64,000 nucleotides of DNA from Isoetes taiwanensis (Eukaryota > Streptophyta > Lycopodiopsida > Isoetales > Isoetaceae), in NCBI GenBank assembly GCA_021234155.1, contig JAJEKV010000483.1:62001-126000 (forward strand), written 5' to 3'. Below are positions 1-64,000 of the stretch, piece after piece. The position numbers were made by a program, and so were the translations under genes. Under the pieces are notes generated by a model. It had not been told where the DNA came from. It made no database searches and saw only the letters and a list, made by a program, of their open reading frames with translations. Position 1 is the first letter of the stretch; every line of letters starts with the position of its first letter.

Positions 1-499
1 GAAATGGTTCCCGGGGTCAACTTTAGTGTTAAGTACTCAAAGTATGTACTTTGGGAAGTGTCGAAAGTGGTACACCCTAGCAGCTATTACCCTACTGCTT
101 GTAGATAGTAGCTTAAAGATCCCACCTTTAAAGAAATTGTTGAATGAAGAGAAACTGCTGATGAGAGGCTGATGCAAGAACAATGAATAAGCAGCATCTA
201 TTAGAACGATCTTATGGTCCCAAAAATGCATGCATCCTCGCCTTGCCCATAGTGGTGATTCAGACTCACTGCAATTATTTGGTCATATATAATATCCATG
301 TGTTGATGGAAAATTAAGTAATAATAAATGTCTTTTAGAAAATTGTGATAAGCTTTTAAAATCATATCTTTCTCATACAGTGACACGTTATGCTATCAAT
401 TTTTCTCATAGAACAGACATTGAAAGTCGGGCAGGTGCACTTACAGGTTTTTAACATTGTAACTTTTGAGTCACGGTTACTGGCACGGGATGAGTTTTG

Positions 500-700
500 C
501 GCAACTATATTGTCTAGAAAATGATATAAGGAGTACCTTAGGCTTTTCCAAGTTGATCCGCACTCCAATGTCTGGTAAAAAGTGCTTTGTGCGTCTATAT
601 ACTTGTTGGGGTGTGAGCTAACAGGTCGAAATCATCTGCATATATCAATCGTCTAATGATGCAGTCAGTGAGCCGAGCCCCTCCCCATCCATGCAAGGCA
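500..700 (-). pseudogene. LINE reverse transcriptase remnant (palm, YADD motif)
   Basis: On the minus strand the stretch around 590-700 reads RRLIYADDFDLLAHT, and after it DIGVRINLEKPKVLLI. This is the catalytic YADD motif of a non-LTR reverse transcriptase followed by the usual 'glt-vnl-KtKv' segment. The YADD codons lie at 631-642. No long ORF surrounds it, so it is a decayed piece. It is a different family from the larger LINE that starts near 1936, because the residues around YADD differ. The RT assignment rests on motif and context only. Confidence 0.6.
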
Positions 701-754
701 AGCCATCATTCCACTTGATCAATATATAGTCCAAATATCATAAAGCAGTATGGC

Positions 755-1250
755 AATGGGTATGGGATAAATTGCTCCATCCTAAGCTATCTATTTTATG
801 GTGGCAGATCACTCATAGATGCGTGCGGGTAAACATTATTGTTCAACGATTTCATCCGGAAGTCTTCGTGATATGCCCTCTTTGCATGAGAGGGATGAGA
901 CAATTGAGCCTTCGTTTTTCTTATGTCACCATGTTGACTTGCTTGGCGGTGGCTTTTGAGTCTTTTCCATTGTGACTTGAATAGTCGGCAGTCCTATTGT
1001 TGATCCTATCCTAGTTCTTGGGACAAGTTGGCAAAGAGGGCTTTCCACTTAGCATCTGCTTGGATCATCGGTCCATCCTGGAAGAGACGAAATCTCCTCA
1101 TTTTTCAAGGGACGGTCTTTCGCGGACGCAAGTGCTTAGCGATGCTCGTAGTCTCATTGTAAAGGTGTACAAGTGTTCTTCCTTAAAGGATGACGTCAAG
1201 AGTGTCATTTGGGAGCAATATCTTCAGATTCAGACCTACTCATAGCAAAC
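755..1250 (+). pseudogene. L1-type LINE C-terminal end (zf-RVT-like) remnant
   Basis: The plus strand encodes LLHPKLSILWWQITHRC and then VICPLCMR, followed in other frames by fragments like HLASAWIIG and SWKRRNLLIFQG. This order (W-K-L, FWWRI-like helix, CPLC zinc ligands, 'W-I-W-K-RN--IF') is the C-terminal zf-RVT region of plant L1-type LINE ORF2. Frames change at least twice, so it is broken. An AATAAAG-like signal in 'gggtaataaaggtcc' near 1375-1390 may be the old 3' end. It is on the opposite strand to the YADD remnant just upstream, so the two are not one element as they stand. Confidence 0.55.
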
Positions 1251-1259
1251 AGTTGTGCT

Positions 1260-1800
1260 CGTGGTGATATGTATTCTTTGCTTTTCTATGTTATGTATGT
1301 GGTGGGTAGTGTTGCTCTAGTGGACATCTTCTCCACTGGGTTTTGAGTCCTCCATGTACTCTTTGTATTCTTTTGGGTAATAAAGGTCCACGTTCATCAA
1401 TGGACATCCCTGCCACACTCCCATATTACTGTTGATAGAGTGGCACGATGGAGGCATATTCGTGACTATTTTATACACTGCATTTTTCAGTTCGTATGGG
1501 ATGCTCAGCTACGAAGAAAGATATTATTTAGCAACTATGGGAAAGTATAGAAAAATCAAAAGTACAAAAAAATAAAAATAAAATGAAGTTTAATTTTGTA
1601 ATAGTCAATCTATACCTGGGACGCTTAGGTAACATGTTGATCATTTGGTGGTACTTCCAATATCGGCTTTATTCGAGCGAATTTGAGTTTGGACAATACT
1701 TCCAGACGCAATATTCTTCAACTCTGTGCTTAATGGTGCATGTGAAAGAGCAAGCATTAGAGCATATAATCTAACAAGGGTTATATATATCAAGGAAAAG
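1260..1800. other. Gene-free stretch
   Basis: AT-rich sequence between the decayed L1-type 3' end and the GATA microsatellite. I see no coding signal or repeat structure apart from possible LINE 3' UTR at its start. Confidence 0.4.
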
Positions 1801-1803
1801 CTA

Positions 1804-1848
1804 TAGATAGATAGATTTTAATAGATAGATAGATAGATAGATAGATCA

Positions 1849-1935
<87 letters not shown>
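1804..1935 (-). repeat. (GATA)n microsatellite, 3' tail of the adjacent LINE
   Basis: About 132 bp of tandem GATA (TATC on the minus strand) with a few interruptions at its left end. It abuts the 3' end of the minus-strand LINE. The second LINE copy at 44877-46211 ends in the same way in TATC repeats, at the same base after a shared 3' UTR (see there), so the tract is part of the element rather than chance neighbouring sequence. Confidence 0.9.
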
Positions 1936-2048
1936 CATTATTGTCCCTTGTGCCCTGAGGCCCGTGGACTTATGTAGCATGGGCGAGCTCCCTTACGGGC
2001 GCTACTAGCACATCATGCTGGTTTACAATGTAATCTTTTCTGAAGGCT

Positions 2049-5000
2049 TCACTTTTCTCTATTAATACCGGCACCCCGCTTTGGATCGGCTTCAAGGCCG
2101 TGCATGGGTGCATCGTTATCAATCAGCTTTGAGCTGAGCATTTCAGGGCGGGTATGGTGCGTCATTTCCTGTATTGCGCCTGCCAGATCCCTCATTGTTT
2201 CTGACCTTGCCATCATGATGTGTACAGGTTGACCCCACCTTACACTTCTGTACTTGTTCCTGATGTCTTCATATACCGAGCATTCATTTAGCATATGATT
2301 TTCATCTTCCACTTCCCCTCTGTCACAAATTCTGCATATCCGGTCCTCCCTCTCTATTCTTCGCCATCTGTCCTTTTCGATTCTTAGGTCATGACTTCTC
2401 ATTCTGAATCTTGCTAGGGTATCCTTCCTGGCTTTTCCTAGTAAATTATCATGATACATCTGTTGTCCTATCTGCTGTCCCGGATTGAATACTGTCATAA
2501 GCCATATTGTCTTGGGCCCCGTGTGATTTTGCAGCCAGGCTTGTGTGGCTTTGTTCGCCCATTCATCCTTCCATTCTCCCTCACTAATGAGGTCGCTCAG
2601 GTTCATCCCCATTTTTCTTGTCCACATTGCCACATCCCTAAACCCATTTTTCTTGTTACTCTCGATTATGTGGGCTTTCGCTGATTCATTGATCGCGATA
2701 TTCGCTAACTTATTCGGTTTTCCACCCGCATTGTTTCTTATGAGATATCTGATGGTCTTTTCTCATGCCCTTACTTCCATCGGTTTTTGCCCCATCTCAT
2801 ATACTATAGTTGTTTGTGGTGTATTCGTTCTCAGCTTGAATTCCTGTTTGTGCCATTGCCTGTAAATTCCTTCCTGCTTTTCCCATTTCTTCTCTGTCAG
2901 ACCCGGTCCCCAGGCCTTTGCTCCATATAGCTGTGTAGTTGCAACTACTGCACTGAACAAATAGCATTTGATTTTCCAATTTATTATCCTGCTTTTGTTG
3001 CAGAAGTTTTTCATATTGTAGTAGCTTCCGATGGCTATTTGGAATCTTGTATCTGCCCCTTTAGCCCATTTTCCTGTGCCATGCGCATCGTATCCCAGAT
3101 ACATGTATTCTGTTGATTCTTCTAGCTCCGTTCCCAAATATCTAAATGGTTTGTGTCTATTTTTGTGGCCGAAAAAAACTATTTTGGTTTTCGCGAGATT
3201 AACTGTCAGCCCTGTCTTTTCGCAGAAGATTTCCAACAGTTTCAGTAACCTGTGCATCCCCTTGTTCTTTGTGGCCATCATGCTCAGGTCATCTGCATAC
3301 AGCATGATGGGTACTTTGGTGCCCCCTAGAATAGGGGTGTCTGTGCCCCCTTGTGTAGTGCATCTATATATATTCCAAACAGTATGGGGGATAATGGGCA
3401 TCCCTGTTTGACTCCTGTATCGCAATCTATCGCTTTCCCTTCTTCTTCCATTTTCGCATATACATTATAGTACAAGCAATTGCCCCCACCATATCCTTTG
3501 GTGCCTGCATATCTATAAGCCTTTGTATTAGTTTTTCCCTCGGGACTGTGTCAAAAGCTTTCCTAAAGTCCACAAAGTAGCATATTATTTTCTTCCCCTG
3601 GTTTCTATTCTGTTCTACCAGTATCCTGAGGGTCACTAGGTGATCCGTAGTTGAGTGTTCCGGCCTGAACCCTGCCTGTCCATGTGCTCTCCGGTTCCCA
3701 CCCTCTGCCCATTGCTTCAGCTTGTTGTCTAAAACTTTTCCAAACCATTTTGCAAAAATGGAACTCACCATTATGGTTCTGTAATTCCCAGGTTCCTGTC
3801 TGCTCCCTCCCTTGTGTAGGGGTATCACTCTGTTATACGCCCATCTAGCTGGGAGTCCTGTGTGTATGATACCATTGAAAATATCTGTCACTTGTTTCCC
3901 TATTGCTGTATCTGCGCATTTTAATAATTCCACTGTTAACCCATATAGGTCTGGGGCTTTGTTATTGGTCATTCTATTTAGTGCCATCATCACTTCCTGT
4001 GTGGGGTCAAAGCATGGAGCTGGGGGTCATTTTTGCGCCAGCCAAGCACCCCCTAAGCACCTAATGCTGAAAATTTTACTTAATTTTATCTTTTTTTCTA
4101 TAACTCCGATGAAGCTGAAATTTTGTATTCCAAGGCGTACTATGAATGCGTTTTAGGGAAAAATATCAAAAAAATAAAAGAAAACTATTTTTTAAAAATA
4201 CAAAGAAAATAGCCCCAGAAAGCACCCACTAAGCACCATGTGTCGCTGACACAAAAAGTGTCCCCCACCTCCATGCTTTGACCCTGTGCTAAAACATGGC
4301 TTGTCCATCCCTTGTAATTATGGTATTGGTGCTGGAGATGTTCCGGTCTTATACAATTTCTCCAGGTATCTCTCCCACCCGTCTGCCCCAATATCTTCTT
4401 GCGTGTTACCATTTTTCTGATTCCCTTGTCCTTTCCCTTTAAATGCTTTCCAGAATTTCCGGGTTTTCAGGAGTTTGGCCAGTCCCCATTGATGCTGTAC
4501 CAAGTTTTTATTTCTCTTTGCCTTCAACGTCTTCAGATATACCTTTTTCTCAGTTTGATATGTCTACCTTCCTCTCTGTTCTCTGACCTTTCTTGTTGTT
4601 CCCTGCACTCGTCGTCATACCAACTCGATGCTCTGAATGCATCCTTCCCCCTTTTTCATCTTCTCTTTCCGAAAACTTCCGTTGCTACTTTCACTGTTAT
4701 ATCATTAAGCATGTCTCCATTATCGTCTGCCCTATGTGCCCCCCAATTCTATTTTCCCATTTCTTCTTTGATGTATTGCACAAATACATCTACGTGCTTC
4801 TCTTGAAACTGTATTTTCAGTTTCCCGTTAATTTCCTCTGTTTCTTGTTGCCTGTCATTCGAGGTGTATTAGGTCCCCAGTAAGTGTCAATCAGTATGGG
4901 TGCAATGGCTCTCCCCTTTTTCGATTCGGCCATTCTAGGAGCATGAATCGATACTATCTTATTTTGCAATGTCATTCATTATCACATAGTCCACTATACT

Positions 5001-5736
5001 CTTCGTGTGCATTACGGCTCGTGTACTTCCCTGAGCCCTCCCACCTTTGTACCCCGTTGGCTATCCCACGTAGTTGAGCATATCTCCGGTGGTAGCTCCC
5101 CGACATTGACCTGCTCGTCTTCCGTACTCCTATCCCATTCCTCGATCTTTTCACCGCTAGTCCATTGTCCATTTGTGTCTTCCATACTGCGTGATTTCCG
5201 CGCATGTTTCGCCTACGTTGCGGCGTTGGATAACGCCTATTAATATCATTGAATTTTGTTCTTTCCATTTTCATCATAGTCTCCCCGGTTCTAGCTCGGT
5301 TCTAGTTTATCACTGCTTGGTGGATAATAAGCTAAAATCAGAATTAACTCTTTTTTGTTCTGTAATTGCATATTCAAAACCATGTATCTCTTATTGACAT
5401 CCGATTGCAAAATACATGCACTTTTTACTACATTTTTCTTTAACATAACAAGCTAATCCCACACTCCCCTCTTTCAATCTTGAAATCTTTGTCCTTCCAA
5501 ACATGTGAATAGTTGGTATTTTTCCTCCTCGGCAATCTTTTTATATTGTGCTCCCACATTTCCACTAGACATATTATATCACGGTTGTGTGCCCCTTCTA
5601 GCCTTTCCCCATCATCCCAAGGGTACCCAGTTGAGTTCAATACCATATCTTTGCGTCTCTTTCCATGATTTGCTCTCGGGGTGTCCGTGCGTTTCGCTCC
5701 ATTTTCCAATCTTCTTGGTCTCCCTCTTGTTTTCAT
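2049..5736 (-). pseudogene. LINE ORF2: endonuclease, reverse transcriptase, zinc knuckle
   Basis: The endonuclease part reads DIICLVEMWEHNIKRLP and later RGECGISLL (5440-5640), as in APE-type LINE endonucleases. RT motifs follow at 3427-3993: NYRTIMVSSIFAKWF, GQAGFRPEHSTTDHL and CYFVDFRKAFDTVP (catalytic FvDF-KAFD). Then TGVKQGCPLSPILFG lies in one frame and IMLYADDLSMMATKNK in another at 3270-3420, showing a frameshift inside the palm. The C-terminal ORF at 2049-2633 holds RICRICDRGEVEDENHMLNEC, a CCHC knuckle. The stop at 2049 is followed within about 115 bp by the microsatellite tail. The plus strand of this segment also has long ORFs; these are antisense shadows. Confidence 0.85.
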
Positions 5737-7064
5737 GGTGGGGTTGGATCCATGTTCCCCGGCTTCGTCTTTGTCGGGTCACGCCGCCCCTTTTCCCCCT
5801 CTTTCTTCCCCTCATCTTGGCTCGTGTGGGGGGGCTCTCTTGCCGCCATCGCCGTGTTCGTGCACTGTGCGAGCCCCCTGTGGGTTGATATTCTCCTTCT
5901 CCACATTCATCTCCACATCCGATCCAACCTCCACGGTTCACGAGCTCGATCTTTGGTCCTGCCGTTCTTCTGTCGGTTCGTACTCTTTTTGTGCAAGAAC
6001 ACCCCCCGGTTTGACCCCTTTGTACCCCGCTTTGGTTCGGTTCTCCGGCCTTACCCGACTCCTGTGTAGCCCCTCTTCTTTGCATTACCTGGTTAGTGCT
6101 TCTGTACCTTGATCCCATTTCTCCGGTCACGGATCCTATCGCGCAATATCCTCTCCTTGGTCGATCGATCACTGGCGTCAAGTTTATGAGTCTCGCTCTC
6201 CCCTCCATTGACCGATCGATGCGGCTTTGACAATGATGCTCTGTGTTCTTTGAAGACCACCTCTATCACCGCTATCCCTATAAGCCTAACGTCATGCCTA
6301 ATTCTAGTACTGTTTCCTCATACTCTATAATATCGGTTTTATTTTATGAAATGACTCCCATGCATTCAATTGAACATTTCTTTTTCTAATTCAACCAACC
6401 TATAGGGATCTTGGCTTTCTCCTCCTCAATCTCGTCCATTACTTTTGCATTTCCTCGCTTGTCTTTTCCACTCCTACTATCCTCCGTCCATGCCGCAATG
6501 GCTACCTTGTTTCGGTTGGCTGATTCCGCTAGCATGTTGAGTGCATCGATCTTTGGGTATCACGGTCTCCGCTTGCTTGTTTATCTATGCTAGAAATCTC
6601 TCGAGGTCTGTTGACTTCAGGTGCTCTTTCTTGCATCGCTCTCTTTATCGACTAAGGTTGGTGCTTTTTAAGCCATAGCTTGAGGAAATGTATTGCGCCA
6701 TTTGTATTCTTCGCCCGGCGTGATCATTGCAACACAATGCGATCGCGATATTGCCATATTTATTCTATTAAAAGGTATATATACCTAAAATCTCAAGCGA
6801 TTACTTCTAATTCAAAAATTCACCGTTAATCGATTTTTGAATTTTGAATATTGGAATACCCAGATTAATTATTCCCGCCTTCACTATTTATTATTTGCTC
6901 GTTCCTCGAGCCTCTCACTACCCCCTTCTATAATGATTGGTCGGGCGCTGACCTCCTTTATGTCATGGGATTGATTCAGATCCTTTCTACGTTTATTTAT
7001 GTACTTGTCCATACATGTTGGGCCGTACTAACGGTCCGTGAGTATTTGAGTTTGTAGTGGCACG

Positions 7065-7440
7065 CGGATACGGTTAGTGGGTCTAGCCCTCGCTATCGGG
7101 TGTCTGGCGTAGGTGAGCCTCTACGTCCCGTAACTTATTCCGTCCGCTTTTTACTCTTATTTTTTGCATTTAGCAGGTTTGTGCATTTTGCACTTGTTTT
7201 GAGTTTATAGTGGTCCAGATTTACCGGTTGGTGGGTCTAGCCCTCGCTATCACGGTGTCTGGCCGGAGGTGAGCCTCTCTCGTCCGTATCTTATTACGTC
7301 ACCTTTTACTCTTACGATCTTTGCGACCTTATATACGTTACCTTTTCTAGATTTGTAGTACTCCGGTTTACCGGTTGGTGGGTCTAGCCCTCGCTATCTT
7401 TGGCGTCTTGGCCGGAGGTTGAGACTCTCCATTCCGACTT
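7065..7440 (-). repeat. Three tandem copies of a ~150-bp unit in the LINE 5' region
   Basis: The block 'gtgggtctagccctcgctatc' followed by 'tctggc..aggtgagcctct' occurs at about 7076, 7229 and 7377, with 'accggtt' before the second and third copies and pyrimidine-rich spacers between. Spacing is about 150 bp. Position and strand bias suggest 5' UTR or promoter monomers of the LINE, as known for some LINEs, but membership in the element is inferred. Confidence 0.6.
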
Positions 7441-8040
7441 TATCTTTGCTCGCTTTTGCTCCCTATGATTTACCTTTCTCCCTTGCTTTCATTGTCCGGT
7501 CCATGCATCTGTTCTTTTCCATCCGCCTTTCATCGTATGTCGGCCTTACAAGTCGTTGTTTTCGGTCTCTTCGTTTACTTTTCTCCCATCGGCTTTGAGT
7601 TTTGAGTCCATCCATGGTTCACCACCCTTGTCCTTTTTCTCTTTGGCGTTGGTTACGCGGACCCCTCGTTTATTTATCCTTTGCCATTGTGCGTCTTTGG
7701 CCTCGTAAACATGCTCTTTAGCATCCCTTTATCTCCGCTTGTTTTGTTTATCCTTTTCACCAATCACTTTCTTTGTTATGAGTATCGTCTTACGTATTTC
7801 CCTACTTTTTACGTGTACTTGGATTTTTCCCTTGCTCCCCGTGTATCGCCCCCCCGGTTACGTGGATTGCTATCTTGTCTAAGCGATATATTTTTTTGTC
7901 GTCTTTGCCATCACCTTTACCCACGCATTTTGGGTGGATCTCTTTACTGTCGCATTTGCTATCATCTTTTCCCTGCATTTGGGTGGATATCTATATTGCG
8001 TATTTAACCGTACAGATCTTACCATTTGTTGAATTGTGAC

Positions 8041-8912
8041 ATTTCGTTAGTCGCCCAATTTGTTCATCTTACGAAAATAAAGTCGTATGCAGAATAGTTT
8101 ATTGAAAAACCAGCCAGCCCTATACTTAACGTTGTAGATAGTGTCCAAGTATACTTTAGAACTCCTTTTCTTATATTCCCATATACCACCCGATACACTT
8201 CTAGCTGCTAATTTGCCAATTGCTACTTGACTACATTCAGTCTAGAGTGATCTAAGAGACATAGATGAGGAATATATCGCTTTACTCTAAAGAGAAAGTA
8301 ATTGACACTAAGAAACATCTGATATGCGATACATAAGGAGCTGTATTTCCTGCATAATTCTAGCTTATATTCAAAAGAAAAATGACTTTTCACAGTTACA
8401 TATTCTGGCTTATTCAGCCATTCTTAAACATGATCATCCATTCTTAAACAAAATTTGTTCCTTTTCTGCCCGGGTTTACCCGCATCATCCGAACATTTTT
8501 ATACAGCCTTATGCAGATATGCATTACCTATCCTTGGCAGTTGCCCGAAAATCACTGATGAGGCTGAAGCTAAAAGGTTTGATTAAAGGACGAACAGAAA
8601 AACGGAAAAGAACAAGATAAAAAGATAAGAATAAAAAGGCATGGCATGCAGCCCCTTCAAGCCCCTCTATTCTTGCGCTTCCTCCCATCATTTCATTGTA
8701 TCTTACTCCCAGAGATTTACTTCTTTGGCTTTTTTTTCTGTAGACGGCTCACCGATCTTCTTAACTTTTTCCAAATTTCTTCCCATGTAAGCTCGGCACA
8801 TAAAATCAACAGGGTTTTTTTCGCAGCAATATATACAAACCTTTCTGAAGTCACATATCATAAGGTTATGCTGATAGCTAGAGGACCTCTGTATTGCAGC
8901 ATGAATTTGAAG
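8041..8912. other. Gene-free stretch
   Basis: Between the presumed LINE 5' end and the Cys-rich ORF. One 98-codon plus-strand ORF (8324-8620) ends in a basic tail. It has a faint 'LARK---L---GLI' resemblance to ribosomal protein S25, but nothing I would call a gene. Confidence 0.35.
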
Positions 8913-9326
8913 TCAATTGAAGCACTGCATAGTTCTGTCCAGGTCCTGGCGCCGCACTGAATCATTCTTGTCACCTAAGACTCCAAGAACCTCCAGCAAC
9001 CCTAGATTATAGCCATGATCCTGCATCGACTGTGCATGGTGGATTCGGTCACAAAATAAACAGTGAACGCGGCCGCAACTGATGCATGATGACAGATCTC
9101 GGCCTAAACACATACAATCTGATTCACAAATACACCAGGGATTAAGATCCTCGAGGTCAGGATTATAAGGCACCGTGAGGTTGCCTGGGACGCCAGAACT
9201 GGGTCGCTTCTTGACATTTTTCTTCTCCCCATCGCTGTCGACGACAACTTTTTTCCCCTTATCCATTTTCTGTTTCTGAGCTGAGTCGGAGACGGACTGG
9301 CGCTTCCCTGCTAATCCTGAATTCAA
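8913..9326 (-). CDS. Small Cys-rich, possibly zinc-binding protein (unidentified)
   Basis: A 137-codon ORF starting MNSGLAGKRQ. Residues 15-45 are lysine-rich (KQKMDKGKKVVV, KKNVKKRP) and look like a nuclear-localisation region. Residues about 65-92 hold eight cysteines in WCICESDCMCLGRDLSSCISC and then RVHCLFCDRIHH: a C-x-C-x3-C-x-C-x6-C-x2-C-x4-C-x2-C spacing with a following HH pair, which suggests two bound zinc ions. I do not recognise the family. The ORF has no frameshift, unlike most neighbours, and possible GT donors near its 3' end (for example after GVLG) leave room for further exons. It may be a real gene, a first exon, or part of a transposon. Confidence 0.45.
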   Translation of the reverse strand: MNSGLAGKRQSVSDSAQKQKMDKGKKVVVDSDGEKKNVKKRPSSGVPGNLTVPYNPDLEDLNPWCICESDCMCLGRDLSSCISCGRVHCLFCDRIHHAQSMQDHGYNLGLLEVLGVLGDKNDSVRRQDLDRTMQCFN

Positions 9327-9329
9327 GAA

Positions 9330-10140
9330 CTCAAGAGCTCAAGAGGCTGAGAAATCTTGAGGGCAGGTCTTCACACTTCATCTCTTCCTCGTTACAACTG
9401 TTATATAACCTTTAGGGTTTACGAAATCTGTCTGAATTCCCGCTCATTTAATACAACCGTCTATCTTAAATGCGGGTCTTGTCCTATCCTGTCTTTCGAA
9501 TTTTCGTGTTTGAGTATCCGCCACCTGTCGCTAGCTAATTCACTGACACACGTACATTTTCCTCCTTTTCTCTATATTTTCATTATTATGCGTCCCCTGG
9601 GTCATGATTATGAGGATACGTCATTCCGGTCATATGTGTTAACTCCCTACGTTTTATTTTTATATTTTTATTATTATCTGTCCACGCTCTCTCCCGGCTT
9701 TGCCACGTGCTCCATCCCTTGTAGCTGTTCAGTCAACTAACGTTCTCTCCCCATCTTGCCACGTATTCCATCCCCTTTGATTGCTCAAGTAATTATAAAT
9801 TCGGTGATTTTTCATTTTATTTTATGCACCTCCCATCTCTTTTTTTTTTCCCCAATAGATATGTAGTTTTGAATCGCCCATCGCCGGAATCGTGAGTTCC
9901 TTTCCTTGACATTTCCATTCCTGCGAGTTTCCACCATTTTCCTATGCTCCAATCATGCCGGATTGTGATGAGTGATACCGTACATAACCTATACTATTAT
10001 CTTCTGTATCAACCATCTGTCTTGATCCAGTACTCGGGTGGCATATTTATACACAGACAATCGGATATTCCCTCTCGGCCCGAACATGGTTACATTATTT
10101 ATAATCTAAACTATCTTATATAAGAAGATGTACATAAGGA
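9330..10140. other. Gene-free stretch
   Basis: AT- and pyrimidine-rich sequence upstream of the Cys-rich ORF. It contains two similar short pieces ('ttcccggctttgccacgtgctccatccct' near 9690 and 'tccccatcttgccacgtattccatcccc' near 9746), a small local duplication. I see no gene. Confidence 0.35.
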
Positions 10141-10157
10141 GATGCACTTACCTGGCC

Positions 10158-10247
10158 ATCGTTGTCGATCGCCCCTCGCCCATCGCCCTCGATCGCCCAT
10201 CGCCCATCGCCCTCGATCGCCCATCGCCCCTCGATCGCCCCTCGATA
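10158..10247. repeat. GC-rich tandem repeat, units like CATCGCCCTCGATCGCC
   Basis: Roughly 90 bp of imperfect 8-18-bp units built from 'atcgccc' and 'tcgatcgcccc', sharply GC-rich against its AT-rich surroundings. It is translated in one frame as a PRSPIAHRPRSP-like repeat, but nothing suggests it is coding. Confidence 0.75.
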
Positions 10248-10417
10248 CGTATTATGTAAGTGAGAAGCATGATAATTTCATTTCCATCACGATCTATTCT
10301 TGCAAGCTTGAATCGCTATCAGTTTATGGTTATTGGTCTGCCCGAGGCCGGTAACCAAAAATGTACGACTAAGGCCAGGCATATAAGGACGAGGCCCGCA
10401 AAAAAGCTCGTCAAATG

Positions 10418-10440
10418 ATAGCTCTGATACCAAATGTTAC
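10418..10440 (-). other. Copia-type primer-binding site (tRNA-iMet) beside an LTR end
   Basis: The minus strand reads TAACA then TT then GGTATCAGAGC. The 12-base TGGTATCAGAGC complements the 3' end of plant initiator tRNA-Met and is the usual primer-binding site of plant Ty1/copia elements. The LTR should therefore start at 10435 on the plus strand (TGTTAC...) and run to the right. I could not find its other end or a polyprotein, so this is a relic or a highly decayed element. Confidence 0.6.
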
Positions 10441-13085
10441 GCACTAGCACCTCTAACAATGTCTTAGTCTTATTATCTCTAACAATACTTTAGAAGCAAT
10501 GATTCAATTCATATACAGATTGTTATATGCCACATCACGACTTGAAATGCAATTTAAGATATGCCATGTGTTTTCTGTAACATTTGGATATTGAAATTAC
10601 TAATGCTAAGTAAATAAATGTTGGAGAATGGATTTGACAAATTTCAAAATGGAACCTTTTATATGCATCTCTTTCTTAAGACCCACTTTTTACACCTTTT
10701 ACATAATCTATGTTATTGGATGTTCATGTAGTTGAAGGTTTTCTTTCCCTTTACGTCGGAAAAAGTAAAAATGCACGACATGCAATGTTGTTGTGCATGA
10801 TTTCCAAGGGTAATTGAAACAGATTAGCTTTCATGCATCTTGCTACAAAGGGCTTATACCGTGGAAAGCAAATATTGCTTACATTTTCAACCTTTATTAT
10901 TACCACATATATTCAGGAAAATATGGACATTCAGATTTTCGCATATTTCTTAATATTAGGGTATGTATTGGTAACCCTAATCACCTCCATATTAACGATC
11001 TGAAGAGGAAGAGATTGGCTGAGATATATTTCATATGTTTCTAGCCTTTGATCCCATCGGAAGTTCTGTTTTATGCATCATAAGCCGGTTCTACAAAGTC
11101 TTCTGGTTGGGCGAATCAATTTTGACATGGCTAGACCTTTTGTGTTCTAGAATGATTTTGTTAAGTGTAACTTTGCATCAATCTCGTGGATCTGTTGTGG
11201 AGCCATCAAAAATATGTGTGTTGCAACCGTCTCCTTATGTATACAGTGCTTGAAGAAGCTAAGATTAATCTGGATCACTCTACATCAGCTCGATTTGTAT
11301 GGACCAGAGGCTTCAACTCAGGTCAATTTAATCTTGGCATACCATTCTTCAATAGATTGGACTCAGGAGCAACAAACTTTATGGAAACAAGGTTTTATCT
11401 CCAACATATGATAGTTAACTATGCTCTATTCATGGTAAAGTTAATTTTGAACGGATAAAATGGCCCTGGCCTTGTTAGAACAAAACACTGCCATGTGCCT
11501 GTTGTGGCCATTTTTTATTCAAATCTAACAATATGCCCATTATCCACGTCCTGGTAGAACCATGGTCTAACCATAGCAATCTGAATGTACGTTCCTTTCA
11601 TAAGCATAGCCTACTCTAGCAATTTGAATGGAGCTGCCTCACATGACCACAATCTGCTTTGCTTTCGACACAAATCATTAGCTTGAGAAGAAAAGAAAAA
11701 CATGGGAGACATCTAGCATAATGCTTTAAGAAAATATTATCTATTGTAAATTTGCCTAATTAGACCCAACAATATTTCTCAATGATTATACTCCAATTAA
11801 ACCACTGCAAACTCCTTCCCACTTAAAATAAAATATTATTTAAATCACTTCAATTCCTTCCACTTTTTGAAAATAACTATCTCATCTCCAACTTTAACTA
11901 CTATTATTCATTACCAATTAAACAACAAAGAATCCCTTATGATTTCAACCACAACCTCATAGTACATGACTTCATCTCCAAAATCAATTACCCTAATTAT
12001 TGATTCAACAACTTCATGTGTTATAATACCATGCAACTCTCAAATCAATTTCTAAACATCCAACTTCATTCCATTCCACAACTCCACAGAGTTGCCCTGC
12101 TTTTGAGATAGTCCGGAATCATTTTTTGACCTTAGCATTCCATTCCACGCTTCCACAACCTCTCAGAGCACCATCTGTGCATGACTTGGCATTATACATA
12201 CTTGAGGTTCTAGATAAACATCTGCAATTACTGAGCCCTCATTAGTCATTATCTCCGTTTGTCTAGTATCATCATTACTGCAAAGGTTTTTCCCTTGAAA
12301 ACCTTTCGAGGCAGGGGTTTTTTAATCCTAGTAGTAATGATTGTACTAGCCTATTGTATGGGTCCCATGACCTATTGGTCTCCGTGGACGTTAAAAAAAC
12401 TATTCTATTCTATTCTATTCATTCAAAACCACCTACGAATTTTCCTCTCTTTCTTAAATCATTGCATATCATCTATTCATTGCGCAATTCCAAGGAGGTC
12501 GAAATAAATATGAATATCTAAACAAGATGCTGCGCACAGAGGGTTGCCCTCTAGTTTCTTGAGGGTGAAGTGGCTTAAATCAAACCGTGGTCATGTTTTC
12601 ACAATCTATATTTAAATTAAAGTAGATCCCTACCATGTTCTTACAATCAGTTTGTAGATCCCCTACATTCATGTACAAACCCGTCCACAAGTGCCCCTCG
12701 ATTGAATTGTGTATGCAACTGAGTAGTTTAATGTTGTAGAAATGTTTGTACGTGTTTTATGTCTTGTGGACACGATCACAACACTTCCCAGTACTAGTAC
12801 TCACAATATTTTAAGTTTTAGGCCGTCGAACGAGTCACAACATACAATAAACACTCTTTCGGGCGATGTTCCACTTGAAAGACATTGAGAGAAGTTATAT
12901 TGTTATTCTGATCTTATTTCAATCATATTCTGTTTATTAGTATCACCATTGCGTAAGCGTTACTCCGCATAAGTAGGGGTGTGAGATTAAATGCCATTTT
13001 GATATATGATTGATGCATATGAACCACTCGCAGGAGCAAATTTGTTTAGTTATGCTGGAAAGCATTACCACTTATAGATATAAAT
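10441..13085. other. Gene-free AT-rich stretch, probable old copia LTR plus unknown sequence
   Basis: The first few hundred bases are probably the LTR to the right of the copia PBS. The remainder is AT-rich. At 12536-12590 the phrase 'agggttgccctct' followed by 'gaagtggcttaaatca' recurs at 57760-57800, so part of it is a dispersed repeat. No convincing exons were found. The small ORFs at 11035-11458 have no motif I know. Confidence 0.35.
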
Positions 13086-13089
13086 TTTA

Positions 13090-13345
13090 GCTGTAACTTT
13101 TCATGAGATATGGCACATGGTAACCATATAGACGGTCATGTTGTCAATTCAGAACTTGTATATTGTAAATACGCTTCTTAGCATGTATATGTACTACTGT
13201 AGATATGCAAGATTTGAGGATGCAAACTGTGTATTTAACAGGATATTTAGACAAGTCATAATTTCATGGAATGCAGTGATATCAAAATGCAGGTACGCCA
13301 CACTCGACGAGGACAAAGACAAAGAAGGATGGGCGTACGAATGAC
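13090..13345 (+). pseudogene. PPR protein fragment
   Basis: The translation YIVNTLLSMYMYYCRYARFEDANCVFNRI followed by ISWNAVISK has the pentatricopeptide pattern of plant PLS-type proteins (v-N-LLSMYakCG-edA--vF--i, ISWNavIs). Just upstream, IDGHVVNSEL fits the 'HGHVVKSgl' end of the preceding repeat. There are insertions relative to the usual 35-residue spacing and no surrounding ORF, so this is a scrap of a PPR gene, not a working one. Confidence 0.6.
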
Positions 13346-14731
13346 TTCTACTACACATCCACTTCATGATGAAACACGATCTCCTCGGCGGACAATGTAG
13401 CCCAAATGATAGACTTCTAGTTCAAGCTGTAATTTGCCACATTTTAAGCAGGCTTTGAAGCATTTGGATGTTCTTTAATAGTCATATTGGGACTAGGATA
13501 CTATCACTAGAGTTCAACAGGAAAAATAGCTTCTCAAAAGGTAAAATAAAATATCCAATTTAAAAAAATATGAACACATTGGGGAACATACCTTTTGATT
13601 CGCTATATTTGTGTGAGAAAAAAATTTCAAGTTCATGTAGTTAGCAAAGTGGATAAAAAGGCCTTCTCAAAAAAGATGGCTAAATAATTTCATATTCTTA
13701 TTATTGAAAATGCCGACCAAGCTATAATGATAAGATTTTCAGACATTCAACTATATAGCGACTTTGCAAAATATAGCCAGTAAAATCAACTCTAATCTCA
13801 GAGGTATGCATGGCCAGTAGGCAACATTAGTCGAACTTACAGAGATATGTTGAGGTTGCAAATCTCAAGAGTGCATTCTTGACGTAAGAACTGAAAGGCC
13901 GGGATATTAAATGGAGTGATTATTGGAACATGAGGAAGGAAACTTTGAAAAACCCAGTGTATATTCCTTTATATGCCATGGACTAATTGATATGAATCAT
14001 ATTAACTCTCAGCGTTTTGCAAAATGGTTGTGTATGTTGATAGCTCATATTACTCTGGGAAAATTATGCAGCATCATGCATAATGTTCTTGAGTGTCTTG
14101 GAAAGGATTCAATGATGCATTTTTCTTGATGTTGGCTATGATGATCTGATTTGATATCGCAACCCCATGTTAGGACAGAGGAATAAGTTGCTTTATAATC
14201 AGTATGAGTTTTGCAACATCACAGATTCTAGCTTTTCTATTGAAGAGTGAAAATTAGACATTAACATTTATTTCATGATCTGTCCACGTGTGTTAGGAGG
14301 CTGCTTTAGAATTGCCTTTCAGTGGATTAAAATGTGAGATTACGTGAATTTGATTTTAAAACTATTCTTCAATAAATTAGAATGATGCATTTATTTTACG
14401 ATGCAGCCTTTAATGCATTAACACATTGACACTCTTTAGTGTATACTATATAGATGATGTTTTGGAGCTCCCATTACTTCTTCCACTTGCTTAAAGTCAT
14501 CTCATATTATGACTTGTCCATATGAGAGATTGCTGGAAGTATATATAGATCTGAAGGAAGTATATATATGCCTTCCTTAGCATATTCTGCTTTCCAACAA
14601 AAATGCCAGTATCTGTACTTCTTGATTAATGCTCTGCATAAGTAATTAAACTGCCATGGCCATTCTTGAATATTCTATCTTAGGCTGATGTAGCACTGCA
14701 TATGTATTAATAATTTAAGGTGAATCACTTA
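13346..14731. other. Gene-free AT-rich stretch left of the chromovirus
   Basis: No exon, RNA gene or repeat recognised. Short ORFs such as 13923-14129 carry no motif. The sequence runs directly into the target-site duplication at 14732. Confidence 0.35.
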
Positions 14732-14736
14732 GTGAA

Positions 14737-16379
14737 TGTGACGCTCCCTGCTAAACATTCGGCACCCGGCCGTACACTAGGCAGGAAATCCCCCATCCGG
14801 CTCAACAACCGCACGGGCCCTTCGTCTACCCCGCACTCTGAGGTGACCCTTAGTGCGGGGAGGGAACACGAAGGTGTCTTGCGCGCCCTTCCCCTATGGG
14901 CTCCTATAACAGCGGAAGCGATAACACGTCAGAACTAGCATCAAACATATACAAATACTACCTCGAAGGGTAGCGCATCACACATATACCAATACAAAGA
15001 TGATAAGCACAAACCGTGAAACATGAGAGCTCCTACCCGCCGGACTTCGTGGGAGGATGACCGACCGGCTAGGGCCACAAGATAGAGCAGACCGAGTCAT
15101 GGCAATGGCGAGGGGCGGTATAGAACAATGGCTAGGGTTGACCACTCCATCCGCCCCTCCGTGCATACTTTGCGGATGAATTTTGAATCGGGGGCGACGG
15201 GACTCTAGCCTTCTCGGATACGCAATCCCATGGCATCACCCCCGGGACTACTCCGGTTGCATCTCCCTAGTCCCGACGCAGGCGGGGAAGGGTTGCATCT
15301 CCCTCCCGTGGTCTAGAGGTTCAGGTGGGCTAGAGAATCGCGGGCGACACACCATTCGTGCCGACTTAACCCCCAAAACGAGCCAAGCCAACACTTGCGG
15401 CTCTCGAGGAGGCGACACCATTGCCCGGTGAGGTGTCGGACCCATGCTCGGCCCGCCGCGAAGTGACCGACCATAAGCCTAGCCCACTATGGGATCCCGA
15501 AGCCCCCCACTCGGCAGGGGGATCCTCCCTCCACTTCCCTCTAGCCCCCGATTATATGGTCTTTGAGTCATATCATAGCCCCAATAGCCTGGTGGGCTCC
15601 CTATGCAATGTGCCGCATCTAATAGGAACTAAGGGATCTACTCTAGGAGCATACTACATATGGCCCTAGGTCTCTACCCCCCTTCCCAATACAAGAGGAG
15701 CAAACATGATCAACCAACATCACATAATCATCATCTCATGAGAATAATCATAAGAGAACATCTTAACCTAATCACACAAATCTAACTAATGGTTAGGGTT
15801 CCTTGATTAGGGTTCAAGATGTTGAATATGGGTTCTAGGATGGCTCTACTCTAGATACAAGATACTAGCATATCTGGAATGCTAATTCCAGATACGCTAT
15901 CACAACTACTACCCTACATACCTGCTCCTGATGCTCTCCCTCCAGATCCGTGTGCCTCCATGGTCTTCGACTCACGAGATGCTGCTCCTACTCCAAGAAC
16001 GAAGTCTACCTGCCGGAAATTTCTTTTTGCACCGATCTATGCCACGACAAGCGATGTTCAAAGCGGGTTTTGAACGAGTAGATGAGTCTCCGGGTGCTAG
16101 AATGGAAAGAGGCCTAGGGTTAGGGTTTAGGCCTATATAAGTTAGGTCCACCTAGGATGCCACGTGGCACCAATCGGGTGAGTCCTGTGTGGCGGTGCCC
16201 CAATAGGTTAAGGCCACGTGGATAATGGCTTAACCTATGGTTGGCTAAGTTATGAGAATAACTTAGCCATGCCCCCTAGTGCCACAACCTATGGTATACA
16301 AGGCTATGAAGATAGACTTGTATAGTGACGGATCCAGGAATATACGTATTTATGGCGTATATTCCCCTGGACCGTCACA
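14737..16379 (-). repeat. LTR (3' LTR in element orientation)
   Basis: 1,643 bp, TG...CA ended (TGTGAC...GTCACA). It adjoins the polypurine tract on its inner side. It matches the right LTR along its whole length: bases about 15680-15880 are almost identical to 27240-27440, while 14760-15660 and 15930-16100 contain frequent 1-5-base indels and CTG/CCG differences. The end that is U3 in sense orientation holds three hairpins (16205-16378). Confidence 0.93.
16205..16378 (-). promoter_or_regulatory. Hairpin cluster at the U3 end of the LTR
   Basis: Three inverted repeats occur in a row. The first (16205-16236) pairs AGGTTAAGGCC with GGCTTAACCT, with one bulge. The second (16243-16268) pairs 11-bp arms GGCTAAGTTAT around a GAGA loop perfectly. 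The third (16325-16378) pairs GTGACGG-TCCAGG-ATATACG with its complement across a 9-base loop and reaches the LTR terminus. All three are present in the right LTR (27747-27920). The role is unknown; they lie in the promoter part of the LTR. Confidence 0.8.
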
Positions 16380-16394
16380 TTCTCCCCCCCTTAG
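16380..16394 (-). other. Polypurine tract
   Basis: The minus strand reads AAGGGGGGGAGAA immediately before the 3' LTR (TGTGACGG...). This is the plus-strand primer of reverse transcription and fixes the element's orientation as minus. Confidence 0.88.
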
Positions 16395-17242
16395 GACAAT
16401 GCTGTCCTCAACATTGCGCTAAGGTGACGAACCTACCTTATGCCTGCAAAACAACAACATGTTATAACTTTTAGTTTACTTTAGCAATCCAGTTTTATTA
16501 GTTAAAAGGTCAAAATTTAGGCTATATTTGTACTTATACAAAATTATATAGTCTTAACACCGTTATTTCTTATAATAATTCAAAATACTATTATAAGAGT
16601 TATTATGGTTCATAATCTAGATTATGGCTCTCCCTATCTTCTCGTAACGCCTCCTCGTTGAAGTCCTCCTTCTACTTGCCACGCAAAAAGGAGCACATTA
16701 CGTTAGTTTAGTTAATAATTTGTGGTTTTAGGGGACCACCCCTTACCTCCTTGAGCCGAACCACTGGCTCAAGGTTGTCCTACTACCTTGCCCAAGATCA
16801 TGGCCCTTTCGATTTTGAGCTTAGGGATCATTTAAGATGCTCCCATCATCGCCCATGATCGAAGTGCTACCTTGTACACGCATCCCCCGGATCGAGTACA
16901 CCCCAATTGCATCATGCCCCAGGGTTTCAGCTAGGGAACATCTCACCATCCCATCATCGGCAAGATGATCACTTTAACCTTCACCATGACCCTCCTACGG
17001 CGGTGTGTGCGCATCTCGTATCGTGGGCATAGAGATCATCCGTCGATGTCCCATCATCGCCCACCATGCCTCATCCTCACTCACATGACCCTAATGGTCA
17101 TGCGCACCTCTTGGTGCGTGTGGCCTAGAGAATGCCCTAAAGGCGTATCCCATCATCGCCCACACGATCCAAGGTTCTGGCACATGCACCCTACTAACTA
17201 GAATGCATGCGCCAGGCTTAAGGCTAACTAACAACATACTAG
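16395..17242 (-). other. Chromovirus 3' non-coding region with spaced repeats
   Basis: About 850 bp between the chromodomain and the polypurine tract without ORFs. The phrase cccatcatcg(ccca) recurs at 16842, 16950, 17050 and 17149, each followed by a short variable tail ending in 'gatc' or 'catg', at intervals of 108, 100 and 99 bp. These are decayed ~100-bp tandem monomers or spaced binding sites. Confidence 0.6.
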
Positions 17243-17497
17243 CTAACCACCTGGCAAGTCGGGGTCGACCAAGTCGGAGACGACTCGCCCATCAAACTCC
17301 TTCATAAACTCTGGGTATTGCTTCTCCAAATCTTGCTTCAATACCCATGTCGCATCTTCCACGGGTAAGTGCTTCCACTTAACCAAATATTGGAGGAATT
17401 GAGACCTCCTAGTCTTCTTGAATGACTTATCAAGAAGTAACTCAGGCACTATTTCTACTTGCTCCTCCGTCATTTCCAACAAAGTTGGAGTATCCAA
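17243..17497 (-). CDS. Chromovirus integrase C-terminal chromodomain
   Basis: An 84-codon ORF, a frame fragment of the pol polyprotein. Residues about 33-67 (QFLQYLVKWKHLPVEDATWV followed by LKQDLEKQYPEFMKEF) match the chromodomain core of plant chromoviruses: Y-VKWK-lp-e-aTWe---d-----PeF. This module is fused to integrase and is thought to steer insertion to heterochromatin through methylated H3. The aromatic cage positions F/Y, W and W are in place (Y37, W41, W52 by my count). The ORF is split from the GPY/F segment by a frameshift near 17500-17537. Confidence 0.85.
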   Translation of the reverse strand: MDTPTLLEMTEEQVEIVPELLLDKSFKKTRRSQFLQYLVKWKHLPVEDATWVLKQDLEKQYPEFMKEFDGRVVSDLVDPDLPGG

Positions 17498-17536
17498 AAC
17501 CTCCTCAGGGTTAGGATTGTGCCTCTTTAATAAACT

Positions 17537-17800
17537 TCATTGGAAGACCCTCGTGAACCTTGAGATGGTAGGAAGATCCAACTTGTAGGCTTGAGAGCCC
17601 ACTCTCTCCAAAATCTTGAACGGACCAGCCCACCTAGGGGCAAGCTTCTTGCAACTCCCAATCCGCAGCTTGGCTTGCTTCACCTTGATCTTCAACCAAA
17701 CGCTATCGCCTACCTTGAACTCTCTTACGGTCCTGTGCTTGTCGGCTACACTCTTCTGCCGACTTCTTGCTGCCAATAAGTAACCCCTTACTTCTTCCAC
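17537..17800 (-). CDS. Integrase C-terminal GPY/F (SH3-like) segment
   Basis: An 87-codon frame fragment. RQKSVADKHRTVREFKVGD followed by SVWLKIKV is the standard region after the integrase core. KLAPRWAGPFKILERVGSQA then YKLDLP is the GPY/F motif (here GPF). It lies between the integrase core (upstream) and the chromodomain (downstream), which fits chromovirus order. Confidence 0.88.
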   Translation of the reverse strand: MEEVRGYLLAARSRQKSVADKHRTVREFKVGDSVWLKIKVKQAKLRIGSCKKLAPRWAGPFKILERVGSQAYKLDLPTISRFTRVFQ

Positions 17801-17970
17801 TAGTCGCCGTGATATCCCCTAACATCTGGCCGGGATACTTCCACCTTTGACATGATTGTGCCGTGTATCAGGGGTTGCTAATCGGTACCGTAATTTACCA
17901 TGAAAGGAGACATCCGAGATGACTCCCCGCTTGGCACTATTGTAGGTTTAATTCCACCAAGTGGATATAC

Positions 17971-18420
17971 TCATCCCACTTGACCGCTTGTTCCACACAT
18001 AACTTCAAGCATGTCTTCAATGATCCGATTCGTCCTTTCCGTCTGGCCATCTGTTTGGGGATGATATGCCGTGCTCATGGAGAGCTTCGTCTGAATGGTG
18101 CTAAAGAGATCCTGCCAAAAGGCACTCATAAACTTAGAATCTCTATCAGATATTATCTCCCGAGGCATGCCATGGAGTCTAAAAATCTCCCTTACAAATA
18201 ACTTGGCAAGATCTAATGCGTGTCAAGTAGTCTTGCAAGGCACAAAATGTGCCATCTTAGATAACTTATCTATGACAACCATCAATGCATCCTTGCCTCA
18301 AGAGTTCTAGGGAGACCTGTGATGAAATCCATGCTTATGACCTCCCACCGCATTTGGCACCCCCAATGGCTCTAAAGCACCTGAATCGAAGTTGCTCGCC
18401 TTTGGTCTGCCGACATAACC
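17971..18420 (-). CDS. Integrase catalytic core (fragment)
   Basis: The ORF at 17971-18168 reads PREIISDRDSKFMSAFWQDL, then TAYHPQTDGQTERTNRIIEDML. These are the second Asp (DRDSKF) and the catalytic Glu (QTERTN) of the DDE triad with their typical spacing. The first Asp region should lie around 18300-18400, where the minus strand codes for fragments such as VVIDKLSKMAHFVPC, but frames change there. The copy is therefore not translatable as it stands. Confidence 0.85.
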
Positions 18421-18559
18421 GGGTAATCCAATATATGCAGCTATCGCCTCTTCATTCCTCGGGTCGAAGTAGCTACTTGAATCTTGAAATAGGTCTTCAT
18501 GAAGCCAAAGATGCCCTCGCTATTGGGCTGTTATGTGTGTCATGAAGAATTAACTTCCT

Positions 18560-19305
18560 TACTCCCCGATGATTCGGGCACACACAACTTATGCTTGTGA
18601 TACAACAAAGTTGCCTTCCTTCTTATAATGCTTGAAGGCTTCCCCGCTCCTTGTCTTTCGCTTCCTTGGAAAGGCTTTCCCACACTTCCTTGAAGTCCAC
18701 ATCCATTGGCAAGGACTCCTCAATCTTCTTGCCAATTCACTCGAAAGAGTGGAAATCGCATTACAATGCGCCCTTGTGCAAATGGTCTCCCCGGAGAGGG
18801 CATCTGCTACAACATTAAGCTTGCCGGGCTTATATATAATATCAAAATCATACTCCTCAAGGAATTCCATCCACCTCCTTTGCCTTAAGTTGAGGAGTGG
18901 CTGGGTGAAAAGATATCAAGGCTCGGTGATCGATTATCTAACCGAAACTTCCTTCCCAGCCAAATAATGCCTCCATATCCTCAATGCCCCGACAATGGCT
19001 AGCAGCCCCGATCATGGGTTGGGTAGCGTTGCTCGGCGTCGTTCATCTTCTTCGAAGTCGTAGGGCGACTACCCTTCCTTCTTGCATCAAGATGCGCCTG
19101 TTGCTATCTTGCTTGCATCTGTTGCTACCAACTTATCTTTACTGGGATCCGAGAACAAGCACCGGTGTCACGTAGTTAAGGCCTCTTTAAGCTTCTCGAA
19201 GGACGCTTGGACTTTCTCTAACCAATGGCTAGTCCAATCCTTAATCTTCTTGGCCTTAGTGAGGTCCAGAAGCCGAGGGGACACCCACTTAGCAAAGTCC
19301 GTGAC
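18560..19305 (-). CDS. RNase H domain (frameshifted)
   Basis: The end of the domain is plain at 18589-18870: MEFLEEYDFDIIYKPGKLNV followed by VADALS, the usual C-terminus of Ty3/gypsy RNase H, just before the integrase zinc-finger region. Upstream frames to 19305 contain pieces such as WRILRKS (end of the RT ORF). The rest is interrupted by several indels, so residues of the DEDD active site cannot be placed with confidence. Confidence 0.7.
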
Positions 19306-19995
19306 CTAACTTTTACGTAATATCCGCCAATCCAGAAAGCTTCTTACCGCCACATTCCTTGGAGCTGGCCAGTCAACTATTGCCTCAATCTTAGATGGAT
19401 CTGTGGAGATTCCCTCGGATGTTACTACATGCCCCAAATACTCCACTCGGCCTGTTGCAAAGTGGCACTTAGAGAGCTTCCCATACAACCGATGACGTCT
19501 CAACTTCTCCAACACTTTCCTGAGATGCTGACAATGCTCCTCAAGGGACTTGCTGTAGATTAGAATGTCGTCGAAGAAGACAATAACAAACTCATCCAAG
19601 AAGTCTCTGAAGATGTCGTTCATGAGGCGCATAAACGTTGCTGGAGCGTTCGATAATCCAAAGGGCATTACTGTAAACTCAAAATGACCATACCGCGTTC
19701 TGAAGGCGGTCTTATGGATATCCTCTTCTTTTATTCTTATCTGATGGTATCCTGACCTCAAATCAATTTTAGAGAATACCTTTGCTCCTTGTAACTGGTC
19801 CATTAGGTCATCTGCCCTTGGCAATGCATACTTGTTCTTTATCGTCTGCTTATTGAGCTGGCGATAGTCTATGCACATTCTTAAGCTCCCATCTTTCTTC
19901 TTCACAAAGAGTATAGGTGCTCCGAAGGGAGACACACTTGCTCTTATAAATCCAAGCTCGAGCAATTCCTGAAGCTGCTTCTTAAGTTCAATCAA
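19306..19995 (-). CDS. Reverse transcriptase
   Basis: A 229-codon frame. In order: [20 protein letters not shown] (N-terminus of the domain), [20 protein letters not shown] then [22 protein letters not shown] (first catalytic Asp), [18 protein letters not shown], and [11 protein letters not shown] (catalytic DD, with FFDD in place of the common FIDD/YVDD). Then [20 protein letters not shown] and VDWPAP close the thumb. All RT blocks are present and in frame. A single TAA (19996-19998) separates it from the protease frame; the reading frame is otherwise continuous across it. Confidence 0.93.
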
Positions 19996-20718
19996 TTACG
20001 GGGTGCTCATTCTATATGGTGCCTTACTGGTAGGCTTCGCATCCGGAGCCAATGTGATCTCACATTCCACACCCCTATAAGGTGGCAGCTGCCGGATTTC
20101 ATCCGGGAATACATCCTTGAACTCTGAAATAAGCCTTGCTATCTGCTTGGGCAATTGATTTCCCTTTGGGTCACTTCCATCCTGCTTGCCTGGCTCAACT
20201 GATTCCATCCTCAGGATGTAGTCCACCTTATTCCTTTCTATGCTCTTCCTTAGCTGCTTCAAAGAAATACACTGCATAGGGGAATCTAGCTTCTTACCTT
20301 TCACTATCAATTTGCTGCCGTCTGGTGCCGTCATGGTGACTTCATTCCGATCGCAATCAATCATGGCTTTGGCTGGCTTCAAAAATTCCATCCCCACTAT
20401 CAGATCATATCTTCCGATATCCATGACTTCTGCTCCCATCGGCCACTTAGCCCCACTAAGGTCTATGTCGAAGATGATTCTCCTACCCTTAGTGTGCCGA
20501 ATGGCGCCATTTGCCATAGCCACTGGCCTTGGCTTAGACTTCAATACCTTGTTCTTCATTAGAGCAGCCAATCTAGGAGATGCAAAATTATGAGAGCTAC
20601 CTGTATCTATGAGGACTACATATGGATTACTATCTATGATCCCATCAGACCGCGATGACAAATCGGTGATTCTCAATATCACCTGCCTCAATGTTTGCAC
20701 ATATGTGGCACTCACCAT
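19996..20718 (-). CDS. Retropepsin (aspartic protease) and RT linker
   Basis: A 240-codon frame. Residues about 32-45, YVVLIDTGSSHNFAS, contain the DTGSS active site of Ty3/gypsy proteases. It is followed by the flap region and DLIVGMEFLK. The last 60 residues (RLISEFKDVFPDEIRQLPP followed by the I-TLAPDAKP and APYRMSTP motifs) are the linker that normally runs straight into RT. The in-frame TAA at the end falls between 'YRMSTP' and 'LIELKKQL', where related elements have a sense codon (usually Glu). Confidence 0.92.
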   Translation of the reverse strand: MVSATYVQTLRQVILRITDLSSRSDGIIDSNPYVVLIDTGSSHNFASPRLAALMKNKVLKSKPRPVAMANGAIRHTKGRRIIFDIDLSGAKWPMGAEVMDIGRYDLIVGMEFLKPAKAMIDCDRNEVTMTAPDGSKLIVKGKKLDSPMQCISLKQLRKSIERNKVDYILRMESVEPGKQDGSDPKGNQLPKQIARLISEFKDVFPDEIRQLPPYRGVECEITLAPDAKPTSKAPYRMSTP

Positions 20719-21189
20719 CTATGAAGTCCCGGGCCTCCCCGCTGGTGCCGTCGTCCTCGGCCCCTCATTGGGGAGTCCCAATCCATAAGCTCTGCCAAAG
20801 CTGACTGCATGACGAATGGACAATCATGTGTTCGGTGCCCTGGCTGGAAGCACTGGCATAACTTTTTCTCAATGCACTCTGTCTCTTCTCCTTGGGCAGA
20901 CCGTCTAGGAGACGCTTTAAGAGCACCGCCCCTCGATGCATTCTGCGGGCTTTACGGTCCCCAAAAGCTTTGTTCTCGACCCTTACCTTGCTGCTGACTC
21001 CCTCGATGGTGTAGCCGCTGATTGCTTACCCCGATATTGCCCCCGAGCACGCCTCGAACTCTTACCCCTGAAGGTTGATTGTTTCTCTGAGCGGAGTTGC
21101 TTTGGTGCCTCCTCCAAACTTATAGCTTTATCTTTGGCCTCAGAATCGACTTTGGGTTGATTGCTCTAACAAGCCTCTTGATATTGCCG

Positions 21190-22010
21190 TTCAACCCCTC
21201 AATGTAGGTATCCTTCGCTTGCCTTTTCTCGAGACTCCGGGAACATGCAGCCGAGCCTCATGAATTCTTTAGGTATACTTAGCCACACCGATAAGCTACC
21301 CCGATTCAACCTCAGAAAGCTGGCACGGATCTGTCTACTAGTATGAGACCTTGGCACATAGTGCTTAAGTGAAAGCTTTTGTGAAGGTCTTAAACCCGCA
21401 ATTGTTCCTCTTGACTTGTTGGACTTAGCATATCCCTTCCACCGGATCCGTCTTAGGTCCAATAAGGTTAGTCTGTAGCAACTTTCCCTATGTCCTTGTC
21501 TTTCATACCGTAGGAGTTGCCAAATTCTTCCATTTCATCAAGCCATGCTTCAGCCTCCATGCCGATCTGTCTTTCCTCGAGAACTGGTAGAAGCTTCCTT
21601 GTCTTCCATACATTGCTCATAGCACTATCCACCTTTTTCTCGATAGTCATCATCTTTCTTGCTCTTTTCCTTGCTTTAGGTGTGCGGGACCGGACTAGAG
21701 CTGTCCGGAGCTAAGAGCTGTCCTCCACTGGAATCTCCTCTTCTCCTCTTCCTTCTCCTATCCCACGGCGTTCCCTCGGTTGCCTCCCCTTCCTGCTGAG
21801 GGACTTCGTCACCACCCAGGAAAACAAGGTGGAGGTGGAGGACCATCTTCCCTGTGCATTCATGAGAGGTGTCGCCCAGCTTGATGAGATGTTGCATTTG
21901 GTTCCTCATCCGCACCAACCTTGCGTTGATCGGCCACGGTGACATATCCCGCTCAAAATCTTCTTGTTCTCGCCAAACAAGTTCCTTGGTACCCAATTAT
22001 GGGGTGGTGC
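21190..22010 (-). CDS. Gag core (frameshifted)
   Basis: Frame pieces from 22000 down to 21190 read FERDMSPWPINARLVRMR, then (21468-21653) VLEERQIGMEAEAWLDEMEE and FGNSYGMKD. 'AEAWLDEMEE-F' is the start of the retrotrans_gag fold in Ty3/gypsy elements. At 21199-21462 the frame gives RLNRGSLSVWLSIPKEFMRL and other garbled gag-like text. No clean CCHC knuckle can be read, though Cys-coding stretches occur near 20820-20860 (HDCPF.. on the minus strand). The gag is recognisable but broken. Confidence 0.6.
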
Positions 22011-24600
22011 TGGTCTTGAGATCCTCGTGACTTGAGTTCCTTGCTGCAAGGATTGATCATCAATACATTTTATTTGGGTTAGATGTTGATCAATCTTACT
22101 TGTAATTGAATTATCTTTAGTTATAAGAAATCATACAAAGCCTTACATTTGTAAAATGCTTAATAGTCATTAATACATAAGGATTACATGATAAGATAGA
22201 TATATCTTAGCATAATGGGGTACAAGAAATTATTTAGCACAAGACTTAAGAAAATTTTACAACTATTTAATGGCCTCCCGAAAGCCCCAAGAAGTTCTTG
22301 ACATCCCCTGAATCGGAGGCCTTGCCGAGGTTGCGCTAAGATGTTCCTTGTCGATCTTCCTTCAAGTGCTCTGCCATCTCGGTTCAGGAAGTTCGGTCTG
22401 TTGCCGCTACCACCAAAAGTGTTAAGGCCCCTAAGGTGCCCTCTCGCAAAGTCGAGGCAATGGAGTGCGACCGCCTGCTGAAAAGAATGATGTGGTCGGC
22501 ATGGGCATATATCTTCATCGCTGCCCCGGCCAGAGAGTGCTATGAGAAGTGCCACGGATTCTTCCCCCTTGGGCTGAACTCCTTGTGGAAGACTATCATT
22601 TGCCCCCGGCCGAGGGCTGGAAGATAGTAGCGGCGCCATGCCCTTCCCTGCACCTCGCGATCCGGTGCCCTTCCTTTGAGCCGCCACCGAAGCATCCACC
22701 GCCATAAGGTCTCGCGGATCTCTCCACATGCCGGGTTCGCTTGTCCAAGTTGATGCCGCTTTGGATCCTTCCCTCATGCTCCCCGGGCTCAACTGGTCGG
22801 GCTTGAGCTTGGGCCCCTCCCCAGGCTTGTAGAGTGTGCTCAGATCCGGCTGGAACTCCTCCTCCGAGATGATAGGTTCCTCGCTGGCCGATAGATCTCC
22901 TTATCTGGCCGATAGGCCGCTATATCTCGACATTGTCTCCCCGCCAAGAGTGTCTCTCCGCGGCCCCTTTGGAATCTTCTCGTATGAGTAGTCGATGAAG
23001 TCTCAAGGCCTTCCCCGGTGCTATCATGCCCAAGAGCTCGCCGACCAAGACCCCTGTTCCCGCAATAGGACAAGTTGAGGATGTCATTTGCAAAATGTAC
23101 TCCTCCCCCGCCGATGACTATCTACGGCATGAAAGCCGTAATGCCGCAAGGTGGGTCGTAGTCGCTCTCATGTCGCCGCCGCGGCCTCAACGCATACCCT
23201 GCATCCTTGTTGCCTCCCCGCTCTCCCATTCCGGGTTCTCGCTCCCTAGTCGCCGTAGTCTTCATGGATCTGCAGAGATGGTGCCCCCCGACGCCGTGCC
23301 ATAGTATTCATAGGCGGAGGATTCTATATTCGTGGATTTGATCCCCGGCTCTACCTGCATCAAGTGGGGCTAAGTCTAAGGGCTGAACAGAGGGTTCCCC
23401 TACTTTGTTGATTGACTTATAGTGCATGAAGAGGGCAAGGGTTGTCCGAGACCTAAAGGTACCTATGCCTATTGTGTCTCAGGTCATGTAATCGGGCATG
23501 GTCCTAGTCCTATCCCATAATCGCTTCTTGCCTTTGGATCCTCGCCAACTCTCACCTAAGGCTTGGGTAAGTGTCTCAAGAGAAACCCATTCCCTCCCCT
23601 AGGAGGCAGCCTAACTTCCCAAGGCAAGGGACCTCGCTGGTCATATTGGCACATAATGTCCGCGGTAGTAGGGTGTTCTAGTCAAAGTTGCATGAAGATC
23701 AAACAAGTGGTCAAACACGTAGAAGGCTTGATCTACGTGAAGTCGATGGATATGGCTTGCAAGATTGTACCATCTCTCAAAGTTGTTTGGGCCATTGAGC
23801 AAGAAAGGGTGTAGAAAATGGCTTGCAAAGATCGGTGGAGGTTCGTAAAATCGCCTAAGGGGCTGGGAGCAGTTCTGTAGGAAGAAAAATGGCAAATGAG
23901 ACCGGGTGACCTCGGGGTTCGTGCAAAAAGGTACCTACCTAAGACGGCCTTGGTTCTATGGCTCTGGGTGTCCAACTGAACTACCATGAAGTGCAAATTT
24001 AAGCAAAACAAAGCAAGAAACACTATATGGCAGTTTGTTGGATCAATTTTGGCTAATTTGGGTCAAAATTGGTTGACTCCGTGAATCATACGGATGGCCT
24101 CCCTCGTCACGGGGGACGCAGACGTTTGGCAGCTTGTCTCACCCGGTTGGCCTATTTTGGGCCAATTTTTGGTCAATTTAGGGAATTTGAAGATGCTAAT
24201 ATGGCTAATTGGGCCGATTCTAACCTAACTAGCAACTTATTTTGAGCAAAACTGACATCTAAAAGCATGATTTTGGGGCCCGGGTGAAGTGAATCTGAAC
24301 GCCGCTTCGGGGACGCAGAGGCCTTAGGCGCGGTCTCACCCGGTTGGCCCCAATTTTAGCATTTTTGATGATTTTTTTTGCCAAAATTTTGTTGTAGTCA
24401 TGATTTCTAGGATATTTCTGAGGGTGCTATGAAGAATTCTACTACAATTGGGTTCTATTTCCTAAATTTCAAGCATACGACATTTTTTCTAATTATAGAG
24501 GGAAAATAACTTTTATATTAATAAGAAAACACGCTTACATGAAAATTTAACTTTTCTAACAAAATTTACAAAATTTGAGGCCTAGGGCCTCTCCCATGAT
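22011..24600 (-). other. Chromovirus internal region without recognised domain
   Basis: 2.6 kb between the extra 5' ORF and gag. It contains an open frame at 22184-22792 (202 codons, rich in Gly, Arg, Ser and Pro, no motif known to me) and AT-rich non-coding DNA at 23350-24560. The phrase 'tcacccggttggcc' with a preceding 'gggggacgcagac' or 'ggggacgcagag' occurs twice, at 24106-24155 and 24308-24345, a local duplication. The region may be former gag N-terminus plus spacer, or captured DNA. Confidence 0.5.
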
Positions 24601-25699
24601 CCTCCTTTGTCCTTCCCGCATGAGGGTGACCCGCTTTTAGCATGGATTGGCGATAGGTTCCTTTCCTCAAGAGCTGCAAACTCTTGCTTCGGGTGCCCTC
24701 TGTGGCCCGTCATTAGAGGGGTAACCCCAGAATCGGTCCCGAATCGCTGCATGACTCTCTAAGGAGACGCCAAGGGCCTTTCTTATTAGGAGATTCGCGG
24801 CACATCCAGAAGTGCCAGATCTCCCTAAACACCCGGGCTGCGTCTTTGCTCGCCCGTGGTGAACCCTCTTGGGTTTTTCTCCTGGCCTAGGTGGGGGTGG
24901 CTTGGGCTGATTCTTCTTCGCCTGCCGCCCCTCCACAACGGGCTGGCACCTCCCTCGGGCGGCAAGTAACAAATCGTTGTACCTCGGGTCAACGAGCAGC
25001 CGGAGGTGGCCTCCCTTGTACGCTGCCGCCATCTTCCGCTTTGAACTCAGCGGTCATGTCTGGGAATGAATGGGCTCTCCTACCTTTTGCTTCTTCACCA
25101 CCTTAGGTGGTTCAAACCCTGGGGTAGGGTGGCCTAAGCGTCGAGGGTCTGCCGCGGCTCCTCCTCCTCTTCTCCGTAAGCCCTCCTCTTGTGCTTCCTC
25201 CTCCTGCCTGGGGCTCTTCAATAACGAGCCGGTCCGTGAGGAGGGCGTCGTTCCTCCTCTTCGTTCTCGCTCTTTTTGCTGAGCTCCCTTTCCCGCTCCC
25301 TCTTCTTCGGGCGGCTCTCTCCTCGGCCACTCCTCGACCTTTTCCTTACCTTCTTCTTGGGCAACCGAAGTTCCGCTTCCTCGATTTGGTGGTGGTCTTT
25401 GCTCTTCCACGTTCTTCTTCAACTGTTCTTCCACCTCGGTATGCGAGGCCCCGGTGGCGAGATTCATCCGTTCTCTGCGTGCCTCGATGATGGCGAGGCT
25501 GCTGCTGGGGTCACTTTCGGCATCATGGAAGGAGTCCACCATTGCTTTGCCCTACTTCTTGCCGGCGTGGGGGCTCCTCGTCGCCCGGCTTGGGCCGAAG
25601 GTGTTCAGGGACCTTCTTGACATGTCGCCCTGCTGCCTGCGCCATGGAGAGGGTGGGTCTAGGTCCAGGTTTCCTGTAGGTTTGCTTGGTGCGAGCCAT
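24600..25699 (-). CDS. Chromovirus 5' ORF with histone H3-like N-terminus
   Basis: The ORF starts at the ATG of 25699-25697. The codons before it are TAA GAT, so no longer N-terminus is possible. It reads MARTKQTYRKPGPRPTLSMA, 58 codons to a TGA at 25525-25523. The +1 frame opens at once at 25542 (MVDSFHDAESDPSSSLAII) and continues to 25054 as a charged, Glu/Arg/Pro-rich chain (VEEQLKKNVEEQR, KVEEWPRREPPEEEG), and a third frame continues (24667-25032: MAAAYKGGHLRLLVDPRYND, KPPPPRPGEKPKR). The three are probably one ORF of about 370 codons broken by indels. Its place after the leader is that of gag, but no gag motif is visible. The first ten residues match the H3 tail except position 8 counting Met (Ala to Tyr). 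Confidence 0.7.
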
Positions 25700-26260
25700 A
25701 TCTTACGGTTCAGGAGATGGGTGACGTAAGGCTGGGCAAGAGAGAGGTGGAGGTGAAGGGTTGGAGAGAGAGAATGAGGTGTCAGATATTTAAAAAGGAG
25801 GGTCCCTGGGAATATTCTCCTACCATAATTACCCCTATTTATTAGCCCCCCTTATTAATTACACCATATTTAGTAATTATTTAATTATTAATGTATATAT
25901 TAAATCTATATTAATTGATATTATACTTAAATTTTTGAATTTTTCTAATGGTTCGAAGTGCTAATTATGAGTTTGCGCCATTTTTCACCTGGGTCTCCGA
26001 TTGGCATGATTCTTCGACCCATTTTAGGTGAAATTTGATGCAGATACATAATTTTCACTCCAAATTTACTAGAAGATGAGTTTGACTCACTCAAACCTTC
26101 GTCTAACACTTAACCTAAGTCCTGACCCACTACCTAGAGAAAAAAATTTTTCCCCATTTTCAAGGGTTCAATGGTGGAAATGTTTATTTCACACCCCTAT
26201 AGGCCTGTTAGACTACTTCATGGTTATGGTCAGTGCTAGTTCTTGGTCAACCAAGAACAT
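25700..26260 (-). other. Chromovirus 5' leader
   Basis: About 560 bp between the primer-binding site and the first ORF, AT-rich, no ORF. This would be the untranslated leader carrying packaging signals. Confidence 0.6.
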
Positions 26261-26274
26261 CGCCTCGATACCAT
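26261..26274 (-). other. Primer-binding site (tRNA-iMet-like)
   Basis: Immediately inside the 5' LTR, after one spacer base, the minus strand reads TGGTATCGAGGCG. The plant initiator tRNA-Met site is TGGTATCAGAGC; the copy matches if one A of 'CAG' is missing. This is one more case of a base lost at CAG in this element. Confidence 0.75.
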
Positions 26275-27921
26275 TGTGACGCTCCTCGTAAAAACATACC
26301 AAGACCCTACCGCAGTACTAGGAGGAAATCCCCCATCCCGGCTCAACAAATCGCGGGCTTCGCCTACCCCGCCCAGCACTCGAGGTGACCCTTAGTGCGG
26401 GAGGGAACACGGTAAGGTGTCTTGCGCGCCCTTCCCCTATGGGCTCCTATAACAAATGAAGCGATATAACACGCCGTAACTAGCATCAAACATATACAAA
26501 TACTACCTCAAGGGTAGCGCATCACACATATACCAATACAAAGATGATAAGCACAAACCGCGGAAACATGAGAGCTCCTACCCCGCCGCACTCGTAAGGA
26601 GGATGACTGACCGCTAGGCCACAAGATAGAGCGACCAGGAGTCATGGCAATGGCGAGGGGCTGGCATAGAACAATGGCTAGGGTTGACCACTCCATCATC
26701 CCCCCCTGCATACTTTGCGGATGGGGTGAATCAGGCTCACTGGGACTCTAGCCTTGCGGATAACGCAATCCCATGGCATCACCCCGGGACTACTCCAGGT
26801 TGCATCTCCCTAGTCCGACGAGGAGGCGGGAAGGGTTGCATCTCCCTCCCCGTGGGTCTAGAGGTTCCGTGGGTGGCTAGAGAATCGTGGGCGACACACA
26901 CCCACTGCACCGACTTAACCCCCAAAGCAGAGCCAAGCCAACACTTGCGGCTCTCGAGGAGGTGGCGCACACCATTGCCCGGGGAGGTGTCGGACCCATG
27001 CTCGGCCCGCACGTGAGGACCCACCATAAGCCTAGCCCACTATGGGATCCCCCGAAGCCCCCACTCGGCGGGGATCCTCCCTCCACTTTCCCTCTAGCCC
27101 CCGCTATATGGTGCCGAGTCATATCATAGCCCCAATAGCCCGGGTGGGCTCCTATGCACAAAGCCGCATCTAATAGGAACTAAGGGATCTACTCTAGGAG
27201 CATACTACATATGGCCCTAGGTCTCTACCCCCTTCCCAATACAAGAGGAGCAAACATGATCAACCAACATCACATAATCATCATCTCATGAGAATAATCA
27301 TAAGAGAACATCTTAACCTAATCACACAAATCTAACTAATGGTTAGGGTTCCTTGATTAGGGTTCAAGATGTTGAATATGGGTTCTAGGATGGCTCTACT
27401 CTAGATATTAAGATACTAGCATATCCGGAATGCTAATTCCAGACACGCTATCACAACTACTACCCTACATACCGCCCCGATGCTCTCCCTCCAGATCCGT
27501 GTGCCTCCATGGTCTTCGACTCACGAGATGCCGCCCTACTCCAAGAACGAAGTCTACCCTCGCCGGGCCGCCGCGACCCGCCCATGCCACAAGAACGATG
27601 TTCAAACGGGGTTTCAACGCAGTAGATGAGTCTCCGGGTGCTAGGGCTGGAAAGAGGCCTAGGGTTAGGGTTTAGGCCTATAAGTTAGGTCCACCTAGGA
27701 TGCCATGTGGCACCAATCGGTGAGTCCTGCGGTGGCGGTGCCCCAACAGGTTAAGGCCACGGGATAATGGCTTAACCTATGGTTGGCTAAGTTATGAGAA
27801 TAACTTAGCCATGCCCCCTAGTGCCACAACCTATGGTATACAAGGCTATGAAGATAGACTTGTATAGTGACGGATCCAGGAATATACGTATTTATGGCGT
27901 ATATTCCCCTGGACCGTCACA
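26275..27921 (-). repeat. LTR (5' LTR in element orientation)
   Basis: 1,647 bp. Same ends and internal hairpins as the left LTR (hairpins at 27785-27810 and 27867-27920). It is followed by GTGAA, the target-site duplication. Confidence 0.93.
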
Positions 27922-28123
27922 GTGAAGCATAGCTGATAATTTGGTCTTGCCTTTAGACTGTATGGCATCAATCAAGCCTGAATGTAGAGCTTATTTTAGC
28001 TAAATGTTGGACATGGAATAATTGGATACTTCGTAAGAATGTGAATAAATAGTTTTGGTCTTGAAAGTTGAGCTCTAGACTTGAGCTTTACTTTGTCTAA
28101 GTAGGAAAGGGCGTTTTCCATAT

Positions 28124-28872
28124 ATTAATTAGAGAAAATTCCAAAAATACCCCTAAAGTTAGGCATATTTTCAAATTTACCCTCATATTTTTCATAATTC
28201 CTAAAATACCCCTACTTAACTAATTCAATGAATTAGTACGGTATGGCAAATTGCAATCACACATCTGGAGCCACCAAAAACAATTCAACTGCTTCTCAAA
28301 TTTCATAGCTTTTTTTTTTGGGAGCCATGAACCTCTTTCCATTTTGGTCGGGATGGATTTCCGACTCCAAGAAGCTCCATTGAATTCATAAATTTTGGGT
28401 TTAATCCTTGAAATCGTCAATAAACTATAATGTCATGATAGTTTGTGAGCTTATTAGATAGCTTCTTACATTCCATTTCAATGAACTCTACTCATCCTCA
28501 AATTCCATGGAAGCAAGGTGGCCCATTTTATGAAAGATTCGACCTCTTCTTCATTTTCTGACTTAGATAAGCATTTAAAGCTTCAAAAGAAGGTTTAATG
28601 AATGTACTTCGAGATAACAATTATACGAATTTGAAAGCTCCCCACTTGCACATCTTCAACAAGTCAAAATGGATGTTAGATCATTGATGACCACAACTCT
28701 GCTTCAGATTTGGGCGCAATTACTACTGCAACATCACTTTTAAATTGAAAATTTTGGTTAACTAACTAAATCGTAGTTAAGTAGGGGTATTTTTGGAATT
28801 ATGAAAACTACGAGGGTAAATCTGGAAATATGCCTAACTTCAGGCGTATATTTGGAATTTTTCCTATTAATT
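28124..28872. mobile_element. TIR transposon (735 bp) with 7-bp target duplication
   Basis: Inverted repeats of about 105 bp at 28131-28235 and 28760-28865: left 'agagaaaattccaaaaatac' against right (complement) 'aggaaaaattccaaatatac', continuing with 'cctaa-gttaggcatatttcc' and 'ttaactaa'. Both sides are flanked by ATTAATT (28124-28130, 28866-28872). The interior has no transposase, so it is a non-autonomous element (MITE-like). Confidence 0.8.
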
Positions 28873-31800
28873 ATAGAAGATTAACGAGGAAATAGTCTGT
28901 TGATGCTTAAATGTGGAGTTGCTTTGTCTAAAAGTATGTTACTCAATGTAGATGCCTTGTTGGGCGACACACATGACACAATTACATTGTAGAGAGTTGT
29001 ACACAATTGGAATGCTCCCTTGCGTTGCAGTTCTTTTGGAATGTTATTTAGCTGGATGGTGCTTAACCATGCGACAAGATGAAGTCAAGTTAAATTGAAA
29101 CATACTAGAGCAATACCAAAGAGCTCAATTGCACATGACAACTAACTTAGAAATGTGAGTTAAATTTATGCTGTATAGGTTGACATGAAATGTTCTTGCC
29201 GCTTCATATTGGTGGAACTGAATGTCTAATTGAAGGCTCTCAACAAACAATCTAGAGATGTGTATTCGTTATAGTCAAATCTTGCAGACAAATGTTTGGA
29301 AACAAACATGAGATTTGCCAATTTAATTCCACGTATAATATCTTCCTTGAAACATCAAATGCAAATATATTATATTAACATAACTTTATCTCCAATATCT
29401 ATAGTGATATAGTTTGCTAGTTCATGAAAGCGTATTTTTATAACATAAGGTTTACATGGTTTAAGGGCTGTATTGTATCAAAAAGAGTATGAAAATAGGG
29501 CAATAAGGAATCTTTTAAACCCCTGTTTTTAGGGAAGGTTTTTTTCTTTTTAGGGTCGACCACCACCACCGAGTTCTAAGCGAACTTATTTTAAAAAGTG
29601 AAAGGAGGGTTGATAACGGGTATGTTATCAGCCCTCAAGAAAGGGCAAAAAAAAGCCGGAAAAGACGCATCATCGGCCTATGGCGCATTTACAAAGCGGC
29701 TAGAGCAGGAGTCTTAGGTTAGATTTAGTAGGCCAGGAGTGGATGAAGCGGGAAGAAAAGGACAGACAGGCAGATGCGGCTGAAAGGGAAGATGTTGAAG
29801 CAGATGCATGCCGATTTGTTGGACTAACTGCTATGTTGCTTTTGTTAACAATCCATATCTGCAGTAGATGGCTTATTCCGCCTCCGCTTTTTGCTTTCCG
29901 TGACTTCAATAAGTTTGAAGAGCATAAGCAAAATAAACGGATTTTTTTTTTTTTTTTTTTTTTTGTGACTAGAGCGGAGGCCTAGGTGCATGCCAGATCG
30001 CATTAGCTGTACAGTAGGGGCTGTTTGCAAATGAGGAATGAGGAGGTTTCTTGAGGGATTTGGTGACAGCGATGGCTATTCTTCTTTGGAATTTCAAGTA
30101 GACAAGCATAGGTTGGGCTCTTTGATCCGGTTCAAGACCAATGACATATGTTAATGCTCGTTTCTATTCAAGCTTTGGAGAGCTCCATTTTACATAGTTG
30201 TTACACCTAGTTGATTGCTCCATATTTCTCTCAAAGATGTTAATTTTTAGCATTCATCCGAACGTTAAGCTTCCAATCCTTAGGCCTCTTTTTTGTGGCA
30301 TTTCGAAATTTTCTTGTCGAGCATGTGAGCAAGTTTCTTGTAGGCCATGAAATCACTTGTGATAGTTTTTAATTTCTAAATTTAGTTGTTTTTCGGGCCC
30401 GCCTCGATGCCGCAGAGAAGACATGCCACGCCTTCTAAAAGTTGTTGCATGCTAACTTCAACTCTCCCCCGTGGTAGTGCGTTGTTTTCGCTTTTGCCTA
30501 GAATGCTTGCATTTGTATTTGCATAGGCGCTTGAGCACAAGAAGCACGCGGAAGGGGGTTCAATCCCCCACTGCTTTTGCTTGTACTTGCAGATGGCTTA
30601 CTTTTGGCATTGGCATCTCTACCGAGAGCAAAGTGGAAATGCAGATCTTCAAGGCTTGTATAAGGCTTACAACAAAGGGCAATGCAATCTTGAAGGCGCA
30701 GGCTGCAAAGGAATTCTTGAAGTGGATTCTGGCATGGCTGTTAAGCGTGTCCCTAGCTGCCTATCTATGGCATGTCCCTATCATTAGGGGACTGCACCAT
30801 GAATATAGCTTGATTCTATTTTGGAGTCAATGTGTATTAAATTTGGTTTTCAATGGTGGTCAAATGCCCTTAAGAATAGGGCCACCTAAGCGTTTGACCC
30901 CATGCCTTGCTGAGGTGTACGCCTAGGATGGCCCTAGAAGGAATATGCCAAGGAATATTCCCCCATCCAACGCTTGGGGGTTGGCTACAGGTTCCATCAA
31001 CTATAATGTAATTGATTTAGAACCACTTGTTAAGGTTTAAATGCTTAAACAAGGATAAACATCTTCATGATTTTCATGTTTAACATTACCAATGTCATTT
31101 AAATTCTTATTATTATAATTTCTTTGTCTTAAAAATGAAATTAATCTATGTCGCCATGATTTTAATGTAGCCTTTCAATTTAATGGCAAACTTAATGTCT
31201 ATTAAGTTTTTTTTACTTATATACAAATGCCTATTTTGAATATTCGTTAATGGTTTGTCTCCTACATGCTTTTCTAATGCAAAATTAAATCAAAGTCTAA
31301 AATTGCCCAAGCCTCCTGTTGCGTTTTTTTGCTAGTTTTTTTTTTTTTTTTTTTTTTTTTTTTGGGGGGGGCAAAACAAAAGAGCACCTCCCAATCTACT
31401 TTGTTGGGTTTGTAGCATATTGGACCGAATCTGTGGCAAGGTGTAGACCATAAGTGCCGGCACTCGCAAATCTTTTCATTTTTCACTTTCCGGAAGGAGA
31501 CTATAAACATTATCTCAGTTGATTGATCTTGTTGTTGTATGCGCTCCTTTGCTTCCACGGCTAAATACAACCATCATCCATTAAACTTATGAATCTTATG
31601 TTGGACAATGACAATAGAAATTGTCAACCCAATAAAGGTCCAAACCTAAGAAATAAAATTACCTCCGTTCATTTCTACATTCCGCAATAGACTGACATTT
31701 GATTCTAAGCAGATAGCCTTGTTTTATATGTTGATTTGTCTTCCATTTCACTCGCATCTGCACACTACTATTTTCCTATTTTTGCACAATAGAATCAGGT

Positions 31801-31920
31801 CTGCTCTTGTTGGATTTGATCGGCTTTCAAGTTTTGATGATCCAATTGTGCCTATATAATTTGATTGCAGTAATTTACTGGTTCTCCAATTGCCCCTAAA
31901 TGAGTTTTTGATCACAGACA
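28873..31920. other. Gene-free stretch with two homopolymer tracts
   Basis: Mostly AT-rich. It holds a T23 run (29942-29964) and a T28 run followed directly by G8 (31336-31371). Such runs may be poly-A tails of retroposed copies on the minus strand, but no retroposed gene is recognisable beside them. The ORF at 30471-30926 (151 codons) shows no motif. Confidence 0.4.
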
Positions 31921-32036
31921 TGAACCTCTTCTGCTATAAAACATTGAAGATTTAAGGCATAGTCAAACTTACTGCAGTGAACCTCTTCTGCTATAAAACA
32001 TTGAAGATTTAAGGCATAACCAAACTTACTGCAATT
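31920..32036. repeat. Tandem duplication of a 58-bp unit
   Basis: 'tgaacctcttctgctataaa acattgaagatttaaggcat' followed by '..caaacttactgca' occurs twice in direct succession, starting at 31920 and 31978, with only two or three differences. Confidence 0.9.
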
Positions 32037-32789
32037 TTCTACTGAAGAAATGGTCTCTTACCTGGAAAGTGGAGCTCTTTGCAGATTTTGCTTATCTCAG
32101 CACAAGAATTCAATGGACTTTAATGGAGCTTTTCGTCTTATTTGACATTTGGGCTTCTGAATAACGCTATTTCTTCATCGCACACATCATGTTTTATTTT
32201 CTTAAAGTCACGTGTGATCTTATGCCCTTGCTTCATAAGTTTTTCAAAGAAGTTGTGCTCTATTTGAAGTTGTCCTTTTCTTTCTGTTGTCTGCCGGATC
32301 AGATCAGGCAGCAAGCTTCCTTTGTTAATTTCTTCCTGTTGTTTGCCGGATCAGTTTATGGAGATCTCGATATAAGTTGAACAATAAATAACCGAGCAAA
32401 AACAATTTATGTAGCAGCCAAACCAAATAGGTTAATGGTTGGATGGCCGAGTCTCATGCATATACTATTTCAAAATGTTTTTTATTTCACGCTAGTAAAG
32501 TAGTTGTTACCCAGTATATTGTGCATTGCGTGTATTGATTATAATGGTGATTCTAATACTACAACATCGTGTATAAGAACATAATGCCGTCCATAAGTAT
32601 CTAGGAAATAAGGTCATATTCTCAATCCATAATTAATATTCAAAAGCTTTCATAAACCACACGCCATTTAATTCCTCAAAGCAATTAACACAAAAATGAA
32701 AGTTGGGTGAACCAAACACTTAGCATATGCATACTATGTTGGGACAAAGATTTTCCCAGAAAGAACATACATGATTTGGCAAAGAAAGA
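32037..32789. other. Gene-free stretch downstream of the RPP1 exons
   Basis: AT-rich. If the RPP1-like gene is transcribed, its 3' UTR would occupy the right end. A small local duplication, 'tgtctgccggatcag' / 'tgtttgccggatcag', lies at 32288-32355. Confidence 0.35.
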
Positions 32790-33194
32790 CTAATCGAACT
32801 AACTGAAACCCATGTCGTCATCACTTTCTTCCTTGGGCTCCTCCTGTAATATAAAAGGCAAAAAATCAGAAACAAAAATTGGATCACAATGGTTCAGAAG
32901 GCCTGAATGGCATATTTTACACACCGTAGGTTCTTCCTTTGCTGCTTCTGCAGCAGGTGCAGCAGCACCAGCAGCTGGAGCAGTAGCACTAACAGCAATA
33001 CCACCACCACCACCACCACCACCTAAATAATCCAGAAGCACAACATAACTTACCATTTTCTGCCCATCATATAAAAGATAAAATTTACAAATTTGCTGCG
33101 TATCATAGCAAGAAAAATTACCAGAGCCTATATTGATTATCAGATCATCAACGCTTCTCTTCTCCAAAAGCTTGGCAAACAGAGAAGCGTACGC
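32790..33194 (-). pseudogene. RPP1: 60S acidic ribosomal protein P1, 3' exons with a premature stop
   Basis: Three exons can be joined on the minus strand: 33194-33122 (AYASLFAKLLEKRSVDDLII then NIGSG), 33022-32925 (a seven-Gly run, then IAVSATAPAAGAAAPAA and KEEPT) and 32843-32799 (EEPKEESDDDMGFS). Introns have GT-AG ends and the phases agree. This is the hinge and acidic tail of the ribosomal stalk protein P1, which binds elongation factors. The family ends DDDMGFSLFD. Here FS is followed by TAG and then TTC GAT TAG (FD stop), so the Leu codon TTG has become TAG. The N-terminal exons (M-S-GELAC...) were not found up to 34.9 kb. It is therefore a partial copy or pseudogene, although the introns show it was not retroposed. 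Confidence 0.8.
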
Positions 33195-34790
33195 CTAGGC
33201 CTGAAAAGCATCTAGCTAAAGCAACAACTTGAACATACAATGGCTGGCACCTATTTTAAATTGATCACACGACTACCGGCATATGCATACGTACAATGTG
33301 AGCCCATGTTCCATGTACGTAAACAGATACGCATGTATGCATGTATTCCTATATAAAAACGGTTGGTTGTTCGACATTTCCTAGACCCCCAGAAATTTCC
33401 AAAATGCTCTCAATGGCGACCAAACAAAGTAAAAAAAGAAAGAACTCATTTTGCCCTAGACACACATCTGTGATGTAAAGCATAGCTTAGCCAATGCCAT
33501 CAAACAATGAACTAGAATGATGAAATGATGTGAGAAATACCATTGATGTGCTAACAAAAGCCAAGTTTAATATACATCATGTACAATAGCCCTCTAAAAC
33601 AGGAATCAAGGAGTAGAGCTGAGGTTAACCACAAATGCAGCACTCTTTCCATATGCTAATAACATACATATCATGTGATCAGCTTTGCCAATCCCTTTAC
33701 AAAAATATTAACAAAGGAAAGGGACCAGAAGACGGGCTACAGAGAAGCCATCGTGAGTCCATATAACCCAATATAACCCAAAACATGGGCTTCTGAAGAA
33801 TTCCTAGCTCCATTTATGAGAGAAAAGTTTGATTGACATAAGAAAGCTTCCTTTTAGTTTAAACAAATAGAATGCAGCTGAGAGAACAATTTATGTCAAA
33901 GATGCTTAATTAAAAGTTGACAATCCAATCGATGGTGATACTTGCAGTCTTTCTCTAGATTGAAAAGACCATTGAACCAATATGAGAAAGAAAATCATAA
34001 TCCTAGAAGGCAACACCATCAACAGTTCCTTGCTTGTCGTGCTGGAGGCAAGTTTCCGTTTGACAGGTTATCTATCGGTCTTGGTTTTGCACAACAGCTT
34101 TGGAAAATGGAAATCTTTTTGCATACCGTATGCTCTGTTTCTATAAAGCTTGTTCTTATAAATTGTTTTATTTCTGTAAATTTGAAGCGTAAATGCTCTG
34201 TTTTTTGTGACTCTGAAGTCTGAAGGCTAGATTGCTCTGTTTCTGTGAAATCTGTGCTGTTGATGCATCATATCTAAGTATTTTCGGCTTTGAGAAAAGG
34301 ATACATATCTGTTCCAAGATGTTGAGGATTATTTGCACATTGCTGATCCAGGATCGAAGAGAATGATGTTTTCTGCTGTGCCAGCTGATCAAAGCATTAG
34401 CCGGGCAAAGAGAATCTAAGCTTCTCAACGATTTTATTTTCCAGAAAACCCTGTGGATGAAGGATTAAAAAATATTACAAAGCAAATCCACTTTGAAGCA
34501 GGTCGCCCTATCAGCCACAAAGACATCCAATTCAAACCATAAGCCTGCAATTCTCTGCAATTCTGAACAATTATACGCTGATGAATCAAGAGTGCCAGAT
34601 CTGCTGAGGTCGATGCTTCATTATTTGCTGAATCTTGGATGGGTTCGGAAGATTGGGTAGGGATCTTTCCAATGCCACCTTAGAATGCGGCTGGAAGGCT
34701 CCATTACGCTACAGAATCTTCGAAATTTGTATAAAGACTGAGCTCTTTTATCAGATTGACATTGTTAGCTCCAATAATGGGTTTGAGGCA
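33195..34790. other. Gene-free stretch between RPP1 exons and CDC48B
   Basis: About 1.6 kb, AT-rich. It should contain the missing RPP1 first exons if that gene were complete, but I find no P1 N-terminal coding sequence. The ORFs at 33942-34223 and 34168-34428 have no motif. Confidence 0.35.
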
Positions 34791-34792
34791 GT

Positions 34793-34880
34793 CATTAGCA
34801 TATTCTGGATATATAGTGGCATATACATAGAATATGCCATAAACCCCACATGAACGAGGGTTTGCCCGGGCAACCCAAAA
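34793..34880 (+). repeat. Dispersed repeat B, copy 1 (upstream of CDC48B)
   Basis: 'tagcatattctgg..gcatataca..gaatatgccataaacccc' and then 'gggtttgcccgggcaaccc'. The same order of words occurs at 57665-57758 and 62520-62612. It contains an internal inverted repeat (gggtttgcc...ggcaaccc). It lies 90 bp before the CDC48B start codon, so within its promoter or 5' UTR. Confidence 0.7.
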
Positions 34881-34970
34881 ATCATTTAAAAGGAAACCTA
34901 GGTAGGCATCTACGTGATCATGCATCCATCCCAGTGGACTCTGATCGCTGCAAAATAGTGGATGCCTGCC

Positions 34971-37900
34971 ATGGTTCCGGCGGAGAAGAGGGTTGGTGGT
35001 CTTGCTTCGCAATTGCAAGCTTTGCGTGAGCTTGTTGTATGGCCTCTTTTACATGCCGCAGAAGCTGCCCAACTGGGACTGAAAGTACGTGCTTAGCCTT
35101 TCATCATTACAAATGCAGATTTAGCTACAATGCTAAGTTGATATCTTACGAATTTAGCTACAATGTTTCCATCTTTGCTTGTGCAGTGGCCAAGGGGATT
35201 GCTTTTGTATGGGCCTCCAGGAACCGGAAAGGTACTTACATGTTTAATAGGATTCATGACACATAACAATTAATATGTTGAATTGACAGACCACAATGGT
35301 ACTCACCATAGCTGAAGAATGCGGAGCCCATGTTACCATGCTCAGGTAACCCACTTTGATCCAACCATATCAGTAATGGTGGCTAAATCTTAGGTACTGC
35401 TCTTATTTACGATACCGATCATTGTTGTCTCCCACTTAGACTGGGCCATTTTGATATCTTTGACAATAGGTATTGTTCATAAATCAAACTATCTGAGATA
35501 TAACCATTTACAACAGTGCAGGCTCAATTCATTGTTCTTATGCTGGAGAAAGTGAGCGATTGTTGCGTGATGCATTTGCTCAAGCTGAAGAGTATGCATC
35601 ATCTGGAAAACCGGCTTTGATTTTCATCGACGAGATTGACACAATTTGCCCTCCAAGAAGCTCTAGGTATACTAGCCTTACTTGTTTTTCTAGTATCTGA
35701 AAGTATAATGGCAAACTATCATTAGTGACAGAGACTGCCTGCATGATTAAAAACTAATAGGTCTCAGAGTCTGCCAATAATAATTTTGCAAAAGCATGAT
35801 GCCTTTAGGAGGCCGTGTCAGGCACTCTAGATACAACTTGGAAGTAGCTGACGCCACAAGTGCATTTTTTTATAGAAGTCAATATGAAATCACATTTTCT
35901 TTGACCATGCATGAAGTCATGGTGCAGGGAACCCGTATAGCAGTGTCCCTTGGTCTTTCTCTTTTGGAATTCGATAACATTATTCATGATGCTTGCATTT
36001 GACATTTTTAAGGTCATATTGGCTCATGTTTTCTGTGGTATATTTTGAACATAATGAATTTTACTTTTATGTTATTTGGCCAAGGCGGCAACAGGAATCA
36101 AGGTTGGTTGCGCAGCTCTTGACACTCATGGATGGAAACTGCTCATTATCAACGGTTCCAAACTGCGCTAGAGTAGTGGTAGTAGGAGCCACAAACAGGT
36201 TGCCATTGAACCGACCTAATAACGATGTGACTTTTTCAAGAATGATGCATTTTACAGTTTGTGGCTGCTTTATACGCTATAAATTTTAGAAAATACAACG
36301 GTCCTTGTATAGGTTAAGTTATCTTCCAAGTATGTGGTAGAATTTTTTGTCCGACTTATAATGTAAAAATAGCTATTCCTGCTCATATGCCTTCAAATCT
36401 GCAAAGTCGGAAAATGTCTTCTACGTATGGCTTTTCATTTTTGGAATTGTCTGAAACTATCAATGAATATTGTATAGACCCCAAGTGGGTGTTTCAATTT
36501 TATCAGCTAAAACTGCTTTGGCGGAGGTTTTGTCTACTGAATTTCTTTTGCTCATGCTTTTGTTTCGAACTGTGAACAGGGTGAATGCTATTGACCCAGC
36601 CCTTCGAAGGCCTGGGAGATTTGATAGAGAGATTGCCATCAATCCACCAAATGCAGATGAACGTCATGAGATTCTTTGTGTATGTTTTTTCATCCAAATT
36701 CACTCGTGTTATGTATAATGATATACGTTTAGCGATAAAAACTGAAGGTGTTACATAGCATTTTGATATTTGTATGAGTATCTGGTTAGCTTTAAACGAA
36801 TGTTGCCTCAATCATACAACCATGTTCAAATCAACATTGTATCGTACAACTGTATTTGGAGGTCAGGAAGCAAAGAATATCTACCAAAATAAATTAGAAA
36901 AACACTATATAAGGTTCATAAGGAAAATAAGATCAACTTGAACACCCTGCTATTTATGCCTTTTCATGGCATTGACAAACATAATACATACAAGTGCAGA
37001 TCTACATGGATAGGGATGAAACAAATTCTTAATGTCAATAACATTTAACAGTACCAAAGTTTCGGAATAAGTGTCCCGACTTTCATCCTCCCTTCATGTC
37101 TCCTTATTTTCATCTTTATCTTCCTCACCACCATCATCATGATCATCATCATCATCATCTTCCATAGCTTTCATCCAGTCCTTTTTGGGGCCTGGACAAT
37201 AACAAGTCTTGAAGAACCGGACAAATAATTCTTGTTTGTATAATCGATTTGACATTCCAGAAGGGATTAAGCATTATAATTTACATAAAAGATACACATG
37301 GCCAGATTCATTCATGCTATTTGTAATGATATGCATCTAGGGATAACATTGAGTATCTCATTACATTCAAAGACATACTGCCTCAAACATACAAACTTTG
37401 TTTTGCACTTTTTTCGTCCACATCAAATATCTGTTTAAATTTGGATTGCCATAGTTTACTTTGAGCACTTATGATCATTATATATGGCTCAGTAGACCAA
37501 AACGATGGCCCTGAAGGCATTGTTTCCTCCCTGCATAGACTCTGGTTTTTTTGTTCCGTTTCTTAGTTTGCTATTGCACTTATTCTCGATGCAGCTGCAC
37601 GCAGGAAAACTCCCCCTCGACGAGCAGGTGGATCTTCACCTCATTGCAGAGCAATGCAATGGATATGTGGGTGCTGATATAGAAGCCCTATGTCGTGAAG
37701 CTGCAATTTGCGCTCTTAGGAAGTCCATAAAAAGTGGAAACAACCAAGGCAGGCTGGTCCAGATGGAAGATTGGAATGAAGCTCGATTGAAAGTGGGTCC
37801 AAGCATAGTACGGGGAATTGCAGCAGAAGTGCCTAAAGTATGCTGGGATGATATTGGAGGTCTTGGGGAAGTAAAGGTATGCAGATTACCGTGTGTTCAA

Positions 37901-40900
37901 AGTACTTCGGTTATGTAGCACCTACTATAAATGACAGTGCATAACATACAATTCATGTACAAATGTGATGGTTGTCATTAATAGAGAAGCCGTTTTAGGA
38001 ACTTTTATACGAAAAAGTAAGTTCATCCTAAGGAATATTATTGTGCGTTCTTAACTTTATGGGTGGCTAACAGCATGGAGGGATGTTGCTCATTCTAGTT
38101 CCTAAGGTTCATAACTACGTCATTAACGTGTAACTTGTTGGTTCTTCTCAGAAAAAGCTTCAGCAGGCCATAGAGTGGCCATTAAAACATGCTGACGCTT
38201 TTAAGAGATTTGGAGTACGCCCTGCCAAAGGTGTCCTGTTGCATGGTCCGCCTGGATGTTCAAAGACAACCATAGTTAAAGCTGTTGCTCATTCTGCTAA
38301 TGCCACTCTAATCTCTCTGAGGTAAGTAATGCAGAGGTCCATATTTCCTAGAACATAATGAGTGTACTTATGTTCTCTGTGGTTACGGGGCAGTAGTTAA
38401 TCAAGTTCGTTGCACTCTGGACCTTGTATTGGGAAGAAAGATCTCTTTATCTTAAGATGTATCATGCAGTATGCAAAACAATCCCATTGGAGAGTTGTGA
38501 AATTTTTGCTTATTTGCAAGGTAGCAAGTATGAAAGCATTTCTACCAGCAGCCGCAGCATATAGAACTAAGCTCTTGTAGGAAATTACTACTTGGGTACA
38601 CACCGGTGTTGAAACATTCCCTAAGAAATACTCACTGCTAGTTCCAATGTAGGGAAGCTGAAGGCATTGTGTAGTGGCTTTTGATAGTGAGTTCTAAACT
38701 GCAGGAAATACCATACCTAGGGCTGTCTCGTCAGAGAGAAGATAGGCTTCAAGCTTGTTGAGGAAGGAAGGCAGTACTAAAAGGGAGAGAAACTATGACC
38801 ATAGTCTCCACTTTACGAGGAAGGATTGGCACATGGATGTGACTAACATTGTGAGGGGTGGATGTAGTAACGAGTGGACTACGGAGCTCAAGTAACCCTG
38901 AAACAAACAAACACCAAACATCAGAACCCAACACCATCACGATCCAAATTTCTTGTCTTGATTTTCCTCCAGATGGCATGCTACCACTACCAGCAGAGCA
39001 GCTTCTATAATACCATGCTTTGTCCAGTTCAATTTTGAGCTTAAGATCAGTGGAGAAATCTAATTGCAGACTTGATATATTGAATAGCGATGAAAGGAAG
39101 GCAGGATGTCGACCAAAGTTGACTTCACAACCATGAGTGGGAGGAAGGTGTCTTGCATCATCGACAATTATGGAAATGGAAGGGATCTGGCTGTGTAAAA
39201 TTTTTGCTGTGCCATAAGGAGCTTTTCATAGTTGAAACAGGATTTCACTTAAAGAAACAGGGATTACAAGGTAAGAAATCTCACAATATGGCTTTATACC
39301 GTTACAGACTTTGTTGTCATGGAAGAGTAGAGGACAGATATAGCCTCCTGCTTAGTAAATGGAGGAGTATAAGGATGTTAGAACATCGAAAGGCCCTAGT
39401 TTCTGCAAAGGCCAGATCACAAGGGCATTATCCCAAATCATGGCATTCCTTGTGATGCATGTTTAGACAAGGGAATTATTATTTAGGTAAGAAGTGAGGT
39501 ATCTTATATGTATCACCGGCAGATGCAATTTGTATGTCTTTGCATTTTTATGTAGATGGCAGAACATTATGTCTGGTGAATAATGAATGAAATTTTGATG
39601 CTTGCAGTGGTGCAGAGATCTATTCAATGTATGTTGGAGAAGGCGAAGCACTTGTGCGTGAAACATTTGGTCGAGCGCGTTTATCAACGCCAAGTATCAT
39701 ATTCTTTGACGAGGTTGATGGGATTGCTTTTAGAAGGTATTAATGATGGTTCTTGTTTTCTCAAGGTCGCTCTGTTTTGGCGTATATTGATTCACATGCT
39801 ACATCTGCTATATATACAATTTCACGTTTCTTAGGCGCGATATTTTGTTTATCTGATATAGTAGCTTGCAGACTCCTTGTACATTGTTTTAAATTCAGTT
39901 TGATTTACATACTTGTTTGCACATGCTATCTATGAGAGTCATTGTACAATTTAACATCTCTTAGCCACGATCTGTGAGGATTGCTACGATGTTTCTTAGT
40001 CCGGCTCTATGCTGTTTTAGAAGGCAGTCTCCTAATGGACATTTCAAGTGCAATGGATACTAATGGCCCATAAGATATAAGGTGATGGTGTTCGAGGCCA
40101 CAAGACTGGTTGGTATGGAAGTAGAAAATGGCCCATTTCACCATTCAAGCGCAAATGGGCCTGTTGAAGGCCATTCCAAAGACATTAAAAGGCAAGAGGA
40201 GGAAGCTTCATCCATTTGATGCCTATGTGGCACTTATGTGGCATACAAAAGAGTTTTTATAATCTTGGGAGGGGAGCAGGCAATGTGGGCTGAGATATGC
40301 AATAATTTCCTCCCCTTTCTTTTTATGTAACCTTACCAATTACTCATAATCATCATTCAATGGCAGGCCCAAAAAATGGGACCTTTTGTTGTGTTCTAAG
40401 CCCTTTCAAAGTTTTATTTTGTCATAGTAGGCTCATCTGTTGGAACATAAAATTTCCACAACTATCTAGTCTGTAGCACTTGAAACTGTCACCAAGTCCA
40501 CATTGCCAGCCAACATGCCAAAGGGGAAACCTCTGGTCCCGTAGAAGAGTTGAGTTAGAATTCAGGTATAAAAACTGCAGCTTGTGGATGGTGTCAAATT
40601 GCCTAACTAAAGTGGTCCCAAGGAGATTTTTAATAGTTAATTTTTTGTGTAGAAATGACAGTGGTAAAGATGGTGATGTCACAGCGAATGAGCGACTACT
40701 TTCCACATTGTTGACAGAGATGGATGGACTAGAGCATCTCCAGGTATCTACATGCATTCAGTATTAGACAGTTGTTATACCTACATTGTTATTTTTCCAA
40801 TCGCACCTTTTTCATCTAAGCAGGGGGTACTTATTATAGGAGCTACAAATAGACCAGATGCAATAGACGCTGCTCTTATGAGGCCTGGACGTTTTGACTT

Positions 40901-41272
40901 GGTAAGCATAAAAGATAATGTTGCTGGATTAGATTATGCAAGATCTGAACATGATTGCAGGTGCTTTATGTTCCACCACCTGACTTGGAAGCTAGGATCG
41001 ATGTTCTTCGAGTTCATACTCGAACGATGAAACTGTCAGATGATGTAGACCTAGAAAAAATTGCACATGACACTGAATTCTTCACTGGCGCAGAATTAGA
41101 AGGTCTATGCAGAGAAGCAGCAATGGCTGCTTTAAGGGAAGATCTAGATGCCAACACAGTCTCCCATTATCATTTTATGTATGCGAGGGGTCGCATTCAG
41201 CCCTCCTTGTCCTCGTTAAGAATTGCGAGCTATGCAAATTTTATGAAAAAACAAACACTTCATATTCATTAA
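34971..41272 (+). CDS. CDC48B: CDC48B-type AAA ATPase, 12 exons
   Basis: Exons: 34971-35084, 35187-35231, 35290-35345, 35517-35666, 36085-36198, 36580-36679, 37595-37876, 38152-38321, 39608-39736, 40653-40743, 40824-40901, 40961-41272. All introns are GT-AG, phases agree, and the joined frame is 546 codons plus TAA. D1: Walker A GPPGTGKT (47-54), Walker B FIDEID (108-113), GATNR (156-160), arginine-finger segment RRPGRFD (169-175). D2: Walker A GPPGCSKT (319-326), Walker B FFDEVD (376-381), GATNRPD (423-429), MRPGRFD (436-442). The GPPGCSKT loop and the short N-terminus without a CDC48 N-domain match Arabidopsis CDC48B (about 600 aa) rather than CDC48A or CIP111. AAA proteins of this type are hexameric unfoldases; the role of CDC48B is poorly known. 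The C-terminus is shorter than in Arabidopsis (no membrane-like tail). No frameshift is present, so this looks functional. Confidence 0.93.
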
Positions 41273-42360
41273 ATTAGAAAACAACTCTAGCAGGAATATT
41301 GGAACATTGAATAGGGATCTTTGACGAGGTTCTGCAATTAGACTTCTCTTTTCGATAGAAACATCCGGATTTCTTATGTCAATCCATGCTTGAATAAGTT
41401 GATTTAGTAGGTCAATTTTGCAATGTTCTTAATAGGCCAGTTGTTGCAAAAGTGGATCCCTATCAGAACAGAATATTGGGTTATGTATCATGTACAAGGT
41501 GCATTTCAATCCTACAAAATGCATTCCTTTACCTTGAAAAAGATATTGCAAGTTCCAAAAAGGAGAATGTAAGATAGTTGATATGGGAGCTAGTAATAAG
41601 CCATCAGAATTCTGGAACTGGGCGACACGACACATGCCATGGTACATTGTCTGTCTTGGCAACCTCCCTTTGCCCTATGGCTGGTCCATTGGTTGATCAT
41701 GAAACATCTTATTATTCTCCTTTATCCTTTATTTCTCTATATTGAGTTTGAAACACGCTCGAGCCCCTCCACAAAGGCCCTAGATCTTTCTTTTGCTTGG
41801 ATTTCTAATCTATCTTGAAAGCTGCAATTCTTGTTAAGTTCTTAGTTGCGATCTTGCAGAAACAGGGGAATGCTTGGATTTAGTTTCTTGTTGAGATGGT
41901 TTGTTGCTCTGCTTCTTTAGTTAAAAACTTGGCAGGGTTTTAGATCCTTACTAAGAAAGAACCTCATAACGTTTTCAGCATAGGAAACCCAATATAGTGC
42001 TATTCGTAGCTTTATTGTTGGAATACATGAAGCCTATAAAATTCATGAACATGTTCATGGACTGCTCACAAGGATGTCAAACTAACCCTGCATGTGCGGA
42101 GATTATGCTGATTTTATGCAGATATAATCAATCGATTTTTAAACATTGTTTTAGCCAAAAGCCTGCTTTAAATGTGGGAAGATAAGCATATGAACGTCCA
42201 TAAAATTCTTGCATGCAAGGGTTAAGCAGTGCAACATTGTTTTCTTCTACTGGTTGATATGGCAAGACTTTTTTTCATAATCATGATAGCTATACTCATA
42301 CGTTTGAGCTAAACTCTACTATATTGATATATGTGCCGCACAATATATGTGAATTATAGT
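41273..42360. other. CDC48B 3' flank, gene-free
   Basis: AT-rich. It would include the CDC48B 3' UTR. No second gene, repeat or RNA gene recognised. Confidence 0.35.
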
Positions 42361-42369
42361 CATGTTATA

Positions 42370-42565
42370 CTGCAAATTTCATGATGGGATACTAGCAAGG
42401 CTATATGAGAAGGTTGAGGGCAAAATAGGAAGAAGAGGAAGGGGTGAATGTGACGTGGGAGTGAAACAAAGGTGTGCACTATCTCCAAAAAATTTTGAGC
42501 TGTATATAGATGCACTAGAAGAGGTAATAGTATCCAAGAGGAAAATCTTGCATATCAAAGTCAAT
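42370..42565 (+). pseudogene. LINE reverse transcriptase scrap
   Basis: ILARLYEKVEGKIGRRGRGE followed by CDVGVKQRCALSPKNFELYI and DALEEV. This corresponds to the 'DTGVKQGCPLSPILFGIYIDAL' block of the LINE at 1.9-8 kb (the invariant G after Q is R here), from a related but different family. It ends at the left border of the foldback element. Confidence 0.7.
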
Positions 42566-43340
42566 ATATAGCATAATAACAGGGGGTTCCAGGGGGATTT
42601 GATATGGATGCATTTTCATCTTGTATTTCCTCCTCTTCTTCATTCTTTTTTGCTGCCAACTTTACTGTTGCAGACCTGTCTCTGCCCCTTCCAAAATTTC
42701 CTCTTTCACCTCAATTTCCTCCTCTTGTGTTATAGTTCTTGCCGCTGCCAGTATTACTCTTGTTTCCTCCTTTATAGCCATCTTTAGGGCCTGGACATCC
42801 ATTAGCCAAATGGCCAAAACCTTGCCAATCGAAGTATTTACTGTCTTTGTCTAGTTTAGGGCAATTAGCTTTTAAATGACCATCAGAATCACACACAAAA
42901 CAGGGACCGAGTTTACCTTGTGCATTCTTGCCCTTTCCACTTGATGTATAAGGTATCTCATTAGTTTCTTCATCATCATTCATCACAAGATTCTGCTCCA
43001 ATTCAATTTTGATAGGTTGTTATTAAAAAAAAATATAAATTCAAGATAAGAAATAATCACGTTAGCTCACTGGGCATATTGATTAAAGTAGTCTTATTAA
43101 GACATTGAGTTATTTTGGTAGAAGGGGGATTCGAACCTCTACCAAAATAACTCAATGTCCTAATAAGACTACTTTAACCAATTTAACTAGTGAGCTAATG
43201 TGATTTTTTTTTATCTTAAATCCATGTTTTTTTTTATAATAACCCATTGAATTGTTTTAGGGGTATGGTCTATGGTTTCAAGAATTATATCTATATCAAA
43301 TCCCCCTGGAACCCCCTGTTATTTTGCTACATATTTGAAA
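42562..43340. mobile_element. Foldback element with an inserted copia gag fragment
   Basis: The left end 'tagcataataacagggggtt' + 'ccagggggatttgatatgga' (42566-42607) is the complement of the right end 43294-43335. Further in, 43013-43133 pairs with 43138-43260 ('ttggtta/ttgattaaagtagtctta', 'attgagttattttggtag') to give a hairpin with almost no loop. The arms match except that the left arm is interrupted by about 400 bp (42610-43010) of foreign, copia-derived sequence. The centre carries a tRNA B-box-like GGTTCGAATCC (minus strand, near 43128). There is no transposase. Confidence 0.75.
42711..43001 (-). pseudogene. Copia gag zinc-knuckle fragment
   Basis: A 96-codon open frame with CFVCDSDGHLKANCPK, a CCHC knuckle of the Ty1/copia gag, followed by a second, degraded one (YFDWQGFGHLANGCPG, in which the first two Cys are replaced). 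Gly/Asn/Lys-rich tail. It sits entirely inside the left arm of the foldback element, which suggests capture. Confidence 0.75.
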
Positions 43341-44870
43341 GGACTGTTTTTTCCCCCCCAAACATCCATGTATGCCATTTGTAAATTTTGGCCCAAACGT
43401 CCATGTATGGCATTTATAAATTTTGCCTATAGATAGATAGATAGAGAAAACCCCATTGCAAGTTATTCATAATGTTGAGTCATAAATTGAATATGAATGT
43501 AACCTGTATAACCATGTTATAGTGTTTAATAAGTGCGCAAAATCAACACCTCTATCTCATCACTTTGACCCTTTCGTATATAAATCATTCCAAATCAACC
43601 AACCAATAAGATATCAAATTCAACACGCAGCAACTACCCCCTTTCATATATAAATCATTCCAAGTCAACCAACCCCATAAGATATCAAGGTCAACACACA
43701 GCAAAAATCCAAAGTGGATTCCAATGCAGGATGCCAATATTCATCTACTCGATTTTCTTTGCAAATGGTTGTGCAGACCATCCTTGGTTTAATTTTTGCA
43801 ATTGTTATTATAGTGCCATGGCTGAAGGTCGGATATGATATTCTTGATTAAAGCAAAGTTTTGATGAATGCCTGGTGGCTTGCAAATAGCCTTGCTGTGG
43901 GGATAAACCAGAGGCATTTAGGCCTTTTAAGTTTTTTGGAAGGAAACGATTGAGGCCAAATGAAATGATTTCAATTTTGCCATGTGGGATTTGAAAGGAG
44001 GAACCGCCCCAAAATCATTCTTGCAAATGCTTCTAGTACAAAAAAAGATTTATCACCAAAAGATCGTCATACAACCTAACACAGAGTGTGTGCACATAAA
44101 AATCCAAGCTGATGTCTGAAGCTATAGAATCTGCATAACATTCAACACTATAGAAAAATATAGGCATGGATGATCTTGAAGGATTGACTTTACACATGGT
44201 CCACCATACTTACCACATCTTTGATGACAAAAATGTCAAATTTGTTCTCCATTGCTTCCCCATTGTAGTGATTGCTAGCAACTTCATCATAGTCCAGCCC
44301 AAAAGGTTTTATCACCATTCTCCATTTGTACGAAAAATACAGGATGGAAGACGATAGTTAATTGACTTCACTGCTTGGCGTTCATGCGGTATATTTTCTC
44401 AAAAAAAACATGTCATATTTACATCAGGGCTAGACAAATATGTGTACATAACAAAGAACCTATGTAATAAAGAACATAGGAAGATCAACATGATTCTATA
44501 GAAATAGAATGGGGTTTTTTTGAGCATCCATTCATGCAGTCCCATTCTCAATGACACAGAAAATGCTAAACTGGTGTTCATATAGATAAAGAGCAGGTTT
44601 CTCGTCAAAAATTCCCACTTCTCAATATACATGTAGCACATCTGCTATTTCAGCATGAACAGGTTCACTAAGTAATATCTGTGAAACTGCATTCATGAAC
44701 AGACCTTGCACAATTTTCAGATTGATCAAATGGATCCCCCCACCTGTTACAAACTCTGCTAGCTACCAAATTTAATTATCAAAAATCTGAATAAAAGACT
44801 GAAGCATATAATGATACACCATTAACATCATACATTGTGGCAAAAACTATTGCACAGCTTATTCAATCTA
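43341..44870. other. Gene-free stretch
   Basis: AT-rich. Contains short direct repeats: 'aacatccatgtatgccatttgtaaatttt' / 'aacgtccatgtatggcatttataaatttt' (43362-43425) next to a short GATA run, and 'ctttcgtatataaatcattccaaatcaacc' / 'ctttcatatataaatcattccaagtcaacc' (43571 and 43640). No gene seen. Confidence 0.4.
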
Positions 44871-44876
44871 TAAAGA

Positions 44877-46115
44877 TTGAATCTATACAGATATCTGGGA
44901 TATGACGCGCATGGCACGGGAAAATGGGCTAAAGGGGCAGACACAAGATTCCAAGCAGCCATCGGAAGCTACTACAATATGAAAAATTTCTGCAACAAAA
45001 GCAGGATAATAAACGGGGAAATTAAATGCTACTTGTTCGCAAGTCAAGAGTTGCAACTACACTGACTATATGGGGCGGAAGTCGGGGGCGTGTCCGACGG
45101 AAAAAAGTGGGAAAAACAAGAAGGGATTTACAGACAATGGCATAAGCAGGAATTTAAACTGAGAACGAATACACCACAAACAACTATAGTCTATGAGACA
45201 GGGCAAAAACCGATGGAAGTAAGGGCATGGGAAAGGACCATCAGATATCTTATAAGGAACAATGCAAAGGGAAACCAAGCAAGCTAGCAAACATTGCCAT
45301 CGAGAATCAAATAAAAGCCCACATAACCCAAGGCAACGGGTGGTTCAGTGGATGTAGCAATGTGGACGAGGAAATTGGTGATGAACTTGAGCGATCTCAT
45401 CACTGAAGGGGGAATGGAAAGACGAGTGGTAGATAGAGCCATGCACACATGGCTGCATAACCACACCCGCCCCAAGACAATGTGGCTTATGACAGTTTTC
45501 AACCCGGGACAACAGATAGGGCAACAGATATACCAGGATAACATAATAGGAAAAGCTAGGAGAGACACTCTAGCAAGATTCAGAATGGGAAGTCACGAAA
45601 TGAGGATTGAAAAGGACGGTGGCTTAGGATAGAGAGAGAGGATGAATATGTGTAATCTGTGGACAAAGGGGAAGTGGAAGATGTGAATCATATGCTAAAT
45701 GATCGCCTGCGGTGATATGAAAGCATCGTGAATAAGTACGTAAATATAAGGTGGGGACAGCCCATTAACATCATGATGACAAAGTCGGAAACAAGGAGGG
45801 ACCCCGCAGACGCGAATACGGGAAATGACGGCCGTGCAATCGAGAAAAACAAAAGAAAAAGGGTTTCGGTATGAACATGTGAGAGGCGCCAACATAAACA
45901 CCTCTCAAAAAGTTCAGCTCAAAGTCGATTGATAACGACATCGTTTCTGTAACGCCATGAAGCCGATCCAAAGTCGGGTGCCTAGATTAATAGAGAAAAG
46001 TCAAGCCTTTAAAAGGCTACATTGTAAATCAGCATGATGTGCTAGTAGCACGTGAGTAAGGAGCTTCGCCCATGCTACATAAGTCCACGGGCCTCGGGGT
46101 ACAAGGGACAAGAAT
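44877..46115 (+). mobile_element. 5'-truncated LINE copy, same family as 1.9-8 kb
   Basis: Starts inside the RT thumb with YLGYDAHGTGKWAKGADTRF, continuing AAIGSYYNMKNFCNKSRIIN and KKWEKQEGIYRQWHKQEFKL. It follows the sister element residue for residue (2763-3130 on the minus strand). It then covers MWTRKLVMNLSDLITEG and ARFRMGSHEMRIEKDG to the stop and the shared 3' UTR ('gtaaatcagcatgatgtgct' + 'agtagcac'). 5' truncation is the normal result of target-primed reverse transcription. Several frameshifts and stops are present. Confidence 0.88.
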
Positions 46116-46116
46116 G

Positions 46117-46211
<95 letters not shown>
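46116..46211 (+). repeat. (TATC)n tail of the second LINE
   Basis: About 96 bp of pure TATC repeat right after 'acaagggacaagaatg'. The first LINE has 'acaagggacaataatg' and then the same repeat. It takes the place of a poly-A tail. Confidence 0.92.
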
Positions 46212-46910
46212 AAATACCACTAACTTATCAACTCAACTTAAAGAGAAAACAAGCTGACAAGTAACACCCACCATCGTACTGTTTAGCTTTCCATGCCTAA
46301 TGTGTTATCTCCCCATCTTCTTGAAAAGGGTAGGGAGCTAAGTTTGCCAATTTTTTCAATCCAGAAATCAAAGCAGGACATTGTTGGCTAAAGTTGTGGA
46401 AAAATATAGGCCCTGACTTCCTACTTATATTTAAAGAAAAACAGCCATGCTAGCTGACAAAAAGAGATGAAAAGCTCGGCACTATCCCTGTTATGTGTGA
46501 TGGCATGGGCCTGCAAATCTAGAGGATGGTGCAAGGAGAAAGGAGCATTTCATGCTTCTTCAACTAGGCAGGTAGAAGTTATAAGAACATGTAAGATTAA
46601 GTTGTGGTGCATGCTTGAATTATATCATAATTCTAAAGATGAGGGACCAATATGATAAAAACTATAACAAGGATACACTATATTCTAGAGGTGAGCAACC
46701 AATATGATACACTATAACAAGTTCAATAAGGAAATACAGAATTTTATAAATTTCTATATAGATGAGGAACTAATGTGATAAACGCTAGAACCAGTTCAAG
46801 AAAGCCACACAATATGTAGAGACAGGAACCAAAACATGAAGAATAGATTTAGAGACGAAGAATCAATGTTGACCACTGGAAACATTTACCTATTTTGCAT
46901 CTATTTCTGA
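46212..46910. other. Gene-free stretch
   Basis: AT-rich. Shows a loose local repeat of 'gatgaggaacyaatrtgataaa' words (about 46638, 46690, 46760, 46850) of decreasing similarity. No gene recognised. Confidence 0.35.
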
Positions 46911-47654
46911 TTATGAATATGTAGCATTATAACAGGGGGTTTTTTTTTGCGATTTTATACGCTTTTTGGCATGGTTTTCATATGATTTCACGGGCGTATT
47001 CACTGGACGTACTAAACAGTATTTCTAGAGTGCACCCATTTGTTAGCCATTGATTTTAAAGAAGAGGGAAAATCGTGTGGTTGTGGGGCTTTTATTGTTT
47101 GCATGTTTTTTTTTTATTGTTTGCATGTTTTTCTAGGGTTTTTCTAGGGCTGTGGCAGATTTGTGCAGAGTTGGATACAACCCGGAAGCAGTTTTTTCAT
47201 TCATGCACAGCAGGTTGTTCGGTATGCAATCCATTTCCCTATTTTGACAAGGTGAAAATTTTGCAGCATCTAGGATCCAGTGCAAATCTACGGTCCTATT
47301 CTTGCCTTTCAAGTTGTTGCAGATAGAGCAACAAAATCCGGTGGTGCCCCCTCAAGAAAGCTGAGCCGGAAAGGGGATGGGTCGATTTTGGGCTCTTACC
47401 AATCTAAAAAGGGCCGAAGTGAAATTTAGGCAGAAAGGTGCTTCGTGCACATGTGGACCTATCAATTGCTTGGGATTGAGAAGGTCGAATCGTTGGGTGC
47501 CAGATTGCATAGCCGAAAAGCTCCGACATTGTTGTCTGCTTTATGCGCTTGTTCGTTAAATCTCGTGGGCGGGATGCCATATATTCTGTGTTTGGCATAT
47601 TTTATTTGGGGTTGAAATGGCGGCGAGTTACGCACTATTCCGCGCAGAGGCTAC

Positions 47655-48037
47655 AAGAAAGCGACCTAGTCCCGGTGGATGAGCTATGCAGGGCAAGTGG
47701 TGCAAAAGGGTACATCAATTGTTGGACCTCGTTCTTGAAGCTCGGATGAAATTGAGTGCATTGGTGTTTTGTCTACTCACCTTCACGGGCTTCTTGATAT
47801 GAAATTGAACGAAAGAATGTGGTTTTGAAAGCAATGGCCATAAAAGATGCAAATGGAAAAGTTCAGCCTACTTGGAAGCTTGTAGATGGAGCTTGTAGGG
47901 AAAGTCTAGCTTTTGAGGTTGCATTAAAAGAAGGGATTCCATACTCTCTAATTGATAGAGCGAACAATATTTACAAGGCAAATTATGTGAAGTATGGATT
48001 AAAAGCAAAGGTCAAACTCCGTTGGCATAGTTCTTGA
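47655..48037 (+). pseudogene. MSH1: MSH1 fragment (MutS ATPase, Walker B to end of domain V)
   Basis: MSH1 is the plant organellar MutS homologue with a GIY-YIG tail. Pieces in order: SDLVPVDELCRASGAKG (Walker B; the family has LVLVDE), GTSIVG in another frame, IECIGVLSTHLHGLLDM (STHLHG block), then KAMAIKDANGKVQPTWKL and VDGACRESLAFEVALKEGIP and YSLIDRANNIYKA (47819-48037). The frame shifts at least twice: a missing base in 'gaaagaatgtgg' near 47816 and others before 47740. The GIY-YIG exon was not found downstream; a frame around 49790-49830 (KLSPLRVCGKKDL) faintly recalls the following MSH1 linker. It is a broken fragment, or a gene spoiled by sequence errors, inside the inverted-repeat unit. 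Confidence 0.75.
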
Positions 48038-48481
48038 TGAAAGTAGTGTCCAGAGCTTGAAAAGCAGCATTGCTAATTCTTCGAATGGAGAAGCTATAAA
48101 TTGTGTCGCAGTAAGTTAAATGAGAATAAACAGAGGCATCACCATGGCAGTCAAAACAGGGCCCACAAGGCTGGGTTACCACAGACCATAAGTAATATGA
48201 TTCATGCATGACACGGTTTAAGTACTAATATATGTCTTATGACAGGTTTCAAACATGCAGAGACTCTTCTCTTACAAATAAGCCAGGAGAAGCTTGGTGA
48301 GATTATTGCCCAGATGCCATCATCACCAAATGTGTCTACACTAAATCGCCAGTCGAGATCATTCCTCAAATTACCAAAGAAATTAGAAGGGCAAAGAAAC
48401 CAAGATCGACCATATGCTAAGGAGGGCTCTCATCATCATGCATCGGCTGCCTTGAATCTAAGGTTGCACCCATCTAGGTTA

Positions 48482-48600
48482 TATTAATGAGGCACAAGAA
48501 GTACTTGAAAAAATGGGCGAGAAGGATTGGGTATCATAGAATGTGATTCTTGCAGGATATGCTCAACATGAATTTCTCCTCAATGCAATTGAGCTCTAAG
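48482..48600 (+). pseudogene. PPR protein fragment
   Basis: INEAQEVLEKMGEKDWVS, stop, NVILAGYAQHEFLLNAIEL. The pattern 'A--vf-kM-ekd-vSWN-iiaGYaqhg----Al-l' is that of PLS-class PPR proteins. The stop TAG stands where Trp (TGG) is almost always found. The ORF just upstream (48239-48487: HAETLLLQISQEKLGEIIAQ) may be unrelated. Confidence 0.65.
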
Positions 48601-48959
48601 GAAATGCTTGGTCATGATTTGATTTTCTGAAATGCCACAGTTTATACATATGCCGGAAAGCTTAAATTATTTCTCAGCAGATGCCGGAAAGGGATGGGTT
48701 CAGATGGGTTTAGATGGACTACCATGGTTGCAGGTTGCGCATTGAAGAAAAAACACTTAAATTGCACACATGTAAAAATTGACTCTTTATATTGTGCTTA
48801 ACTTATTGTTTTGAAGAATCAAATTATGTATGTATGCCATTCTAGACTTGTCTTCTGAAATTGGATTACATGCTCAAGTGTTTCTAAAGTTGTTACATGC
48901 ATAAGTGTTTCTAAATTTGCTACATGCATATATGCCATCCTTAGTGCCCGAAGGCTTGT

Positions 48960-49240
48960 ATTAGGGCCCGAAGGGCCCAAATTTTTTTTTAATATAACAA
49001 TCAACACACACTACCATACCATTGCATTTAACACATTCAAATTAAAATCCCCCTTAAACCCCCTTTGGTTTGGGTGCATATTCACCGGGTTACGGGGGTA
49101 GGCGTGAGCTCCAAAAATATATTTACAATACATGTACAAAATTAACACCATTAAGTACATTCACTCAAACCTTATAGTATTTTGCAAACCTTAATATACA
49201 GTATACAAAAACTTGTACATGCATACCCCACAAACGAGGA
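48960..49240 (+). repeat. Foldback MITE family C, copy 1
   Basis: Begins 'cccgaagggcccaaattttt', then 'cccccttaaaccccctttgg' + 'tttgggtgcatattcac' (49047-49087), and ends near 'gtacatgcataccccacaaa' + 'cgagg'. The same words occur at 51378-51740 and 51905-52400. Confidence 0.65.
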
Positions 49241-49694
49241 TCGTTTCTTGGAATAAAGGGCTTTTGTATTTTTTTACGTTTTTCCCTAAGGTTTTTATAT
49301 GATTTCGTGGTGTATTGTCGTGGATGTACTAATGCATACATCTAGAGTGCGCATACGCATTTCTTATTTTTTATGGCACTTGCCAATGGTTTAACAAAAA
49401 AAAAAAAACCCCGATTCATCGTGATGCAAATCTCGCGAGAGGTTTTGCTTTTAGGGTTCCACTCTTTCCACCGGGTATTTTTAGGGTGCCCTTTGATTTT
49501 TCGGCCGGAATAGCATGATCAATCAAAACGGCGAGCTTACATTTTCTCCCATCCGGTTTATGTTCATCCTCATTTTACTCTTGTTTTGCTTCACGGTGAT
49601 TTGCTTTCATTGTCACAAACAAAGGCGCCGCCATGCCCTTTCCGCAAAGGTTTCAAAGATTACAAGCTTGGAGATTATTCCACTTGGCTCCGTG

Positions 49695-50055
49695 AGAAGG
49701 GTCGAAAAGATTAGAAGTTGCCTTTTTGATGTTAAAGTATGTCAAAATCCACGTAAGATTATCAAACGGAAGAACAGCTTTGATAAGGCTAAACTTTCAC
49801 CCCTTCGTGTATGTGGAAAGAAAGATTTATTCAATAACTCAGTAATCTAATTTGGCACCCATGTCAGGGAATGCTTATCCGGGAAAAGATTAGAAGTCTG
49901 CCTTTCGATGCTAAAGTATGTCAAAATCGCGTAAGATTATCCCACGTAAGAACAAACAGTTTGATAAGGCTAAACTTTCACCTCTTCAGGTATGTGGAAA
50001 GAATGTCAGACTTATTCAATAACTCAGTAATCTAATTTGGCACCCATGTCATGGT
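49695..50055 (+). repeat. Tandem duplication, ~180-bp unit
   Basis: 'agaagggtcgaaaagattag' + 'aagt.gcctttttgatg' through 'ttcaataactcagtaatcta' + 'atttggcacccatgtca' (49695-49867) is repeated at 49878-50055 with small changes, including a six-base insertion and lost bases near 'ccacgtaagatta'. The first copy is part of a 111-codon ORF (49515-49850). Confidence 0.85.
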
Positions 50056-50059
50056 CTGC

Positions 50060-51370
50060 TTGTCTGCTACAGAAATGCGAAAAGCCTATTGAAGCTGGTA
50101 AATGAATGGCTTTATGTTTTGTGTTTCTACATTTTAGGGTTTTTGTTGCTGCCGTGAGCTTCTCATTGAATGCTCCAGACTTTGCATCTGAGATTTATTC
50201 TATTGTGAATGTTCATTCTTGTGACAGACCTATGCTTACCAAGTACATTTTGTTTTGTACTGGACACCATGCTTGCCAAGTAAGTTTTTTTTTCCTGTAC
50301 TGGGCACCAAAGTATTGCAAAGCTTCTGTTGATGTTTGCTTTTGCTTTGTTCGGATTAGAGGAAGAAAGTGCACTTAGAATAATTTCCAAGTTAGATGCT
50401 GGTTGCTTTTTAGCTGTCTCACACTTACTAGTGCTGTTTGTGTCTCAGGACTATTACATCCGATATCTTGATGGGTGCACCATGAATTCTGAGGCTGAAC
50501 CATAAATTCTGAGTCTGGACAACAAAGGGCAAATAAAATGCCTAGAAGCTGCAATAGAGCACTGCATCTCTGAGGTATCTAGGATTCCATTTATATCATT
50601 TTCATTCCTCTGTCAGTTTAAAAATTGTAACCCTTGCCTTGGTATATTCAGGGCGTGAGGGTGCAATTGTGTGTTCAGATAGAGTGGGTTTGTTATTAGA
50701 AGCGAGACATCTGTTTTGAGAAAATGGGCCAGCGTGAACCCGCGCCAATGTTATCATGCACCCATCCATGGAAATGAATGTATTTTAAAATGAATGTATT
50801 TTACGTGACTGATGCTGAAGAAAATCCTGTTAACATGCAAGATCAGGGCTTCAACTCTCTATTACCCATTTTTTCCTTTATCTTGCTATTTAATGTAGAT
50901 CTAGTAGGAATACCACATTTTGAAATATTTATTCTTTTGGGTGTTAAACAATCTTCTTTGGTATTTCAGTCTGGCATGCATTGTTTTCATTAATCTGATT
51001 TACGCTACCAAATTTATAAGCATTCGTAGATCCTATTGCATTGCTTGCCTTTTTCATGCTTCATATTCCACTGGTTGGTAATGTTTACTTTGCATACTTG
51101 TTATGGTAGTATAGATATTTCACACTACAGTGGATGTTTGATGCTACAGTATTCGCTATGCCATGCATATTCAATATGTTTATAATGATGCTACAGTATT
51201 TGCTATGCCATGTAAGTTCAATAAATTGTGGCAATATGTTGATATCTCTATCAATTCTCACATAATAATTATATGATGAAAATTATGCAAGTGTTTGGTT
51301 TGTATTAAATGCTTTTCTATTTTTTTCATCAATCTTTACAAAATTCCTAAGGCCATTAAAGTTTTCCTCC
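50060..51370. other. Gene-free interior of the inverted-repeat unit
   Basis: AT-rich, with a small duplication 'gatgctacagtattcgctat' / 'gatgctacagtatttgctat' + 'gccatg' (51139 and 51187). ORFs at 50106-50378 show no motif. Confidence 0.35.
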
Positions 51371-51377
51371 TTTGTTA

Positions 51378-51745
51378 GGGCCCGAAGGGCCAAATTTTTT
51401 TTTTAGTATACCTATCAACACATAACCATTCCACACTTAAAAATAAAATTCCCCCTTAAACCCCCTTTGGTTTGGGTGCATATTAATACAAACCATTGCA
51501 TTCCACACTTAAAAATAAAATTCCCCCTTAAACCCCCTTTGGTTTGAGTGCATATTCACACGGGGGTGACTCCGGGCATCGAGAGCTGTTGGATGGGCAT
51601 ATATGCCTTTTATTCCTCGATCTAGACCGTACATAGAGATCCTCGTTTGTGGGGTATGCCTGTACAAGTTTTGGTATACTGTATAACACAATTTGCGAAA
51701 TACTATAAGATTTGAGACAATTATGGTAGTGTTCCACATTTCACG
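51378..51745 (+). repeat. Foldback MITE family C, copy 2, with internal duplication
   Basis: The block 'aaaaataaaattccccctta' + 'aaccccctttggtttg' occurs twice in a row (51438-51475, 51509-51546), followed by 'gtgcatattcac', 'ttattcctcgatctagaccg' and 'cctcgtttgtggggtatg'. It ends near 'gctacaggggccc' at 51765. Confidence 0.65.
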
Positions 51746-51938
51746 CGCAACATGCTACAGGGGCCCTAAAAAAGTATGACTTTGGAACTCTATTTATGTA
51801 TTGCATGGAGGACATATCCATACATAAAAAAGTACTTGCTGCCATTGCATGCCACTTTACCCTTTAATTTTTTGGATCATTCGCTTGTTTTAACATGTAT
51901 AAGTCTTGGACATAATCCATGTTTGTTACATGCGTACC

Positions 51939-52359
51939 AAAAAAACCATTATATTAAATTAAATTAAACCATTACATTACCTTTAAATTAAATCCCCCTT
52001 CAAACCCCTTTGGTTTGGGTGCATATTCACGGGGGGTGACCCGCAACAGAGCCGCTGGATAGGCATATTCACCCTTTATTCTTTAATCTACACCGTACGC
52101 AAAGTTCCTCGTTTGTGGGGTATGGAAGTATGGAATTTGCTATAATTGTATAACAAGATTTGCAAAATACTATAAGATTTGAGGTAATATACTATATGGT
52201 GTTAATTTTGTACGCAAAGTAAAAACATAATTATAGGGGCTCTCACGCCGCCTACGCCACCCCTTCGGTGAATATGCACCCAAACCAAAGGGGGTTTGAA
52301 GGGGGATTTAATTTAAAGGTAATGTAATGGTTTAATTTAATTTAATATAATGGTTTTTG
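51939..52359. mobile_element. Foldback MITE family C, copy 3: ~91-bp near-perfect inverted repeat
   Basis: 51939-52030 ('aaaaaaccattatattaaat' ... 'tttgggtgcatattcac') is the exact complement of 52268-52359 except for one C in a C-run. The loop is about 237 bp and carries 'cctcgtttgtggggtatg'. Such perfect arms indicate recent formation or gene conversion. There is no coding capacity. Confidence 0.85.
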
Positions 52360-52379
52360 TTATAGGTTAAAAAAAATTT

Positions 52380-53700
52380 TTGCCCCTTCGGGGCAAAGAA
52401 CAAACAACGTGACTTCACACTTGGATGAGTTGATGTTATATTTTGTAAATAATAATATGTCGGATGTAAAACATGTAGCAATATCTAATAAGTAGCAATA
52501 TAACAAAAAAAAAAACAAAAAAAAAAAACAATAATATGAAGCCTAAGAAACTATAATATTATAGCATAATGTTTGTAGCATTTGATTCTTAAGTGAGACA
52601 TGTCCATAATGGTAGACATTCAAAGGAAGGATGAGATTTTTAAGTTTTAACCTTATAGAATGGGCAGTAGATATAAAGGAGGTGCATTTTTGAAGACATA
52701 GGCTTAACGAACCTATTTCATAGTTAATTTTCTGCAAAAGTACAACTCGACAACTGTATATCTAGCATAAGTGCATGAAACAGACATCAAACATGCCAAA
52801 GGATAATGTTTGATCAAACATTCCCGCAAGATTGTGTATGGCTACATTATGGAGCAAGAACGGGTCGCGATTCTCGGCCGTCAGAAGTAAAAAGCATTTC
52901 AACTTTAAGCATGAAATTTCTTTACATTGCAACAACACCTTTGATAAAGCAAGAAAATAATTATATATGGCAACCGCACCATAGATTCACCTGGCAGAAA
53001 GCATCATGGCAGATGGAATGGTATCACATGTTGGATTAAATAAAATCGTGCTTGTTCTTGAACACTACATTCAAACACAAATCTATCCAAGCTCCCTGCT
53101 CCCATCTATCTCTCAAGCCAAATTTGTCGGGCTCCATTGCTCGAGCGATAAGGTACCGTGAGTATGATGATTTACATTCATTCTCGCTCGCTTCCCGCTA
53201 GAATACGCGGATATCCGTAATCCTCTCCGCTAAATGCTTGGTTAAAGAGCACTGTAGAAGTTAAGAAACTGTACTTTACTTTTGCATCCAAAGCATCATG
53301 ATCCTTCTTTTTTACCTAAGACAACTTTCTGAGCAAACTCGCCCATCTACACCTTTAACTTGCCAAAGGAGCAAACCAAGAAGAACATCATAAGATCAAA
53401 GCATTCTAGTTTGGTAATATCGCATGGATAAAGTATTCAGAAACATATCCGAAAAATATTAAATAAGATAACATTAAAGAGCACCTAAATGGACATATGG
53501 AAAGGTCTTGAAGTCCAGAATAAATAAGATTTCATCGCCAATCCATAAGCCGATGCAAAGAATGGCAATCCATCCACAACAAAGAGCAAAGCAGATGGAT
53601 TGCAAACTCACAAGAATAAGAATCATGTTAGAAAACCCATGAACATTAAAAGAAAAACAAATATATCGGGCAATTGTTAAGTTCTACCAATACTTTAATT
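52380..53700. other. Gene-free stretch
   Basis: AT-rich with A-rich runs at 52505-52530. No exon or repeat recognised. Confidence 0.35.
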
Positions 53701-53753
53701 GCAATATCGCTTTTAGATTTCCCCGGAAACACAAGGTCTTCCACAAGTTCTCG

Positions 53754-54129
53754 CTAGGTAATATAACCCATTGGTTTAGAACGGGAATAAAAATAATACC
53801 CGCAAAGATTTAAAATTCCTAACCCGATTTGTCGCTTGAAAGATTGGATTCTCTGCCACCAAGTCGCCCCGGATCCGCCAAAGCCTCCCAAAGAATCATA
53901 TGCCTCTTCGCCTTGAGAAGCATACATCGCTTCGCATATAACAAAAGAAGTGAAAATGTGTGACAAACTCTAGAAAAACAGGAGAAAACAAGATTTTGTG
54001 AAGAAGAATATCGGAAAGGGCTTCGGCCTTCTTAAGGAAAGGAGGTTCCTTGATGAGGCGGCTAAGTCTAGACCGGGTTGAAGGGCTCCATTTTAGGGAT
54101 AGAGTTGGACCGCTTCTACCAAAAGACAT
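53754..54129 (-). CDS. Unidentified open frames, possible captured exons
   Basis: Two overlapping minus-strand frames: 53896-54129 (FGRSGPTLSLKWSPSTRSRL, SRLIKEPPFLKKAEALSDIL) and 53754-53966 (YASQGEEAYDSLGGFGGSGA, TWWQRIQSFKRQIGLGILNL). The second ends in an aromatic, basic stretch (CGYYFYSRSKPMGYIT). They have the look of real protein rather than random frames and are more GC-rich than their flanks, but I do not recognise them. They lie just inside the right inverted repeat of the 7.6-kb unit, so they could be captured exons. Confidence 0.3.
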
Positions 54130-54949
54130 TCGACACGCCGGAGGGTATTTGGATTGGGAAGCTTGAGGGGCGGACTATTATGATAACCCTAGAAAAGAAG
54201 AGCTCGACATCCGCATGCCAAGTTTGAAAATTGCCTAAAAATGGTGCATTGGAAAAGGGCTTCCATTGTAAACCCCTGGATTAAAGACTCCTAGGGTCAA
54301 TCTTGGCCATTAAGATGGGTAAGGGGAGCAAAAACCATTAAGAATGTGGAACTAAAACATAAAAATACCGCGCGCACTCTAGATATACTGATCAGTACAT
54401 CTCGTGGAATACGCTCTCAAAATCATATGAAAACCATATTAAAAAGTGTATAAAAATACAAAAGAAACCCCCTGTTATTATGCTACATATTTCCATAATC
54501 ATGTGGGTTTTCTGCTGATTATGTATCCTTCTCCACTTGCACACTATTAGAAAGATCGAGATGGTGCAGCTAGATAATAATCTATATTTCAGTTTAAAGC
54601 TTCCAAACTTTCACATATTAAGGCTAATCTTTCTTTCTCGAAATCTGCATGCTTGATAACAACATACACGGTGGAGTTTAGAATGATACTAGAATGGTGC
54701 AGCCATTGATAAAATACATGGAAAATAAGAAACTTGCCATTACATTTTGTCGAATGAGAAATATAGATAAAAACGACAATATAAAGGCAGGCTTTTGATG
54801 CACTCTTTAGGAACAGATGTAAGAAACATGGCACAAAACGGCAAACTCGCAGCAGAGGTTGTACTGATGATCTGAACAAATGTTTTCGATCCTAATAATC
54901 CTGGCTATGGAAGAAATCCAACCTCTAGAAATAGGAAAAATTCTTCCAG

Positions 54950-55074
54950 TATTCTATTGCCCTGCGCTGATTCTATAGTGGGTTCTTCTCAAACTCCAAA
55001 GAAAACATAAAGTATTCTATTGCCCTGTGCGCTGATTCTATAGTGGGTTCTTCTCAAACTCCAAAGAAAACATA
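54950..55074. repeat. Tandem duplication of a ~62-bp unit
   Basis: 'agtattctattgccct' .. 'gcgctgattctatagtgggt' .. 'aactccaaagaaaacata' occurs at 54950-55011 and 55012-55074. The only difference is 'ctgcgctg' against 'ctgtgcgctg'. Confidence 0.92.
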
Positions 55075-55221
55075 TGGGTACTTGATCATTTGCTCAGGAA
55101 GGAAAGAATTTGAATCTAAAATACCTCTAATTTTGAAGCTCCATGTAGTTCTGTTTAGAATATAAAAGGAGGTCATAGTCTTCATTTCCATAAATTTTGT
55201 CCATGCTACTGGCTTTATGAA

Positions 55222-55645
55222 CCCATCAATATGTAGCAAAATAACAGGGGGTTCTAGGGGGATTTGATATGGATGTAAAAATAATAATTCTTGAAACCAT
55301 AGACCATATATCCCTAAAACAATTAGGTTGTTATAAAAAAAAAAAAACATAGATTCAAGATACAAAATAATCACATTAGCTCATTGGATATATTGGTTAA
55401 AATAGTCTTATTAGGATATTGAGTTATTTTGGTAGAGGTTCGAACCCCCGTATTTCATATTCTAAAATCTTAGACAAAGCCGTATAGAGGTTCGATATTC
55501 CCTCAAAACCTTAGGCGAATTTCAAAATCATAGGCGCCTCCAATTAGAGGCGAAACGGGAGGTGCCTAGAGGCCCCAACATATGATCTGGGTCGTAGGAT
55601 CAACGAATACGACGACTGCGGTAGTCCAGGTGCACCTCGTTTAAA
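55222..55645 (+). mobile_element. Element of the AACAGGGGG family with tRNA-like A and B boxes
   Basis: Starts 'atatgtagcaaaataacagg' + 'gggttctagggggat' and follows the right arm of the foldback element at 43140-43335 for about 230 bp. Within it 'tagctcattgg' (55378) and 'ggttcgaaccc' (55438) resemble the RNA polymerase III A and B boxes of a tRNA gene, about 50 bp apart. It may end at 'atatgtagcagaacaattgg' (about 55645), which repeats the starting word. A tRNA-derived SINE or a MITE containing a tRNA relic are both possible. Confidence 0.55.
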
Positions 55646-55962
55646 ATATGTAGCAGAACAATTGGACACCTAGATTACCCAGCTTTATTTGCTCACAAAT
55701 GATACTGCTTACCCTTTTTTTTGTCAAATCAAGAGCAAGGACAGAATTTGCTTATCAAGGAAATGGGCAACTCCTTCTTAATGCATGCCTAACTGCATAT
55801 GGATCTAACAAAGGAGTTTCTGGGGCTTGAGCTGCATAATCAATCTGCCACACGAATTATAATAAAAAAATGCTCTTCAAACTCATCTATTCTAACCTAC
55901 TCAATGCAAAATCATATGCAAGCACTCGACATCCTAGGGTCCCGTGGTAAAAAAAAAGGAGG

Positions 55963-57337
55963 GAAAACTACAAAATACCCCTAACTTTTTGCAAAATTCA
56001 CAGTATACCCCTAAGAATTCACTTTCTAAAAATTCACAAAATGCCCCTAAAAACCCTATACATGTATTTGTATTTCTTATGTTTTCATAAAACGCCCTTA
56101 ACTTTTGTTTTATTTTATAAAATACCCCTAACTTTTAATGAAATTCAAGAAATGCCCCTAACTTTTGTAATATTTGACCACAAGCCCTTGCTCAACGTGT
56201 GACAATTTAGAACATTAGAAGATATTGATGGAATACCCCTAACTTTTTATAAAATTCACAAAATGCCCTCAAGTTTGGTCAAATTCACAAAATGCCTCTT
56301 GTACAGTCAAGAAGCCCGAGACTTGAAACAGAGACGAATGAGAAAGAACATAAACAAGGTTTTCAACTGACTAGAACTCCCAATTTCCATCAGGATCAAG
56401 TTTTCAAAACAATTTAAGACTTGCAATTAACAGTCAAAGCAGGTAGATGTTTTTCAGATTGCAGCCCTGCATGTACGTGTATTATGCCCTATTCAATTCA
56501 ACACTATGAGCGATTGCATGATCCTTCATAGCCAATTTCAACTCATCCAAAGATGCCCAGGTTGATCTAGTTTGCAATGCCATGTTAATATAGGATCTGT
56601 TTATCAACTGCAATGAAGCAAAGGCAAACATTTTTTGAAAAGGGAACATGATTGGCATGCTTTTCTGATACAAATGAACAAATGAGAGTTCACTCCAAAC
56701 AATGCTTAAAGAGAGTTCCCAAGAACTTTTCCATCTCTACCTGGCTAAAGAAGTTCCTTGAAGCATACGGTCCTTCCAATAAAGTAGCTGATGCAAATCT
56801 TGCAAAGAAAAGAAAGCTTTGGAGTGTTTGATGAAGGAGCTAAAAGAATCGATCTTCTTACAAAGAGGGAAATTTCGCCTATTCTTGGTCAAATTTCGCC
56901 TATTTTAGATAACTAAATTGAGGTTTTTCAAGATCACAACCTTTTCCTATCTCTATCCCAAATAGGAGTTGCATGTTTACAATGCTAATTCTCGAAAAAA
57001 AAAATCATCTAAACGAAATTCAAAGATTCAAGCAAGAACATACCGAAATTCAGGTTGAGAAGACCATCCATCAACTAAGCTCCATCTTGCAAAAGAAAAT
57101 CCTTCATCCCGGCCTCTACTCCAAATGAACTCCACCGAGCATGAATCGGTTCCCGCCAACGGGATGTTTTTGCAAGTTTTTTGGTTGTGTTACAATTTTG
57201 ACAAATACGAGGAGGGGTATACGTTTTTTGATAAATACGGTGCACAAGTCTATATAGGGGCATTTCATGAATTTTCTAAAAGTTAGGGGTATGTTGTGAA
57301 TTTTGCAAAAAGTTAGGGGTATATTGTAGTTTTTCCC
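55963..57337. mobile_element. TIR element (1.37 kb) with internal repeats
   Basis: The left end 'gggaaaactacaaaataccc' + 'ctaactttttgcaaaattcac' is the complement of the right end 57285-57337. Just inside, the motif 'aaaatacccctaacttt' with 'aaattcac' recurs at least eight times on the left side (55965-56300) and twice on the right, at irregular spacing. The centre (56300-57230) has no transposase-like ORF. Possible target duplication TAAAAAAA on both sides, not certain. Confidence 0.65.
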
Positions 57338-57582
57338 AATAAAAAAATGCTAGAATGCCATTTATGATCAACATCTCGAAAGACATTTTTCCCTTGAATT
57401 GTGACCACGGGCTCCTCAAGAATAACACCAGCAGAAGCAGAAGACTCACCTGTTGTAGGTGTGGAAAGGTTACATAAGTTAACAGTATAATCATCCCTAG
57501 GCCACCCCAGAATGAGCTATAGCAAGAAAAAAAAAGGAAAAAGACAGGCTTACCTTACCGATGGCCTCCATGCATCCTAACT

Positions 57583-57765
57583 TCCGGTTAGCCGGTTTAC
57601 ACGCACGCCCAAGAACATGGGCTTAACCGACAATTTCTGACTTTGACATAAGTTTGAGTAGTTTTTGGCATATTCTAGGCATATGCTAGCATATACCATG
57701 AATATGCCAAAAACCCACATAAGCAAGGGATTGCCCCCCTAGGGGCAACCCAAAAAGAACAAGGT
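57583..57765 (+). repeat. Dispersed repeat B, copy 2 (long form)
   Basis: 'ttagccggttt' ... 'catttctgac' or 'caatttctgac' ... 'ggcatattctaggcatatgc' ... 'gaatatgcc' ... 'cccacataagcaaggg' ... 'ttgcccccctaggggcaacc'. The same order occurs at 62462-62612 and, for the second half, at 34793-34880. Confidence 0.75.
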
Positions 57766-59920
57766 AGGGTTGCCCTCTATTGAAGTGGCTTAAATCATAG
57801 TTCAAAGGCATGCTTTGTCAATCAATAAAAATTGCTACTTCAAGACAATAGAATATATGATACTTGTTTCTTATGCCTGGTTTGCTGCATCCAGTGAGAT
57901 TGCACGGCTTGGCACAACTTGTAAAGAAGCATTTTCATCTCCCCATATTGAAGCCCTAGTTCACAATATTGACAATTGACTGCCTTAGCCAAGGAACTGT
58001 ATTTGCTAAAAGTGTTGTATTCTTTGTGGAAAAGATGCAAAATATATCAACTGTATCTATTGTAAAAGGTTGCAAGGCACACCTATCGAGGTTTGCTAGT
58101 GGTCTAAGAAGCTCCGGTCACTGCTTCTTACTATGAACAAATGCGAGTCAAACCAAAAAGAATGTTTTGATAGTTAGTAAAGTACATTTTTTTATTTTGA
58201 AGGCTACATGAGATTGATGGCATTACCTAGTGATCAGTCCAATACCACATTGAATTAGTAAAATTAGCTCAAATCTGAAGTCATTGAATTAGTAAACTTA
58301 GCTCAAATCTGAAGTTTGTCTGGTTGATATGGGAAAATCTTGCTTGTAGATCGGTAGAGTGTCTACTATGGTTTGTGAATGTGTTCATCAGTATATCAAT
58401 TTTGGTATCACCTAGGGGTAACAACCCAGAGGTCGGAGAATTTTGTTGTAGTGAGGGAAAAGTTTGCTTAAGTTGAGTGGGTCGCTTGTAGATGTTGGCA
58501 ACTAAGTGCATTTATGTAAGAACTATATGGCTATATGTATTCTATGCAAAAAAGTTGCAAGCATAAGAAGCAATCTCTTGAACAGCCATTGTTAATTGTT
58601 TGTTTGCAAAATTACCTTGTACTTGGCTATAGCAGAATGGCTCTTCAATGTTGCAATAATTATAATAGGTGCTTTGAAGTTGGGCGTTTTCACAACCCAT
58701 CGTGCACTTTGTATTAACTGATTAGTTGTTGCATCTCATGCTCGACTGACACTCTCACAATTGGCTTTAATAGGCATGGTTCAAATGTTAGACTGGGGAC
58801 TCCTGAAATAAATAGCTCCCTTTTAGGAAGTAACGAATTGAAGAATTAAAGGATGAGTACGATTATCTTGTTGAAACATGGTACTAATATTTCAACATCG
58901 CTTTAGAGATTTTCTCCCTGGAATGAAATGGCAAGGTAGACGAAGCCGACCTTTCAGTAATGATAAATAACAAGATACAAGCAAGTCAGCTCAGCTTATT
59001 ATATGTGTGGCATTTACAACATCATCTTCAGACCAGAAGTTTTATAAACGAGTAGTTGAGTTTTATGATAAATGCTCTAATTATGAGGTATAATTCTAGA
59101 TGGAGCTGTCAAGCTCCCATTTGGTTCAAAGATGTGTAGCAGCTATTTTTGGTGTTTGCAGAATAAGACCTCACAACTCCTTTCCCATCTTAGAAGCTCT
59201 CAATGACCTTGAGAATATAGAATGCTAGTCGCAATCATTTCCATTGTAGCATTGTCAGGCAAGGATGACCCCTTTTCCAGATTTGCAGCTTGACGCTTTA
59301 AGATTTTAAATAATGATGGGCCCGATCCTTCCGAACTTGCAGTCATATTTCCTATCAACTTTGGTGGTCCGGACCCAAACTTGCTTTGCTCGACATGGTA
59401 TCTTTGAGTAATCTACTAGCATCCTTAGAAGCACGCAGCGGATGATAGTCAATGAATGTTAAACGAGGATAATATGTGGTCCTTTGTCTATGTATACCTC
59501 ATCACCAAAGAAACCATGGTTATTCTTTATTCGTCATCACAACCAAAAATAAAAGATCCGAGTTCCCGGATCCACGGAAGCTTCGTTTATGAATCGATAA
59601 CGAGGATGATAATGTTGTTTGTTTAAGAAATGTTAACCGCACAATGAAGACACAATAACCCTCGATTGAACAACACCTTGAAACACGATACCCATCAAGC
59701 ATACCTTTAAACCGCATATCTTCCGATTAATTGTAGCGTAAGCTCGAGCTTCGAAAACCCAAAAAATTAAACCGGGGTTTTAAATTAACAGAGCACAGAA
59801 CTAATCACTGATTTGCCTTAATAGCATGCAAAACGACATAATCACCAGATCACCTTACGTTTCACATCTGGTTGCATCAAGAAAAAGAAAAAAAAAAGAA
59901 AAAAAAAAATCCATGAAGGC
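57766..59920. other. Gene-free stretch
   Basis: AT-rich. It contains a short duplication 'aattagtaaaattagctcaa' / 'aattagtaaacttagctcaa' + 'atctgaagt' (58253 and 58286). No exon recognised. The 3' UTR of the minus-strand gene end at 59927 would extend into its right part. Confidence 0.35.
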
Positions 59921-59926
59921 TTCCTG

Positions 59927-60410
59927 TTACAGACCATGTAAACTTTTCATTTTTGCAACATGAACATTGACTTTCTTGATTAAGCCAAGCATATCCCTTG
60001 AAGTCTCATCCTCTGAAGGAGATAGAGATGCCTCCTCTTTCTGCAATAAAAGTTGAAAGAATGATATTAAATTGGAAATGAAGTGATCTAGAGGGTTTGA
60101 TGGCCGTGATATTACCGCTGCCTCAAGTAGCTTTTGTCGTAGCAATTTGTGCTCTACTTCATCAGCTTGGAACTCCCCTTCTTCAATTACCTCCTTATCA
60201 ACTCTAGGCTCTTTACACAAATTTATCTCTTTAGTTTTCATTCCCTCTGCCAACAATAGTAAACTTATAGATGAATTTGTGGTTGAATTCAGAAGCTCTT
60301 AGGAAGTTATAAAATATGTACCAAAGCTCTTTTTGACGCTCCAATGTTGGGGCATTTATGAAACTATTCAGCCATTGTTCCTGGCAAGTGCAGAATAATG
60401 GATCACGCTC
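59927..60410 (-). CDS. Unidentified gene, last exons
   Basis: Two exons join well on the minus strand: one ending 60115 (KEVIEEGEFQADEVEHKLLR, QKLLEAA, donor GTAATA) and the last one, 60040-59927 (KEEASLSPSEDETSRDMLGL, IKKVNVHVAKMKSLHGL, stop), with a TTGCAG acceptor. Further upstream SMERDPLFCTCQEQWLNSFI and NAPTLERQKELW (60300-60410) is probably an earlier exon, but I could not connect its frame. The protein is acidic and helical, with no motif I know. It lies just 3' of the kelch gene on the same strand, so it could also be an alternative end of that locus. Confidence 0.45.
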
Positions 60411-60439
60411 CATACTGAAGGTAATTAGATGGTTTATAT

Positions 60440-61395
60440 TCGTACCTTTCCTGTTATCTGCATTTGCAACATCCACAACAGTTATACTCATGTTGTTCCT
60501 TATAATACAAAGCTTACCCCCAAGGGGAGTAGCCGCCGCCCTTTGAATTTCCTAAATGCAGCTTTCCTATCCTGCACTATTCCATGAATCGGTTGTCCGA
60601 TTACAAACCCCTAGTTTACATCCATCCATACAATCCGAACATATAACCGACCGCTTAAGGAAGCACTAGGATTGCGCCCCACTAACCATGCCATCCAAAA
60701 CAGGGGACCCCAATGATTTGTTGATGGGACATAAACCTCACTCATTACTTGCCGATGATTTCCTAATCCTTTTAAAACCATCCGCCTTCATATACAACAC
60801 CAATAAAAAGAACCATGGTCGTGCTCATTTCTAAAATATAGCACCATTTGTTCTTATTTGGATCATACACTTCACCGACTTTAGTGAATGCCGAAAGTGC
60901 CTTCACATTCCCTCCCGCAACATAAAGACAATTGTTGATAACATAAAGAACCAAAAAGTGACTACGACGAGCATATCAGACCCTCAATGCCATTTGTTTG
61001 TCTTGCATTGTAATATATAACTTTCCTCATTGAGCCTTTGCCAGATCCTTGCCACCAAACAAGTATAAATGACAACCACTCAAAATCACAAGCAACCAAA
61101 TCCCAATGCCTCACAATATTGCGGTGGGGATGAGGCAATCGGTTGCCAAAGATGATATATAGAATCAAAAGCATGCCATGATATACGACCATCGCGATCT
61201 CTTTTGATAACATATATCCACTCTTACCGCCATCCCTAGACCTTTCCTCCGTGAATAAAAGAAGTTCCCGACCAACAATCTATACCATCTCCGCACACTA
61301 CTCGTAATTTTCGATGATATATTCGTGGAACCCTTTACTAGACATGCAATTGCCAAAATCATCCGGAAGACCGTGAATTAGTCGAGGATGGTACT
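60440..61395 (-). pseudogene. F-box/kelch-repeat protein gene, frameshifted
   Basis: The pieces follow Arabidopsis At1g55270-like F-box/kelch proteins in order: LIHGLPDDFA and ACLVK (F-box start, 61395-61340), SSVRRWYRLLVGNFFYSRRK (end of F-box), WSYIMACFDSIYHLWQPIAS, CEALGFGC, LYLFGGKDLAKGSMRKVIYY, VINNCLYVAGGNVKALSAFT, KVGEVYDPNKNKWCYI, GVVYEGGWFLKGLGNHRQVM, SEVYVPSTNHWGP, SLSGRLY, and LCIIRNNMSITVVDVANADN (60520-60450). Such proteins are SCF substrate receptors. The reading frame changes at least six times, nearly always by loss of one or two bases where the family would have CTG, GCT or CAG codons. It is either a young pseudogene or an intact gene with sequence errors. Confidence 0.75.
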
Positions 61396-62461
61396 TTTGT
61401 TCCTTTCACCTCTAGAAGCACGTGTTTTTGGAGTAACAATGGTGGGCTTTATATCGCATCAATACAATGTCTTGTTCGTGGACAAATCTCCCTTGCCCCA
61501 GCGATGGGTGAGACTTGTATCAACCCCACAAGAATATTTGCAGTTCCAGCCGGCAATGGAACATTATAGTCCTGAGTGCATCGACATAGGAAAATAATTT
61601 GACGATCGGACCCAATAGACAAATCCTCTTGGAAAAAACACGCACAAGACAGATATAAACAAATTAATGTATGTGTTTCCTTAACAACATAAAGTATCTA
61701 AGGTTCTTCGCTTATCCCGGTCTCCAATGCCCCCATGCCGAGATTGGTTCTTAGTCCCAATCTAATACTAATTCCTAATGCAATGGTTGCACATTAGAAA
61801 GACTTTGAGACAAAGAGTTAGAATGGGAAAGAAAAAGTTTTGTATGATAATAAAAATTATAAACATGCAACTCATCAATACAATTAGGCGTGTTTAAGAA
61901 AGGGATTATAAAGAAATGCATCGAGGATTTGTTTTTTAAGCTTCCAAACATACAAGAATGCATGTACAAATATGATACAACGAATCGACATGATAACTCT
62001 TTGTTGAGAATGAGCTCAAACCTGGATGGGTACAGTTCGATGTGCTTTACAGTTTGTCACTTCATCTAATCCAATTTAAGGCAAGCCTTCAAAAACCGGG
62101 CCTTTCAATCCTAACTCTTAGGCAGTAGGATGCTCTCATACCGGAGATTATTTCAGCTTTTGTGTCTACTTGAGTTCAACATTCAATTGCTCCGCACACA
62201 GCATCCGAACCTCAAGTACTCGGCTCAATCGCATCCTAGACGCACATACAATGCTTCTATAAGTCTTGTTTCTTTACCCCTCCAATCGCATCCCTACTTC
62301 GCACATTGCATGGTAAAGGGTCTTGTAGCGGGATGATTTGCTGCGTGGCTCCCTAAGAACCTTCAATTTCCAACCCTTGAGCCTAACTCCACTCTTATCC
62401 ACAACTAATAGGGCGTCATGTCCCTGCCCTCTGCAAAAAAAACCCAAATCGCGAGACCTCT
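61396..62461. other. Gene-free stretch upstream of the kelch gene
   Basis: It would include the kelch gene's promoter. Nothing else recognised. The ORF at 62130-62336 looks spurious. Confidence 0.35.
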
Positions 62462-62612
62462 CCGATTAGCCGGTTTCGAGAGGCGCCGACCATTTCTGAC
62501 CAATCCTAAGTTTTAGCGTTCACAAAGATATCCTAGGGATATTCTAGCATATACCTAGGATATGCCAAAAGCCCACATAAACAAGGGTTTGCCCCCCTAG
62601 GGGCAACCCAAA
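62462..62612 (+). repeat. Dispersed repeat B, copy 3 (long form)
   Basis: Matches 57583-57765 in word order, including 'aagggtttgcccccctaggg' + 'gcaacccaaaaag' at its end (62582-62614). With copy 2 it brackets the kelch locus in direct orientation. Confidence 0.75.
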
Positions 62613-62777
62613 AAGAGATTTTGTTGGTTGCATTAATTTTGAAGTGGGACAGATAGGCCTAAATGTCATAATATCTTTTGGATTAGCCTTTAGACTCCAA
62701 ATGGCCACACATATAGACGCCAAATAAACACACATTGCTGTGTTTATCCTTTAGAAGTGACCACATAGGCTCCGGAA

Positions 62778-63242
62778 ATGCAGTCCCTTCACTTGGCTTC
62801 GTCTTTGCATCATCGTCCTTCCTTTTCAGCAAAATTGAATGGCAATTTCGTTCCTTTTGTCATACCTAGCATTCCGGTGCAACAGTCCTTCATTCGGCCG
62901 AGGCTTCGAGCTGTAAACATCGGCAATGAAGTGGAATGTGCCTTTTTAGCTCTTCCTTATCGTGCTTTTGTTCGTTTCTTCTCTTTAGTGAGAGCTTGTG
63001 CGCTGTTTGTATTTTTCAGTGCAAGAAGAAGCGTCTTCTTCAACATATGATGTTGACCAGAGTGTGAGGACGTTGAAGAATGCAGCAAAGTCTAAACAAG
63101 TTCCGGCAACTGAAGTGTTTGCCGCTATTCGGACTCTAGAGAAGGCTAAACTTGACCCATCCAATTTCTTGCAAACTATTGGAGGAACAGAATCTCCTGG
63201 GCGAACATGGATGCTGGTGTTTACTGCAAGTGCACAAGTGGT
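62778..63242 (+). CDS. Probable plastid-targeted plant protein, 5' exons
   Basis: Exon 1 starts at ATG 62778: MQSLHLASSLHHRPSFSAKL, NGNFVPFVIPSIPVQQSFIR and RPRLRA. It is rich in Ser/Arg/His and poor in acids, as in chloroplast transit peptides. Exon 2 begins after TTTTTCAG at 63020 and reads VQEEASSSTYDVDQSVRTLK, NAAKSKQVPATEVFAAIRTL, EKAKLDPSNFLQTIGGTESP and GRTWMLVFTASAQ, ending at a GTAATT donor near 63240. The segment F-L--IGGTESPGRTWMLVFTA is conserved in plant chloroplast proteins of unknown function. Exon 2 needs one preceding base from exon 1; the donor of exon 1 (between 62920 and 62955) is not settled. The gene continues beyond the window or in exons I could not see. Confidence 0.65.
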
Positions 63243-64000
63243 AATTATGCACCCTTTATGCATTATACTTGAACAGTAACTCTAAGCTAAAAATTGCGTA
63301 TGACACACCTAAGTTATGGGCTTGCTTCAGAAGATGAAGTCTCTAGAGAGCAATCTTACTCGTTTCAACTGACATAGATTCTTCCATCCAACTTCTAGTT
63401 GCATGATTTGACTTGAAATACTACCTCCATTAATAAACAGTAGAGCATTGCATAAATGCTAGATTGAAGAAACTTGTGTGCCGGTTGCTGGGTGTCAGAG
63501 CTTTTGGGTGAAACTAACGTCATAACATGGCGGCACAAGAAGCATTAAAATTTTGTCTGAAGGAATTAAAAATTAAAAATTGTCACCTTCACGATGGAAA
63601 CCTTGACAAGTTCAGAAGAGACCAAAGGTAGAGAATCAAAAGCTACTGTTATATACAAATTTCCATGTCTGAAGATCAATGGAAGGTGCGTGCTGAGGAT
63701 GACAGCTGAAACAGAATTGCTTATAAATGTTTTGAGACTTGAAAAATATATTGCTTTACCACTGGGATGATAGTTGTAGTCTCCCTTTTGCTTGAAGTCT
63801 TAAGCGTCTGCATCATTATTGAACCAGTAGTTGTTGAGCTCAGAAAGTTGCCTTGTTGCCTAATGCATGTAGCTCAGAAAATTGTTTGCATTCATAAGTT
63901 CGTATTAGTGGCAGGTAGCTGTTAATTATAGCTTTTTCTTGGCTGGTCGCTGTTAGCTACAGCTTTATAGTTTGGGAAAATGTCTGGTGACTCACTTAAT
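63243..64000. other. Probable intron of the plastid-protein gene
   Basis: AT-rich, no exon found. Contains 'ggcaggtagctgttaattat' + 'agctttttcttggctggtcg' and 'ctgttagctacagctttata', a short local repeat (63910-63970). Confidence 0.35.

What the first reader, a model, noticed from the sequence alone, without database searches (positions are those of the whole stretch)
25523..25699. Chromovirus ORF begins with a histone H3 tail mimic
Seen: the first ORF after the leader starts MARTKQTYRKPGPRP. Histone H3 starts MARTKQTARKSTGG. Nine of the first ten residues are the same, with the positions of K4 and K9 (mature numbering) both kept, and only Ala7 changed to Tyr and S10 to Pro. The codons before the ATG are TAA GAT, so this is the true N-terminus. 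A chance match of MARTKQT is very unlikely. Known: H3K4/K9 in this context are read by PHD, chromo and other domains, and some animal-virus proteins mimic H3 tails. Inference: after Met removal the protein could be methylated like H3 or bind H3 readers. The element's own integrase has a chromodomain, so the tail might recruit the integration complex, self-associate with it, or sequester silencing factors. I do not know whether this has been described for plant retrotransposons.
Basis: partly seen in the sequence, partly recalled or inferred. Interest (0 to 1): 0.9.

Follow-up and report, generated by a model that had tools for sequence, protein, structure and literature searches.

The report
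Retrotransposon carries its own histone H3
A jumping genetic element in this plant genome encodes its own version of histone H3, one of the proteins that package DNA, with the H3 tail and the H3 fold both kept by selection in many copies; the searches made here found no earlier report of this for such an element.

Summary
On the minus strand at 25699 an ORF starts MARTKQTYRK (9 of 10 residues as histone H3), with an in-frame TAA two codons upstream. It is not Gag: gag lies about 4 kb further on. It begins an accessory ORF between the PBS and gag of a chromodomain LTR retrotransposon.

Of 65 distinct copies read in the same genome, 34 have open frames of 360-385 aa: the H3 tail, a charged linker of about 230 aa and a C-terminal histone H3 fold (Pfam Histone E 5e-29; PDB H3 E 6e-31; 64-70% identical to host H3). 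The window's copy holds the same protein, broken. In 64 of 65 copies the tail is in frame; its codons 2-7, 9 and 10 show one amino-acid change in 512 while synonymous codons vary. Omega is 0.07 for tail, 0.08 for fold, 0.12 for linker.

So this is not a convergent tail mimic but a captured H3 gene kept under purifying selection. Related elements in the genome carry another H3 fusion, probably a separate capture. Capture of H3 by fungal hAT transposons is known; I found no report for an LTR retrotransposon. The function (element-specific nucleosomes?) is inferred.

The parts
27922..27926 (-). target-site duplication TTCAC, 5' side
   Evidence: Identical to 14732-14736
26275..27921 (-). 5' LTR (about 1.65 kb), TGTGAC...GTCACA
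   Evidence: Direct repeat with 14737-16379, ends checked
26257..26273 (-). primer-binding site, TGGTATCGAGGCGATG.. (tRNA-Met-like; label recalled)
   Evidence: One base after the 5' LTR; a like site 557-583 nt upstream of the ATG in 38 of 38 upstream pieces, 30 distinct copies
25788..25795 (-). TATA-like box, followed by a CT-rich stretch, upstream of the ATG (possible internal promoter)
   Evidence: Seen by eye; untested
24582..25699 (-). accessory ORF 1: histone H3 fusion protein, broken in this copy
   Evidence: Aligns in pieces to residues 1-349 of the open 369-aa sister copy L187; end inferred from L187 DNA after the ORF, which continues at 24584-24050 at 88%
25670..25699 (-). H3 tail residues MARTKQTYRK
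24585..24838 (-). remains of the histone H3 fold
   Evidence: Matches L187 residues 279-349 at 24838-24636; canonical H3 106-134 gives weak hits, E 3.5, at 24668-24589
20781..21638 (-). gag capsid and zinc knuckle, broken
   Evidence: tblastn with the Gag of related element L218, 28-50% identity in three pieces, best E 9.5e-22
19309..20718 (-). protease and reverse transcriptase
   Evidence: PF08284 1.8e-8 and PF00078 1.5e-40; plant homologues
17246..17536 (-). chromodomain at the end of pol
   Evidence: PF00385 3.4e-12; PDB chromodomains
14737..16379 (-). 3' LTR
14732..14736 (-). target-site duplication TTCAC, 3' side

Best explanation
The ORF is the 5' accessory gene of a Ty3/gypsy chromovirus (Tekay-like by layout) and encodes a histone H3 variant: H3 residues 1-10, a charged linker of about 230 residues that stands in place of most of the rest of the tail, and an H3 histone fold at the C-terminus. 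It was captured from a host-type H3 gene and has been kept by selection on the element. Shown: homology, position, many copies, purifying selection on tail and fold. Inferred (likelihood about 0.45): the protein enters the nucleus, pairs with host H4 and forms H3-like tetramers or nucleosomes, because most DNA-contact and H3-H3 contact positions are kept. It would act on the element's own DNA (cDNA packaging, or chromatin at new insertions) with a tail that keeps the K4 side, keeps K9 without S10, and lacks the K14-K27 part. The likely benefit is altered silencing or targeting of the element.
For: Open frames of 360-385 aa in 34 of 65 copies read, 34 of 34 with the fold motif. Pfam Histone E 5.2e-29 and 6.7e-29 in the two such proteins scanned; PDB H3 E 6.4e-31 over residues 258-368 of L187. 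Fold 64-70% identical to host H3 in 34 of 34 copies. R49, R63, R69, R72, R83, C110, H113, K115, R116 and D123 invariant in the 29 of 34 copies compared (roles recalled). Tail: 1 non-synonymous codon in 512 over 64 copies, with varied synonymous codons. Omega 0.070 tail, 0.077 fold, 0.121 linker in 19 copies thinned at 92% identity, dS 0.8-1.1. LTR end, leader and PBS-like site in 38 of 38 upstream pieces, 30 distinct copies. Sister copy L118, with an open ORF, has the window's RT at the same distance, 90.7% DNA identity.
Against: No expression, localisation or binding data. K56 and K79 are lost and F84 and Q85 changed; T80, L126 and R128-R131 have one or two exceptions in 29, so standard nucleosomes are not assured. 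Copies were found with a query that holds the tail: of 1305 candidates 150 were scored, 149 of them aligning from residue 1, so tail conservation is partly ascertained; the fold-only query never got an answer. 20 of the 34 open copies (L223-L242) were fetched because the list showed a long open frame; among the other 45 copies 14 are open. L187 showed no RT at the same offset, so one of two copies tested has it. Lineage by RT phylogeny was not tested. The window's own ORF is broken, and a PF00125 match was not obtained from it.
Confidence: 0.75

Rival explanations
1. Decoy: the protein works through its tail, which binds or is modified by H3 readers and writers; the fold only dimerises or stabilises it and is not deposited in chromatin.
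For: The tail has an omega as low as the fold's; K4 context intact; fold diverged at K56, K79, F84, Q85.
Against: The fold is as constrained as the tail, and ten contact positions are invariant in the 29 copies compared.
Confidence: 0.2
2. Packaging protein: a charged linker plus a fold that dimerises bind the element's RNA or cDNA in particles, with no chromatin role; the tail is kept as part of an import or nucleic-acid-binding surface.
For: Linker of L187 has 21% K+R and 21% D+E; PKKKGKEK in 42 of 48 copies with at least 150 open residues; element-borne position.
Against: Gives no reason for H3-exact residues 1-6 including K4.
Confidence: 0.15
3. Passive hitchhiking: a transduplicated H3 carried along without function, as inferred for hAT elements of some fungi.
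For: H3 capture by transposons, with copies mostly truncated and inactivated in P. fijiensis, is published (PMC6710886, passages).
Against: Omega of 0.07-0.12 at dS of 0.8-1.1 among open copies.
Confidence: 0.03
4. Chance: MARTKQT in a leader sequence without coding meaning.
For: The motif occurs by chance in phage contigs; the protein search with residues 1-58 found no relative; the longest open frame of the window's stretch is not unusual (p 0.335).
Against: Sister copies, fold and selection.
Confidence: 0.005

Closest known systems
hAT DNA transposons that captured histone H3 in Dothideomycete fungi (PMC6710886; passages read)
   Same: A mobile element carries an H3-like coding sequence and multiplied it, to 784 copies in P. 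fijiensis.
   Different: DNA transposon in fungi; in P. fijiensis 90% of copies truncated and copies inactivated by RIP, while Pyrenophora has transcriptionally active copies; no added linker described in the passages read. Here an LTR retrotransposon in a plant, with tail and fold under purifying selection.
5' accessory ORFs (5'aORF, orf0) of Tekay chromoviruses: sunflower Tekay 13-2, maize Tekay, RIRE3/RIRE8, Retrosat2 (PMC11728184 section 2.5 and passages; PMC3485330 and PMC6317226 passages)
   Same: Extra ORF between 5' LTR and gag in chromoviruses; biased composition and predicted nuclear; in sunflower 402 aa and present in 500 of 523 related elements; little or no similarity between plants.
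   Different: Sunflower 5'aORF matched no known domain. The word histone does not occur in the main text of PMC3485330 and occurs once, for chromodomains, in PMC6317226.
Orchid Ty3/gypsy elements with an m6A RNA demethylase domain (PMC9289625; start of abstract and passages)
   Same: Plant LTR retrotransposon that took up a regulatory protein domain.
   Different: RNA demethylase, not a histone.
Histones encoded by viruses: bracovirus H4, giant-virus histones (recalled, no call)
   Same: Selfish element encodes its own core histone.
   Different: DNA viruses; other histones or doublets; no LTR element.

Membership tests
Histone H3 | Histone fold over the Pfam PF00125 cut-off, best matched by H3 | tested here: met
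   101.4 and 101.1 bits against a cut-off of 26.4 in sister copies L187 and L176; the 60 PDB matches shown are H3-type chains or named only as histone-domain proteins
Histone H3 | N-terminal tail ARTKQTARK | tested here: met
   MARTKQT-Y/A-RK in 63 of 65 copies, 53 with Y and 10 with A; the others are MARTKRTYRK and one with the frame lost
Histone H3 | S10, the rest of the tail (K14, K18, K23, K27) and length of 136 | tested here: not met
   Residue 10 is P, T, Y or A in 65 of 65; 360-385 aa in 34 open copies; residues 11-33 of H3 not recognisable
Histone H3 | Pairs with H4 and wraps DNA | not testable with these tools
   Only contact residues compared
CENH3 (centromeric H3) | Longer loop 1 between alpha 1 and alpha 2 (recalled) | tested here: not met
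   No gap to canonical H3 in the two alignments shown
Chromovirus (Ty3/gypsy) | LTRs, PBS, gag, protease, RT, chromodomain in that order | tested here: met
   integrase core and RNase H not tested
Tekay clade of chromoviruses | RT phylogeny within Tekay | not tested
   Only layout (5' accessory ORF, tRNA-Met-like PBS) agrees
5' accessory ORF of chromoviruses | ORF of at least 250 codons between 5' LTR and gag, shared by copies | tested here: met
   ORF length and position after the PBS in copies; gag downstream seen in the window
hAT-captured H3 of fungi | Terminal inverted repeats and hAT transposase | tested here: not met
   LTRs, 5-base target duplication and gag-pol instead

The most novel reading that the evidence does not exclude
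A plant retrotransposon lineage deploys its own histone H3 variant to build element-specific nucleosomes on its cDNA or new insertions, with a tail that can still take K4 marks but cannot carry the usual S10 and K14-K27 code, and so steers its own silencing or targeting; related elements in the same genome took up H3 a second time, which makes it a strategy and not an accident.
Probability: 0.35. Interest if true: 0.96.

Novelty: new variant of a known kind. Interest (0 to 1): 0.92.

Why it matters
Host silencing of retrotransposons runs largely through histone H3 marks (established knowledge). An element that makes and keeps its own H3 variant would act at the very substrate of that system. 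It would be a natural test of which H3 tail residues matter for silencing in plants, and a possible source of new H3 variants. It would also give a testable function to a 5' accessory ORF of chromoviruses, whose roles are only proposed, not proven, in the papers read here.

Tried and rejected
Gag N-terminus: rejected; gag is 4 kb further. Convergent tail mimic: rejected; the fold is in the same protein. An early test of H3 similarity beyond residue 10 on the window's own 58 codons was negative (p 0.45): it saw only the broken stretch and misled for a while; its weak hits at 24668-24589 were the broken fold. Pfam on raw frames of the window found no histone. Stop density in the window's stretch: one frame of six with at most one stop in 3.8% of shuffles, but the longest open frame not unusual, p 0.335. 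Protein database: residues 1-58 against proteins of 189-600 aa, 13 candidates, none at E 10; a broken frame of the window, 7993 scored, none (a weak test). As a control, protease-RT gave 7978 of 7985 scored candidates at E 1e-20, many named as plants in the 120 listed. IMG/VR: no relative by RT; 115 stretches matched the tail pattern, 33 of them MARTKQT, none recognised as a plant element. Literature: ten searches of the PMC library listed no LTR retrotransposon that encodes a histone; lists were capped at 15 to 40 rows and the library holds open-licence papers only. Sequence error against decay as cause of the broken window copy: undecided, see full report.

Full report
The observation. On the minus strand an ATG at 25699 opens 58 codons that start MARTKQTYRKPGPRP, two codons after an in-frame TAA. 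Nine of the first ten residues are those of histone H3. The chance of ARTKQT after an ATG is about 1.5e-7 with the local composition, and the next best of 3029 ATGs in the window matches 5 of 10. A caution: in viral contigs MARTKQT occurs 33 times in 17 groups that differ after the motif, so a single sight of it proves little.

The element. Direct repeats at 27921-26275 and 16379-14737 are its LTRs, flanked by the same five bases, TTCAC. A tRNA-Met-like primer site follows the 5' LTR. Protease, reverse transcriptase and a chromodomain follow on the same strand. The ORF is not Gag: gag sequence is recognised at 21638-20781. The ORF therefore sits in the place of a 5' accessory ORF, a known feature of Tekay chromoviruses (PMC11728184, section 2.5 and passages; PMC3485330, passages). 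I call the element Tekay-like by layout only; no RT tree was made.

Sister copies. The window is part of a 1.66-Gb assembly in 1110 contigs. The 58-aa query gave 1305 candidates there; 150 were scored, all at E 4.1e-15 or better, 149 of them aligned from residue 1 and 2 with a stop inside. The 97 loci that I then read (L116-L192, L223-L242) hold 65 distinct copies, the window's own included; 34 of them have an open frame of 360-385 aa. 20 of these 34 (L223-L242) had been fetched because the list showed a long open frame; of the other 45 copies 14 are open.

The protein. The open frames begin MARTKQTYRK or MARTKQTARK (one has R for Q5), run through a linker rich in E, R, K and P, and end in a histone H3 fold; the motif IHAK is in 34 of 34. 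Pfam Histone scores 101.4 and 101.1 bits in the two such proteins scanned, against a cut-off of 26.4. PDB histone H3 matches residues 258-368 of L187 with E 6.4e-31. The fold is 64-70% identical to the host's H3 in 34 of 34 copies; 15 canonical H3 genes of the host were read. So the first ten residues are the H3 tail by descent. The 10 copies with Ala at position 7 match H3 in ten of ten residues. The stretch AAGRHVKKVPEHLRPK recalls H3 GGVKKPHRYRPG, but a shuffle test on the window's stretch did not support it (p 0.45).

The window's copy. It aligns in pieces to residues 1-349 of the open copy L187 between 25699 and 24636, and L187's DNA after the ORF continues at 24584-24050 with 88% identity. 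Against its nearest open copy, L161, it has 84 gap runs, 79 not a multiple of three, and 64 substitutions. Its two LTRs differ by 89 gap runs and 58 substitutions, with 74 differences in 479 bases near CG or CHG sites and 45 in 1170 elsewhere. This could mean sequence errors in the contig. Against that: with other gap costs the same LTRs show 33 gap runs and 194 substitutions, and two open sister copies, L118 and L120, also differ by 49 gap runs, 40 not a multiple of three, beside 158 substitutions, while L118 and L171 differ by 8 and 84. I leave error or decay undecided.

Selection. In the 64 copies with the tail in frame, codons 2-7, 9 and 10 show 1 non-synonymous codon in 512, while the codons for Ala, Arg, Thr, Lys and Gln vary. 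Among 34 open copies omega is 0.074 for residues 2-10, 0.121 for 11-40, 0.125 for the linker and 0.078 for the fold. After thinning to 19 copies at 92% identity the values are 0.070, 0.115, 0.121 and 0.077, with dS of 0.8-1.1; resampled copies give 0.047-0.087 for the tail and 0.072-0.083 for the fold. The copies were found with a query that holds the tail; the fold-only query did not complete. At this divergence an unconstrained tail would rarely stay intact, so ascertainment alone is an unlikely cause, but the test is owed.

Element context of the copies. In 38 of 38 upstream pieces (30 distinct copies, the window's included) the LTR end, the leader and a PBS-like site 557-583 nt before the ATG are found. 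Copy L118, with an open ORF, has the window's RT at the same distance with 90.7% DNA identity, itself with broken frames. Copy L187 has no RT at that offset. Two copies were tested.

A second fusion. The Pfam search of the genome gave 8705 candidates and scored 150, all over the cut-off. Of the 30 that I read (L193-L222), 15 are canonical H3 and 15 are of another kind; 15 of these 15 hold an H3 fold motif and 12 of 15 a start like MPRFKLTVD in the same locus. Their fold is 85-90% identical to host H3 in the 11 compared. In L218 the next ORF is a Gag 28-50% identical to the window's. In at least five others a different second ORF follows. By majority residue the two kinds of fold share no derived residue against host H3: five positions differ in both, each to another residue. 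This favours two captures.

How it may work. Ten positions recalled as DNA or H3-H3 contacts are invariant in the 29 copies compared; 5 of the 34 were dropped because the search string was not found at full length. K56 and K79 are lost, F84 and Q85 changed, and T80, L126 and R128-R131 have one or two exceptions. The residue after K9 is P, T, Y or A, never S. A histone that pairs with H4 and marks or packages the element's DNA is my best reading, at about 0.45 for the mechanism; decoy and packaging rivals remain. A role for the element's own chromodomain as reader is unlikely: seed-plant chromodomains lack the aromatic cage (PMC6317226, passages), and by eye two of three cage positions are lost here.

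Known or new. Captured H3 in hAT transposons of fungi is published, inactivated in P. fijiensis and partly active in Pyrenophora (PMC6710886, passages). The sunflower Tekay 5' ORF had no known domain and no amino-acid similarity to those of grasses (PMC11728184, section 2.5). Ten searches of the open PMC library (listed in Tried and rejected) showed no LTR retrotransposon with a histone. The domain tables for extra ORFs in PMC6317226 are in supplements that I could not read, so a mention there is not excluded.

Noticed in passing
L208-L222 (own genome): A second element type carries another H3 fusion, with a start like MPRFKLTVD in 12 of 15 loci and a fold 85-90% identical to host H3 in 11 compared. 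It may be very numerous (8705 first-look candidates for PF00125, all histones included).
   Followed up: partly
L208, L210, L211, L220, L222, after the H3 ORF: A second ORF of at least 420 codons (mostly ..WYLDGEHWDPAVPF..) follows the H3 fusion; what follows it was not seen; no match in the window.
   Followed up: partly
window 14737-16379 against 26275-27921: LTR differences are rich in one-base gaps near CG and CHG sites under one set of gap costs, less so under another: sequence error or age undecided.
   Followed up: partly
window 25765-25795 (-): TATA-like box and CT-rich stretch just before the H3 ORF, downstream of nine other ATGs: possible internal promoter for the histone ORF.
   Followed up: no
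L243 (copy L187, +5.4 to +6.6 kb): No RT where the window has one; this copy may be shorter, interrupted or non-autonomous.
   Followed up: no
viral contigs L013, L014, L024 and others: Phage-contig ORFs that begin MARTKQT, a useful base rate for claims of H3 tail mimicry.
   Followed up: yes
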